Positions 1 to 64,000 of a stretch of 64,000 nucleotides of DNA are shown in pieces. The stretch lies in contig JAGMVK010000003.1 in the NCBI GenBank assembly GCA_020747065.1, positions 3,348,001 to 3,412,000 on the forward strand. Reading direction: 5' to 3'. The first letter of the stretch is position 1; each line of letters begins with the position of its first letter. A program made the position numbers and the translations under genes. The stretch is from Cadophora sp. MPI-SDFR-AT-0126. Taxonomy: Eukaryota; Ascomycota; Leotiomycetes; Helotiales; Ploettnerulaceae. Under the pieces are notes generated by a model, which saw only the letters and a program-made list of their open reading frames with translations, did not search any database and was not told the DNA's origin.

Positions 1-1007
1 GGGCTGCCGGATCTGCTGGGAGGACGCGAATGACCGCAGTTGTGTGGGGAAGCCCAATGCAAGGAGGAAGTAATATTCTGGTCGCTGCGGCCCTAGATGG
101 GAGCTTAGTGATGTGGAGCGGAGATGGACCATTTTCTCGACCTACAGCAGAAATTCGGGAGGCCCATAAACCAGATATGTGGACTGGAGGTATTGATATC
201 AGCAACGATGGTCGGATGGTGGTAACAAGAGGTGGTGATGATTTGATCAAGCTTTGGGATCTTCGGAAATTCAAGAGCCCAGTCGTGACAGTCTCACATC
301 CTTCAACCTCGGACGTGTACGGCGTCACGAATATAAGATATGCGCCGTCGTCTTCATGTATCATCACAGGGTCGGCATCTGGTCATCTTCACATTCTAAA
401 TCCCGGAAACCTAAAGCCGGAGCTGGTCACACCAGTAACACCTGGATCACCTTTGATTACAGTGGAATGGCACCCCAAGCTTAATCAGATCATTACAGGC
501 TCGGCCAATTCGGAAGTTCACGTCCTTTATAATCCCAATACCTCCGTTCGCGGCGCCGTCGACGTCATGTCTCGAGCGCCAAAGAAACGCCATGTCGACG
601 ACGATCCGAACTTCACCACAGATCAGTCAACGGGCCTCTCAGGAGACAGCATCGTCAGTGCTGGAGGAGTTGTTACAAGTGCTGGGGCAACTTCATTCGC
701 AGCCCGTCATCCGACTGTCGGTCTCACAGCTTCCGGTCGATCAAGAGATCCTCGTAGACCGCAGATACCTCTGGTCACTCCATTCATGAAAAGTCAACCG
801 GACGAGAAGCATATCAATGAGAGTATTTCTTTGAGCAGCATGAGAGATGAGGATCCTAGAGAAGCTTTGTTGAAGTACGCTGAATTGGCGAAGAAGGATC
901 CACTGTTTACAAATGCATGGAAAGACACTCAACCGGTGACACAGTATGCTGATCTGAGTGACGAGGAAGAGGAAGAGGGGCCGGACAAGAAAAAAGTAAG
1001 AAGATAA
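1..1007 (+). CDS. WDR70-like WD40 repeat protein, 3' end only (5' cut by window edge)
   Basis: C-terminal part of a WD40 protein; the frame is open to the first base, so the true start lies outside the window (the first ATG inside is at 30). Visible are WD-repeat blades (e.g. ending LIKLWDLRKF), then a low-complexity region with a basic KKRH motif, a block reading REALLKYAELAKKDPLFTNA, an acidic run DEEEEEG and a basic end KKKVRR. This order of seven-blade end, disordered linker and conserved tail fits the WDR70/gastrulation-defective family. Known role of the family: a nuclear CUL4-DDB1-linked factor that promotes histone H2B monoubiquitination at DNA breaks in fission yeast and human cells. 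No intron is seen in this part. Family assignment is recall of the tail pattern; WD40 membership is certain. Confidence 0.8.
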   Translation, partial: AAGSAGRTRMTAVVWGSPMQGGSNILVAAALDGSLVMWSGDGPFSRPTAEIREAHKPDMWTGGIDISNDGRMVVTRGGDDLIKLWDLRKFKSPVVTVSHPSTSDVYGVTNIRYAPSSSCIITGSASGHLHILNPGNLKPELVTPVTPGSPLITVEWHPKLNQIITGSANSEVHVLYNPNTSVRGAVDVMSRAPKKRHVDDDPNFTTDQSTGLSGDSIVSAGGVVTSAGATSFAARHPTVGLTASGRSRDPRRPQIPLVTPFMKSQPDEKHINESISLSSMRDEDPREALLKYAELAKKDPLFTNAWKDTQPVTQYADLSDEEEEEGPDKKKVRR

Positions 1008-2685
1008 TAGAATTTGGCGCTTTTTACTGAGGGCAACCGGGATGTACTGGCGTTCATACGGCGGCAGCAAAATTTTCATCGCCACTGAGCGTAATTGTTT
1101 GTCAGTGATATAACAATAAATACCCCATAATTTTGTAATATCGCAGAATTGGGCTCTTTGGGCTGGATTTGGAGAAATTGTTGATGATCGTAAATTGGGT
1201 TCCTGTGTAATGAGGTACGTAGTTTGGTTCGAATTACTCCCATGATCAATGCAAGTCAAAATCCGAAGTTTCCAGGAAGTCATTGCTCATTGCTTAACTC
1301 TCCCGCCAGATCTCTAACTTCTGATATGTCCATCGACCAGCACTAGTCTAATTGATGCTTCTTGCAAAATAGTGAAGAAAGTCTTTGTAGGACTGCTACC
1401 AGCCTTGGAGTCAGCGACGGATACTCAGGTAATCTAGGTGTTGTCAATGAAGATAATCTGCTGTAGATTTATACTCCTCAGTCCAAGCCAACGGCTTCAA
1501 CCACTCTGTTTGCTATGTATATCCATCGAAAGCCTCCCCAGCAATCTGTCATTTGATGGGTGTGTGAGGGAGTCTCAAACCGCTGCTCAGATAGTCCATT
1601 GGTCTCGTCTGCTTATAGAATTCATCCTGGGAACCTCTATCATAATACACCTTGATAATAATACTCTTGTGTCTCCGAATGCAAGTTTCTGCCCACAAGC
1701 AGTCTATAAAGCCCTGCGGACCATCTGACAGCACCACAAGAGTTCTAATCTTACGTGCGTCACCATAGAGAGGCGGTAGAAGGACGCGACAGAGAGAAGC
1801 CCAGCGCTGATGGAGTGGTACTGAGGCAATCGTGCATTGTCATATCAGAGTCCGTTGGGGCGGTGGAGTTGGAATAGTTGAGCTTTTGATTGTGAGCAGA
1901 AGACTCGCTGGTTTTCATTGAATATTTCGCTGGTCAGATTTGCTGAAGGCACGGCCACTTCCAGGTTATCGAGGTTTATCTTGATAATATGCTTCAAGGC
2001 AAACCAAAGTACCTGGTGAGTTTTCGGACTCGAATCGTTCTCGAGTTCGAAGGCGGCCTAAGAGAGAAGTCGCGTCTCTGATTCGCTTAATCTTGAATCT
2101 GCCTCAAATGGTCATGAGAATCCGGCCAAAGAAGCATGTGACTTCGACTCTACGAATTTCATAACAGTGAATCGCAACTCAGAATCCTGCTCTATAAATC
2201 ATGATTTGCATTTTCAATTGTCGAAACGCCCCGAACCCGTAACTGCAGGTGCAGGTTCCGTAGCCTTGGTCGGCCGGTGGGAGGTGTCAAGCCTCGAAGC
2301 TTCCTTATTGTACAATAGTTCAGGAAAGATACAGATACAGCAGCCTAAAGCTCTTTTGCAGTAGATTTTACTTGTGGAAATTATCAAATCATCTGAAAGT
2401 ACTAGGCCTTGGGTGACGGGAGCTAATCGGCTAGTGAATCATTCGGACTACCAAGAAGCCTCTGTTCGAGGCTTTAGTCTTGCTAATTATTTCACGGTAA
2501 TATTTCATAGTACGCCTACATCAGTTTTCACACTCAAACTTGCATTAAACCCATGTAATTTTCCTTAATTGAAGGCTCATCGATTCCTTAACATTCGACA
2601 CTCACCACTCGCAATCGACTTCACTACCTGGTCCAATTCACCAACACTGTCCCACAACAACAATCTCTTGAAACTAATCTTCGAC
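1008..2685. other. intergenic, no gene supported
   Basis: Downstream of the WD40 gene. Only short open frames (up to 180 codons on the minus strand over the WD40 3' end) without domain features. I see no tRNA, repeat or clear regulatory element. Confidence 0.5.
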
Positions 2686-3129
2686 ATGGCTGATTATATG
2701 TGTCCTCCTGTCCCCCGGACTGGCGAGAAACTGGACATCATTAGAGACAAGATCATTGTCCGAGAACATTTTGAGGGCATGGAATTTCGCAACTGCCTAA
2801 TCGTCGAGTCATATATAGTCCGCTGCAAATTCTACGACCGCGTATTCGAGGAATCGGCGATTCGCTCTTCGAAAGTTGTCACTTCCATCGGTACAGAAAC
2901 GTCATTTAATCGATGTGTGCTTGTCAGGTCTGCAGGAGCAAGTCAACCAAGTGTAAGGCTAGAACCACACTTCAGTGGAAATAATAACAGTACACCGATT
3001 TCTCTCCAAGAGGAGAACATAAGGATGGCATCCACTCAATTTGAATTTCTAAAGAAGACTTGGGAGAAACTACCAATCCTGTTCCATTCTCCCCAACGCC
3101 CACGCCAAGACGAAAACTTGGCAAGATGA
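2686..3129 (+). CDS. small hypothetical protein with pentapeptide-like repeats
   Basis: 147-residue single-exon frame; the ATG at 2686 (MADYMCPPVP) is chosen because the frame has no earlier ATG, only a TTG. Residues about 15-85 show a loose five-residue periodicity of the type F-R-N-C-L / C-K-F-Y-D / F-E-E-S-A / F-N-R-C-V, reminiscent of pentapeptide-repeat beta-helix proteins. The last 60 residues look disordered and end with charged residues. No signal peptide or membrane segment. It converges with the dehydrogenase gene downstream. I do not recognise a family. It could be a real orphan gene or a fragment of a longer decayed gene, since weak frames continue downstream to 3384. Confidence 0.4.
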   Translation: MADYMCPPVPRTGEKLDIIRDKIIVREHFEGMEFRNCLIVESYIVRCKFYDRVFEESAIRSSKVVTSIGTETSFNRCVLVRSAGASQPSVRLEPHFSGNNNSTPISLQEENIRMASTQFEFLKKTWEKLPILFHSPQRPRQDENLAR

Positions 3130-3788
3130 CCTTGCTTTCCGATCATATCACTCATCACTACCACAATACTTAGTGATCATGAAACGCAAGGCATGTTACA
3201 ATCTTTACAGAAGTCCAGCTTTCTGATGAAAACTATGAAGAATTCGATACGGCGATACTACCGAAGTGCTTACCATGGCCAGCACAAATATAAAGTGGAT
3301 GTGGTCCCTGGTGTCGTTGTTCAGTACATGGCAACTACTCAGAACCAGCAGAGTCTGATAAGTTCCCAAATACTGCAGATCTAACGAGGACGACTTGCCA
3401 CCAAGGCATCTGACTTGGCATTGGGGACCAATGGTCTAGTTCTCGGAGTTGTTCTAAGAAACGAAGGGGACATGTCGTTGGTCAGTAGCCGTGCGAATCA
3501 GGTTTGCCAGCTTGAAACTGCCTGCACACATTCTCTACCATTATAGTGCTAGAAGAATCACCCTGGATTTGTATCAAACATTAAAATGTTCCCCAAGATT
3601 AGTGATTAATTCATGTTTGGTGCTGCACATTAACCCCGGAACCAAACAAGAAATGAAAGCGAGCATGAGAACGCCGATTGTTATTCGCGGTTAACTCTAG
3701 AGTCAATGATCTGGATTGCTTTCTGTTCAAGGCAACACTTAGGTACACCAGGAGGGTCATTTGACGGGTACAATTGCCCAGAAGCTCG
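3130..3788. other. convergent intergenic region
   Basis: Between the 3' ends of the small orphan gene and the minus-strand dehydrogenase. It contains only frames below 70 codons with no recognisable motif. Confidence 0.4.
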
Positions 3789-4889
3789 TTAGAGCTTAGA
3801 ACCCCTCAACTTCAGACTATCCGTCCTTCTCCCCTCATCATCCTGCTCAGCAACTTCCAGTACAGGGAACTCAGCGGGCATAATTCTTCTAGGAACAGCG
3901 CCTGGGACAATAGAATATTTTGAAAAATCCTGCACTCCACAGTACTTCCTCAAATAATCCTCATCTAGCTCTAATAGACCGTTGACTTGGTCAGCAGGAG
4001 CTTTCAGCATCGCGAGGATGGCATCCGAGTAGATCGTAGCTTTCCTCAAATCATTGATAGCATTGGGATCAATTGAGGTGATCTGGCCTGTGGCACCGGA
4101 TTGGATGGACTATCAACAATGAGCTGTCAGGTCTGCGGGTTGTAGAAATGGAAGTGATACGAACAGAAGCAGGCCAAATACTCGTGATCGCCATATCCTT
4201 CTTCCCTTCCCGTACCCAATCCATAGCCAAGCCCTTCGTCAAAACAGACATTCCAACTTTTCCCATCGCGTACGCCGTCTTACCCCTAAAGAAGCGCGAG
4301 TAGATCGGTGGACTGACGACAATGACCCGTCCCTTCCACCCATTATTCTTGAAATGTGGGAGAGCAGCCTGGATTGTGCCGTACAATCCTTCGGGATTTA
4401 CTCGCTGCATGAGCTGGAAGCGTTTCATGGGGGTGTTCTCGATTGATGCCCACCATATGGCCCCAGAATTGTACACCAGGACGTCGAGATGTCCGTAGAT
4501 CTACCCCGCGTCAATTTCATCACAGGGAGCTTGGGAGACGGGGCCCTTACCTTCACAGTCTCATCCACGAGCTTCTGTACGCTGGTATAGTCCCGCACAT
4601 CGACAGCTATGGCAGTTGCTTGTCCGCCTGCCTCTTTGATTTCCCGCTCGACGGTGCTGATGGTTGACTGTTGCGAATTGGCGTCTGGAGGGAAGGGCTT
4701 CACATTCGAAGCATCGCTAGAAGATTTTGCAGCTACAACGACTGCCAAAACTATCAGTGAATAAATCTCTCTATGAAGACTGGAAAATGTACCGGTGTAT
4801 CCATTCTTCGCCAGATCAATCGCTACTTGTCTGCCAATGCCGCGTGAAGCTCCCACTACGAGAGCTACTTGTTGGCTCTTTGTCGACAT
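3789..4889 (-). CDS. HSDL2-like short-chain dehydrogenase, peroxisomal (PTS1)
   Basis: Four exons: 4889-4793, 4750-4551, 4500-4165 and 4109-3789, giving 317 residues. Introns are GT-AG; the third uses GTTCGT as donor. An in-frame ATG at 4922 would add 11 residues. The classical SDR Rossmann motif GASRGIG is near the N-terminus, NSGA sits at the usual NNAG place, and the catalytic pair is Ser in VVSPP and YxxxK in YAMGK. The block around WPAS and the C-terminal half resemble animal HSDL2 without its SCP2 domain. The protein ends in Ser-Lys-Leu, a canonical type-1 peroxisomal targeting signal, so it probably acts on a fatty-acid or sterol-like substrate in peroxisomes. The substrate is unknown. 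Confidence 0.85.
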
Positions 4890-5556
4890 ATTTCTGTTTG
4901 CCAATTGCGTATCGATGGTCAAGAGTTGTGCAAGACAGTACGATCAATGTCCAGGAAAGCTTTTGATATGTTAGCCATCGCTGGAGGGTTCATATAGCTA
5001 TGTAGAGTCTATGGCGTTCCGATTGTGGGTGATGAGGTTGGATCAGTAAACCTCAGAAATTTGAGCCGAGGCACCATTTCGGATCCTTGTCTCCCGACTT
5101 GGAGGACCCAAAGTGTCTTCCCAGTTCGTTTCCTTTAGCAAGCCATCAGTGGTGCAGAGAACAGACAATTCATGAATTGACCGACTTCTGCAATGAACTA
5201 AGCTTTCAGAGTAAATTTTGGAAGTCAAATTGAGTTTCTGGCATCTTGTGAGCTCCCATTTGCTCGAGCTTACAAAACATAGTCGATCGATCCATTAACA
5301 TGAAGTAGTTCTGCAAGAAGTAAAGCAGTTTTTTTACTCTCCAAAATAGATGTAAGAAGACTTGGGCACATCACATTACAGGGTCGGCTACAGACTATAG
5401 TAGAATCTAAATGGAAACTGTTTGTTGATGTGCTTGGACTGCCTTTTAAGCGAGGATACAAAACATCCTGTCTTCCAAATTATGCTTTTGAAGTAACTGT
5501 ACATAGTGCTTCACAGGCTTTTAAAATCTTCGAGCACTCAATGCCTTATTTCTTGC
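4890..5556. other. intergenic, promoter side of the dehydrogenase
   Basis: Upstream of the HSDL2-like gene and downstream of the next minus-strand gene. Short frames here (60-odd codons) have no recognisable features. Confidence 0.4.
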
Positions 5557-6492
5557 TTACAGCTTCAAATCCTTCTTCATAACCTCCAAGCTCTCGCCCT
5601 CCCGACTATCCACCCCCTCCTTAACAACCCTCTCTACCTCCGCCTCCAAATCAGCGTCACCACCAAGCAAATCGAACCACCCTCTCACTCCCTCCTTTTC
5701 CAAAAGCCTAGCCGCTACCTCCGCAACATCCCCTCTAGTAACCTGTCCCCTCGCCGGCGTCTTGCCCAGCACAACCCTCCCACTCTCCGGCTCATCACTC
5801 AAATTCCCCGGTCTCAGCACAATATATCCAAAGTCCTTCTTCTTCTCCTCCGCAAGCACCGTCAGCGTCTCATCAGCCGCGAGTTTTGCTTTGTAGTAAT
5901 GTGGCATCATCTCCTCGTTGACTTTGCGGACTGTGGCCCAGGAGTTCTCATCCCACCATGCAGCGCGGGATCGGCGGATGGAGAGCGCGGAGACGAGTAG
6001 GAACTTGGTGATGGACGGAGTGGAGAGGGAGGATCGGATGAAGAATGTGCAAGCGTCGCGGTCGATGGCATAGGTTCGTGAGGATCCGCCTTTACCTCCG
6101 GCGCCTTGTTGAAAGAGTCAGTAAGTATTTCTGTGCATTGTGTCGATAACCCAAATGCCCATGCTTGCCAGCTCACAACAGCAACCACGAAACAACAGCC
6201 AAACAAATACGGCCGGAAGGCAATGGAACATACCAGCGCTCCAAACAACCCAATCCGGCTTCGCTTTCTCGAGTATCTTTTTCGCATCGCCCTCACTCTT
6301 CACATCCTCCAAACTCTCCACCAGAACCTCGATCTTGCCTGGTCCCTTCTTCCCTGCCTCTAAGATTGCGTTCTTCTGCTCTGGATTACGGATCACCGAT
6401 ACCACGTCCCAGGATCGGGAAACCAGCTTGGGTGTTAGAAGGAGAGAGACCTTGCCGTGGCCGCCGAGTAGAAGGATGCGTGGGTTGGGCAT
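5557..6492 (-). CDS. atypical SDR, NAD(P)-binding protein
   Basis: Two exons (6492-6234 and 6104-5557) joined by a 129-nt GT-AG intron (donor GTATGT) give 268 residues. The N-terminus reads ILLLGGHGKVS, an extended/atypical SDR nucleotide-binding loop (GGxGxxx), followed by VISV-type strand and the acidic turn; YYKAK around residue 155 may be the YxxxK motif. The pattern fits the NAD(P)-binding domain family (PF13460-like) that contains flavin-reductase-like and YwnB-like proteins, usually cytosolic. No signal peptide or membrane segment. The substrate cannot be told. Exon phases agree exactly, so the model is firm. Confidence 0.8.
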
Positions 6493-6865
6493 TTTGATAT
6501 GATGTTGAATGGGGAATTAGATTTTTGTAGATTGGGCTGGATTACGAAGGATGAAGATTAACACGGAAGTAATTTTGAGGTATGAGAGTGTCTTTGTTGA
6601 AGAAGTAAAATCACCAATATGCTGGTGTGAGTAAAAGTGATGGGATATGGAATGAGGGGTGAGGAAGCTTGGATGAAGTTAAACCCCACCTCATGCATTG
6701 CATCATACCACGGCTTTGAATTTGTAAGGAGACTTTGCCTCCAACCCTCGCAAATAATCAGATCATCACATGCACTGTAGGTCTTCAGCTTAAGAGTCCG
6801 GTCTTTCGGCGACTTGAAAAGTACGAGGAATTTGTTTACTCATCCTCTGGATTTCAATTCGAGGT

Positions 6866-7225
6866 TCAGCTCCCGCTTTCGTACCCCGCATCTCTCAAAG
6901 TGTGGCGCAGAAAAGCAAGATTGTGGCTGAAGCTATCCTTAAACGCACACTTGGTAAGAGGGTCTTCACGCTTCACAAGAAAGCCAAGTCCAGGCGAAAG
7001 CACTGTATCTATTCCATAATGTACACTAACAATCAAAGGCAACCAGCCAAACCCATCGAACTCCTCCAAATCAATGAACTCGACTGTGTACGCCTCGCCA
7101 GATAAACTCCGTTCATTCGGTTCGAGACCTCCAATGCCTCGCCTTCAGCCGCAGTTATTTTTTTTCCGTCCTCGAGAGTACCTTTCCGCATCCTAGAATC
7201 TGCCAAAAATGTACTCAAATCAACG
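6866..7225 (-). pseudogene. possible frameshifted coding remnant
   Basis: Two overlapping minus-strand frames look like pieces of one protein. Frame one runs from about 7225 (reading YVDLSTFLADSRMRKG) and frame two takes over before about 7110 (reading EAYTVEFIDLEEFDGFGWLP), ending at a stop at 6866. No GT-AG intron joins them, so a small indel would be needed. A run of eight A on the coding strand lies in frame one. It sits directly downstream of the CAF1 stop on the same strand and may be part of that 3' UTR. I do not recognise the protein; this may be chance. Confidence 0.25.
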
Positions 7226-7235
7226 TAAGTGGCGC

Positions 7236-8765
7236 CTATCTACTACTGTACTGGAAAGCTCCGAATGCACCAGTAGCTCCTGGTGTTTGCGGTCCCATCA
7301 AGCCGCCATTGCTGTTGTGTCCTGGTGTGTTTGCGAGTCCGGCGTTGCCCGTATTTGGCGTGCTTGGTGCTCCGTTGGTGTAGCCGTTGCCGTTTTGTCC
7401 AGGAGTAATATTCTCTTGCTGGTGGTGGTATGACGGCGCTGAGTGAATGTGTGCATTTGGTGCAGTGTACTCTGGGAAACCGAGACCCCACACCTTTCCG
7501 AGATGTTCGTCGCTGAGCTCGCCGTTGAAAATACGCTCCCTCATCTTAAAAAAGACTCTGCCTGTCAACAGCGAATCGGAACCAGCTTGATGTGCAACGC
7601 CTTGTCTCTTAACCTTAAGGGTGTCGGCCAAATTCTCCAGTCCGGACTTTTGTTCGAACTTTTGCAGCACTTCAGCACTCTGGCCGTCAAGTGGAGTAAC
7701 GTGGCCCATGGTGTGTTGTCTGATGGCAGATTTCATGAGAAATTTGATGTCATAAATGCTAGGAAAGAACTTCTTCATGAACCTATCGAATTCGAATTCG
7801 TCGTCGGGAAGAGGTTCGATAAGGAGGAGCTTAGTGAGATATCCGAAATCGTAGCCACCGTGGAATGAAATCCAATGCACATCCTCTTCACACACAAGGC
7901 CAGAGCTCATTAGAAGCGATCCGAAATCATCTGGCTCAATTCCCTCGGTATTCAATCTTGGAAAGTCCACCCCTGCTAATCTCAATGCTTCGATCGACAC
8001 TTCAGAGTACATGTCCTCCTCCAAGGAAAACTTGAAATTGAATTGCCAGGTTGTGGGTATCGGCACCATAGCATTGGCGAACTTCCTCGTCTCATCCTGT
8101 GTTGTGTCGAGGCCCAAGTCCGCCGGAGACATCACAGCTGGTGGGGTTTCGCCATCCTCCGTGAAAACAGTTATGCCGAGTTGAAGTATTTTGAGTAGAT
8201 CGACATTGCATCGCAGACATTGATAATGATAATCACTCTTCCCATTAAAGGAGCCCATTGGTCGTGCGACGAGTCCAGGAAATTCAGTATCCTGACATCA
8301 CGTCAGATCATTCTGTAGTTCTCTCTGAGTCTCTAATCTTACCATTGCAATGTATGGATACTTATCCACGAGGCACCTTAGTATAGCCATCTCCTCCTTC
8401 AAGTTCCCTGCCCACACATCTCGTATCCTATTCTTGTTACCAGCAGCCCTCGCTGGATGATCCATCCCATTGTGACCTTGATTATTCGCGTTCGCAAAGC
8501 CCATCTGCGCAGCTTGACTGGCCAAACCAGTTCCCCCAGGCATCCCTAACCCAGCTCCTCCAAAGCCTCCAGAGAGACTCAAGGCATTGCCATTCATGGA
8601 GAAGGGGTTGCTCATGGAATTCGCGTTCATGAACCCTCCTGGATTGGACGCGAGGGAGGGTGGAGGCAGCCCAGCGCTATGGGCCTGCGAGTGCGAAGGA
8701 TACTGTTGGTAATGGGAGGCCAGATTATTGGGTGCGCCGCCGAAGCGCTGCATCGGGGGTGGCAT
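7236..8765 (-). CDS. POP2: CCR4-NOT deadenylase subunit CAF1/POP2
   Basis: Two exons (8765-8343, 8291-7236) with a 51-nt intron, donor GTAAG, giving 491 residues. Residues 1 to about 105 are Gln/Gly/Asn/Ala-rich and disordered. The RNase D-like (DEDD) deadenylase domain follows, with IRDVWAGNL at its start, DTEFPG just after the exon junction (first Asp and Glu), SFHGGYDFGYL (third acidic residue) and HQAGSDSLLTG (His and last Asp). All catalytic positions are present. Residues after about 400 are again low-complexity (Gly/Asn/Thr-rich). Family role: catalytic subunit of the cytoplasmic CCR4-NOT complex that shortens mRNA poly(A) tails. The gene is divergent from the complex I gene at 9137. 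Confidence 0.93.
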
Positions 8766-9136
8766 TTTGATTATCTGTGCTATGTATGCTAGTCCAGAAG
8801 GCTCGAGGAAGGTGTACGGTTTTCATGGGCGCAGCGTAAAGCGCAAATCGAGGGGAGATAGATAGGAGCTGCAGCAGTCGAATTGAGCTTTGGATATCAC
8901 AACGGCGGAGGGTTGGAGGAAGGGTAGTCGTGATTCTGGCAGGTTTGTCCAGCTCTGTTGTGGTGCTTTTGAGGTTGTTGACGGAAGACACAGAACGGAC
9001 ATGGCTAGATATCGGCCATCGGCGGCAGTTCGCCTCGCTTAAGCTTAAAATGCCAAGTCTTACTTGGATCTCGATTGAAGTCGCGAGACTACGTCCTTGT
9101 CGCTCTCGAGACCAAAATCTTCCTCACACCTTCACA
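8766..9136. promoter_or_regulatory. shared divergent promoter of CAF1 and NDUFB3-like genes
   Basis: Only 371 bases separate the start codons of two divergently transcribed housekeeping genes, so both promoters must lie here. It has no long AT-rich TATA-like stretch; two short CT/GA-rich patches occur. The bidirectional role is inferred from gene layout. Confidence 0.5.
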
Positions 9137-9547
9137 ATGCGTCTCACCAGGTAAGTCCGTCTGATATGAGTGGATTGGGATAGGTCAGATGTTGGGGTTA
9201 AGTGGCAGGTGCTAACAATTGCTGGGCCAGTATACGAAGAGCTCCTCGAGCAAACCTCACGGGCTTCGACCCAAAGGCATTCGCAGCAGCGGCCGGCACA
9301 CCTGCAAACGATCCGTGGGCGAGAGCGTGAGTGAGGATCTTGTCTAATCTGCAGAGGCGAACTGACTGGACTTGACAGTGAGGCGTGGCGATACAAGGGA
9401 CCCTTCACACGATTCAATCGGTTCAAGGGCAGCTTTCCAGGCTTGGGCATCGCGACAGTGGCTTTTGCGGCGTACTGCGGATACGAATACCTCTTCTTGA
9501 CGGACGATCACGGACATGGAGAGGCACACGGAGAGGGGCACCATTAG
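9137..9547 (+). CDS. NADH:ubiquinone oxidoreductase B12 subunit (NDUFB3-like)
   Basis: Three exons (9137-9150, 9231-9326, 9379-9547) encode 92 residues; the first exon is only 14 nt and its intron has a clear GCTAAC branch site. The protein reads MRLTS, then FDPKAFAAAAG, NDPWARAEAWRYKGPF, NRFKGSFPGLG, a single hydrophobic segment (IATVAFAAYCGYEYLF) and a His/Gly/Glu-rich tail. The EAWRY block followed by one membrane span is typical of the B12/NDUFB3 accessory subunit of mitochondrial complex I, in the inner-membrane distal arm. The length is normal for the family. It is easily missed because no exon exceeds 170 nt. Confidence 0.9.
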
Positions 9548-10920
9548 AGGGGATATAGAAGGGGTCTGGCTGTACATATGAAACGAATAGGAGCGGACAC
9601 AACAATTCACTACCGGCTTAAGTGACATGCCCATTGTTGGAAATTTGGAGGTTGGAAGTGAAATTGTCTGGATGCTGTTGTGGTATATCTAGTTCCTACT
9701 TTCTTTGCGAGCTGGATGCGGCATGTCAAGAAGTGGCCTGCAGGTTCCTTTTCGTCTTTCCATGCATACAAACATCACAGAGCCGTCGCCGCCAGCTAGC
9801 AGCCAAGCGGCTATGTTCCTGTGCTTGGAGTGCCCGGTGTTTTTGGAGGTTCAGATACGGGTCACTATCGTTGATCTTATTGTTTTTGATATTTTGCGTT
9901 TGCGAATGCTCTTGGCATCACATGGTGACATTCCTCATGTCCCATCATTCAAGCTACATCCGGGTGGAAAGGCATTTCCGTTGCATGAAGAGGACATTTG
10001 AGCGTATTGATCGGGAAAGTAGAGCAAACGGAAAGAAAAATACTTCAGCGAGTTATTTTACAGAATCTACATACTACTCTGCATGGTGGATCCTTGGCCA
10101 AATATTTACATTTTTCCAATTTCGATAGACTCGTCCAAATCTTTCTTCACCCCTCTCCTCTACATTTCCTTGATTATCTTACTCTATAAATAATGAAGAT
10201 ACACGATACGGACGTCGACTGACTCTGCAGGGCAATTCTAACCAAATTGCGGAGCGCACACATGTCACAAAAGGTCAGCCAAACATAATCCCGTCAGTAG
10301 AGCTCCTTTTCGAGAGAGATTCTGTGCTTGTATAAGCCCCTCTGACAAAGCGGCAAAGCAATGGGAAGGCTTGAAAGCCATTGTGCTAAGGTGATGCATG
10401 TCAGTAACCTCTCAGCCGGACGACTTCGGCTTCGGGAAGAATTCCGGCTCGAAATTCTTCCATCTCTGGCTTCGCAACGACTCGATACCTTCAATGCCAA
10501 CAAGGGATTATCACATTCATATGTTTCGGCCACGGCTTACAATTGAATGAATAAAAGCAATTATCGGAGGATGCATATGAAAGCTCCAGGAGCGTCAATA
10601 GCGTATCCGGGCCCACATCCGAGATAACGAGCCAGTCTCGGGCAGCGTTAGTATGGACGCTGCCAAGGAAAAGGCTTCATTCGACTCGGTCGAGACCTGG
10701 TACACAACCTCCATCCAAGTTCGCCATATTCTGTATTTGAAGCATCTCGCCCTGGATTGCCACCATTCACACTTCGATCAAATCTTGCTCGCTTGAATCT
10801 GATCTCCACTGCACTTCGACTCTCAATCTTCCTTCATATATACTTGTAGCTCGCTCCGTGCAGGCTTCCAGTGGTTGCTAGACTGTTCAGCTTCTCCTCG
10901 CCATCGCCAATTCCAAAGTA
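9548..10920. other. intergenic, upstream region of the histidine kinase
   Basis: About 1.4 kb. It contains a 168-codon frame (9622-10128) with many Cys/Phe and no domain, which I do not accept as a gene. The last 300 bases before 10921 probably carry the kinase promoter and leader. Confidence 0.4.
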
Positions 10921-13900
10921 ATGGAAGTACAGAGGCCGGCCGCCCCTGAAGAGGGCGTGCTTGAGTCCGGTAAACGAGATATGAGAGAGAGTCAGCGTGC
11001 TCTAGAACTCAGAAAGTAAGGATTCTGTGAACAGCGTCCTAGAATTCCAATTGCACGGATCTCAAGCTCTCTATCCAGATGTCTTGCTAATGTTAAATTA
11101 GATTCTTTGCGCCAAATGACTTCACCAGTCCTTCAACAGAACGTGACTTTAACGACACTCTGAACAACGACGGCGCTTTAGATGCTTATGCTGAGACTGT
11201 TGTATGGCGACTAAACGGCGTTCATGCTATGGTCAGGTAGGTTTCTTCGTGCCTCTTTTGAAGGTTTGCTCACAAAGAAATAGCTTGATTGATCGAGGTA
11301 TGTCTCACGTGACTAGAACTCGGCTTGGGTACGGTTTTGATTTTCTACAAGGCACGCAATATTTCCTCGCTGGATGTATACGGTCTTCCGGGGGCGATAA
11401 TCGGGTCATGAATATCGAGGAATGGTTCGGTGAGTGCACATTTGTTCACAATGTCCCCCTTCTTATCCATCGAGATCGCAAGTTTTGAATCTTGAATAAA
11501 GTTTCATTTACTAATCTACAATACGTCTCATTGAAGAGTCTCTAGGTGATGATATGCTCACAGATATCACAGGGTGCTCGATGGTCCCAGTACCTGGAGG
11601 TCTCTGCGAGGTAGGTTTTGGCTACTCGCTTCCCTTGCTCATTTTAACACAGTCTAGAATACTCTAGCACTTGACTTGAAGAAAGAGCAGTACCCGTGCT
11701 TCGTTGTCAATGACCTGTCGAAAGATGAAAGATTCGCTCAGTTGCCTGTTGTGGATGGCACGATGTCATCATATCGATTCTATGCAGGAACCCCAATCAC
11801 TACCAGCTATGGAGTTAATATCGGATCATTCTTTCTCTTTGATGACAAGAATCGGTCGCATGGGCTGTTGCTCCACGAGAAGAAGTGTGGGTAGACTCTG
11901 TTCGAGAATTGATGTGACGAAATGCTAACTAGCGCTAGTTCTGCACCAGCAAGCAGCGAATGTGATGAGACACCTGGAGACCAAAAGAGAGGCTACAGAA
12001 CGTCGTCGGGTGGCTTTGATGAGCCAAGGAATTGCCAGATTCCTGGAAAGAGACTCACACGATTCAAATGTCTCAACTGCATCGCCTACCTCACATCCGG
12101 CACATCCAATATCGGATGACTTGATCCAAATCCCAGAAATGCAGGGTGCACCATTAGGAAACAGGGAATCGAATTCCGAGTCGACAAAATCAGACACTGA
12201 ACCCGAGTCATCTATTCTCGATAAGATTCGACTCACACTGGATCGAGCTGCTGAGATATTGAGGGAATCCTTGGAGTTGACGGCTGGAGGTGTCGTGTTT
12301 CTCGATACTGCCGTTACATTCACTGATTTTGACAACACCGATACATACGCGGACAAAAACACAGAATCAAGTGCCACGGTCCAGAAACTCATCCAATATG
12401 AAGAGCACGTGGAAGCGAATGGCCAGCAAACTCCATCAAAAGGGAACGGGAAGCTTGCAGCGCAGCTATCGAAGCTGCCAATTCGAAGATCAAGCGACAG
12501 ATATAAGATGTTGAAGGTGCTTGCTATGTCAGCATCGGGCAGCGAATCCTGGGATCCAAATCAAGTTCTAGATACCCAAACCCTTCAGTCATTGATAGCT
12601 TCATATCCAAAAGGAAACATCTGGTATATAGATGAAGAGGGTTATTTTTCGTCTTTGGAACAAATCAGCAAATTTGAACCTACCCCGGGTGTCAGTCCTT
12701 CAGAGAGAAGACAATCGGTTGATATCACAAAGCAACGTGCTGAAGCTAACATGCTATCACGGGTCTTCCGAAAAGCTCGACAGATCATATTCCTCCCTTT
12801 ATGGGATGCTGCTGGCAGTGAGCAGTCTCAAAAAGCTTCGATTTTCGGAACTGACATGAAGTAGATCGATGGTATTCCGGGTGCTTCGTTTGGAGTCAGA
12901 CAACTGTGCCAGTCTTCACAGTAGATTCCGAGATCGCCTACCTTTCTGCCTTCACCAGTTCGTTAATGGCTGAAATCAGCCGATTGGATGCAATTACTTC
13001 TAACAAAATGAAGTCAGACTTCATCAGCAGTATATCTCGTGAGTGGAATAGCCGAAAATGAAGCATATAATTGATTATCTTAGATGAGTTTCGAAGTCCT
13101 CTCCATGGTATCTTGGCGAGTGCGGAATTTCTTCGAGAGTCAGAGCCGACTGGTACCCAACTTGAACTTATTTCAACAATACAGAATTGTGGCGGGACTC
13201 TTTTGGTATGCATGCATTCCAAAGGCTACAGCCATGCTCTAACGACTCTAGGATACAATCAACCATGTTCTTGATTATAGCAAGATCAACTCATTTGAGA
13301 TATCCGGAAGCCGACAAGGTAGCAACGATCTCATCAGGCACCACCTAAAAATGCTGACCTCCGTCCTAGGCACTATATCAAACGAGCTATATCAAATAAC
13401 AAACTTAGCACTTCTATGTGAAGACATTGTCAACGGCATGATCGCTGCGAATGAATACCGTGGCACTGGTGACCCGTGGCTGCCAGGCTCAAATGGTACC
13501 ACTTCCGATTTAGGGCTACCAGCAAACGCGGATCGGCAAAAGAAATTAGAGATTGTTCTCGATATAGAACACAGGGATTGGGAGTACAACGTGCAGCCAG
13601 GTATGTCTGGCGATGATTTTCCCCAGGTTCTGAACCAGCTGACAGTCAAGGGGCACTACGGAGAGTGGTGATGAATGTATTTGGCAATGCCCAAAAATAC
13701 ACTGATGCGGGGCATATATTAGTGCAACTTCGAATGCTCAAAGTACCCAACTCAAAAGCCGAGACAGCGTGCCTGCGTATTCGAGATTCGGGCCGTGGGA
13801 TGTCGTCGGAGTATATGGAAAGAAAGCTTTACCATCCATTCGCCCAAGAGGATACCTTCGCACCCGGTGTCGGGCTAGGTCTTTCTATCGTGTAAGTCCA

Positions 13901-15347
13901 CTGTCGTGTGGAGAGCTGCAGGAGACTAATATTGATTAGCTGGAGCATTGTCAACCAACTTGGTGGCAAGATTTCGATCCGCAGCGAACTCGGCACGGGA
14001 ACTGATGTTGAAATTACATTGCCAGTTGAGAAAGCAGAAGAACATATTACCCACTCCCGGCACAGCGATATATTGAAAGTTTCGCAGCAGGCAGAAGAGT
14101 GTATCACGACGATCCGTAATCGAAGTGCTGGCAAATCAGTCTCCTTTGCTCGAACGAAGTCCGCAACATTCTCTCAAGATGCCACATGGGGCTGCATTAA
14201 GAATTACTGCTCGGAGTGGTTTGGCTTCCAAGTCAAGTCCTCTGGGGCATCAATATTGATCACTGACTCGGACGAAGATCTGGATTCATTAGCCAGCGAT
14301 CGCGTGCTCGTCGTCCATGGTCAAATGCGCAGCCCGACCAAGCACGTCGGGAGAAAGCGAACCCATGCAATAGAAACTATATGCCAACCTATCGGGCCTT
14401 TCAGACTCGCTCGATCTTTGTTGAATCTAATGGACAAGGATTTATGGGAACGAGAGAGCAGATGGGAGACTGATCGATATGATAGCTCGACTCAAACGCC
14501 ATTAGCATCTCCGGAGGACAGGGCGTTCCTGAATGGTATCATCGAAAATGACTATGGATTCGACGCTTTGGCCATGAGTGCGGCCCATCCATCAGAGGCG
14601 AAAGCTTCCGAGGTTAGTCTCGAAGGGTCGGGTGCAGAGCATACTGCTCAGGAATATATCGGCATAGGCTCTACGTCCAAGATGACTTTAAAACCCCCAC
14701 CTGCCCGCAATCCTCTACCAACGAAGACAACGTCTTCTCCGAGCACTATTACACTCAAGCTCCCATTGCACACAAAAGTAGCTCCAGCTTCCTCTCCGAC
14801 AACTTCTTTGCATATCCTCGCCGTCGATGATAATGATCTTAACCTTCAACTCATACAACGCTACCTCTCCAAGCGCAAATCAGACACCATAATCACAGCA
14901 CGGAACGGCATCGAAGCAGTAGAAGCCGTCCGCACAGCCGGCAGCGAGAAGAGGTTCGATGTGATCTTCATGGATATCTCGATGCCCCAAATGAACGGAT
15001 TCGAAGCTACTCGGCTCATACGTGCTTATGAGCGAAGCCAAGCCCCTACCTCCGCTGCTGATTTTGTCAATCAAGAATTGACCTGTCGTGACGACGACCA
15101 TGCATTAGCCACCAATGGAAACGCGAGTTCAGGTAATGATGTGGACGAGGAGGGTAGCAATGGAATAGGGCGATCGACGAGACAAAGTGCTTATATCGTT
15201 GCATTGACGGGATTGGCGAGTCGCAGGGACAGAGACGAGGCTGATGGAAGTGGCTTTGACGATTTTCTCACGAAGCCAATTTCATTTGGGAAGATTGGGG
15301 ACTTGTTGGTGAAGTTGAGTGAAGAAAAGGCGAGGGCTGAGACGTAA
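10921..15347 (+). CDS. GAF-domain hybrid histidine kinase with receiver domain
   Basis: Thirteen exons: 10921-11015, 11102-11236, 11284-11297, 11352-11429, 11537-11610, 11658-11886, 11939-12817, 12865-13038, 13084-13205, 13252-13318, 13370-13600, 13651-13891, 13940-15347; 1248 residues. The N-terminus has a GAF-like sensor (about 30-205; NDGALDAYAE, GGLCENT, YPCFVVNDLSKD, YAGTPI). The H-box HEFRSPLHGIL gives phosphoacceptor His560. The ATPase domain has an N-box (VMNVFGNAQKY), G1 (RDSGRGMS), F (FAQED) and G2 (GVGLGLSI). The C-terminal receiver (about 1071-1245) has VDDND, phosphoacceptor Asp1125 in FMDISMPQMNG, Thr in ALTGL and Lys in TKP. All residues for a His-to-Asp relay are present, so it should phosphorylate an Ypd1-type carrier. 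No membrane segment, so it is probably cytosolic. The ligand is unknown. Confidence 0.93.
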
Positions 15348-15668
15348 ATTATCTAGTGCAAAAAGCGTGGTTGTTGGAAAGTTAGATGCACTTACTATAC
15401 TGTATAGGATGTATAGGTGAGCATCTAGGTGGCTCTCACAGCTGGATATGCAAGATAGTCCCGAGCTTCAAAGGAGAGGCTATTTTGTACGATTTTAGTG
15501 AAAGCAAAATAGCCTTGGGCAGACTCTGGCACATAAGCAATCTTGCCACGTCTGAATTTGAGACAAAGAACAGCAGGCTGGGGCAATTTGTCTTCTCTGA
15601 TGAGTTTGATACGAACATAAGAGCTTTTCTACTAATGCCAAGGGTGGTTGGTGAAACAGGGACCAGCA
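15348..15668. terminator. convergent 3' region between kinase and GH25 genes
   Basis: Both flanking genes end here, only 321 bases apart, so their 3' UTRs and polyadenylation sites must lie close together or overlap. No gene is seen inside. Confidence 0.4.
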
Positions 15669-16978
15669 CTACAAAAACGAATCGAAATCCACACCTCCAG
15701 TCCATCCACAGTCTGTGGTATCTGGATGGAGGTCAGCCAAAGGCAATATTATTTTCAGGTGACTTACCAAGATTAAACTGCTTTGCAACAGCTGAGGTCC
15801 AGCCTCCCATGAAAGTCGTGACAGTGTCTACACCTGGGATGAGATCCTGTTGAACAGCCCAGAGCGGAAGCTGAGACCCAATATCCGTCGACCTCGAGGC
15901 GAACATGTCATCCCATTGATTTCTACTTTGTCAGATTTACTCCTCTCCATTCAATGCTCACGAAGGAAATCGCTCACCCATTTGCATAAATCCCCCATGG
16001 TCGTCCGCTGCTCTCCAGAGCAGCAACCCATTGTTTGGCCAATGCCTCGTTTGCAGCTTTCCCAATGTTCCACGCGTTACACTCGCCACCAGGTGTGGGT
16101 TCGAGATCAAACCAGTATCGACTGATGTTCATCCCGTTGCTATCTACCGTCGCAAAGAGCTCTGCAATCTGGGTTGCCGGAGGTTTGCAAGCAACGCCAG
16201 TATCTTGAGTGCCGGTGCAGGGGAACAGATAAGTATCGATTCGCGGAATACCAGCTGCTTTTGCAGCATTGTAATTCGCAACGAAATTTCGATTAACCAG
16301 TCCACCCTACGTTGTGTTAACGTTCATCATCTTTTCTATTCAGTAGTCCATTGAATCTTACAACAGAGCATCCCTGTATATACCCTTGAATGACAACAAC
16401 CTGCCATTTCGTCGCCGCACAACCCCAAAAAGAAGAAGGTGCCAAATCCGAGATATCGATCCCAGGAACTCCAGCTCCCGGCCCTGGAGTCGCTCCACTC
16501 ACACAACATCGGACATCACTCGGTCCCGGGCAAGCGCCAGAGATATACTTGCCTTCACAAGTGCTACCAATCCACTGGCAGACACCGTCGCCGCTGTCAG
16601 TTGAGCACGTTGCTACGCAGCATTGGATGTCGTCCACGCCTGGGCAGTGACCTTCGCCTGAGTAGATACCTCCTGTGCAGGGGCTTGAGGTGCTCTGGCA
16701 GAATCCGGGACTTCCTGCTGCGGAGCAGGTGCGGACGCAGCATTGGATGTCGTTGCCTCCGGGACAGAGACCGGCGACGTTTGTTCCTGCGCAGGATGAT
16801 GTTGAGATGCAAGTCCCATTGCCGCTCTGCTTGGTTTCAGTCAGTACTCGAAAAATGACGGTAGGGAGAAGCATACCCGATATTGACAGCCCGTCACACG
16901 TGGTTGAAGAAATGATGCTTTGCTTGATACCAGGCCAGCTATTAGAAAGGACAAAGTGACGATATTTAGATGATACAT
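15669..16978 (-). CDS. secreted GH25 lysozyme-like muramidase with three Cys-rich repeats
   Basis: Five exons: 16978-16877, 16829-16362, 16306-15978, 15922-15768, 15721-15669; 368 residues. It begins with a signal peptide (MYHLNIVTLSFLIAGLVSS). Residues about 38-130 hold three cysteine-rich repeats, each running C...C.G...G.CPG..D[IV][QR]CC. Then comes a GH25 barrel: GIDISDLAPSSFW (first catalytic Asp region), YWFDLEP (catalytic Asp-x-Glu), PWGIYANGNQWDDMF and a C-terminal end with LPLWAVQQD. GH25 enzymes cleave the beta-1,4 bond between N-acetylmuramic acid and N-acetylglucosamine in bacterial peptidoglycan. A secreted fungal copy suggests defence against, or digestion of, bacteria; this is inference. 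The repeats may bind cell-wall polymer. All exon phases agree. Confidence 0.88.
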
Positions 16979-19900
16979 ATTTGGAAAAAGCTGTGGTCGA
17001 GCTTGGGAAATTCTATCCTGATCTCATCTTCTTCGAGCTTCGTATACCACTGTTCCTCATGCATCACCTCTTCTAGCAGCTGTAAAATATCAGAGATCAA
17101 CTTCACATCTTAAAAGTAAGCTTTCCTCCGTATCATTCTTGCAGCTCCGAGATCGACTTCTATTTTTGAAATCCACTCCCGCGAGGACAAGGTCTCATAT
17201 CGTCGGAACTTCATAATTCAACCAATAGTCAGGCATCTGTTGATCACTGACAAGGAATCAACGGCACCCTGCAAGTCAACTTTCAGCTCGCTTCTAGGAA
17301 GTTGTACCCCTGAAAGCCCTGGAGATGGGGCTGCACTGCGGGGAAAATGTTACCCCGCGATTGCCTTGGCAGCAGAATACCATCTAGCACAACGGCCCTT
17401 CTTTCCAATATTCTATTTCGAATTCCGGGAACATATCTGAAAACACAATGGAGGAACATCTCCGAAATATTGAATCGTGGTGAAATGCAGGTTGATCCTT
17501 CATCCGATAATTCATGTGGTGTAACCCCCAGCATCTGATCAATCCTTCGACAGCAGCGTTATCTTGTTTAATTTAACCACCGGGTCATATATTTTGCCGC
17601 TGATTGAAGCAGATCTTTGCGATGATTTTATATGAAATTTCGGCCTTTTAGCATGCTAAGAAATGTATTCGGCGCAGTGTTCATTGTCGCTGTGCCTATG
17701 GTGCAATGGGGTATTACTTATTTACGTTTTTCCCTATCCTTTCTGTGATGACAACAGCTTCATCGATTCAGCTCGGAGCTGCAGATTACTCCCTATAGTT
17801 TCCATCTATTCCTAGCTTTTCGGGAATTGTCTGTATAATCGATGCAAATCCTTCGAAATCTCCTTTGAATTCTTGATGTCCCGTTTGTGAATCTTAGTTT
17901 TCGATTTAGGGAGTTGCTGATACCTTCCGCCTCGTGTCTTTCAAGAATATCTTCTTTTCTCTCCCTCAGCTGATGCACATCAAGAGCTACGGCTTTCACA
18001 AAGTCTCGATGGGCGATAGATCTGTTTCTCGGTCTTCCAAGTGCATTGGGTGTTGGGACAGAACTTCATGGAAGTTGGGTTTTGGAGGCGCAAAAGGCAC
18101 AGTTGCAGAGTATTTGAGTGGTTCTGACAGCGGATTTTTGGACAGCATGACCCAAACAAACTCCGAAGGGTGCACTTCAAGTCCGAAAGGCTCATTTCAA
18201 GTGACCAGGGCACCAGGCGACTTGGATTTTTGGCCCAGGAAGATGGACGAGATCATGAGGAATTGAATGGTGCCTCAAGGGATCGGGCATTTATTTCTTT
18301 CAGCCAAGTAATAGATGAAGCTCCGCGGATCGCAATAGAGCACATGAGAGGACGTTTAAAATTCCCAGAACGTTCTTTTGTCGCGGAGTATCGCTCGCAA
18401 AATACAAGAAATTATCCTTCGTTCCTCTGTTTTCAATCAATTTCAGACCCTGTCCCCCTTTCTTTCAAGCTCGAAGCGGAAATCGGAATTGGTATCATGG
18501 AAAGAACGGGAGAGCCTTGAATAGATTCAGATCAGACACACCGCGAGGTGATTTAAGAATGTCATTCTGTGTAATCCCAGGCCGAATTGGCATGTTCCTT
18601 GATGTCAACATCTCCTTGTTTACCTCGCTTAATAGGGGACTGGTCTGAAGCTGGATTGCTTTGCCACGCTATCGTCTGCTCATTGAGGTGGCTTGAGAAG
18701 AGTCTTTTAAGTCAATAAAACTAGAAGAGTGAAATCATCGGGAGCTAAATGATGTTCATGGCATGGTAGACGAGAAAAGAAACCAACTGAAGCTTAATAG
18801 CGGTTCAAACCATGACAAAACTCCAAATATTGACAACATCCCGTTCCAAGTCCTACCTTCGAAGTCCCTGCAATTGAATAACAATCACTAGGGTATACTA
18901 CCATGTGCTTTAAGAAATCACTTAGTTCCATTCTCGTGTCAAACTTTGCAGGCTAGAGAGGAATCCCATTCTTCTGCAGTCTTTGAAGCCACTGTAGTGA
19001 GAACGACGATTTCCACCGAGCTACGCATATTTATAGAGAGGCCAAAGGTGTAATTTATTTACTGAGAATCATCTCAGAGATTAGAAAAATAGAAAATAGT
19101 TTTTCCTAGGCTTCATGATGTTATTCACCTACTTTGAACGAACTGTGAATCGGTATCCTAACCTTTCTCTAAAACTCATACCTCGTATCCTCGCAAGCTT
19201 TCAAAATACCGTGAATCAAAATCAATAGAGACCATCAATCCCGAGTAAAGAAGTATATAAACACTCTCAATACCCTCCATACAGAAAGTAAGATCACCAG
19301 TCAACTGTGAAGTCCTACCCCGAAGCAGCACCGTGGTTGTATCAATCAACGAACGCATACGTCTCTTCAAGCTCTGGCAGTACTTCTCCCTACAGTAGAT
19401 CACTCCCAGGATGCAAATTACAGGCGGATAACATGGGAGTTGTATCTTCCTAGATTTCGAAGCAACAATTGCATGTTGTCAATTCTCGCTGCGCTGCCAA
19501 TTGTCAACACTCACCACTTTCACCGAGACGAACAAAAAGCTAGAGGATATCTGTACAGACGAAACACAGATCTCAATACATTGCACCACATATAGTGAGA
19601 AATCCAAACATGGAGGTAAGCATAAGAGAGAGATTCGTGGAGTGTTGGACCGGTCTTCTATCGCCTCATTTGGTTTGTTTGCAAGTGCAAACTTGCAAGT
19701 TATAGATGTGTTTGGGTCGAGAAACTAGCTGCTTTAGAGAGTGGAGATTAGAATAACAGGAGTGAATATAGTTGAGGACTGGTAGGTGACGTGTATGCTT
19801 GAAGTGAGGGAGAGAATGGACTGAGTTGTGATGCACGTGACGACAGCACGAATATCTGAGATTTGAAGTCAGAGCAGAATCGATTACATCCACGAAATCA

Positions 19901-22900
19901 GAGCTAGGCTATGCAGTTCAAGTATATCTAGTACTACCACATCACAATGAATCCCATCTTCCATCAATTCTCGTCCCAAAAACCAAGAAAAAGCATCATG
20001 TGCTCCTCAAATTATACAGACCTACGAGGGTACTCGCCAACCATGCACAAATTCCACAAGTACCCTTTCCCCCACGTCCCTCTAAACTATGCAATCTAGA
20101 TGCATCGTCTACGACATGCAACAAGATCTCTCTTCCATATTCCCTCTTTCTATACCTACCTGACTCCACAACCAACAAGCAAAGGGCATCCCTCGCTTCG
20201 CTTCACATCTCCCAAACATAGTCCACTTACCTCCCCTAATGGTTAGTTCTTATGAACGACAAACGAACGAACGAACGGCGAACGACGACAGCTGGTTTCA
20301 GATATCGGTTGATTCAGATACCGGCCGGAGCGATCATCAGGAAAGGGTTTAGCTTAGTAAGATTTTACTGCCTCCTTGTATATGTTACGCTTAAACGGGA
20401 ACGACAAAGATGGAAATGGCTTTGTCCTTCCTATTCTAAGAGGGGGATCTTGGGTCTGGGTTGTGGCTTTGATAGATGAGGCGTAGAACTAAGTAAGTGC
20501 CGTGCTGGTGTTCAGTTTCACACTCTGGACCCTTGCTTTCCCAAACTTCCAGACTAGAAAGAGAGAGACGGGGAAGGCAACCAAAGAAACCGGGATTCCA
20601 ACCACCAAAGCGCAAGGGAAGCAGAGACCGAGTGCCTGAACAGAACATCCAAGCAGCCATGAACATCCCGACATCTATGTTCGCTCATCTCTGCCCTACC
20701 AGAGGCCAAAGCAGAGTCAAGAGCAGAGGGTAAACCAAGGCATAACACTGTCTCGACCAGGAAAAAGCGATAAAATAAAGGGCAGGAGAGGAAAAGGGCA
20801 AGAAGAGCCGACAATTCACTCACAAGAAAGGGTGAACCCATGAGCACATCACGCGTGTTGGCCTTTGATGAGCAGATCGGCAAGCTCGCCAGGCTCGCAA
20901 AGACATGGAAAATCCTGAATTGCATGGTTCGGCGAATGAAGGCAAAGAAGGCGGGAGCGGAGAGCATAGTTTTACGTTGTGGTGTGTTGTTCAGGGATGA
21001 TGCGAGAAACAGGATGGCGAAAGCATGGAGTGGAGGATGGAAATAGAAAGATCGCTGGTGGGAAGGAGAAAGGTGATCCAGAGATCGAAGATTGTGAAAC
21101 GGTGATCGATTGTTTGAGGTTTATCGGACTTTGACTTACTAAAGTCCACGATTTCCTTGAACTTACTTACAAAGACTACCCTAGCTTGACCTTTTGCCAT
21201 TGCATTCTACATCTCCTAATTGGATAAGGCAGTCGGCGTAAACGGAGATGAGAAACTCAATTTTTTCGTCAGGTACGGTACAGAGGGAGGAAGATCCAGT
21301 ACACTAGTATCTGGCATAGAAGTGCAAAAAGTAAAGCGAGACTACTGGGATTCTAGAAAGCTAGAACGTGGTGGTCTGGTTTCAGGATATGCAGAACATA
21401 CCGTGACCCCCCTTTTCGCTTCGGTGCGCTTGGTACGGTATCCTCGCTTACCCTTTTGTTGTCTGCCAGGTCTGGTATCTGCATCCTAGCAAGTGGCAGG
21501 CGAGTGATGGCGGTTGAGAGCTCCTTAGTTCGGGCGCCGACCTGATCTGTACTTGATTCATGCTCTAGAAACGGAACTTGTCGATCTGCCCTTTCCGCTT
21601 CTGAAAGATATGCCGTTGCCTTTGCCTGGATGAAGGAGTTAGTGTGGTTGGTTTGGGGAGGTGGACAGGGGGTACTGGGCTGGAATGGGATGGTTAGACT
21701 GTGTGCTTGGACGTGGCGAGTGCGTGCACTCATGGAAAGCGTCGTCTTGATCGGTGTGATGATGTGAAAACGGGCGACGTGATGACTGAGAAAGAGACGG
21801 ACTGAAAATCCAAGTGTCATGTTTCAGCCTGTGCGGTGTGGGTCTGTGGACAGATGAGGGGCGTGACCATGGCGACGGAGGGAGGGGTTGATGCTTGAAC
21901 TCTCTTTGAACGAACGTCTTGATTTCACCTCATTGTCGTCAGGAACGGCGGTGAGAGTTCTTTCGGAGTCAGACACTCACGGCAAGTGATGAGAATTGAT
22001 CACGGCGCCAAGTCAGCCTCTGTCAGACCAAAGACGTTGAAGGTTCCCGCTGCAGTGGACAAGAACGGGTCTGGAAATAGAACATACGTTTGAGATGCTG
22101 TACTTGTTGAAGAAAGATAGAAACAGCCAGCGGATGTGATGACCCTAGCGTTTAGACAATTTCCTTTCGTGCTGTCTGTCTGCATGTCTCTTTCTTGTTC
22201 AAGCCTGCAAGTCAAGTTGTCAGTCAGTCAATCAGCAATTCTTCAATCCAGTCCGGTAGCGGACAAAGTCTGAAGGATTCGACCAAATCTAGAATTAGAG
22301 CCAGCGGCACGCCCATATGGGTCACGTCACGCTTCCCTTCTACTTCATCCTTCTTGTCCTCTCACCGTAAACTCTCCACCTATCAAGTGCTCGTACCGCA
22401 GGAATTAAGCTTGGTCGCATGCCTTCTGGTCTGTTCGGAGGTCGCCTTCTTTACGACCTACAGCACGGTAGAGTGCAGTCCGTTTCTGAGATTACCCTAA
22501 CCGTATGCCAGATGCGCTGCAGGTCAAGTCGCCGGCTGCATGTCCAGCGGGTGTTTGAAGCTATTTTAGGAGTTGGTTGCTCGAGCGGTTGACTTGCAGC
22601 TTCTGGCGCGGACGAATGAGAGGTGGGGATGGGTGATGTTTCAGCTGAGAGGTCGGTCGGGGGTGCGGAAGCGAGATTTCTGATGCGTTGATGTGAGCCT
22701 ATCGTTTGCTGGTGGTACGGAAATACCCTCTTTTTTGAGCTGGGCTGGGGATAGATGGGGTTTGAAACTTTGAGGGTGGTTGGGAGTGGATGTTTCTTGG
22801 ATTTGGAGGAGAGGAGAGGATTGGTGTTGCTGATTGATGGTGGATATGAAGGTCAGTATTGTAAGTGGGAGGATGAGCTTGCTGACTTCGGCAGTAAGAG

Positions 22901-25900
22901 CGACACGCTCGGATGGGATGATCTTGACTCCCGACTCTTGTTCGTGCTTGTCTAGACCATCTACGAAGTATCGCACAAGTATTTTCATCCCGTACAGAAG
23001 TACCTCCTGTAAAAGAAACCCAGAAATAGAATGATCTGTCGGGTCGGAAAATTAACCAGGTACTACTCATGTTGTACCTTCTTGTCGGCGTCTCTGGGTG
23101 ATTCTGATTTGAGTTCTTTCGTTGGTGGTGGTTTAGCCGCATTGTGTGATGGACGGGACTGGACTCGACGGGGATGGATGTTGTGCTTGTGGGACGGTAC
23201 CTGGAAAGGACAGAGAATTGAAGGTTTTCCGTAGTATTCTCGCTACTGACTCTTTCGTAAGGTGAGGCTCAAGAAGTTTATTTCCTACGATGGTCATGAT
23301 CATGATATCATCGACTAAACTCTCACATCGCGGTCTTTCCCAATCCGCATCTCAAGATCTCAAATTCGAAGTCAAAAGCCAAAGATCGAAGTACTAAGCC
23401 TCCCCAGGGTAATGCCAAAGAAACAAAAAGACCATTTGTAGTTTAAATCCTCCTATCAGCGGGACGATCACACATTTTCTCGCGATAAGGGAGATCCCAA
23501 CCCACCCGGGAACCCTTGTCCTCATCACCAACTTTCCAGGAATCATGCTTGTATTTTCTTGCCCATACGGAGAAAGAACAGGGCAGGTACTGTAAGTTAA
23601 AAAAGGACCCGAAGATGTGCCCTGGAGCCTGCCCGTCCCGCTGTGCTGTGGATTATGGAATTCCTGTGTGCACTGCATGCTGCCGGTTTCAGGCCGCTGA
23701 TCAAACAGGTACGGGTGCCCTGTGCTTTGAATGTGGCTGGGAAGCGAGGATATCACGTTTTTTGGGGGCGGGTTTGGGGTTGAAGCGGCTGATGCTGAAT
23801 TGGTGTGGATTTTTGACGATTTGGTAATAGGATGTGATGTGATGTGAAGATGGAGGGGATTTCAGCCTGTACCTGAGGAGGAAGGAGTGGAAGTTTCAGT
23901 CTAGTGATGTTGAGATAGGTGGGGCTTTTTGTGGCTTGGATTTGCGATGTGATTTTTTGCGGAGAAGGGAGAAGGGCAAGAAAGGCTATTTGGTATGCAT
24001 GGTGACTATTGTTAAAAGGTAAAAAGGAGATCTTGCGAGGAGCATTTGATGGCAGGTCAGATGTACTGTCTGTCAGCTGTGACTAAAAGAAAGTCAAATC
24101 ATCACTTTGCTACCCTTCAAAGGCCGAGCAACGAACAGAATACTGGAAAGTTGAAAGCCTCATTGACCAGACTCGGACTGTACCTGATTCACAATCATCT
24201 GAATCGTACTTCCGTACGCACAGAAGAAGAGAACATGTCAGTCAGTGTTTCCAGGAACCGTCCCTGAAATGCGTGTAAGGATCAAAGCTCCGCGATTCAA
24301 CTCATCACCATCTAGTCTCAAGGAAAGACCTTGATGGTAGACGGAGAGGCAAGTCGAATCAGATCCCACAATCCATTTCGCATGAATTGTGATCACATCA
24401 CGGAGTCGTCGTCAACGGTGTTTACTTTACCGCTTTAATCCACCCACCTATCTTTCCATCCCTTGACGCACAGAGGGAGGGATGGGATCTCATCTCAAGA
24501 CCAAGGAAAGAGCGTCGCAGGGAATAGCAATGTACACCTACCAGTTCTGCCCCTTCTCCTTTCTCCCTTTCAACAATCCTTTCTGAAGCCCTCTGACTGG
24601 ACGAAGAGACGGAGGAGGGAGAGAGGAGGTCTTGGCTGCATCTGCATGTACGGAGGCAGGCTGCAGCGCATGCATTGCGAACTCGTCCCTGCTTGCACTG
24701 TGGCTGGACCAGTGCTGGCTGCACTGCATCAAGGATGGGATGTGGTTGTGATGGCGGAAGGAGAAAGAATCTGAGGCGAGCCGAGGACGATGTGGGTGCT
24801 GGGGGTGAGGTTTCATGTTGATGGCTTTCTGGGGAGGGGGCTGGCTGCGACGGGATGACATCGCTGCTTCGAGGTTGCTTTCCAAAAAAGAACTCCCCTT
24901 GACGTAGTAACAAATCGATCGTGCTTGATAGAGTGGGTAGGTTGTGATGGTGAAGGGTGAAGCGATTGTAGGAAGGGGTTCTTTGGCGATTGGAAAGATG
25001 ATAGAAAGCATAACAGTAAAAATGAATCCTTTTGGAGGCAAATCATCATCATAACCTAAACTATAAATATTATCCTCGTACTTAAGACCGACGACGTACA
25101 GGACGTACATCCAGCTCATATCCTCCCCGCCTTTCGGCTCCCTACGATACGAGAATTTACCTTTCGGCGTCTGGCGGGCTGCGTGCGAAAAGGTTAAGGA
25201 GAGTTCGTAGGGGAGGAAGGAAAGAGCATGAAGAAGTTTATACTTGGTCCTTAGGCGTGGATCTTATGGTTGTTGACACTGGAGGCGAGAGAGGGTGGAT
25301 TTTGATTTGGAGCTAGTGGGTAAGTATCTTCACCGAGGCATAAGATAGAGTTATATGCCATGCCATGTCTCCTGATATATTGATCAACGATTACTGGACT
25401 ACTCTACGGCGTCGAATAATTAGTCTCCGCTGTTACAATCAATGGTCAATGATCGACCTTCTATATTATTTATTGCCCCTCAGCGGCCCCTCAGTCGCCG
25501 AAACCAGCGAAGCTGGATATGCTGTGATGTGCTATGCGTAGGTAGCGTATGTTTCTGTCTGCGCACGGTATCCTGCCCGACCCTCAACGCCACCACATCA
25601 AAGCAGTCCCAAATGCGATATGCGATGAACGAGTCAATTGTACGGGAAGGAAGAAAGTGCTTGAGTGGCGATTCGTTTGTGCACCGAAGAAAGATCTTAG
25701 ATTATTAGTTTGATCGAGGATGCTTTTGTTGGGGTTTTGGTGGAAGGGGATGCAGGGAACGGCGAAATGGCGGGCTGTGACGAGTTGAGATATATTGCTG
25801 TAATATAGCGGAGGTATAACAGAACGTTGCAGAAGGAAAGAAGGATTCTTTAAGAGCATGGAAGTCGGCGAGAATCCAATTCATTCGATATTTGATAAGC

Positions 25901-27850
25901 TTCGTCATACGGACAGTACCGAGGAACTGGTTTCGTGACGGGATGGGTTACGAATGGGATATATTTCTTACGGATGTGGTTATCGGTACAGGGAGAGATA
26001 AGATACTTGGAGAGGTACAGATATATTAGTGATCACTGATTGAGTACTCGGAGAGGAGTGTATTCGGCCCTTGATTGTTCCTGTGAGGGTTTCCTGAACA
26101 GGAAGGTAAGAGGGGGATATTTGACAAGTTGACATCTGCCCAGTCTGTGATCATCCCTAGCTACCTACTGCACAAAGTATTTTGCACTCCTGCATCTACA
26201 CTGCAGATCTTTAGTCCATCCATCCTTCCTTTCTTTAAAAGTCTGTGATGTTCTATTCGGCGTGCGGCACACCTGCATCACTCATCTCAAATTCAATTCT
26301 CATCAGTCAGCAACAGCGTCCGATACGACGTGCTTTCTCGGAGTCAAGTGGATCCATCCCCATGCTCTGCTCTGTGCTGTACGGGCCGGTTATTCATAAA
26401 ATTCGCAAATTAGTTGAGGTGGGAGGGCATAAAAGCTCCGATATTCGTTCAGCTTATGGAACGCGTGGATGCATAACTCAACAAATAATGCATGAAAAAG
26501 ACCGACTGAGCGAGAGAGAAGAGATTCGCCTCCACGAACTCAAAATCAGCCCTCTACCAGAGAAGCCAGCGTCTTAATTAAAAAGATCTCTGCAGTTCTG
26601 GAGGAAGCAATATATTTTCCCCATCATTGATCTTCCCTTCCCTTTCTCTCCCGCTGACTGCCAGATTGAATGATTGAGATTCAACATCCAGAGAGGCCAG
26701 TCCAGACCGTTGACCATCGCAGAACGGCATGCAGTGAAGTTCAGTTCAGGTTCAGGGGCAACGCTAAGCCAGCTGTCATTCCTAGCGCATGTTTGAGAAT
26801 TTACTTTTAGCCCATTCACTCATTCGGTCCAGGGGTCACAGCCAGGATCCAGCCGGGATAGAATGGTCGGCTAGTCCTGAAGGAGGGCTTTGTTGAACCT
26901 GAGGAGCTTTTTGGCGCGTGTTTCGGAGATGGACTGGCTTTGGTGGGGAGTGATGTTATTGGTGGGGAGGGGTTGTCTCAGATTTCCATTGGACTGGGGG
27001 TGGAGTGGAGAAACAGGGGTGAGACTTAGCTTAGATTTGGGTTGGTTGGTCTGGATTGGAGGGTGATTTGGAGATGGTTGACCAGACTGGTCGGCTTTAT
27101 TTTCGTGCTGTGCTGTGTTCTGCTCGGCTGTGTGGTGTTCTTTTTTTGGAGGAAAGAAGTTGGACGCAGACGCTGAGATGAAGACGAATGAAGAGTTAAT
27201 CAGTGGGTGAGTGGATGAGAGAGGACGACAGTGAAGAGGGCGAGTAGAAATTTGAGGATATAGATGGAATGGGGTTATGAATGAAAGATGAGGTCGATTG
27301 GAAGGGAACAGATGGTTTTGGGCTTGGCGGTGCATTTCTGTTCCTGTCTCACGGCTCTGCTCAGATGCTCCAGATCGATCTGTTCGATTGTTCCTGCACC
27401 GGAGAGCTCTCCTCGCTTTGCCCAAAGAAAGCCAGTCCGGGCGTTGCATGATGTCGCTGTCGCTGTCTTACCTACAGTATGGAACTGGACAGACAGAATT
27501 GACAGCTCAGTCCGGTCAATTTATAGTGATGAACCACCATACTATTCTGACACTTCGAATGGCCTCTTTATGTACTGATATGCTCCCCGCCAGCAAGTAA
27601 GACATACTTCTGTCGGTACTGTAACGATTGATTAATTGATGAATGAGATCTCCATTCATTCATCTATATCCCCACCAAAACTGACTTGCATTTGTCTGTC
27701 TTGCTTGTCTTGTCTTTCCTTTCTGTATGTACCTTATCTTTAATTGATTATTCCCGATGAAGGATCCTCTCTTTCAGCGGGGCCATATTGTGCCCGGAGT
27801 TCTGATTCTGCTGACCAAATCAGACCAAACCAAACACTAGTACCTACCGG
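16979..27850. other. long gene-poor region
   Basis: Nearly 11 kb in which I find no recognisable gene, RNA gene or mobile element on either strand. Open frames stay below about 200 codons, lack conserved motifs and often overlap on both strands. The longest (24538-25119 minus, 193 codons) is low-complexity. One fragment at about 19176-19460 minus has protein-like composition but no family. Short tandem repeats occur, e.g. around 20263 and 23830. No strong AT bias of the kind left by repeat-induced point mutation is obvious by eye. It may hold upstream regulatory sequence or long non-coding transcripts for STE12. Confidence 0.5.
20263..20275. repeat. short ACGA tandem repeat
   Basis: Three tandem ACGA units plus a partial one, followed by degenerate ACG-rich copies. 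Simple repeat in the gene-poor region. Confidence 0.6.
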
Positions 27851-29333
27851 TTCTGTGCACGTTCACTGTGTTAATATCTCCGTATCTCTTGTCTTGTCTT
27901 GCATTGCACGTTGCTGTCGGCTGTTCTTCCTCCATCTGCCTCCCTCTGTCTCTCTTCCCCTCTGTGTTTCCTCTCTCCCTTGCAACTCTCCTGAAGTCGA
28001 CATCAACAAATATCCACATCTACAAGACCATCCCACTGCCGCACCCTGTTACTGTAGGCTTCTGGTGCCCAGTGCTCAGTGCTCAGAGCTCAGGTCTTCT
28101 CGACTCGCGAAATTTGTGCACATCCTCATCATTTGTCGTCCGTGGCATCCCTCCAGCTGTCCAGGTCCCACGGACTTTTACGCCCCTAAAAGGTAAAGGC
28201 GGCTTGCCTAGCTTCAGGATTTCTCGGACCACCTGCTGCCAGGGCTCCCCCAGGCGAGGTGCAATATTTTGCAGGCTACCCTGAGCAATCTTCCCTGCGC
28301 TGTGGGCCAACGCCCTGTCCTTTTCTGCTCGCTCGCTCGCTCGAAGACGCTTCCACGCTTCCACCCTGTCTTCCTTGCCAGCAGCACCAGCACCAGCACT
28401 GGCACCAGTTCAGCGACCACGACTCCGATCACATCCCAGTAAAGGCCCTGCAAAGACAGTCCAGTCCACCCAGCCCAACCAATCCAGCCCGCGCCAATCT
28501 CTCCCCTCGTCGTCGCTCCTCTCGTCTCTCTTCCTCTTCCTCTTCTCTTCTTCCGCTTCCCCTACCCACCCTGCCCCTCTACTTCCCTGCACACTCCTCT
28601 CTCTCTCCCAACTCCTCTCAACCCTGCTTACCCCTGGCCCGTCTCTTCCCTGCTCCTCCGACCATATCAGCGACCCGCGCGCGCTCAATCCTGTCCTCAT
28701 AATCTCCTGGTTCCGCTTTCCCAAACGCTTCTCACACTTGGAATTTACGCTCTCTTTCTTGTCGCAGGTCCGTACCTTCAGCTTCAGCTTCACCTTCACC
28801 CAGCTCGAAGCTCATCCTCCCTATCCCCGACACCGATCACGGTTATCAAACGTACGCATTCCTCTTCAGATCTCAGCCTCTCCATCGCCGAGTCTATTCT
28901 GTCAGGTTTTGCCGTGTTCGTTCGCGACAATCTTCGGGTCACTTCTCTTCTCTAATAATTATCACCGTCGAGCCGGTTTTTTCTCCTTCCGAGTCGAGTT
29001 CTTGCTGGCCTCGAAACTCCTCGAACATCAACCGTTCCATCTATCTGCCCATCTGCTGCATTTCTGATCGGAGCAGGCTCCTTCGACCAAACAATCCAGA
29101 AATTCCATACTGATACTTCCTGTCTTCCATCACTCTCGCTTCATTCATTGTGTCGTGTCGTCTCGTCCCTCGAGCGGATCTCCCAGCCACACTACTGCTT
29201 CATCGACGTCGCTGATAAGAGCATCCCAACAATCGGCTCTCCGCATCACGACATAGGTGCCGTTTCAATACGTCCCTCTTGACGCGATTGTCATCTTATC
29301 AACAGTGAAGGGTCATTGTTTCGACTCCTTCGA
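27851..29333 (+). promoter_or_regulatory. pyrimidine-rich promoter/leader of STE12
   Basis: The plus strand is strongly C+T-rich, most extreme at about 27,900-28,000 and 28,500-28,800 (runs of TCTCTTCCTCTTCC type), and ends at the STE12 start codon. Such tracts are common in promoters and long leaders of developmental regulators in filamentous fungi. Several ATGs lie in it and could head upstream open reading frames. One 230-codon frame (28375-29067) comes from the biased composition and has no domain. The transcription start cannot be placed from sequence alone. Confidence 0.5.
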
Positions 29334-31731
29334 ATGGCGCATATGATGTATTCGCAGCATCATGCAACGATGGCACCACCACAGAAGCCAGAAACTTTCA
29401 TGTTGAGCAGTGAAGCACAACAATCTCTCCCACAAGACGCTCAGGTTGCTCTGCAACAAGTCGACAACCGTACGTATCGTCGCCGGCCATGCACAAAACA
29501 ATCGCTGACAGGAAACAGTAAAATACTTTTTAATATCTGCTCCCGTTGACTGGACACCGGATCAGTACATCCGACGATTTCTTTTACCTACTGGCGAATA
29601 CGTTTCCTGCGTGTTATGGTATGTTGCTCGTCGAATGGGGAGGGTCAAAGACTAACTTGTGCAGGAACAATCTCTTTCACATTTCCGGTACCGACATTGT
29701 TCGCTGCCTTTCCTTCAGATTTCAGGCCTTTGGACGACCAGTAAAGAACTCGAAGAAGTTTGAGGAGGGTATCTTCTCCGATCTGCGAAACCTCAAGTCT
29801 GGCACAGATGCCTCCCTCGAAGAGCCAAAGAGCGGCTTCCTCGATTTCCTCTACAAGAACAATTGCATCCGGACACAGAAGAAGCAGAAGGTTTTCTACT
29901 GGTACAGCGTACCACACGATAGACTTTTCCTCGATGCTCTCGAACGCGACCTCAAGCGGGAGAAGATGGGACAGGAGGCCACAACTGTTGCTGTCAATGA
30001 ACCAGCTCTCTCTTTCGAGTTCGATTCCTCCCAATCTCTCTTTGAGCAACTCACCAAAGCTCAACAAGCCAACTCTTCCTCTTTCTCCGCACAACAACCA
30101 TCATACTCTCAATCACAGTCACAATCGACCTCCCCAGTCATGCGAGCGATCGATTCCATGCCACCACCACAAATGATTCCCCAAGCAATGGCCATGCCGG
30201 AGGAGATGAACCCAATGGCTGCATACCAACAAATGGCAATGGGTCAACAGCACGTCCCACAACAGATGGTCAAGAGAGAGGCAGATTTCGGAAGAGTTCA
30301 ATACAACCAGAATGGTGTTCCCATTTCTCAAACACACCAGCGCCACGCTTCTATGCCTGCATATGGTCTTGAGTACTCTCCCGCTCCTTCGTTTGTATCT
30401 TCACACTACGAGGACTACAGCAATCGCGGCATATCCTTTGAGCCAATCACACCGCCTCAACAAGCTCTGGGAATGGGTGCTGAGCCTGCCTACATCGCAA
30501 ACGAGGAGACTGGCCTTTACACTGCTATTCCCGACCACATGGGTGGTGTCAACGGTCTGCACGGAATAATGCAGCTCCCACCTTCAAACCTTTCTGGCCC
30601 ACAATTCTCTCATGCCACTCGTGGTTATGGTGCCAACAATGTCTACTCCGTCATTGAGGGATCCCCAACCTACAAGCAAAGGAGGCGCCGTTCATCAATT
30701 CCTCCCGGAGTTGCCGCAATGGTTGCCGCTTCAGCTACTGGTCAACCGCAACAACCACATACCGCCCACCGACCATCAGATCTGAGACGATCTGTTTCCA
30801 CATCGGTTGGACCTGTTGCTGAGGGTGATGAGTCTGGAAACAACTCTCCACCAGGACTCAGCTACAGCAATGGCATGCATCAACTCGCTCAACAACACAA
30901 AGATCTCATCGACATGTCAAGACATGGAACCCCACTCTCCACTGTTGAAGATAGCCCTGCCATGAACCCGATGGCTCTCCAGCACAACGACTACGGTCAT
31001 CTGTCCAATGAAGAGCTTTCAGGTGAAGGTTCAATCAATGATTCCCCTCAGAGAAGACACATGCAAGGACCAAATGGTGTCGTCCGAAGAGCTCGGAGCG
31101 CCACCATGATGGAACTTGGCCCCTACCCTCAAAAGTCCCACTCATGTCCTATCCCCACCTGTGGTCGCCTCTTCAAGCGTTTAGAGCATCTCAAAAGGTA
31201 TGGTTTACAATTTTCATTATTTACATACGGACCGGCTGTCACATCAGGCCGCTGACATACTCCCCTCCAGACACGTCAGAACACATACCCAAGAAAGACC
31301 CTACATCTGCCCCCACTGTAATAAGGCATTCTCCCGATCAGACAACCTAGCACAGTACGTCCTTCACGTTACACTACACACACATACTTCACTACACAGA
31401 TTCATACCACCACACTCCTAAACCCCTCCTTTAACCACAGCTTACTAACACTCGCTTCTTCAGACATCGTCGTACCCATGACCGCAGCGATGGCTCTGAA
31501 GGTCCATACGGCAGCTACTCCGGCGAAGAAGAAGACTACGAAGGCGAAGACCACCTCGGTTCGCTCGAAGAGGCCTCGCCAAACTCGGAGAACGGATACT
31601 TGCCCACGAGCATGAGCCAGAGTTTCGGTAGCATGCACGCTCAGATGGGAATGTCGATGCCGATGTCAAATTCTGGTATGGCTGCTCCCAGTCAACTCAT
31701 CTCTCACCAGATGATGCAGCAACCGATATAA
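29334..31731 (+). CDS. STE12: Ste12 transcription factor
   Basis: Five exons (29334-29469, 29519-29618, 29665-31197, 31271-31354, 31464-31731), 706 residues. The homeodomain-like STE domain occupies about residues 45-185 ([69 protein letters not shown]). A Gln/Met/Ser-rich middle follows. Two C2H2 fingers sit at about 570-622: [23 protein letters not shown] and [21 protein letters not shown], split by two introns. The C-terminus is acidic then Met/Gln-rich. Ste12 is the nuclear effector of the Fus3/Kss1-type MAP-kinase pathway and controls mating and, in plant-associated fungi, penetration structures. An intron inside the second finger region is known as a site of alternative splicing in relatives; whether that holds here is unknown. 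Confidence 0.96.
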
Positions 31732-34700
31732 CATAGCGTCTCTCGCGTTTGTGTTATTTCATGTGTCTTGATTTGAGCTGAGCTTCTTCGCTTTGTTTGG
31801 TGCAACGGTCTTTGGGGATGGGGAAAATAGATCATCGCTTGTTCTTTCATGGGTTTTCGCACAAGGGTTTTTTCTTGTATGGAAATTCTTTCGTCTCACC
31901 TTCTGTTTATTGCATAGCCTTGCGCTTGTGTTTATTCCCGTCGATCCGGACTTCGAGATTTTGAAGATCGAGAATCGGCATCGGATTGGGTCGCTCGCAG
32001 ATTTGCCATTTCTTTTGTTGGCATGGCATGTAAGAAGAATAGGGATGGAATGTTTGGTTAGCTGGTGGTTTGGCTTGGTCGGTCGGCTTGATTGGCCTGG
32101 ATGGATAGGGATTCTCTTTTCATGATGGTTATGATGTACCGGTAGCGTTTGTGGCTTGCCGGCTGGAATTTTTGGCTTTGGGTTGGTTTTTTATTTGTGT
32201 GTTCTTCTGTAGGGGACTGGTTTGGGGTTTAGGGAGGTGGTGAAGTGTGGATGTGGATATGGACCGAAAGGAATGATCTGGAGGAGATGAGATGACAATA
32301 CGATCTGCTGATTTGCATATTTCCTTGACTATTTGTTGACTGGTTGATTGAGCTGGTGGAGGTTGTTGCATATCGACGTGCTCTTCGCCGCGAGGTGGAT
32401 CGAGCATGTTGAGTTGAGCGTTGAGCTGGATAGATAAATGAAGAGAAAGAAAGAAGGAAGGAGAAAGAAAGAAAGAGTCTTGTGTATAAATAAATATATC
32501 ATCTTGTCATCATCTTGAATTGAATGGATTTGAATCATACGTGAATTGGAAAGTCTCCTTTTCTTCTTGGATGGGTTGATATTGTGAGACTTTGGTTGGG
32601 GGTTTGCGGGGTGGTGAGTGTGTGGGCGTGTGGGTGTGATATGTAAGGGAGTGGTGAGTGGTGAGATGAGCGAAAGGGAGTGGTGGTGTGGAAGATGGGA
32701 GAGTAAGTGTGTGGGAAGGGAGTGGTATGTTTCGAGTAATCTACGATTGATGAATTACTTTCTCACTTGCTCACTTTACTGGCTTGAATCAGTGAAGTGA
32801 AGTGAAGTGAAGTGAAAAGTATACCGAATTTTTTTGGTTTATTCAATACCTTCCTTGCTTGCTTTTGGCCTTGTTGACTCAATGAGGCTTGAGCTTGCGG
32901 TGGAGGGAAGATAGTGGGTGTGGGTGGCTGGGCTTGAGCTTGAGTAGTGAGTGAGTGAGCAGCTAGGTGAAGGATGGGTTTCTTATACATGAGAAGTGGT
33001 GGTATTGTTGTGAGTGGGGTTTCTTGTAAGTGTATTTGCGAGTAGTGATGGGGTTGGAGGGTGGAGGTTGGAGGGGGTGTTTAGTTCAGTGGTAGGTTAG
33101 GTTCTGGCTTAACTTGGGAGGGGGGGAGAGTAGTGGGTGACTGGGGCTGTGGTAGTGGGTGAGTGAGTGAGTAGGTGAGGGGTTAGGTGAGAGGTGGGAG
33201 GTAGAATGTGGAAGGGGTTTGGGTGGAGATGTGGGAAGGGAGAGTGTGGAGGTTAGTTCTCATGATGATAACCAAAAGGTGTGTTGTCATTGCCCTTCTT
33301 GCTATCGTGGGGTTTGTTTTTGTTGAGATCTCGCCTAGGTTCATCAAGTGATGGCACAAGATTGGATGGATTGCCTTACTCATTTTTTTTTTCGAATCAG
33401 TCGAATTGCCAAACTTGTGCAGAAGTAGATTGGATTCCCTTACCTTTTCACGCCACACTCTGCAGGCTCTCCGTGCTATCAGGTGAGGAGATTAATCTTG
33501 AAGCAGGTTCGTAGCTTCTTTGGAGTTTTAGAAGCCCAGTTGGAAAGGGATGACGAGTTCTTTAAAATCTCATGGATAAGTCGAGATATTCGATGGATTT
33601 GAGAGGAAGAGTACGCCTTTGAGTGAGTCATTGATGTCTAAAGTGAAAGATTCTAGGGGAGAGGCACGACTGGGAAATGAGGAGTTGAGTGAAAATACAA
33701 ATCACAATTATTTCTTACTAGTCTCCAGGATCCTCTAAATTGAAGGTTCCGAACCAGATGTAGGATTCACCTTCTAGCTGTACCTCAAATGAATAAGACT
33801 TGTTTTTGTCTTTCTCGTTTGATCTCACCAAGAGAAAAACGAAGAAGCCCTAAAAGCCAGATTGCTGGCATCAGTAGAAACTAATGTTCAAACGGAAATC
33901 GAGAACTGGTCACAGACCAAAGACGAGCCTATTCTTGCATATTACCTTAGAATTGCTCACCTTCTGTTAGTGTACTCGATCTTCAGAACTCAATCTGGAT
34001 TTGTAAATAGTGGAAGTGAGGTTGCACGGTTCTCATGCCTAGAGACGGAAGTAGACGTTGTCGTGCAGTGAGATTGTGCCAAAGGTAAGAACTGTTGTCA
34101 TTTTCCTTCCCTACTTGAGGTTACATGGCAGGGAACTAAAGTATATCAAAGGGAGTGAGGAGATAGGGTAGACTTGCTAGCGACTTTCAGAGTTGGAACG
34201 GGATTACAAGTCTGTCCTTCGCTTTACGCAGCTGCTCTACTCCCGTTGCAAGGCATTGGTCTGATTTTTTGTTCAGAATGATTGCTGCCGGTCATAACAA
34301 TTTATGTTAGTTGGGGACTTCTTGATGAAGCTGCTTTGGACGGATGTGTAGGTCATTTGGGGAAGGAAAGCAAGTGAATGATGGAAGGCGCTTCCAAAGG
34401 GAGCAGCACTTGCTGACATCCTCGTAGCGGCACTACCAGCTTTGTTGGCCATGGACTATAAAAATTTTTCTCCCACTGCTGAGCTCTCCTTCCTTGTTGA
34501 CCGCAGCCTTAATGATGACCACCAAAACGAACGGCGAGGCAGAAGTTGCGGCAGATTTTTTGTTGTGGAGGTTTTGGTTCTGCTTTTGGTTCTTAATGAC
34601 AGTGCTTGAGCGGTATTCTGTTTTAGGTTGAATGCAAATAAGACAAGGTGTGATCTTGAAGATGGCGTTGACACATGTTGTTGCCAAACAACAGACTGCT

Positions 34701-35704
34701 GTTGCAATATCAGATGTTGTCGTTTACTTCTAGGTGATTAAGGTGGATTGCGTGGTCGAAAAAGAAAGCTCCTCAAAAGGGGACTTGGCTGCTGGGTTCA
34801 ACAAGTATCCAACATGCAAGTTTGTACGAAAGAAGTTATAAAATTTCCAAGTAAGAGCTCGATTGGTCTGACGCGAAATCGAGATGCTGTGTATCGTTCA
34901 ACAATGGTTTGATTCAATTATCTCGAGACATTGGTTTCTCGCCGTTGATTGGATCGCTTGTAGAATAAGACAACAACACGCTTCCGATATATCTACTGGC
35001 ATAGCAAAAGTTGCAGTTGATCTCCAGTCAGGGGAAGATATGCAATCACATTTGCAAATTGGTCTTGTGCTTTTTCGATGTCCGGAGAACTGACCAATAG
35101 TGGGAATTCAATCCCGGTGCGAAAGAAGCGGGGTGCGGAGTGCGGGGGTCGGGATAAACTACCGAAACAAGCGCACCATACGAAGCAACTCCACAGCACC
35201 ACACACCAAGAAAGCTTAGTCTTTGGAGAAATATTATGTATACTCTGCCCAAAGATCAATGTGACAGAACAAGCGCTCCATACGAATCATTATTTGCGGC
35301 CGGATGATCAACAACAAAGAAGCGTTGCCACCCTGGAAGTAAAGCCTAAGTTATGAACCCAACCGAACCCGATGATGGATTCAATACTTTGGCCATGCTA
35401 ACTATCCAAATGTGGTAGCTCGGCTCCCAAAGGGTTGACCGGACTCGTCAGACCTTGTCTTGCTTGAGTTTTTCCACCAGATACAGCGACCTTTACCAAA
35501 CGTAACTCGCTGCCGGCATGCTAAAGAGTCTTGACGATTCGGCTCACTAGCAGTGCGAGCGTATCTTACCATTTACCATAATCGGTAGGTATTTTCCGCT
35601 CGTATGAGTACAAAAGGAGGACTTCATCTCCTCTTCACCTTACCCCAATTCCCATCATCACCATTCTCTCTATCGTCGCACCATCAATCCACGATTCTAG
35701 CAAC
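31732..35704. other. gene-poor region with G/T- and GA-rich simple sequence
   Basis: About 4 kb. The first few hundred bases are STE12 3' UTR. From about 32,560 to 33,250 the plus strand is rich in G, GT and GTGAG-type short repeats, the reverse of the C/T richness upstream of STE12. No frame above about 110 codons and none with motifs. The final 300 bases probably carry the GH93 promoter. Confidence 0.45.
32791..32815. repeat. AGTGA pentanucleotide repeat, five copies
   Basis: Five perfect tandem AGTGA units inside the G-rich stretch downstream of STE12. Confidence 0.85.
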
Positions 35705-36913
35705 ATGCCGTTCAACCTCAGGTCTTTCTCTGCTTTGGGAGCCATCCTCATCCAAGTTCTTTCCACTTCGGCAGCCAATATAGCAAAAAGGGCTCCCACA
35801 CCATGGAGTAATTATGTCAAGAACCCGATTTTCTATCCCTCGCAAGACGCCACGAGCTGGCGTTCGATATATGCTCGAAGTATCCAACTTCCGAACAAGT
35901 CGCTACTTCTGACCTGGGAAGACTACGACCCAACCGTGAAAATGCCATATTGGCCAATTTACAAGTCCCTTGATGGCGGAGCCACTTTCCAAAACTTCTC
36001 GAGAGTCCATGATCAGGTCAACGGGTGGGGCGTCTGGTACAACCCCAATCTCTACACTCTGCCACAAGCCTTCGGCGGCTATCCAGCCGGCACAATCCTC
36101 ATCGCCGGAGAATCTCTCCCTAAGGACTTTAGCGAGGCATACATCGACATATACGCCAGCACCGACGAAGGGCTCACCTGGTCCTTCCTCAGTCACATTG
36201 TGTACGGGCCCGGTCCCGAGACCACCACAAACGGAAACAAGGCAGTATGGGAGCCATTCCTGATGATGTACAATAACCAACTAGTATGTTTCTACTCAAC
36301 CCAGGCAGATCAAAATCACGCCCAGAAACTCGCCCACAAGACAACCACCGATTTGAAGAACTGGAGCCAGGAGGTCAACGATGTCACTTACCCAGACTAC
36401 AATGAACGTCCTGGCATGACAACAGTCGCATACAGCCCTAAATCTGGGAAGTACATCATGACTTACGAGCGCTGCGGTGAGGCCAATGTGTCTGGCTGCC
36501 CTGTTCACTTCAAGGTGTCATCCTCACCACTCACCTTCGATACCGCGCTTGGCACCCGACTGCTCCCCAGTAACGGCGGCGCGGCACCTACCGGCGGCAG
36601 CCCTTACATCATCTGGACTCCTACCCCAGGTGTCACGGATGGATCGGGCATCTTCATTGCGTCAGGAAATTCTGTTGAGTCAATCTTTGTGAATACCGAT
36701 AATCTCGATCCAAATGCATGGAAGGCCGTGGATGTAGGGATGTGGTCGGCGTACTCGCGCTTTTTGGGAATTATTGATACTCCGGCGGATAGTGTGGCGA
36801 AGGGGAAGAAGAAGCTGTTTATTGCTAATGGTGGGAATATGGGGTGTTCGGGAAGTTGCTACAACTATGTGGCGGATGCTTTGGTTGATATTCCGTCATA
36901 TCCGGCAGCGTAG
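35705..36913 (+). CDS. GH93 exo-1,5-alpha-L-arabinanase-like enzyme, secreted
   Basis: Single exon, 402 residues. An N-terminal hydrophobic segment (LRSFSALGAILIQVLSTSAA) followed by NIAKRA is a signal peptide, with a KR site that could be a Kex2-type propeptide cleavage. The mature part has BNR/sialidase-type beta-propeller Asp-box-like motifs (SLDGGATFQNF, STDEGLTWSF) and blocks characteristic of GH93: WEPFLMMYNNQLVCFYS, MTYERCG, YSRFLGIIDTP and a Cys pair near the end. Glu in WEPF and Glu in TYERC are the probable catalytic pair, by analogy with Fusarium Arb93A. The family releases arabinobiose from the end of linear arabinan, a pectin side chain, so this points to plant-wall use. Length is normal. 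Confidence 0.88.
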   Translation: MPFNLRSFSALGAILIQVLSTSAANIAKRAPTPWSNYVKNPIFYPSQDATSWRSIYARSIQLPNKSLLLTWEDYDPTVKMPYWPIYKSLDGGATFQNFSRVHDQVNGWGVWYNPNLYTLPQAFGGYPAGTILIAGESLPKDFSEAYIDIYASTDEGLTWSFLSHIVYGPGPETTTNGNKAVWEPFLMMYNNQLVCFYSTQADQNHAQKLAHKTTTDLKNWSQEVNDVTYPDYNERPGMTTVAYSPKSGKYIMTYERCGEANVSGCPVHFKVSSSPLTFDTALGTRLLPSNGGAAPTGGSPYIIWTPTPGVTDGSGIFIASGNSVESIFVNTDNLDPNAWKAVDVGMWSAYSRFLGIIDTPADSVAKGKKKLFIANGGNMGCSGSCYNYVADALVDIPSYPAA

Positions 36914-37341
36914 TGAGTGGGTGGTTGGTGGCAGCGCTTTCGAGCTGGTGCTATAACATCCACTCAAATCTGAATAAGTAAGTCGTATCGAATGAAAGAG
37001 AATCACTGTCTTGAGTATCAGATTCCGCGTGTTTCCATTATTCATAATATTTTGATACTTGAAGTTCTCAAGACTGAGACTACGTATATTTTGTGATCTA
37101 CGATTTCTCTGGAACAACTTTCTTTAACTTACATACGCTGTCTGAAGCAGAAAGAGAGAAACCTGTCAAATCTGGGGAAAGCAAGTATGTAAAAAACGCA
37201 GAGTAGACTTCTGACGAAGCGAGTTACAATGGGAAACTTCTCGTCGAACCTCCATAGAGCCAAAAGAAAAGAAATTGTAAGTATCAAGGAATCATGTTAA
37301 AAGACTGGGTCATCATCTCAAAAAGAGACAAAAATAAACAT
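36914..37341. other. intergenic between GH93 and tRNA-Gly
   Basis: Holds the GH93 3' UTR. The T-rich run of the tRNA-Gly terminator lies at its right edge. Confidence 0.4.
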
Positions 37342-37475
37342 TGCGTTCGCCGGGAATCGAACTGTTTCTTATTAGCTTTGAACTTCCTGTATTCCAGAGT
37401 GATGAAACGTACCCCGGGGCCCATCGAAGTTGTGTGAATTGGCAACGATGGATTTTACCACTAAACCACAAACGC
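37342..37475 (-). tRNA. tRNA-Gly(GCC) with anticodon intron and 51-nt T-arm insertion
   Basis: Acceptor arm 37475-37469 pairs with 37349-37343 (one G-U), discriminator A at 37342. The A box TGGTTTAGTGG is intact. Anticodon stem CATCG/CGATG; anticodon GCC at 37443-37441. A 12-nt intron (37439-37428) follows the base 3' of the anticodon, the canonical nuclear place. A second insertion, 37412-37362 (51 nt), lies between the T-stem 5' strand CCGGG and the T-loop TTCGATT; it begins GTACGT, ends ACAG, contains GCTAAT and its ends can pair (GTTTC/GAAAC). Removing both leaves exactly 71 nt with a perfect CCGGG/CCCGG T stem, the normal size for this tRNA. The insertion splits the B box. On this strand a run of T follows the gene as a terminator. 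It may be an intron-bearing gene or a disrupted copy. Confidence 0.85.
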
Positions 37476-38038
37476 TTTTGGCAGGTGACTCGCTGCTGAC
37501 TTGAAGAAAATTGTCTTATTTAGATAATGAAAGGGGATAGTCACTTCGAATATTTCGAAAGGATCTTTGTGTGCAGGGTGGAAACTTGTACAGGGATGTG
37601 AGAATAAGCGAGGACCCATTGGAATAGAGAATTCCTGTGCATGAGCCAGAGCAATAAGGACTTGAAATAGCTTTATGGAAATCCTCTTGAGGGCCAGCAG
37701 CCTATCAAGCTGAGTGAAAAAAGGCTCGTTTGTATCGAAAAGATATGTGATGTGAGAAACAGTTCCACCCCGGTCACGACGTAAAGCACTTTGACAATCA
37801 AGCAAAAAAATGAAAGCCGGTGCTCAAGAAAGGGGACCTAGTAACGAGCCGTCTCTGAACATTAGTATCTGTAAAAATATGAGACTAGGAGTGTGTCAAG
37901 CACTTCAAAAAATAGCGGATTAGTTATCCAATATCTATATGGGCCATTTGACTCGCCATTTCCCACAATCACAGTCCAAAATTTCATCAACTTCTTGTAT
38001 CCAACTATTCACTTACACGACACCAAAAAGCAAGAATA
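37476..38038. other. intergenic between the two tRNA genes
   Basis: Upstream of both divergent tRNA genes. One 114-codon minus-strand frame is not supported by any motif. Confidence 0.4.
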
Positions 38039-38122
38039 TCTTTGATGGTCTAGGGGTCATGATTTCCGCTTGTCATTCATGACAAATCGCGGGAGACCGG
38101 GGTTCGAATCCCCGTCAGAGAG
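38039..38122 (+). tRNA. tRNA-Asp(GTC) with 12-nt anticodon intron
   Basis: Acceptor TCTTTGA (38039-38045) pairs with TCAGAGA (38115-38121, one G-U), discriminator G. A box TGGTCTAGGGG and B box GGTTCGAATCC are intact. Anticodon stem TCCGC/GCGGG; anticodon GTC at 38072-38074. The intron is 38076-38087, one base 3' of the anticodon, and its TGAC can pair with the anticodon GTCA, as in typical nuclear tRNA introns. Spliced length is 72 nt. A T-run terminator follows near 38150. Confidence 0.95.
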
Positions 38123-39015
38123 CTACTGTGTTACGAATATCTTTTTGCCATTTTTTCGGAGTGAAGATTCTGCGGCTCTAGCGAGGACCCCACTTTGAGA
38201 AAGCTCTGCAACGAATTTTGTTTTGAAGTTTAGTACCGAAGTCCTATTTGTGCGGAGCTGCGAATATGTGTGAACTGGGCGGTGAAATCTTCTGGGTCAT
38301 AACGAAGTGCTTGAATAAACTTTCGTTTTCGCTGAGTTCAGGTCTGATGGTCTCAAATTGACTCGCCTGCACAAAAGTCTTTCTCCACGCCTGGCTTAAA
38401 AAGCGATAAGTTCAGTCCAAGAGGATTTTAGTAATTGAGAGGTGCTCGAGGTATTCTGATTCTTGTGGCATCATGGTTGGACGTGCTTGCAAGACTTTAC
38501 CCCGCAACACGTGAGGACCCATGTTTAAGCGAAGTAAACAAACTGTTCATCTTGTATGAAGCCATGCCGTCTGAGACTAGTATCAATTGCAAGGCCGAAT
38601 GGCCGAAAATTGACGAAGGTGAATTTTGTAGCTTCTGACTGCTTTGTGGACTATGGAATGGAAACCATAAGTTTTCAAGTTAACGGCTTGGTTTGCTGGT
38701 GCTTCTTCACATTCCTCTCGCTCTTCGTCCTGTTCTTACGATTAAGGTGCTAGGTGACATGCAATTGAAACTACTGAAGATCGTGAGTCGAAATGTAAGA
38801 ATTTGGGAATGATTTGTTTTTCATTTTCTCATCATGGCCGTCCCGCGGACAACAAGTTGCTCCGTATGTATTTCAGGTTCGTACAAGCCGCTCTGACACA
38901 TCGTCTGAAGGTGATACGAAACGACAAGATGATGTATTTGCCAAGATTTCAAACCGTAATTCTATCACACCTAAACTTCCATCGACACCCCAACAAGTAC
39001 CTTCCGAGGTAGACT
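38123..39015. other. intergenic between tRNA-Asp and the BTB gene
   Basis: About 900 bases with only frames under 70 codons and no motif. Confidence 0.4.
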
Positions 39016-40046
39016 TCAGTTGAACTGCGAATTACAACCCTCGCAGTAGTAATTGCCCAGCAATTTGTACCTCGGGGTACTCGTCCTTACATTGATGTCT
39101 GTTTTGCAGGTTGGGCATTCCTTCGAAGGTGGTATGACCTTTTTGAAAGCAATCAGACCAACCATTGCTCTGCTGATCCGGATGGCAAAGTCGGGATGAG
39201 CAGTGGCCAATGCAGCATATTCGTCTTTATGGATGAAGTGCCTGTACCGGGTAACTATGAAGCTGATGATTTCCCCTCTGAGCAAGAATTCTCCTTTGAA
39301 CAACTTGCTGTTCTCGAGAAGGAATCGGAGGCTTTCGACAAACGAACGAGTCTCCACTTCTTTGATGAGTACTGCTGCGTATTTGGATCTTGCGATTCTG
39401 TGAAGGCCATGTATTCGCAGTTGTTGTGCCGCGACATACATCTGGGCATGTGCTTGCAAAGCTCCGGTTCCTGTGACTGATGGAGGCTCCAAGTCATTGT
39501 CACCGCCGGAAACATTTTGTGGGACAGCATTGTCAACAATCCTTGTGTGGGCTGATGATGTTGCCGTTTGCGGTCCTTCTGAAGGTGCGTCGCTGATGAG
39601 GATTGGGGCGGTGGCCGCACCAGCAACTGGAACCCTGGTAGTTGACCCGGACTCAGAGCCATACTCGTAGTCACCGCTGTACATATACCCCAGTACTCTC
39701 TCCATAGTGGCCGGTTCGAGATCAAGTGAAATGTTTCGGGATCTGCCAGCCTGTTACTCGTGTTAGAGACAACGTCGTCAGTGATATTCTGCATATGTGG
39801 TCATTTTTCAATGATGCGAACCTTCTCATTTGCAGCATCGAGAGACTTTATGCGGCCAGAAAGCATGCACACGATGTACCGATGGACTTTGAACGCCTTA
39901 TCTTTGCATTTGATCGTCAAGTCTGAGTACTCTCCAGTTTTCAGCATTCTAAAATTTGTCAGCACTCCAGGGTTTGCCAAGTCTGGGCCTCTTTACTCAG
40001 CGTTTCTTGTCTCCAATGACGGAACAGCATAATCGGACATTTCCAT
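39016..40046 (-). CDS. BTB/POZ protein with C-terminal zinc ribbon
   Basis: Three exons (40046-39997, 39948-39822, 39750-39016), 303 residues; an in-frame ATG at 40040 is an alternative start. The BTB core reads LKTGEYSDLTIKC, AFKVHRYIVC, then ISLDLEPATMERVLGYMYSGDYEYG. A Ser/Thr/Ala-rich insert of about 60 residues follows, then the helical part typical of fungal BTB proteins (MYVAAQQLRIHGLHRIARSKY). The last 35 residues hold two cysteine pairs, CPTC and CEGC, about 22 residues apart, which look like a zinc ribbon. BTB domains dimerise and often recruit Cul3 ligases. The function here is unknown. The second intron has an unusual GTTCGC donor, so that junction is less certain. Confidence 0.75.
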
Positions 40047-41279
40047 ATCATCGTGTTTGCGTTTACTCTGGATACTGAATTAGACTCGAAGGTAATCGAA
40101 GGCAAACGAGGAGTCGGGGAGGAAAGTGGTTACCATTGTGGAGTCCAGGTTGTCTGCTAAAACCTTTGCCCCTGTTCTTGAGATGCTCCCGTACATTGAC
40201 GAACAGGCATGAGATTATCCTTCAGCAGCAGGATCAAACTCAGAGAAGAGAAGCTTCAGGGTTCAGCAATAAGTAATCATTTAAAGGATTCTCATAAAAT
40301 GTAGGAGAAAATAGAAACATGCTGTCTATTATGCATGCTAAAGGAAAGTAAGCCTCTGACACTGAATTAGAGAAGAAGTCTAGCCATACTGGCGGCTGAG
40401 GCATTGTGAAAACTCTTTCGAAAAGAAATGATAAAGGATGTATTAGATAGCGAGAGACTGGAAGTAGAGGATGCTAAAATTCTGCTATTCATCATAGCTG
40501 ATGTCTTACAGAGAATCTGCAAATCTAAAGACTTGCTTCCAAGCGAGCTGGCACTGTTCGAAGTGCCTTTGTTTAACATGCACTCTTTTCACCGGTGTTT
40601 CACAAGCAACATGGGGTTAGAAGTCTAGGTTAACGACTAGTGATAGAATGAGTGCGTCAGTTACCAACGAATCGCAACACAGCTTGTCCGGAAATGAGGT
40701 GAGTAAGACAATTCTCATCCTCATCAGCATCACGTGACACCGAGTTCAAAAACGGCTTATGTAAGCTTCAGGATTAGTATGTAGCCAGGGAAAAGGTTAA
40801 TATGAAACTTATTCATCGTATTTTACGATGCCATTTCTAGCGGGCTATATCGTATCTCATTTGCATCGAGAACGAAATGTACTCGTTGAATGGCCAAGGA
40901 ACTGAGAACCATCCATTGCCGATCGAGTTCGTAAGCAAGAGACGCCTCCCGCGCCCTATGCATGATTCCATGTAAAGGGACGAAAAAATCGTGGTAGGGC
41001 TATATTGACGATGTGGAGCTTCTAGAAGACTGTGCTTGGAAAGAGATTCTCATTAGTCAGGAGCTAGCGTCCTGGTAGGGTAAAGAGTCACCTCGCTCGG
41101 GATTGTAGTCAGGCTTTCATACTTAACACACTGGACTTCAATCACATCTCTTTGTTTGATACATTCTTCGAAAAAAGAAGGGCGGATTATGTAAGAACCA
41201 ACAGAGTCCCGCGCTCTACGATTCGAGGCTGAGAAATTCATCAGAAGTGGGGTAAAACAACACCTCAAATCCACCAACC
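40047..41279. promoter_or_regulatory. divergent intergenic region between BTB and MFS genes
   Basis: 1.2 kb between start codons of two divergently transcribed genes, so it contains both promoters. No frame with recognisable features; no repeat seen. Confidence 0.4.
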
Positions 41280-42995
41280 ATGGCATCAACCTCAACACAA
41301 ACGATTTCCCTTGAACCCTTGACACCCTCCCAGCCGGCATCAGAATCGACTCAAACCCTCACTTCCCAAATCCAAGCCCAAAATGAAGCTTCAAACTTCG
41401 ACCCCGCGGCCGACGCCATAATCGCCGAGTCTCGTCTGGCTGACTCTCTCGGTATGAACGTATTTTCCATTTGTCATTCTCAGTGGTTCGAAAACTCGAT
41501 GCAAGATATGGCAGGAAATCTATATCTCAGGATTCGAGATCATAATCCTGAATTCTTGAGTCTTACAGCGCTGACTCTTTCAAGTTCCCGATGGCGGCTA
41601 CGGCTGGGTCGTGATCCTCGCCAGCTCAATCCTCACCTTCTGGTTCGTAGGCACGAGTTACTCATGGGGTGTCATCCAAGCCGCTCTCGTAGAGCAGAAA
41701 CTCAGCAATCCTGCGAGCCTGAGTTTCGTGGGTAGCTTGACGGCGGCGTGTATTTCATTCTTTGCGCTTGTGAATGCGAGGATCGTGAGGTTGGTAGGGG
41801 CGAGATGGACGGCCGTCGGGGGCGTCCTGGCTCTGGGGATGGGAGGTGTATTGAGTGGGTTCTCGACGGAGAGTGTGGGAGGATTGTTCTTTACTGCTGG
41901 GGTGGTTATGGGGGTGGGGTGTAGGTGAGTTGCTTGGCTTTCTGGATGAGGTTGATGAAGTACTGATTGAGGATAGTTTGTGCTTCATTGTACGCCGAGA
42001 GGAGTAGAAACCTGGATTCTGAGACCCTTGCATACTGATTGAGCACAGGTAGTATCTACAATCCCAGCGCAATACTTCAACAAGAAGCGGGGTATTGCAA
42101 ATGGCATTGTGTACGCAGGCGGAGGTTTGGGAGGGACAGTTATCTCCTTCGCTATGGACGGCCTCATCCATAAACTCGGCGTCGAATGGACATTCCGAAT
42201 CATTGGAATGTTGATTCTGACCACTGGCCTACCAGCAGCTTGGATGATCAAAGAGAGAGCACCCATCAAGACTACGAATTTTGTCGAGTGGTATGTCACA
42301 ATCGCTATAGGCAATCAACAAAACTGATCGTTAGTTCAGGAGCCTTTTCAAAAACATCCGCTTTACAACTCTTTTCATAGCCGGTGCAATCGCGACATTC
42401 CCACTTTTCGTCCCTCCTTTCTTTCTACCTCTCTATAGCTCATCTTTAGGACTTTCATCATCCGCTGGAGCAGGTCTGGTTGCAGGCTTCAATTTCTCTT
42501 CTGCGGTCGGTCGTCTCGTCTGTGGCTTTCTATCAGATTACATGGGACCCGTCAACACGCTATTCATCTCTTTGATTCTAAGCGCGTTGAGTATGCTTGT
42601 CATCTGGCCGGTTTCAAACTCGCTTGGTCCGTTGATTCTCTTTGTGATTATCAATGGTGCGGCAAATGGGGGGTTCTTCAGCACCATGCCTACAGTGGTT
42701 GGAAGCGTGTTTGGGAGTCGGAGGGTGGGTGTCGCTATGGGAATGATTGTGACTGGGTGGGCTGGTGGGTACTTGATGGTGAGTCCCGCATCGTGGCGTG
42801 GTATCGAGACTTGCTAACATGAAGCAGGGAGCTCCGATCGCTGGATACCTTCTGGCAGCCTATGGTGGTGAGCATAGCACTTTGAAAGCATACCATCCAG
42901 CTATATTCTATGCCGGATCGATGGCTTTGGGTGCCGCTATTCTGGTAGGGGCTGTAAAGGTCATGCTCAACAGGAGCCCGCTCAAGAAACTATGA
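41280..42995 (+). CDS. MFS monocarboxylate-porter-type transporter
   Basis: Five exons (41280-41451, 41585-41920, 42044-42290, 42340-42778, 42828-42995), 453 residues. After a Ser/Thr/Gln-rich cytoplasmic start of about 57 residues comes VPDGGYGWVV, the signature of the monocarboxylate transporter family (D-G-G-[YF]-G-W). About 12 membrane segments follow (e.g. GGLFFTAGVVMGVG, FNFSSAVGRLVCGFLSDYMG). Fungal members carry monocarboxylates, riboflavin, or the products of secondary-metabolite clusters; the substrate here cannot be told. The junction of exons 2 and 3 (donor GTAGGT, acceptor TTGAG) is my best in-frame choice and the weakest part of the model. Confidence 0.85.
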
Positions 42996-43363
42996 TGAAT
43001 AGGAGATGGAACTGGTTGTTGGGGGGAGTGAGAGAAAGGGAGAAAAATGGAGATGTAATCTGGTTAGCTCATGACTTCTCGAGATAGTTATGGGCTGTAA
43101 CGTTCGGAAATGGTTGAATCCTGTTGTAAACGATACGGAATGAGAATCTGTGTTAATTCAAAGATCTGTGATGAGTCCAGTCACTTCGACAAGGCTGTCT
43201 AAACAGGGATTCGCTCGCTAATTCAGGGTCTTAGCAACCTGGCGCGTCAACTTCGTGTTGAGTGCTTGGACGTGACGCGTTGAGCCATTATTGACAGTTT
43301 CCCAACCTCCACAATTGTGAGTATCCATCTGGACCTTTAAGACCTTTTAAATCAACTGTAACA
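42996..43363. other. intergenic between MFS and chromodomain genes
   Basis: 368 bases holding the 3' UTR of the transporter and the promoter of the next gene on the same strand. No other feature seen. Confidence 0.4.
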
Positions 43364-45385
43364 ATGTTCGCTCTATTCGAAGCTCTGCCGTACGAAATCC
43401 GGCTGGAGATCTTCCGAGTGGCCGCGAATACCGAACATACTCCCCGCGTCATTGAAGTATTCTACAAAGATGGACAATTGTACTCGAAACAACAACCTCC
43501 TGCCTTACTACACGTGTGCCAATTGTCACGACATGTTGTCCAGAAAATCTACAAACCATGGCTACCCCAATTTGCAGGAACAGTCGCCCACAAGCCGTGG
43601 GAGACGCAAGTCAAGAAGAAGGGCGTCGAGCGATTGTCGAAATTGCAGAACGTATATATTGATATGGAATTCGACATACTATTGTTGAATAGCAAGATAT
43701 ACCGTGCAGGAATGCTCGGAGAAATCGAACAGCAGCTACTGAGGAATATGGCGGTGGAGATGGACGACTGGGTTATGTCTATGGACATTGCAAAGTGTGC
43801 AAGACAATGCGGTGGTTTGAAGAATTTGAACCTCTTTGAAGGGAGGACTGGTCACAGATATACTTCATTCAATGTTGAGAGGATTCAACAAAGGATTGAA
43901 TGGTTGGCCAAGAAGAAGTTGAGGAAGGAGCCGCCATATAAGGTACCGTGGATCCACTCTGAGACGATTAAGATTTCGAGTCCGGAATATAGGACCATTG
44001 AACGATGGTATCAGTACAAATATCCGAAAGGGTACAAGACCCCCCGCCAATCTTCTCGTCCGGTTGATAGATCCCGTCTGTTAGAGCAAGAAGATCTGGA
44101 TCTTGAGCTTGAAGAGCTTAAAGAAGCTAGCGCCGATCTGGAGTTACTTGGCGGACATCCCTCCTCGTTTGCATCTGAACAAACAACAACAACAAAACGC
44201 AAAGAATACACATTGGACGCGTCGCAGACTTCAGACGCGAACTCCAGGAAATCTGCAAAGAATTCACATTCATTTCGACGGGAACGACACGATTCGAACA
44301 AAACTGCAGCTTCAATTACGACTTCCACGCGTCGCGCCAGACCCCTCTTGACCCCGCCATCATCTTCTCCAATCCGAGCAGGACATAGTCGCCAGCAGCA
44401 CAATCCGCAGTCCGTCTGGATCAGGCCTCCAAAGGAATTCAATAACAGCTACTTTGATAACGACGCGCTCTCACCAAGTCCCAGTCCTGAACCAAAACAA
44501 TCGCCACAATCTATCGACCTCCCCGCTCTCCCACCCGCAACACCGAAAACACCTGTCCGCCCGCAGCACGACCCATTCCACGAGTGGACGGAGCTAGACT
44601 GGGAACCATTACTCCAACCATCCAGTCCACCAGAACAATTCACAACTCCCTACATCGAGCAATTCATCGACATACCTCCCTCGCCAGAGCAGGCGGTATA
44701 CATCGATCTTCGCAATATCTGGAGTGCGTTGGAGGATGAGCCACAGCCGCGGGCTTTGAAGGAATCTGCAGATATGGCTCGTAGTAAAAGAGCTATCAAG
44801 CCTAGGAATACGGAGGAAGTCAATGAGGCGGAGGAGGAGCGGCTTGTGCAATTGCAACTTCAAGCAGAGCTTGCAAACGAGGATCATGTCGAAACTTCGA
44901 ATGCCAATGCACAAGGGCCTATGACTCCAGAATCAGAAGTACCGACAATCAATGTACCGGAATCAGCAGTACCAGAAAGCGGTGTCCCAGAAACCAGCGG
45001 TGTCCCCGCGAGGATCAGGGCTGAGCGTCAAGTGCAGAATGAGGTTCAGCTTTTAGTCCAGTGGAAAAATTACTCCGAGGAGAAAGATTGGACGTGGGAG
45101 GAGGAGCGCGAGTTACAGCAAAGCGCTCCGAAGATAGTGCAAGCTTGGAGGACAAAGAAGAATAAAGAGACGGTCGTGGAGGATGCGGTGCTTGAGGACG
45201 AGGTAGAGAAGATTCTGGGAAAGAGGAAATGGAAGGGCGAGCCGCATTACCTTGTCAAGTGGATGGGATACGAGGATATTGAGTCGAGGACGTGGGAGCC
45301 TTGTGAGAGGTTGAAGGTTGATGTGCCGGACATTGTGGAGGCGTATGAGAGTAAGAGTAAGAAGAAGGGCAAGGCGAGGAAGTGA
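43364..45385 (+). CDS. 2EXR-like domain fused to two C-terminal chromodomains
   Basis: Single exon, 673 residues. The N-terminus (FALFEALPYEIRLEIFRVAA, then PALLHVCQLSRHVVQKIY and LQNVYIDMEFDILLL) is the 2EXR/F-box-like module common in Leotiomycetes and Sordariomycetes. The middle, about 220-540, is Ser/Pro/Gln-rich and disordered, with repeated PESxVP units near its end. Two chromodomain-like modules follow: about 550-597 (VQLLVQWKNYSEEKDWTWEEE) and about 606-665 (VEKILGKRKWKG, YLVKWMGY, RTWEP, VPDIVEAYE). In the second, the Trp and Tyr of the methyl-lysine cage are present (VKW, GY) but the first aromatic residue, just before VEK, is replaced by Asp. The basic tail KKKGKARK could be a nuclear signal. 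Chromatin binding is inferred. No retroelement polymerase or integrase is nearby, so it is not simply a retrotransposon end. Confidence 0.85.
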   Translation: MFALFEALPYEIRLEIFRVAANTEHTPRVIEVFYKDGQLYSKQQPPALLHVCQLSRHVVQKIYKPWLPQFAGTVAHKPWETQVKKKGVERLSKLQNVYIDMEFDILLLNSKIYRAGMLGEIEQQLLRNMAVEMDDWVMSMDIAKCARQCGGLKNLNLFEGRTGHRYTSFNVERIQQRIEWLAKKKLRKEPPYKVPWIHSETIKISSPEYRTIERWYQYKYPKGYKTPRQSSRPVDRSRLLEQEDLDLELEELKEASADLELLGGHPSSFASEQTTTTKRKEYTLDASQTSDANSRKSAKNSHSFRRERHDSNKTAASITTSTRRARPLLTPPSSSPIRAGHSRQQHNPQSVWIRPPKEFNNSYFDNDALSPSPSPEPKQSPQSIDLPALPPATPKTPVRPQHDPFHEWTELDWEPLLQPSSPPEQFTTPYIEQFIDIPPSPEQAVYIDLRNIWSALEDEPQPRALKESADMARSKRAIKPRNTEEVNEAEEERLVQLQLQAELANEDHVETSNANAQGPMTPESEVPTINVPESAVPESGVPETSGVPARIRAERQVQNEVQLLVQWKNYSEEKDWTWEEERELQQSAPKIVQAWRTKKNKETVVEDAVLEDEVEKILGKRKWKGEPHYLVKWMGYEDIESRTWEPCERLKVDVPDIVEAYESKSKKKGKARK

Positions 45386-46128
45386 GTATTGATACCCAGG
45401 TGATGTTCTGCATGGCTTTGCTCTTTATTATTGCTTATGAATTCATGTATACGATTACTAGATGAATACGATATGCATCTTTATGTTCCTGTGGTCTTGT
45501 TTTACTTGAGCTTTGTTAACGTGTGCTTGTAAGATTTGAGATGAATTGGTCCTTGGACTTGAGCTCTGGTCCTCGTATCAAAAATAGTACTTGAAACTTA
45601 TCTATTCTGGTAGTTTTGTCATACGCGAGTGGATTGGCGTGATCTAAGGTATCATGGACTCTCGAGGCAGATTTGTTGCGAGCACCCTTCCTTGAACAAT
45701 GGTCGAGCTAGAACTCGATCGATGGTGATGGGGGCGAGAGGGGACGAAACCATACGAAAATCTCTTGGGTTACTCCTGGGGATGAAGTGTAGGGAACACG
45801 CTTCGTATACAGTTGAGTCTTGAAACCGGGGTTCCATTCTCGTCAAAACAACCACAACAAGCTAGGCTGAATAAATTAAAACATAGTCACTAGGAACAAA
45901 CAAAGCGCAATGTTGACGAAGTTACAAACTTCTTATCATTATTATATGTTGATTTTTGATCCTTCTCCATACATACACAACCCCAGACCATGCATGCAAA
46001 TCCCCCAGCCAGCCAGCCTTGCCGAAAATGAAGATTTACATCCACCAAGAACCACATCATTACATCTTTTCTCATTCACCCATACATCATCCCTCATCTC
46101 ACAACTCTCCCTCCCTCACTCAAGAGAT
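45386..46128. other. convergent intergenic region
   Basis: Between the 3' ends of the chromodomain gene and the CFEM gene. Only short frames; nothing else seen. Confidence 0.4.
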
Positions 46129-46773
46129 TTACAAAGCAGCCAAGACCGCGAACCCGGCAGCGACCAAGCTTCCGGCACCAACGATAACCTGTCCAGCGGC
46201 ATTGGTGACCTGGATGGGAGGCGAGCTGGAAGTAGCAGTAACGTTGGATGATGGGACGGGTGTTGGGACGATGGTGAGGCTGGGCGCAGCTGAGGTGGGG
46301 TATACAGTGCTGGATGCCTCGGCGGTGGTAGATGGAGCATATGTTGACACGGCGGACTCAACGGAGCTGGAAACTGAGGCGACGACGCTGGATGCGGCGG
46401 ATGAGACTGAGGCGGCGGTGGATGAGGCTCCTCCTGCAGCGGAAGAGGCAGATACTGCTGCGCAGGCGGCTTGGGCGGCGGTCAAGACGGCTGAGTGAAG
46501 ATGTTAGCTTTTTGGTTCTTGTTTATAAGTTCGTATGAGGAGTGAGAGCTTACCAATAGCTTGGTCTCCGCAAGCAGCGAGGACACAGGATGTAGCAGCC
46601 GCAGTGATGGCAGATTGGTTGGACTCCTCGCACTGGCATGCAATATCGGAAGCTCCACAGCTGGTAGATGAAGCGACGGCATCGGAGATACAGGTCGTAG
46701 CACAGGCTGGGATCTGAGCATTTGCAAGGCCAACGAGGGCGATGAGAGCGACGGCGGAGAATGAGTACTGCAT
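46129..46773 (-). CDS. CFEM-domain GPI-anchored cell-surface protein
   Basis: Two exons (46773-46554, 46490-46129) with a 63-nt intron, 193 residues. Signal peptide MQYSFSAVALIALVGLANA, then a CFEM domain with eight cysteines in the family pattern (IPACATTC, SCGASDIACQCE, SCVLAACG, and a last Cys in AAQAAC). The Asp in ASDIACQC matches the axial haem ligand of Candida CFEM proteins. A Ser/Ala/Thr-rich stalk follows and a hydrophobic C-terminus (GAGSLVAAGFAVLAAL) serves as GPI signal. CFEM proteins sit on the cell wall or membrane; some capture haem iron, others act as effectors. Haem binding here is inference from the Asp. The intron lies before the last Cys. Confidence 0.92.
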
Positions 46774-49700
46774 TTTGACTTTTGTGGTGGTTTTGTCTGA
46801 CTGGTTATTGCCGTAAACGAGTGTTGGCAAAATTGTATAATTGGGACGGGTAGTGATACAGTGAGCGATTGATGGATTGCTTTGAGGTAAGGAAGGAAGG
46901 AAGGGAAAGAGAGGAGAGGAGGAAATGTGGTTATATACAGGATCGAGATGAGATGAGGCCGAGCTCCCCTTGCACTCATGGTGGCCGGGACACCAGCTCC
47001 AACCACCAAGCAAGCCCCCCTTGGTTTCCGTGGCGGGCCAGTACACTCGCATCCTGCACGACGCCGGACCTGAGCCGTGTCCAAGGAAACAGACTCGATG
47101 GGCTTACGAATGTGAGCTTGTCCTCCGCGATATGACCAATGACAATCCAGAATCGGCGACCAGACCAGGCCTGGTAGACGCGCATCTGGGGGTTGGCATT
47201 TGGGTTTGTGCGGAGAAGTTTCCAGTTCAGCAGTGAAGCCACAAATCTAGCCTCAAAGAAGCTCGCCCGGTAACTTTTCTCATCCTGAATAATCCCGCTT
47301 TCAGTTTAGATGACAAGCAGTGACAAGCGACGGACTGTCCTGCGAAAAGAAACGGCGCAATTGAGAGGCGATATCAGGGGTCTAGGCAGGGGGCGGAGGC
47401 TGGCTGGGTGGGACTTGGAGATCGAATTGAAGGCGGAGAAGGCTTGGAAGGAAGCTGGGGACGTTCTGGGGCTAGTGAAGCGAGCATTTCGGTTGGAAGA
47501 AAAGAGTGTCCTGTAATGTGCCACTGAAGATCGACAATTTGCCTGTTTGTATGCGAATCATGTCGTTGATAGGTATCCTGCTCTGCTGGAAAGAGGATGA
47601 GTACTCGTTTCAAAATGAAGCTGCCTTGCACCAGTAGGTAAGGGCCGTCCAAGAAAACAAAAGATGGCCAGAAAGAGGGGAAGCATATCATGTCATGTCA
47701 TGCAGGAACGGCGGGATGTTGGACAATCAACCACACGCAGCATCTAAACCAACCATGACTTTTATCTAAATCTCGGTGTCATCGCCCGATCCTACAGTAC
47801 CTGCCACTCCACCCAGCCTGTTGAATTAGGTCGGTGGCGTAGGACGAGAAGAAAGAAAAACCTTTCGCCTTCCTTTGCCCATGACAGGTCCAGAGGTCGT
47901 CGTCAGATCCTGCCCTGCCCTGCCTTCCCATAATGTTGCGTTGCATCCTTTCCGGCCGGGGCATGGGCCTAGAAGTGGCTTAGTGTTTCTTGGACGCTGA
48001 GAGTGGAAGGTCTGGGGAAGCGCGATGGGGCTCGCCCCGCTGAAATAATTTTATTGTTTATGGGGTAATTGAACGGGCAGGACTTCAGCGAACACCAATC
48101 CAACGGCTTGTGTCACTTGCACGACGCCACGATGAGCAGGGCCGAGGTGCTTATTTCATTGACATTTGACATCTGATTATGCCTTTGTGCTCTGTACGAG
48201 AATTCGGATTTTATATCCGATGATTTGGCCGTGTTGGGTCTTTGTAAAGGATGGATGGGTTTTCACATGTTTTTGTTTACACGTGTGTGCTTTTTGACAG
48301 CGCGCAGACGGGAAGTCTAAAATTTTTCTACAGTAGTTCAGGGACGCGAGACGCCAGGAACCAGTGGCTATATTTGGGAGGTGCACGATCTCGAACTCCA
48401 ATTGGCAGTGCCTTCTCAAGGTCGCACAGCAACCAGAGGGAACCAGAGCCAGTCGTCCTGCTTCTGCTAGGAAACACTCGAGAGCGAATCACACTCTCAG
48501 TGTCCATCCATCTCCTTATTTTCCCATGCATGGGCTAAAGTTTCTCCTCATAACTGAAGATCATAAGACTCCGCATTTTACCTTACCTCATCTCCGCTGC
48601 TGGCTTCCCCTCATTCTCGTTCAAATAAAACTCCCAAGAACAGATCACCAACAAGACCTTTTTCCAGAACCAGGAAATTACTTGTACTCCAAGTGGGCAG
48701 GCAGCTCCGCAAAACCCCATGTTTTCATTTCTGTCTCCTTGTCTTTTCCGGGTGTGTGGCCGAGTTGGCCGAGCTCCACCGACCACCGCGCCGCGCCAAC
48801 CCCGCCGCTATTTATTATTCATGCATCGTATCTCGTTTTGAGGCCAAGCTCCGGGGTAAATTTCCTGGGCGGTGATTATGGAAGGGGCAGCTGGAAGGTT
48901 CGAGATGGCTGGATGCGTCGTAACTTACCACGGAATTGCAGGCAGGCAGGTTAGAAGAGGTATTCTCTGTTAATTATTTGACAATCTTTTTCGATCGGCT
49001 TTGAGCCTTCTTTTGGAAGAGCTGGGTTTTCATTTGATAGTCGGGCTAATGCGATGCGATGCGATGCAGGTGCGGTGATCCTGTTTGGAAGAACACGAGC
49101 GTTTGTGTGACTGACGATGGTGGCGAGCAGGCTAAGGTAGGGTTCTCGAGATTAATGGCCACAAGGTTCTTTACGACGTGTGACATGTGATATCTGGCTT
49201 TGTCTCCTTATTTTTATGCTTTTTCTGTTTTGTTGGTTTGGGATTTATTGTCAAGTCTCTTCGTACTTTTTGGGGCACTGGGTAGGTGTACTGCTTAGGC
49301 AACTTCAGCACGCCGTTATGATATTTTGAGTAGGTGTTATGGAGTACAATGCTTTGTATGGCCATGATCACGCAATCTTCTTCTGTCTCTACATCTCATA
49401 CCTATGTTTTCTTCCTACAGACCTTCCTCCCCTGAAGTTCGACAAACAGGGTTCTGTCATCTTACAAAATCCCTCATCTTCCTCATCTCCCTTCTCTACC
49501 ATGCAGTCTCTCCAATTCCGCTCCTACATCACAATCTCATAACACAAGAGAAGGTCAAACTTACCTTACACAGTTCCACAGATTGCAATCAAACCGAATA
49601 TCGTCCTATCCCTTCCTTCAACCTCCCACACTCTCAACCTCGCACGTCGGACCGAAACAACAAGGAAATTACCGAGTGGGATTCCGCTGTCCTTGTTGTT

Positions 49701-50777
49701 CGTGGAACTCTCTGGAGTACATCATAACATCGGTTGTACAAGATTTAGGGAAAGGAAATTTCAGGTACGATAGTATGAGTGTGCTAGAAATATGTCCACC
49801 TGAGAGTTTCTGAGATGGGGAAGAAGGGAACATAAAGGGTAATGAGACCTACGAAGTTGCTATGTGGTGAGGTTTCAATATCTTGCTATGGATTTGATGG
49901 CCGTACAGAGGGCTATTTACCAGTAAGTGGATTGGTTATCTGCGGCCTGAAGTAAGGAGGTGATATGCTGGAAATTTGGAGTGGTACTGGGTGCGGTGCT
50001 CTGAGGCGCGCACCTTTTCTGGTCTTCTCTCCTCCCATTGTGTTCATTCTGCCGCGAGCCAATATCCCATTTGGTAACTCTCTGTCTTTGACATAAAGAT
50101 TTTTGAAGTTGTAACTTACCTCTGAAAAGATCTCGGCGCGTTATTGTTAAGTCTTCAAGTCATTGCATTGCTTTCACGTTTCGCTTGGCAACATGGAGAA
50201 GATACACCGTAATCAAGATGACCCTTCTTTGTATTTTGAGCAGATTGATTATTCTACTTTCTTAAGCACTGTACAGAGTAGTTGAAAACTGGTCTCGTCG
50301 CGGGCTCTTCCAGCAAGCACCACTTTTCTCCCAGCTTTATCCTGTATCATGTGATTTGGTGAACCTGACACTTTCATGTAATGCCGCTCGATGGCGTTTG
50401 ATGCTGATGTTCCGTCTCACTCTTCACATTTTCTTGCAACATCAATTCAGGCTCTTGAAACTCAATCAGTTCATCCTGCTTTATCTCCGAGCCCACTCAA
50501 TTCCGTGCTCAGAGACAAATACTCCACGTGCTCCAGGCAGGTCAGCTATTTTGGGGGCTGGTGCCTGGCGCTAGTACGAATAGAGCGGATCTGCCTGCCT
50601 TAGCTTCATGTCATCACGCTTTCCGTCACGGGAACTCGCGCGTGAGTAATTCCACGACAAACGCGACAAGAACTTCCCGTCTCTCTCTTCTTAGCGGTGA
50701 GCTGAGCTGAGGATTCTGTGGCTTTGATGAGAACAATCAAATACCTTCTTCTCCCGTCCGTCCGTCCGTCTGTCTTT

Positions 50778-50812
<35 letters not shown>

Positions 50813-51010
50813 TCTTCATCAATTCAACAGCGTTTCTTCTGCGAGTCTCATCTTATCTCGATCTCTACAGTCGTCGATTGAACACTGATCGTTTCCATCT
50901 CATCAATTCAATCACGCATTTCCTTAACTTCCTTTGTCTTCAAACTCATTTCATCAAACCTCAATCGTCCCTTAAGCGCTTCATCGCGCCTTTTGACTTC
51001 AATCGTCAGT
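46774..51010. other. long intergenic region, divergent promoters
   Basis: 4.2 kb between divergently transcribed genes. No frame above about 200 codons and none with a domain; the ones around 47,300 and 48,400 lie on both strands and look like chance. Short repeats occur (a GCGAT triplet repeat near 49,051 and microsatellites near 50,780). The last 300 bases before 51011 are C/T-rich, probably the leader of the ankyrin gene. Confidence 0.45.
50782..50808. repeat. TC dinucleotide microsatellite in the ankyrin-gene leader
   Basis: About 13 perfect TC units, preceded by a GTCC tetranucleotide repeat from about 50,754. It lies about 200 bases before the start codon and will vary in length between strains. 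Confidence 0.9.
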
Positions 51011-54000
51011 ATGCCGACTCTCGCAGAATCAAAGGATCCAATTGAGATCCCCACTCTGCCTACAGAGTCCGTAAAGGACTTCATCCCGTATCTCGCCAGC
51101 AACCCTGATACACCGATCGGAATCCTTCTCGAGCCTTTCAAGAAGTTTGAGGGTGAGCTTCGAAAGGTCTATGCGCAGCAACCTGACCATGAGTTGGTAA
51201 AGGATGGGAATATCAACTTGGTTCCTATTTTTGAGGGTCATGAGAATGAACTTAAGATTCGCGCGAGGGATTTGGAGAAGGAGTCTGATGATGAGAAGGC
51301 CAAGTAAGATCAATTCCTCTCCTTCTCCCCTTATTTATCATACTGTTGAAGTTGTTTACTCACACGATACAGGTACATCATGCCATTGAGCAATGCTGAC
51401 CGCAAACCCAATGGCTCTGCCGCCGTCGTCTCATCTTTCAAGGACTTTCAGAAGAACTTCAATCTCTTCTCCGAATCGTCCCTCGCAGATCTCGATTGGA
51501 ACAATGTCGTTGCAGCTGGTTCCGCCGTCACAACCGCACTTCTCCCTGTGCCAGAGAAGTGGGCTGGCAGTAAGCGAAGCCTCCGAGAGTACTATCACGA
51601 GCATCTTGCACCTGCTAGTGATGTCGACCTCTTCCTCTACGGTCTCACTGAAGAAGAGGGCTTGGAGAAGATCAAGCAGATTGAGAAGAACATCAAGGAT
51701 GGCATCCTCCATGAAACCACCACAATCCGCACCAAGAATGCCATCACAATCGCATCCCAGTACCCGACTCGTCACGTTCAGATCGTCCTTCGACTTTACG
51801 ATTCCGTCTCTCAAATCATCACTGGATTCGATGTGGACTGTGCTTGTGCAGCTTATGATGGAAAGCAGGTTTATGCTGCCCCTCGAGCTGTCGCCGCTTT
51901 CGTCACACAATGCAACACTATTGACCTCACTCGTCGTTCACCATCCTACGAGAATCGTCTTTCGAAGTACAGCCACAGAGGATTCGAAGTGCACTGGCCA
52001 CTCATGGACCGTACCAGAATCGATCCGACGATATTCGAACGCTCTTTTGGCCGAACTCAGGGACTTGCTCGATTGTTGATCCTTGAGAAACTCCCCAAGA
52101 CTGTCGACAGAGAGGCATACATGGATCAGCGTCGTGCCGAGCGTGGTAGACCAGCACTTCACCGAAACTTCCGCAACCAATACCGCATGGGCGGCAATAT
52201 CAAGGATTCCGAGGAAGACGAGGTGGCCGAGTGGGTTGATCAGGAGGAAGTTGCGTCTTATCACACAATGACTGTTCCATATGGACCAAAGTACCAAGCC
52301 TCTAGAATCAATCGCCTGCTATACGCCAAGGACCTTCTTTTGAATGCAGAGTGGAATCAACCCAAGGAGCGCGAAGTCTACCTCCACAGACACCCTTGCT
52401 TTTTCGGCACTGCCGAAGAGGTCTTGCAGGACTGTTGCGGCTATTGCCCTGTTCCCAAGACTGACGAGGAGATTGAAGTGGCCGAGGAAGAGAGCAAGAC
52501 TTACATCTCCGGTCCTCTCAAATTTGTTATGGATGATCCCGGACGACAAGAAATTGGATCCTTCAATCCTATCACAGATGATGAGTGGACTACCATGGCG
52601 TATGTCGGGGACACTGCTAGACTTTGTCAAGCTATCGTAGACGGAGACTTAGAGCACGTCCAGGATTGGTGCGCTCAAGAAGGTGTAGATGTCAATCGTC
52701 GCGACTACACAGGTCGAACACCTCTTCACCTTGCTACAATGGCGTCTACCCCCGAAATCGTCCAATGCTTGATTGACAATGGCGCAAGACTCATTGCCAG
52801 GCTTGTTGATGGACGAACTGCCTTGCACATCGCAGCCGCTCGTGGAAGTGTGGAGATGGTCAATTCCCTGATGCAGAAGAGCGAAGCCAACGAGGAGGAA
52901 GAGGAAGAGAAGGTCGAAGCACGCCGTGCGGCAAGAAAGGCAGCGCAAGCTGCTGCTGGCTCTACTTCCAAGGACGGAGAAGAGAGAGCCAGTGAAGACA
53001 TCAGCGATGCAGAGTCTGAAGCTTCTGAGATTACTTTGGACAGCGAAGAGGGGTCTGACTCGATGACAATGGGCTCCTTTGTTAAAGTTGCTGAGGACAA
53101 ACCCAAGGAAGGAGTAAGTTGACCTTTTGGAAGTGCTGAAACGCCTATTGGACTTCTGCTAATACACCACTGTAGGAGGATATTCCAGAGGATGATTCGG
53201 AAGATCCTGATATTTACGAGATCCATGTCATTGCTTGGGACTATGGCCTGTCTCCTCTCCATCTGGCTATTCTCAATGGCCATATCGAAGTCATTGAGCT
53301 TCTTGTATCGGAGTATGGTGCAGACGTCCTCCTTCCAGTCAAGTAAGTCTTGCCTCGTCCAACTCCCGCTGCACCAGGTCGGGAAATGTTTCTAAATGTT
53401 GCAGGCTCGTTCAACCCGGAACCAGCAATGCTCGTGGAGCCATCATGTCCCTTCTACTTGCCTTGTCCCTTCCCGCTGAAAAGGCCAAGGAAGTGGTCAA
53501 GCTGCTCCTCAAACTCGGTGCGACGTCTGGTCAGGCAGATATGAATCACTACAGTGTCTTCCACTATGTCGTCAGCCAAGAAAGAACTGATATCCTAGAT
53601 CTCCTTCTATCTGAGGATAACCCAATCGCAATGAGTGTGCTGAACAATGTCGGCGGTGGTTCTCACTATCAGCAGGGTTACTCACCTCTGACATCCGCCA
53701 TTGACCGTGGCAACCAGGACCTAGTCGCAAAGCTTCTTGCCCTCGGCGCATCTCCGACGATCGATTTCGATACTTGGGTCAAGACATACCTTGCGCAGAA
53801 TCCCTACGCCAGAAACCAAAGCCCCGAACACACGAAAACACAATACCAGAACTCCGTTACGCAGCCTATCATTGCAGCTGCTGTCAAGGAGTTGGGGAAG
53901 TCTGTTCAGGAACTTCTTTCTCGTGGTGCAGACCCGAAGACGTTGGAAAAGGCTGCCTGGGGCGTTGTTGCGAACCCTCAAAACGGCACCTACCAAGTCG

Positions 54001-56837
54001 CGGAGTCTCTATTGGATATTGTTCAACGAAAATTGAAGGCTTTACGAGAGTATGTATCCAGCCTCCTGTACGAGCATATGTGCTTGCCGAAAGAATCCCA
54101 AAAAGTCCCAGCTTAGTTCAGATGGAGCTAACCTTCAACAGATGGAAACCTTCCGAAACTACTTTGAAGAAGCCAGAGACTCTCCGAGACGAGAACCACT
54201 ACACTCGTGGTCTCAAAGGCTACGCCTACTTCAACGCAGTACAGAACTACAAGCAGAAGTTGCGCGAGAACAAGGAAGCATGGGAGACCTGGACGAAAGG
54301 CGAGAAGAAGGAAGATGGTATCGAAGAGAAACAGGCTGCCATCGCAAAACTCATCCTTGGGCTCGAGGAAGCTGAGAAATCATTGCTCAAGGCAGGAGGC
54401 AAAACTTTCAAGGAAATGTACCCAGATACACCTGCACACCAGGGCCATAACCGATTCGGATACAATTATCAACCTGCTGAACCGTCTCCTTACGAAACGA
54501 CTCTCACGTTCAATGTGCCCGAACTCAATACCGCCAAGAAAGACGGGTATATTCGTCTATTTGACGCTGCTTGGGACAATGACTTGGATACTCTCAAGTC
54601 TATGACACTGGCACCCTGGACATGGATTGAAGGAGCTCCACTCGAATCCCCATTGAAGATTGCTGTTTCTGACGGAAACGGCTTCAGTCCCTTCTCTATT
54701 GCCGTTCTTCGAGGACATTATGATCTTGCTAAAAAGATCATCGAGATCTCCATGGCTCAGTATCACAAGGATGATGGTGTCAGCTCTCGACAGAGATGGA
54801 CCATGAGAAATGACGACAGTGATGAGGAGTATGACTCTGATGACGACTACGAGGCTGATCATGGTAAACTTCTTATCTATAAATACTCGTATCTGGCGCT
54901 GACTCGAGATAGATCATCTGCCAATCTACGCGGAGCTAGTTAGTGACAAGTTCACTGTGGATAATCTCGGCGAGGTCTCGAACATCGTCAAGAGCAACGT
55001 GTTGCCCAAAGAGATGATCGAATGGAATTGCTTGCCCCAGCGATTCCTCGAACCATCTAAGCAAGATCAACCATATCGAATCTCTCTCTTAGAACATGCG
55101 GTACTGTCTAACAACATGGAATTGCTGAAGTTTATGTTGCAAGTCGGCGCTGAACAGCAAGCACTTACCGCTGTAGAAGAGGATGATCAAACTTCGTACA
55201 ATATCAGTCAATCTGTCTTCTCTGCTGCGATTCGTTTAGGGCGAACAGATATGCTTGCTGAGATGATCAAGGTGAGTTGACTTCGCTGCTGGCTTCCGGT
55301 TGATATGATTACTGACTTGTCTCAGGCTACTGGTGTTGGCATCCCGTTGAACGCACTCATCAAGAAGAGTGGTGTCGAAATCAAGACCAAGCCACGATAC
55401 TACCAAGGTCTCAGCGTTGGAGGCAAGAAGCGAGCAGATTGGGCACAAGCACCTGGCGGCGAAGTACATGTGGTTGAAGAGAGAGTTCCTCCTCTTTTAC
55501 AAGCTGCTCATATTGCAAGTATCGATTCGGTAGAATGGTTCATGAGTGATGCGCCTCTGAGACGATACAAGGAGTTCGCGGAGAGCAACAAGCATGACAA
55601 GAGAATCAAGACTTTGATGGAAACTGGAAAGGGATTTGAGAAAACCATTGGTGGTTGGCTTGATGCTAAGAGTCCGCATATGCTAATCTGTCGTGCAAAT
55701 ACAATGCTAACCAGTATTCAGGCGAATTGGTCCTTCATTGCGCTATTCTATTCAACCACTCCAAGGATCAGGATAAAATCCCCTATCTTGCTTTAATCAA
55801 GCATCTCGTCTCGGTGGCACCCGAGTCCATCGAGCAGAAATCTTCAGAGGGCATGACGCCGCTTCACCTTGCTGTGCTAGCTCACCAACCCGAAGTCATT
55901 TCATTCCTCCTCTCCGAAGGCGCAAACCAACGCCATCGCGACAAAGCCGGTCGCAACATCGTCCATCACATGGTAGCCCCTAAGAATCATGCACGAGCAA
56001 ATACAGATGCCGAAAAGCTCCAGCAGTTGATCAGTCTCTTCGATAAGTCCGCAGTCAAAGAAATGCTTCTTGAGCGCTGTACCGAGCAACCAGGAGCGCT
56101 GACTCCACTGGCATATTACATGGCTAAGAATTCTGGATCGTATAGAAAGCCTGACATTGTCTCAATTCTTGCCAAGTACTCCAACGGCGAGGATCTGGCT
56201 ATGATTAACGGCGAGGGTGATCTGCCACTTCATGTCGTACGTCTCTCACCACATGCTCTCCCCACTATTATATGTTCCGAATACTGACGCAACCTAGGCT
56301 ATCAAACAAGGAATGAGTAGTCTAACCTCTTTCCTCCTCTCTCTCAACCCTTCCCTCCTCTACCGCGAAAACGCCACAGGTCGCACCCCTCTCGAAATGG
56401 CGCTTGACATTTTCATCGCCTCACAAGTCGAGAACCCGCTCCCGATCTCCAGTACCAACTATAACACGTACTACTACCACGGGCAGACTGACTATAACTC
56501 CATCATCAATCAATCGCCTTCGTCCTTTGTTGCTAAAGGCAAAGTGGCCGAACCAGAAGATAGTAAGAAGCGTACTTGGGAGATTTGTCAGAGTGTTGAT
56601 AGGGAGATTGCCGAGAAGGGTGAGGGCGAGAATGGTGGGGATGGCAATGGGATGAGGAAGAGGAGACTTGTGAGTCTATTTGAGGCGAATGAGGTTGCGA
56701 AGAGGGTGGCGAGTTTGAAGAGAGAGAGGGCGCGGTATGGATACGGATATGGCGGCGGACAGGTCGTTGTTAATGGGGGCTTGATCGATGGGGAGGGGAA
56801 GACGGATGTTGTTTCTGAGTGGTCGATGGACTTGTGA
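51011..56837 (+). CDS. giant nucleotidyltransferase-like/ankyrin-repeat protein
   Basis: Nine exons: 51011-51303, 51373-53113, 53176-53342, 53405-54049, 54142-54863, 54913-55271, 55326-55671, 55722-56236, 56298-56837; 1775 residues. Residues about 110-330 look like a nucleotidyltransferase fold: AAGSAVTTALL (the hG-S motif, about 147), SDVDLFLYG (Asp-x-Asp, about 180) and ITGFDVDC (third Asp, about 251), with conserved-looking RTKNAITI, VQIVLRLY and RRSPSYENRL. Ankyrin repeats follow: a pair at about 540-605 (GRTPLHLATMA, GRTALHIAAARG), then others near SPLHLAILNGH, SPLTSAIDRGN, SPFSIAVLRGH, TPLHLAVLAHQ and TPLEMALDI, with acidic and coiled-coil-like linkers. No signal peptide or membrane span. 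Similar proteins occur in other fungi and protists, but I know of no described function; enzymatic activity is inference. All exon phases agree; the intron at 55672 has an odd donor (GTCCGC). Confidence 0.88.
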
Positions 56838-57250
56838 GCAGGGTATTTATGAATGATTTGAGGAGCTGGGGCTTAGAGATGAAGAGGATCGCTTGACTTG
56901 GCTGCTTCGATACATCCGCGAACTGGTGGCTTGTTATTTACTTTCATATGTCGAATTCTGTTACTTTGGTGGGATCTCTCCCTGCCAAAAGGGCTCTCAC
57001 TTCCTGTCTTTACAGACATCTTTTCCATTTCAGATAGGTAGCTGCAAACCAGCATATCTGACGTTGCAGGAAATGCAACGATTTATCCAGGCGCTTGACG
57101 AGTGAAAGCATGGCGGTGCTAGATCACAACGTGCAGACACTGGCTTGTGTGGTGCAATTGATATCTTTTGAGGTGAATGAGCAAGAATTTCTGAATTCAT
57201 TATGTTGACTGACTGCGCGTACAGTTATTCAAGGGTGGCGCCATCAATTG
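56838..57250. other. intergenic after the ankyrin gene
   Basis: About 400 bases with the ankyrin-gene 3' UTR and no recognisable feature. Confidence 0.4.
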
Positions 57251-58157
57251 GAGGGTTCATCTTAAGGCTGGATGCGATCTAGTCCCCATGATACATGAGC
57301 AGAAACTAAAGCACGGCTCTGGCCTTCTGCATCAACAGCAGCGGGCTCAGGAGGCTCAATCTAGCTCAGTAGAGTCCAACGCCTTGCGCTTCTTGACCGG
57401 CTGCATAATCTAGTTCGACATACTCTCCTGCATATCCACCAATGCAGGACCAAACCTCGCATCCTATCACTACGATCTGCTCCTCAGGCTAGCACCCGAG
57501 ATAGCACACAGTATTGAGTTACACTCCGTCTGTCGTGCTCAAAACTGGGTGATGATGATAATCTGCTGGCACATCAAAATCCAAGGACGTCATGGAGGAG
57601 AGCGGTGGACTCAGATCATGAAATAAGAGCTTTGAGGCCGCTGCGCGAAATATAGAGAGTCGGTTAAGATCACAGCACTGCCAGCTTCGTGAAGAGTTGG
57701 CTACATTGAGACAACAGCACAACGGTCCACCAGCATATTCCTTGCCAGACATATATGCACAGCACACCGTCCTCGTCGTAACATCTATCTTCGCTTCAGC
57801 AGCGCTCATCTACCTCCAAACAACAACAGCTACACTCAGAAACTCAGACCTAAATCCCGAACTCGTTACATCAGCACTGAAGGACACCATCGACTCCATG
57901 AAATTGATCACCGACTAGCTTATATTCAGGGGCCTGTTGTGGCCGCTGTGTGTCGCTGTATGGCTTCGAGTTATGAAGATCAGGAGTTCTTCATGACCAA
58001 GGCTAAAAGCGCGGTTAGTGACACGAAAAGTTTTGGGAACTCGGGAATGGTGTTGGAGGTTTTGCAGAGGGGTTGGCAATCGCAGAAGTGCAAGGGGATG
58101 TTGGTGGATTGTGAGGCGGCGTTGAGGGATTTGGGGATATGTGTTCTGCTTGTTTGA
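57251..58157 (+). pseudogene. decayed fungal transcription-factor domain (Zn2Cys6 type, C-terminal part)
   Basis: Translations in two frames spell the C-terminal half of a fungal-specific transcription factor domain (PF11951-like): RFLTGCII-stop-FDILSC, AQNWVMMI, DIYAQHTVLVVTSIFASAAL, a GLLWPLCVA block, and SGMVLEVLQRGW. The chain is broken by stops at 57411 (TAG where the family has Trp, so one G-to-A change), 57624 (TAA) and 57916 (TAG), and by a frameshift near 57945. No intron removes these. The Zn2Cys6 DNA-binding part is not seen upstream. It is therefore a relic, probably of a regulator gene, lying next to the siderophore transporter; any former link between them is speculation. Confidence 0.75.
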
Positions 58158-58570
58158 TGTATGAGAGGTTGTGTGATTGGGAATCCTGTATTACGCAGTA
58201 CTGGGAGGCTGGGTTTCTTGGAAATCGGTGAAGTACGAATGCGATGTTGTTCCTTCGCTAGTCCTCGGTTTGGAAACGATGTACAGAATTAGTTCATCCC
58301 AACTTCCAGATATCCATCCCAACTTTCGATGTTGCCGAGAGAATATTGACTAACATTGTAAAGCGTTTATGCCATCAAGATGTAAGATCCATAGTCTTCG
58401 GCTACGAACAGTTCATAGGTTTCAAGGATTACTTTCTCTTATCCAGTTGCTACATCCCCCTACCCCAAGCTTACCCCACCTTTGAAGACCACAACACCTT
58501 CGTGTCCACCTTACTCCGGATAGCCCACCATAAGCTGCATCTTAAGCGGCTTGGCCATTGTTGCACATCA
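58158..58570. other. intergenic between relic and transporter
   Basis: About 400 bases without a supported gene; one 83-codon frame continuing into the promoter is not convincing. Confidence 0.4.
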
Positions 58571-58762
58571 GTTTCTTATCTTCGGCTCCGCAGATAAGAT
58601 ATTATCACTCCAGCCATTGGTGGCGCTGGTGTTGCCCATGGGAACCAGTCGTTTGTCCAACATTGTCCAACGCTTATATACTGCTGCGACATTCATCGAT
58701 TCTTATCATTGCTACTTCAATTTTAAGATCCTCTTACCTATTGATAATCCGAATCATTCGTC
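58571..58762 (+). promoter_or_regulatory. GATA-site cluster upstream of the siderophore transporter
   Basis: Five GATAA cores lie within about 175 bases of the start codon: CTTATC at 58575, AGATAA at 58592, TTATCA at 58602, TTATCA at 58703 and TGATAA at 58742. Siderophore genes of filamentous fungi are repressed by GATA factors of the SreA/SRE/URBS1 type that bind ATCWGATAA-like sites when iron is plentiful. The sites are seen; iron control is inferred from the gene they precede. Confidence 0.55.
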
Positions 58763-60690
58763 ATGGGGATTTTGAATTCCATCAGCAAGACTTTCCAGCC
58801 AGCGACCGTCCACACAACAACAACAGCAAGCGAGCCAAGGATCGAAGTTGTCGCAGCCAATGCGGAGAAAAACAATGCGGAAGTAGACATTGATCTCAAA
58901 GCCACGGGTGAAGTTCGTCAAGATCTAGAGTCAGGTGTTGCACGTGTGGAGGCAGCACAAGCTGTTTGGGGGAAGTATGGCTTCTGGATAATCGTCGCGG
59001 GGTAAGTGGCATCTCCTATCTCGAAGGTCGAGCTAACACTTCCAAGTATTGGAATGTTGATGTTGGTATACGAGCTCGATAATACCACAGTATATATCTA
59101 CAACACATATGCTTTATCTTCATTCAACCAACTGTCCATTGGAGCTGCGTTGTCTACGGCTGGTGTCATCGTTTTCGCTGTCGTCAAACCGCCGATCGCC
59201 AAGCTATCTAACATCATTGGTCGAGGGGAGACGTACTGCTTCACCATCTCCTGCTACATCCTCGCCTACGTCCTCTTCGCATCCGCGAAATCGTTCGGCG
59301 CCTATGCAGCGGGCTATATTTTCTACTGTGTCGGGCAGTCCGGTACCAATATCATGAATGATATTGTGATTTCCGACATCACCACCGCGCGGTGGAGAGG
59401 CTTGGCGATCGCCGTATCTTTCTTTCCCTTCCTCTTCATGCCGTGGATCTCTGCCTTCATTGTATCCAGCGTCGTGTCGTCTGGTGGTATTGGATGGAAA
59501 TGGGGAATCGGGATGCTCGCAATCCTGATGCCATTCTCCGCGTCTTTCATCATCGGTACTCTCCTTTACTACCAACACAAAGCGAAGAGAGCCGGCATAG
59601 TTGTCATCGCCAAAGAGAAAATGACAGTCTACGAGTTCTGCTCTCAGATCGATCTCGGTGGTACACTACTCTTCAGCTTCGGATTCGCCATGTTCTTGCT
59701 TCCGATGACCCTTGCCGCATCGACCCCGAGGGGATGGAAGACTCCATGGATAGCAGCACTCATCGCACTAGGAGGAGCCTTTCTCATAGCTCTTCCATTC
59801 TACGAGCAGCGATTCGCGAAGCATCCTCTCGTACCATTCTACTACTTCAAGAATACTGCGATAGTAATTTCTGGTACGTTGCTACTCACAGATGCGCTCG
59901 GGTTCTCGGTAACGCATTCCTACTTGTACCCCTGGTCAACGATCGCTCGAGGACTCTCAGCCCGAGACGCGACATTTTTGCAAACAACCAACGGCGTGAT
60001 GCAAACCCTCTCGAGCATCCTCGGCGGTATGGTCATGCTCAAAACCCGTCGTTACAAATGGCTCGTGATGTTCGCCGTCACGATCCGCTTCATCGGATAC
60101 GGTGTCATGATCCGCCTTCGCGGCGCAGAGAATCCCATCGCAGAGCTCTTCATCGTACAGCTCCTCCAGGGCTTTGGTAGCGGTGTCATACTCATCGGGA
60201 CTCTAGTCTCGGCTCAGATCCAGGTCCCGCATAGTCAGCTAGCACAGATCACGGCGCTGATCCTGTGTTGCAATTTCCTCGGGTCGAGTATCGGGGCTAG
60301 TATTTCTGGAGGCATATACACGAATACGTTGAAAGATGAGTTGGCGAAGCAGCTTGGCGCAGGTGCGGATCAGAGTCTGATTGATAGTCTGTATAATTCG
60401 ATAACGGGCGTGGTGCCGGAGTGGGGAAGTCCAGAGAGGGAATCGATCAATGCTGCTGTGAGTTTCAATATTTGCGAAGCCATTCTGATGGGGCTGACTG
60501 AATATTTGGTAGTATTCCAATGTCATTCGTTATATGACATATACGGCTGTGGGATCAATGATTCCGAGTTTCATCCTTACTTGGTTTATGCCCAACATGG
60601 AGCTACCGTAAGTTACTTGTCACCGTTTGGAGATTCGTTTCAGATGCTAAAGCCAAAAGCAGGGACCAAAACAATCTTGTTGAATATTGA
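58763..60690 (+). CDS. SIT/ARN-type siderophore-iron transporter (MFS)
   Basis: Four exons (58763-59001, 59047-60457, 60513-60607, 60663-60690), 590 residues; the last exon is 28 nt. A cytoplasmic N-terminus of about 70 residues ends in GVARVEAAQAVWGKYGFWII, the typical entry into the first of about 14 membrane segments in the siderophore transporter family. Other family blocks: YELDNTTVYIYNTYALSSF, GRGETY, GQSGTNIMNDIVISD, STIARGLSARDATFL, LLQGFGSGVI, TARWRGL, and the end WFMPNMELPDQNNLVEY. It takes up ferric hydroxamate-type siderophores at the plasma membrane by proton symport. Length is normal. It follows a cluster of GATA sites. Confidence 0.92.
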
Positions 60691-61148
60691 ATAGTGGTGT
60701 GTTAGTAGTTATTGTGTGCTTGTCAAGTTATGTCTGGAGGGGAAATGTTGGTCTGCGGGATCGCTTAAGTGGTTAACATCAGTTGCCTAGTACTTTAACA
60801 AGCGATTTTTCTTCTTCATTTATTGACTTATTTGTATGTCTGTACTCTTTTGTCAGACCAGGTGGTTTGAAGATATTTCTGTCGGAACTCGAATGACAAG
60901 CTCTAAAGTTCACATGTCACGTTTACGAATCAAGAGGCACAGGATGGAATTAGACAGAGGGAAGATTGTCTTTTTCTCATTCGTCGATTCCGAGCAGAAG
61001 TACCACAGTTTTGTCCCAAGTCTGAGACCAGCCACAGACCAAAAACACAAGCCACAAAGCCACATTCCCTTCCAAGTAGTCGCACAAAACACTGCCACGT
61101 TCAAACATACTCATCTTCGGACTCCACCGAGTCTTCCAATCCTAGCTC
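60691..61148. other. convergent intergenic region
   Basis: Between the ends of the siderophore transporter and the minus-strand orphan gene. A 273-codon plus-strand frame starting here (60836) is the antisense of that orphan gene and is not accepted. Confidence 0.4.
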
Positions 61149-62000
61149 CTAGATATATGGACGCTTTGCCTTCTTTGTCTCAAAGTAGAGACTCTCCCCA
61201 ACCGTCGTCCAGCCAAGCTCGTCCGGCAAATCCGACGGAGTCCACGGAACGTATCGGTACTTCTTCCAAGTCAGAAGATTCCGTCCTGGCGCCATGTACC
61301 TCTCCTTGTCGATTGCCGTCTCCAGTCGTCTCACCTTCTGAATGCTCCTCGTCGCATCCTCCGTCTTCCCCATTCGGACATTCAACCACTGCCGTGGTGA
61401 TCTCGACACACCTCTCTTGTATTCGCCGAACCGAGTCCAGCGGATCTCATCCTTCATTTCTTCCACCTCTTCCTCGGCGTCACGAAATCTCGGACGTTCG
61501 AGCGCCCAGGAGTGAGCAATCTTCTTTGGTGGAACGGGGGCGCCGGGGTAATGGTGGATCCTGGCGGCTCCTTGCGGAGTGCCATGGAAGTCGTCGCGGA
61601 AGAGGTCGAGGAAGAAGCTGGCTCGGGCGGCTTCGGCTGGGGTGGCGAGGGGTTTGAAGGAGTGCCCCTGTCGGGGTGGGAAGATCGTGGTGGGAGAGGG
61701 GATCGGAGTGGGGATGTAGGGGGGTGGCGGAGTCGGAGAGGGGGGAGATGGTGAGGGGGCTGGTGCTGCTCTCCATCTCAACTTTGCTGGTCGGCCAGCT
61801 TCGTCTTCTGGTTCGGGAGCAGGAGCACGGCGCTTTCTGGTTCGGGTCTGAGGAGCTGGTGGTGGAGGAGTGCCCTCTGGGAGGGACTTGAAGAGGGTTG
61901 TGGCGCGAACCACAGACCGGGTCTGGTGCCGAAGGGACTGGGACTCAAGGAAGTCAGATCGTAAGGCCGATCTGGCCATTCTGCGAGTTTGGGTGACCAT
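61149..62000 (-). CDS. hypothetical Pro-rich basic protein
   Basis: 283 residues from the ATG at 62000 (MVTQTRRMARSALRSD), chosen for its A at -3 (CAAGATGG) and because the upstream extension looks like untranslated low-complexity sequence; the frame stays open to an ATG at 62261 (370 residues). Residues about 30-110 are Pro/Ala/Arg-rich with a KRR basic motif that may be a nuclear signal. The second half is better ordered: a Phe/Leu-rich helix (ASFFLDLFRDDF), an acidic helix DAEEEVEEMKDEIRWTRFGEYKR and a Trp/Tyr-rich end (KKYRYVPWTPSDLPDELGW). I do not recognise a family. The charged conserved-looking blocks make it a probable real gene. Confidence 0.6.
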   Translation of the reverse strand: MVTQTRRMARSALRSDFLESQSLRHQTRSVVRATTLFKSLPEGTPPPPAPQTRTRKRRAPAPEPEDEAGRPAKLRWRAAPAPSPSPPSPTPPPPYIPTPIPSPTTIFPPRQGHSFKPLATPAEAARASFFLDLFRDDFHGTPQGAARIHHYPGAPVPPKKIAHSWALERPRFRDAEEEVEEMKDEIRWTRFGEYKRGVSRSPRQWLNVRMGKTEDATRSIQKVRRLETAIDKERYMAPGRNLLTWKKYRYVPWTPSDLPDELGWTTVGESLYFETKKAKRPYI

Positions 62001-63011
62001 CTTGGCGAGAATTGGTGAGATCTGAGGTGGATGGTGGTGAAATGATGTGGTGTGAAGAGGATGATGTGTGAAGTTTGATGGAGGAGAGTGCTTTTGATGG
62101 AAGAGCTTTTGTGGTGATTGGAATAGGCGAAGATTCGTCAAGATGTCAAAGAAATCGGGGAGCTTGCTAAGATCAGAAGGAGGGAAAGAATTTATAGTTG
62201 CGCTCATCGTGAGAATCATGAGAATTGTGAGACGAGCCTCTTTACCATTGTTGAAGGCCATCCTACTGATCTCTTGGCTTTGCTATTATGAATGTTGACA
62301 ATAGGGGTTCTCGCTTAACCTTCCAAAGGTGGGGCAACAAAAACAAAGCATCTAATTTCGAATTACCACTGCAAAATCAGCACACCATGACGACTTGAGA
62401 TGATAGACTCATCCCACCGATACTTTCAAGTACTCAACAAATGCATATAAGCTTTGCAAATTTTCAAATTCTTCAATTGCCTCCTGTTAACTTGCAGTGG
62501 AAGGACACCAGCACCCATTGGCTGATGCAAACAATGGAAATATGACACCTTCCATAAGTTACCAGAACTCCACCGAGCACGAAATTATGTACACCATGAA
62601 ACTTTCGAATTTATCAAAAAAAAAAAAAAAAAAAAAGCGAAGATGAATGTGGGCAGTAAAACTTTTTGGCATTTTCCTGGGCGTCATTCGGTCGCAAATT
62701 CACTTCTCGCTGCGAAGTCGAGCAACCACATTACCAAGCAGTGGCTTTGAGCTTCAACAATAGTAAGGCTCCCTTGAATGGAAAAATTGCTTTCAAAATA
62801 CATCAACGAGCGAATAAATCTCTCATCATTCTCAGTATTGATTAATGGAGCACCTGTCTCCTTGTCAGGCGCTACCCATAACATCGTCATTTTCATCTCA
62901 GGCATCAATAATCCTCCCTTAACTCACCCGGAAAAACTAAGATAAGGTCAATAGCCATCGAGATTTCTAATCTCAAATTCTTATCTCACTACGTCATACT
63001 TTTTGATCATT
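62001..63011. other. intergenic between two divergent orphan genes
   Basis: About 1 kb with the promoters of both. Holds a poly-A tract and short frames only; an in-frame 5' extension of the orphan gene runs up to 62261. Confidence 0.4.
62616..62636. repeat. poly-A tract of 21 A
   Basis: Uninterrupted run of 21 A on the plus strand; either a promoter poly(dA:dT) element or chance; no target-site duplication typical of retroposition was noticed. Confidence 0.9.
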
Positions 63012-63662
63012 ATGGGACTCATGATGCGCGCATCTTCTCCGGAAGACGAGGAGATCGAGAGACCTGACTGCTACGTATATCGACTCCCAACTTCACCACC
63101 GACGGTTACAGAACTGAAGTTGCAGCCCTGGCCTACAAGAACAGAATCGAGTACAGCAGATGTGATATCCTCATCAAGTCACATGTTGGCGATTTCGCAA
63201 AGTCCCACCGCCACCCCTCAAAACAACCAAAAAACAACCAACAGCCTTTCACCACCTTGCGAATCTCCCACACCGAAATCCCCACCCAAGCCCTTCCGCA
63301 TCGCAAAGCGCCGCCATAGATCCAAATCCAATTCCCACCACCCGTCCATGAAAGCTCACGCCAGATTCACCTCCTCGAACTTCTCGAAAGCGGGGAACCT
63401 CGCCCTCGAAATTCAAAATGAGATCGAGCATTCTCGAACCAAGGATCTACGTCTCGGACGAGAGAGAAGCACGTGGTATTGGTTCTGCAAGCGCACGTTC
63501 GAGCCGCAGCCGAACGAGATGCTGAGGAAATTGAGGAGGTTGCAATTTGAAGTCTCGAAGAGGGAGTTGCTGGCTAATGGGATTAAAGATTGGGAAATTA
63601 GTGCGTTGTGTTTAGAGGGTGGGAGTGGCTTGAGGAAGGAGATCAAGTTGGAGGAGATTTAG
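63012..63662 (+). CDS. hypothetical Ser/Pro-rich basic protein
   Basis: 216 residues from the ATG at 63012 (MGLMMRASSPEDEEIE); three further Met codons follow within 15 bases. Residues to about 110 are Ser/Thr/Pro-rich with SP motifs and the basic run KRRHRSKS. The C-terminal 90 residues look folded: NLALEIQNEIEHSR, TWYWFCKRTFEPQPNEMLRKLRRLQFEVSKRELL and IKDWEISALCLE, mostly helical. No signal peptide or membrane segment. I do not recognise a family; ordered helical sequence and codon use suggest a real gene. Confidence 0.5.
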   Translation: MGLMMRASSPEDEEIERPDCYVYRLPTSPPTVTELKLQPWPTRTESSTADVISSSSHMLAISQSPTATPQNNQKTTNSLSPPCESPTPKSPPKPFRIAKRRHRSKSNSHHPSMKAHARFTSSNFSKAGNLALEIQNEIEHSRTKDLRLGRERSTWYWFCKRTFEPQPNEMLRKLRRLQFEVSKRELLANGIKDWEISALCLEGGSGLRKEIKLEEI

Positions 63663-64000
63663 TGAGGCATTGGTGGCAAGGATTGGTTTGTTGGTGCTGG
63701 AAGGTGATGGGACTTAGAATGATCGGGAACTTCTTCGTAGATCCGGGCATACAATATTCTAAGCTGCCAATGCAATGCCAAGTCACTCCATTAAGTCAAT
63801 ATGAAATTTTGTCTCCGAATATGACTTTATCATCAGATCGCGACGCCCGTGATTGAAGTCACTATTCCAATTTTGCCCGTTGACTTTTATCTCACGTGAT
63901 GTTTAGCCACAGCATCCATATCCCTGGGTGAAGTAGCAAAACCTTCTGTCAACCTTGAGGATATTTTGATAGATGTCCGATAAAGTTCTAACAGTGATTC
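63663..64000. other. intergenic to window end
   Basis: Includes the 3' UTR of the orphan gene; nothing else seen. Confidence 0.4.

Follow-up and report, generated by a model that had tools for sequence, protein, structure and literature searches.

The 51-nt insertion that breaks the T arm of a tRNA-Gly(GCC) gene in the window (the whole 64-kb stretch of DNA analysed) is, judging from its sequence, very probably a spliceosomal intron of the U2 type and of small size. At least 22 such insertions lie in 18 tRNA genes of this genome, that of the root-dwelling fungus Cadophora sp. MPI-SDFR-AT-0126 (Leotiomycetes, Helotiales, Ploettnerulaceae). Many tRNAs of the fungus would probably need the mRNA-splicing machinery besides the usual tRNA enzymes. 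The spliceosome-type reading already proposed in the initial annotation is supported by the recurrence of the same anatomy (22 insertions in 18 tRNA genes, and two U6 genes), by the constraint on the exons and by the retention of terminators.

A tRNA-Gly(GCC) Gene With an Anticodon Intron and a Probable Spliceosomal Intron

The features of the gene and of its surroundings are the following.

37342..37475, minus strand: two-intron tRNA-Gly(GCC) gene, 134 nt (sequence, and ARAGORN on the spliced form)
37440..37475, minus strand: exon 1, 36 nt, with the acceptor 5' strand, D arm, anticodon GCC (37441-37443) and A37 (sequence, ARAGORN)
37428..37439, minus strand: ordinary anticodon-loop intron (37/38), 12 nt (ARAGORN on the spliced form)
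37413..37427, minus strand: exon 2, 15 nt, with the anticodon stem 3' strand, variable loop and T stem 5' strand (...CCGGG) (sequence, ARAGORN)
37362..37412, minus strand: spliceosomal-type intron, 51 nt, at the G53/T54 border (signals; site shared with two paralogues)
37407..37412, minus strand: 5' splice site GTACGT (sequence)
37371..37375, minus strand: branch-site motif CTAAT, with its first base 14 nt from the intron end (sequence)
37362..37364, minus strand: 3' splice site CAG (sequence)
37342..37361, minus strand: exon 3, 20 nt, with the T loop, T stem 3' strand, acceptor 3' strand and discriminator (sequence, ARAGORN)
37353..37363, minus strand: contiguous B box AGTTCGATTCC, formed by the last AG of the intron and exon 3, one mismatch from GGTTCRANNCC
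37458..37468, minus strand: A box TGGTTTAGTGG, intact
37515..37521, minus strand: upstream AAATAAG element, common to other tRNA genes
37330..37334, minus strand: T5 run, likely Pol III terminator

The sequence and coordinates of the GT-AG insertion, described in the initial annotation as lying between the T-stem 5' strand and the T loop, were confirmed (G53|T54), as were its GTACGT start, its CAG end and the CTAAT motif. Removal of both introns leaves 71 nt; ARAGORN called tRNA-Gly(GCC) once the 51-nt insertion was omitted and gave no call when it was kept. Neither did the ARAGORN run on the 64-kb window call this gene, and the window gave zero Rfam matches at gathering scores, so that the neighbouring tRNA-Asp was missed by that search as well. 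This tRNA-Asp(GTC) gene, which has an anticodon intron and lies at 38039-38122 on the plus strand, 563 bases from the tRNA-Gly gene and in divergent orientation, appears in the ARAGORN output as tRNA-???. A duplication shared by the Gly/Asp pair of the window and contig C1 was considered and rejected, since gene order differs and the match is limited to the two tRNAs and the immediate flanks of the Gly gene (about 28 nt on the upstream side, 24 nt on the downstream side). An exact pattern of the Gly 5' half had zero matches in viral_contigs and genome_contigs.

Interrupted tRNA Genes in the Genome

A DNA search of the genome (54 Mb) detected six Gly(GCC) loci, and the comparison with other genes of this type, suggested in the initial annotation, gave a divided result. 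An insertion at 53|54 is present in three of them, the window gene (51 nt), C11:919010-919162 (52 nt) and C6:907227-907350 (49 nt), and absent from the copies on C1, C2 and C12, in which the T arm is unbroken and an anticodon intron is present. The gene on C6 carries a second insertion, of 51 nt, between nt 8 and 9. Insertions with the same site and the same signals in two further Gly(GCC) genes indicate that the one in the window is more than chance. Besides this trio at 53|54, 19 insertions of the type were found, in the C6 Gly gene (at the other site) and in 15 further tRNA genes.

The census was based on a scan with RF00005, which gave at least 52 matches, 49 of them above the cut-off (a lower bound, 62 of 1988 candidates having been scored), and was extended by DNA searches with the exons of 29 tRNA types. 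The 69 recognised tRNA genes comprise 50 without interruption outside 37/38, which served as controls, one near-duplicate tRNA-Ser on C27, not counted as a control, and 18 interrupted genes, which together hold at least 22 insertions. Anticodons were read by eye wherever ARAGORN misplaced the anticodon intron, and insertions were recognised on visual inspection of the sequences and verified with a script; outside 37/38 only the GT-AG type was noticed, in a reading by eye that was not systematic for other kinds. The 22 introns occupy 13 distinct sites of the cloverleaf, numbered according to our own count, and none is at position 37/38.

Gly: 53|54 (three introns), 8|9 (one)
Ile(AAT): 6|7 (two), 5|6 (one)
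Arg(TCT): 6|7
Met: 46|47
Ala(AGC): 50|51 (C12 gene), 58|59
Arg(TCG) and Arg(ACG): 55|56 in each
Thr(AGT): 15|16 (two), 53|54 (one)
Thr(TGT): about 16|17
Pro(TGG): 59|60 (two)
Ser(GCT): 15|16, 28|29, 42|43

Two introns each are found in the Gly and Thr(AGT) genes of C6, and the maximum of three, in addition to an anticodon intron, in the Ser(GCT) gene of C33 (L076). The interrupted genes are spread over 12-13 contigs (C1, C3, C4, C6, C7, C8, C11, C12, C13, C18, C23, C33, C34), and a pattern repeated in 18 genes, with splice signals every time, argues against an assembly or sequencing error, which we consider extremely improbable even though the genome does contain suspect sequence: the small contig C27 holds the near-duplicate tRNA-Ser, with single-base indels. 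This copy (L075, C27:29722-29826) is close to that of locus L041, and C27, of 32,709 bases, is perhaps a poorly corrected duplicate contig.

Genes of this kind are overlooked by tRNA finders; ARAGORN called five of the 18 in unspliced form, none with the right introns. Model R2 recovers the interrupted genes in the loci supplied to it, parts of which were included in its training set; its weak extra matches in L028 and L004 are not tRNAs.

Splice Signals and Intron Anatomy

All 22 insertions have the form GTNNG...AG (18 of them with GTRNGT) and contain CTRAY, whose first base lies 13-21 nt from the 3' end; in 18 it reads CTAAY. In dinucleotide shuffles (n = 2000) CTRAY at this distance occurred in a mean of 0.85 and a maximum of 4 of the 22. 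Each insertion can be placed in one to three equivalent ways, exactly one of which gives GT-AG borders. Lengths are 49-60 nt (median 52), except for two introns of 96 and 116 nt. The likeness of the window insertion to introns of protein genes, pointed out in the initial annotation, was borne out by four mRNA introns of this genome (46-67 nt) that share the signals and anatomy of the tRNA insertions, two of 49 and 46 nt in STE12, one of 51 nt in CAF1 and one of 67 nt in the ribosomal protein S17 gene (RPS17). By these signals the spliceosome would be the only known splicing machine that fits.

Introns at 37/38 of tRNAs are removed by a dedicated endonuclease and a ligase. In 32 listed anticodon introns of this genome, whose ends are approximate, lengths range over 10-40 nt, GT and AG stand near the ends in just one, and CTRAY occurs anywhere in four. 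These figures, together with the fact that cleavage by the tRNA splicing endonuclease would leave GT-AG and CTRAY unexplained, weigh against the idea that the insertions are ectopic introns cut by that enzyme through a bulge-helix-bulge, as in Cyanidioschyzon merolae. Non-canonical intron sites are indeed known in this red alga and in a cryptomonad nucleomorph (PMC3978253); however, when the central helix, the only helix scored, was sought at the GT-AG borders, all 4 of its 4 bp were formed in none of the 22, and we regard this explanation as very improbable.

Miniature or degenerate group I introns have even less to recommend them and appear exceedingly unlikely. Group I introns require a U at the end of the 5' exon, and T ends the 5' exon in just six of the 22 cases and is absent in 16; in addition, a fixed branch-site motif and GTNNG would not be expected of them. 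The resemblance is one of size, since introns of 56-81 nt are described for fungal rRNA genes (PMC3160393).

Three results, on precursor folds, T runs and a combined motif, are neutral towards the spliceosomal reading or speak against it. The pairing of the intron ends (GTTTC/GAAAC) pointed out in the initial annotation was absent from the predicted fold of the precursor, the stability of which does not exceed that of shuffles (z 0.02); in neither of the two genes folded was the precursor more stable than shuffles. T runs are not significantly depleted in the introns (T4, 5 vs 5.4; T5, 0 vs 1.5). The motif CTAAYN{5,12}AGTTCRANYCC has six matches in the genome (three Gly genes, one S17 mRNA intron and two unrelated sites) vs seven for the reversed control and thus gives no genome-wide signal on its own. 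The bodies of introns at the same site have mostly diverged: among seven same-site pairs, three (Gly C11/C6, Ile C18/C1 and Pro C7/C3) were weakly more similar than shuffles (9 to 23 of 1000) and four were not. The 116-nt intron of a tRNA-Pro gene (L065, C3:320117-320189 and downstream) holds a long AG microsatellite, and the acceptor and T stems of this gene are unchanged with respect to the other interrupted Pro gene.

Condition of the Exons, Promoters and Terminators

Spliced in silico, all 18 genes were called as tRNAs by ARAGORN, with Met read as Leu and one Pro as anticodon GGG, misreadings due to a misplaced anticodon intron. In the acceptor and T stems of the 18 genes, 214 of 216 pairs are formed; the two exceptions, C-T in two Thr(AGT) genes, are the same in the intact copy. 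Compared with intact paralogues, one per isotype, these stems show 17 compensatory changes, five one-sided changes that keep the pair and none that breaks a pair, although independent events are fewer than these counts, as the two Thr(AGT) genes, which have the same reference, share two of these changes. In L054 and L055 compensatory changes fall in the same acceptor stem that the intron interrupts. Nine genes (three Gly, two Ile, Met, two Pro and Ser) show zero changes in these stems, which could also be explained by gene conversion from intact copies.

All 18 interrupted genes have a run of at least five T within 60 nt downstream, as do 44 of the 50 uninterrupted ones; in random windows the frequency is 4.9%. 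An AAATAAG-like element precedes interrupted and uninterrupted tRNA genes alike; ATAAG was found 15-75 nt upstream of 11 of 18 and 35 of 50 genes, respectively, and in 3.6% of random windows, seven of the 18 being without it (for L071 the upstream sequence is only 66 nt). Contrary to the initial annotation, the insertion hardly splits the B box: as introns at 53|54 end in AG, AGTTCGATTCC is preserved in the unspliced DNA of three Gly genes and one Thr gene, and in the window gene this box is one mismatch from the consensus. The best B-box match has at most two mismatches in 16 of the 18 unspliced genes, with L057 and L065 matching elsewhere in the gene. Two Arg genes interrupted at 55|56, L061 (C1:1727354) and L063 (C8:259874), have lost the B box in their unspliced DNA and are also without upstream ATAAG, and only its 5' part is kept in the unspliced Pro and Ala(C34) genes. 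Transcription is least well supported for these Arg, Pro and Ala(C34) genes.

The loss of the B box from the DNA of two Arg genes is one of two observations favouring the view that insertions have turned the interrupted copies into pseudogenes, with the uninterrupted copies supplying the tRNAs. The other is that uninterrupted copies are present for every isotype with an interrupted gene, partly by design, since the searches started from exons of intact genes; the intact Gly(GCC) genes elsewhere, which the initial annotation had associated with a pseudogene, do exist (C1, C2 and C12). The state of the genes speaks otherwise: stem pairs form almost without exception, with compensatory changes absent from the intact copies and no broken pair, terminators are retained throughout, signals and exons are kept where most of the intron body has diverged, and splice signals in all insertions are not what random ones would be expected to carry. 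Altogether, disruption into pseudogenes seems improbable.

A Possible Route to the Mature tRNA

With spliceosomal introns, the whole gene would be transcribed by Pol III from the A box, the nearly intact B box and the upstream AAATAAG, and transcription would stop at the T run. The spliceosome would recognise GTNNG, CTRAY and AG, and the joining of the exons, with removal of the intron in the cell, would rebuild the cloverleaf, in the window gene with a 5-bp T stem and a 7-nt T loop. RNase P, RNase Z and the modification enzymes would then act, and the tRNA splicing endonuclease would excise the 37/38 intron. RNase P, RNase Z and the tRNA endonuclease recognise the folded tRNA body, so that removal by the spliceosome probably comes first. 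The introns may have been gained through reverse splicing or by transfer from other introns, reverse splicing being a possible origin of the introns in tRNA genes.

Relation to Known Systems

Nuclear tRNA introns are described as located exclusively at 37/38 (PMC3978253). The canonical introns at this position also interrupt tRNA genes, many of them the same genes as the insertions reported here, which differ from them in position and length and in the GT-AG/CTRAY combination that the canonical introns do not have. The introns of C. merolae and of the cryptomonad nucleomorph are alike in being nuclear or nucleomorph and outside 37/38; however, those of C. merolae carry a bulge-helix-bulge (PMC3978253), whereas here the central helix was found in 0 and the spliceosomal signals in 22 of 22 insertions.

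Closer parallels exist in other RNA genes. As of 2017, frequent interruption by an intron was known, among small structured RNAs, for U3 and U6 alone (PMC5832005), and the U6 intron of fission yeast is known to be spliced (PMC10484740). The mRNA-type introns of fungal U6 resemble those described here in that a short GT-AG intron with a branch site lies in a small Pol III gene, and both occur in this genome. Unlike them, the present insertions have a tRNA host with internal A and B boxes, affect many genes and sites, reach up to three per gene and coexist with ordinary anticodon introns. Introns of fungal U3 snoRNA are likewise short, GT-AG and within a structured RNA gene, but their host is not a tRNA. 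The ectopic spliceosomal introns in the rDNA of lichen fungi are similar as regards Ascomycota and a gene outside Pol II, and differ in that the host is a Pol I rRNA and not a Pol III tRNA gene; yeast removes a spliceosomal intron of this kind from Pol I rRNA (PMC8527467).

Within the titles and listed abstracts of open-licence papers in PubMed Central, no report of spliceosomal introns in tRNA genes was found; precedents exist in U6, U3 and rRNA, and the tRNA case may have been mentioned before in subscription papers or bioRxiv preprints. If the interpretation is right, the mRNA spliceosome would process Pol III transcripts, rebuilding the acceptor, D and T arms of tRNAs, and tRNA genes could acquire spliceosomal introns and retain them. 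Paralogues that differ in the presence of an intron at a given site would provide material for the study of intron gain and loss.

Isotypes Without a Recognised Gene

Phe, Tyr, His, Asn and Glu have no gene among the 69 recognised (62 of 1988 RF00005 candidates scored), and queries made for these five isotypes matched only this genome's own Val and Gly exons, which were part of the same query, or nothing. This absence would be expected if all their genes were interrupted beyond recognition; the genes may indeed all be interrupted, or may have been missed by a census with this number of scored candidates. A plausible, although tentative, extension is that translation in this fungus is spliceosome-dependent, some amino acids being served only by tRNA genes with spliceosomal introns. 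In that case, splicing capacity would couple mRNA processing to tRNA supply.

U6 and 5S Genes of the Genome

Introns of the same design were detected in two U6 genes. One locus (L081, C11:486589-486742) has two of them, and its score of 38.6 bits falls short of the cut-off (44), which is what an interruption would lead one to expect; another (L078, C38:2221085-2221190) has one. A further U6-like locus (L079) is without intron, and L080 is a degenerate U6-like copy; as 47 of 3418 candidates were scored, the genome holds at least these loci. For 5S rRNA at least 26 matches were obtained (47 of 2664 candidates scored), each of 119-121 nt, a length which indicates that these copies are uninterrupted.
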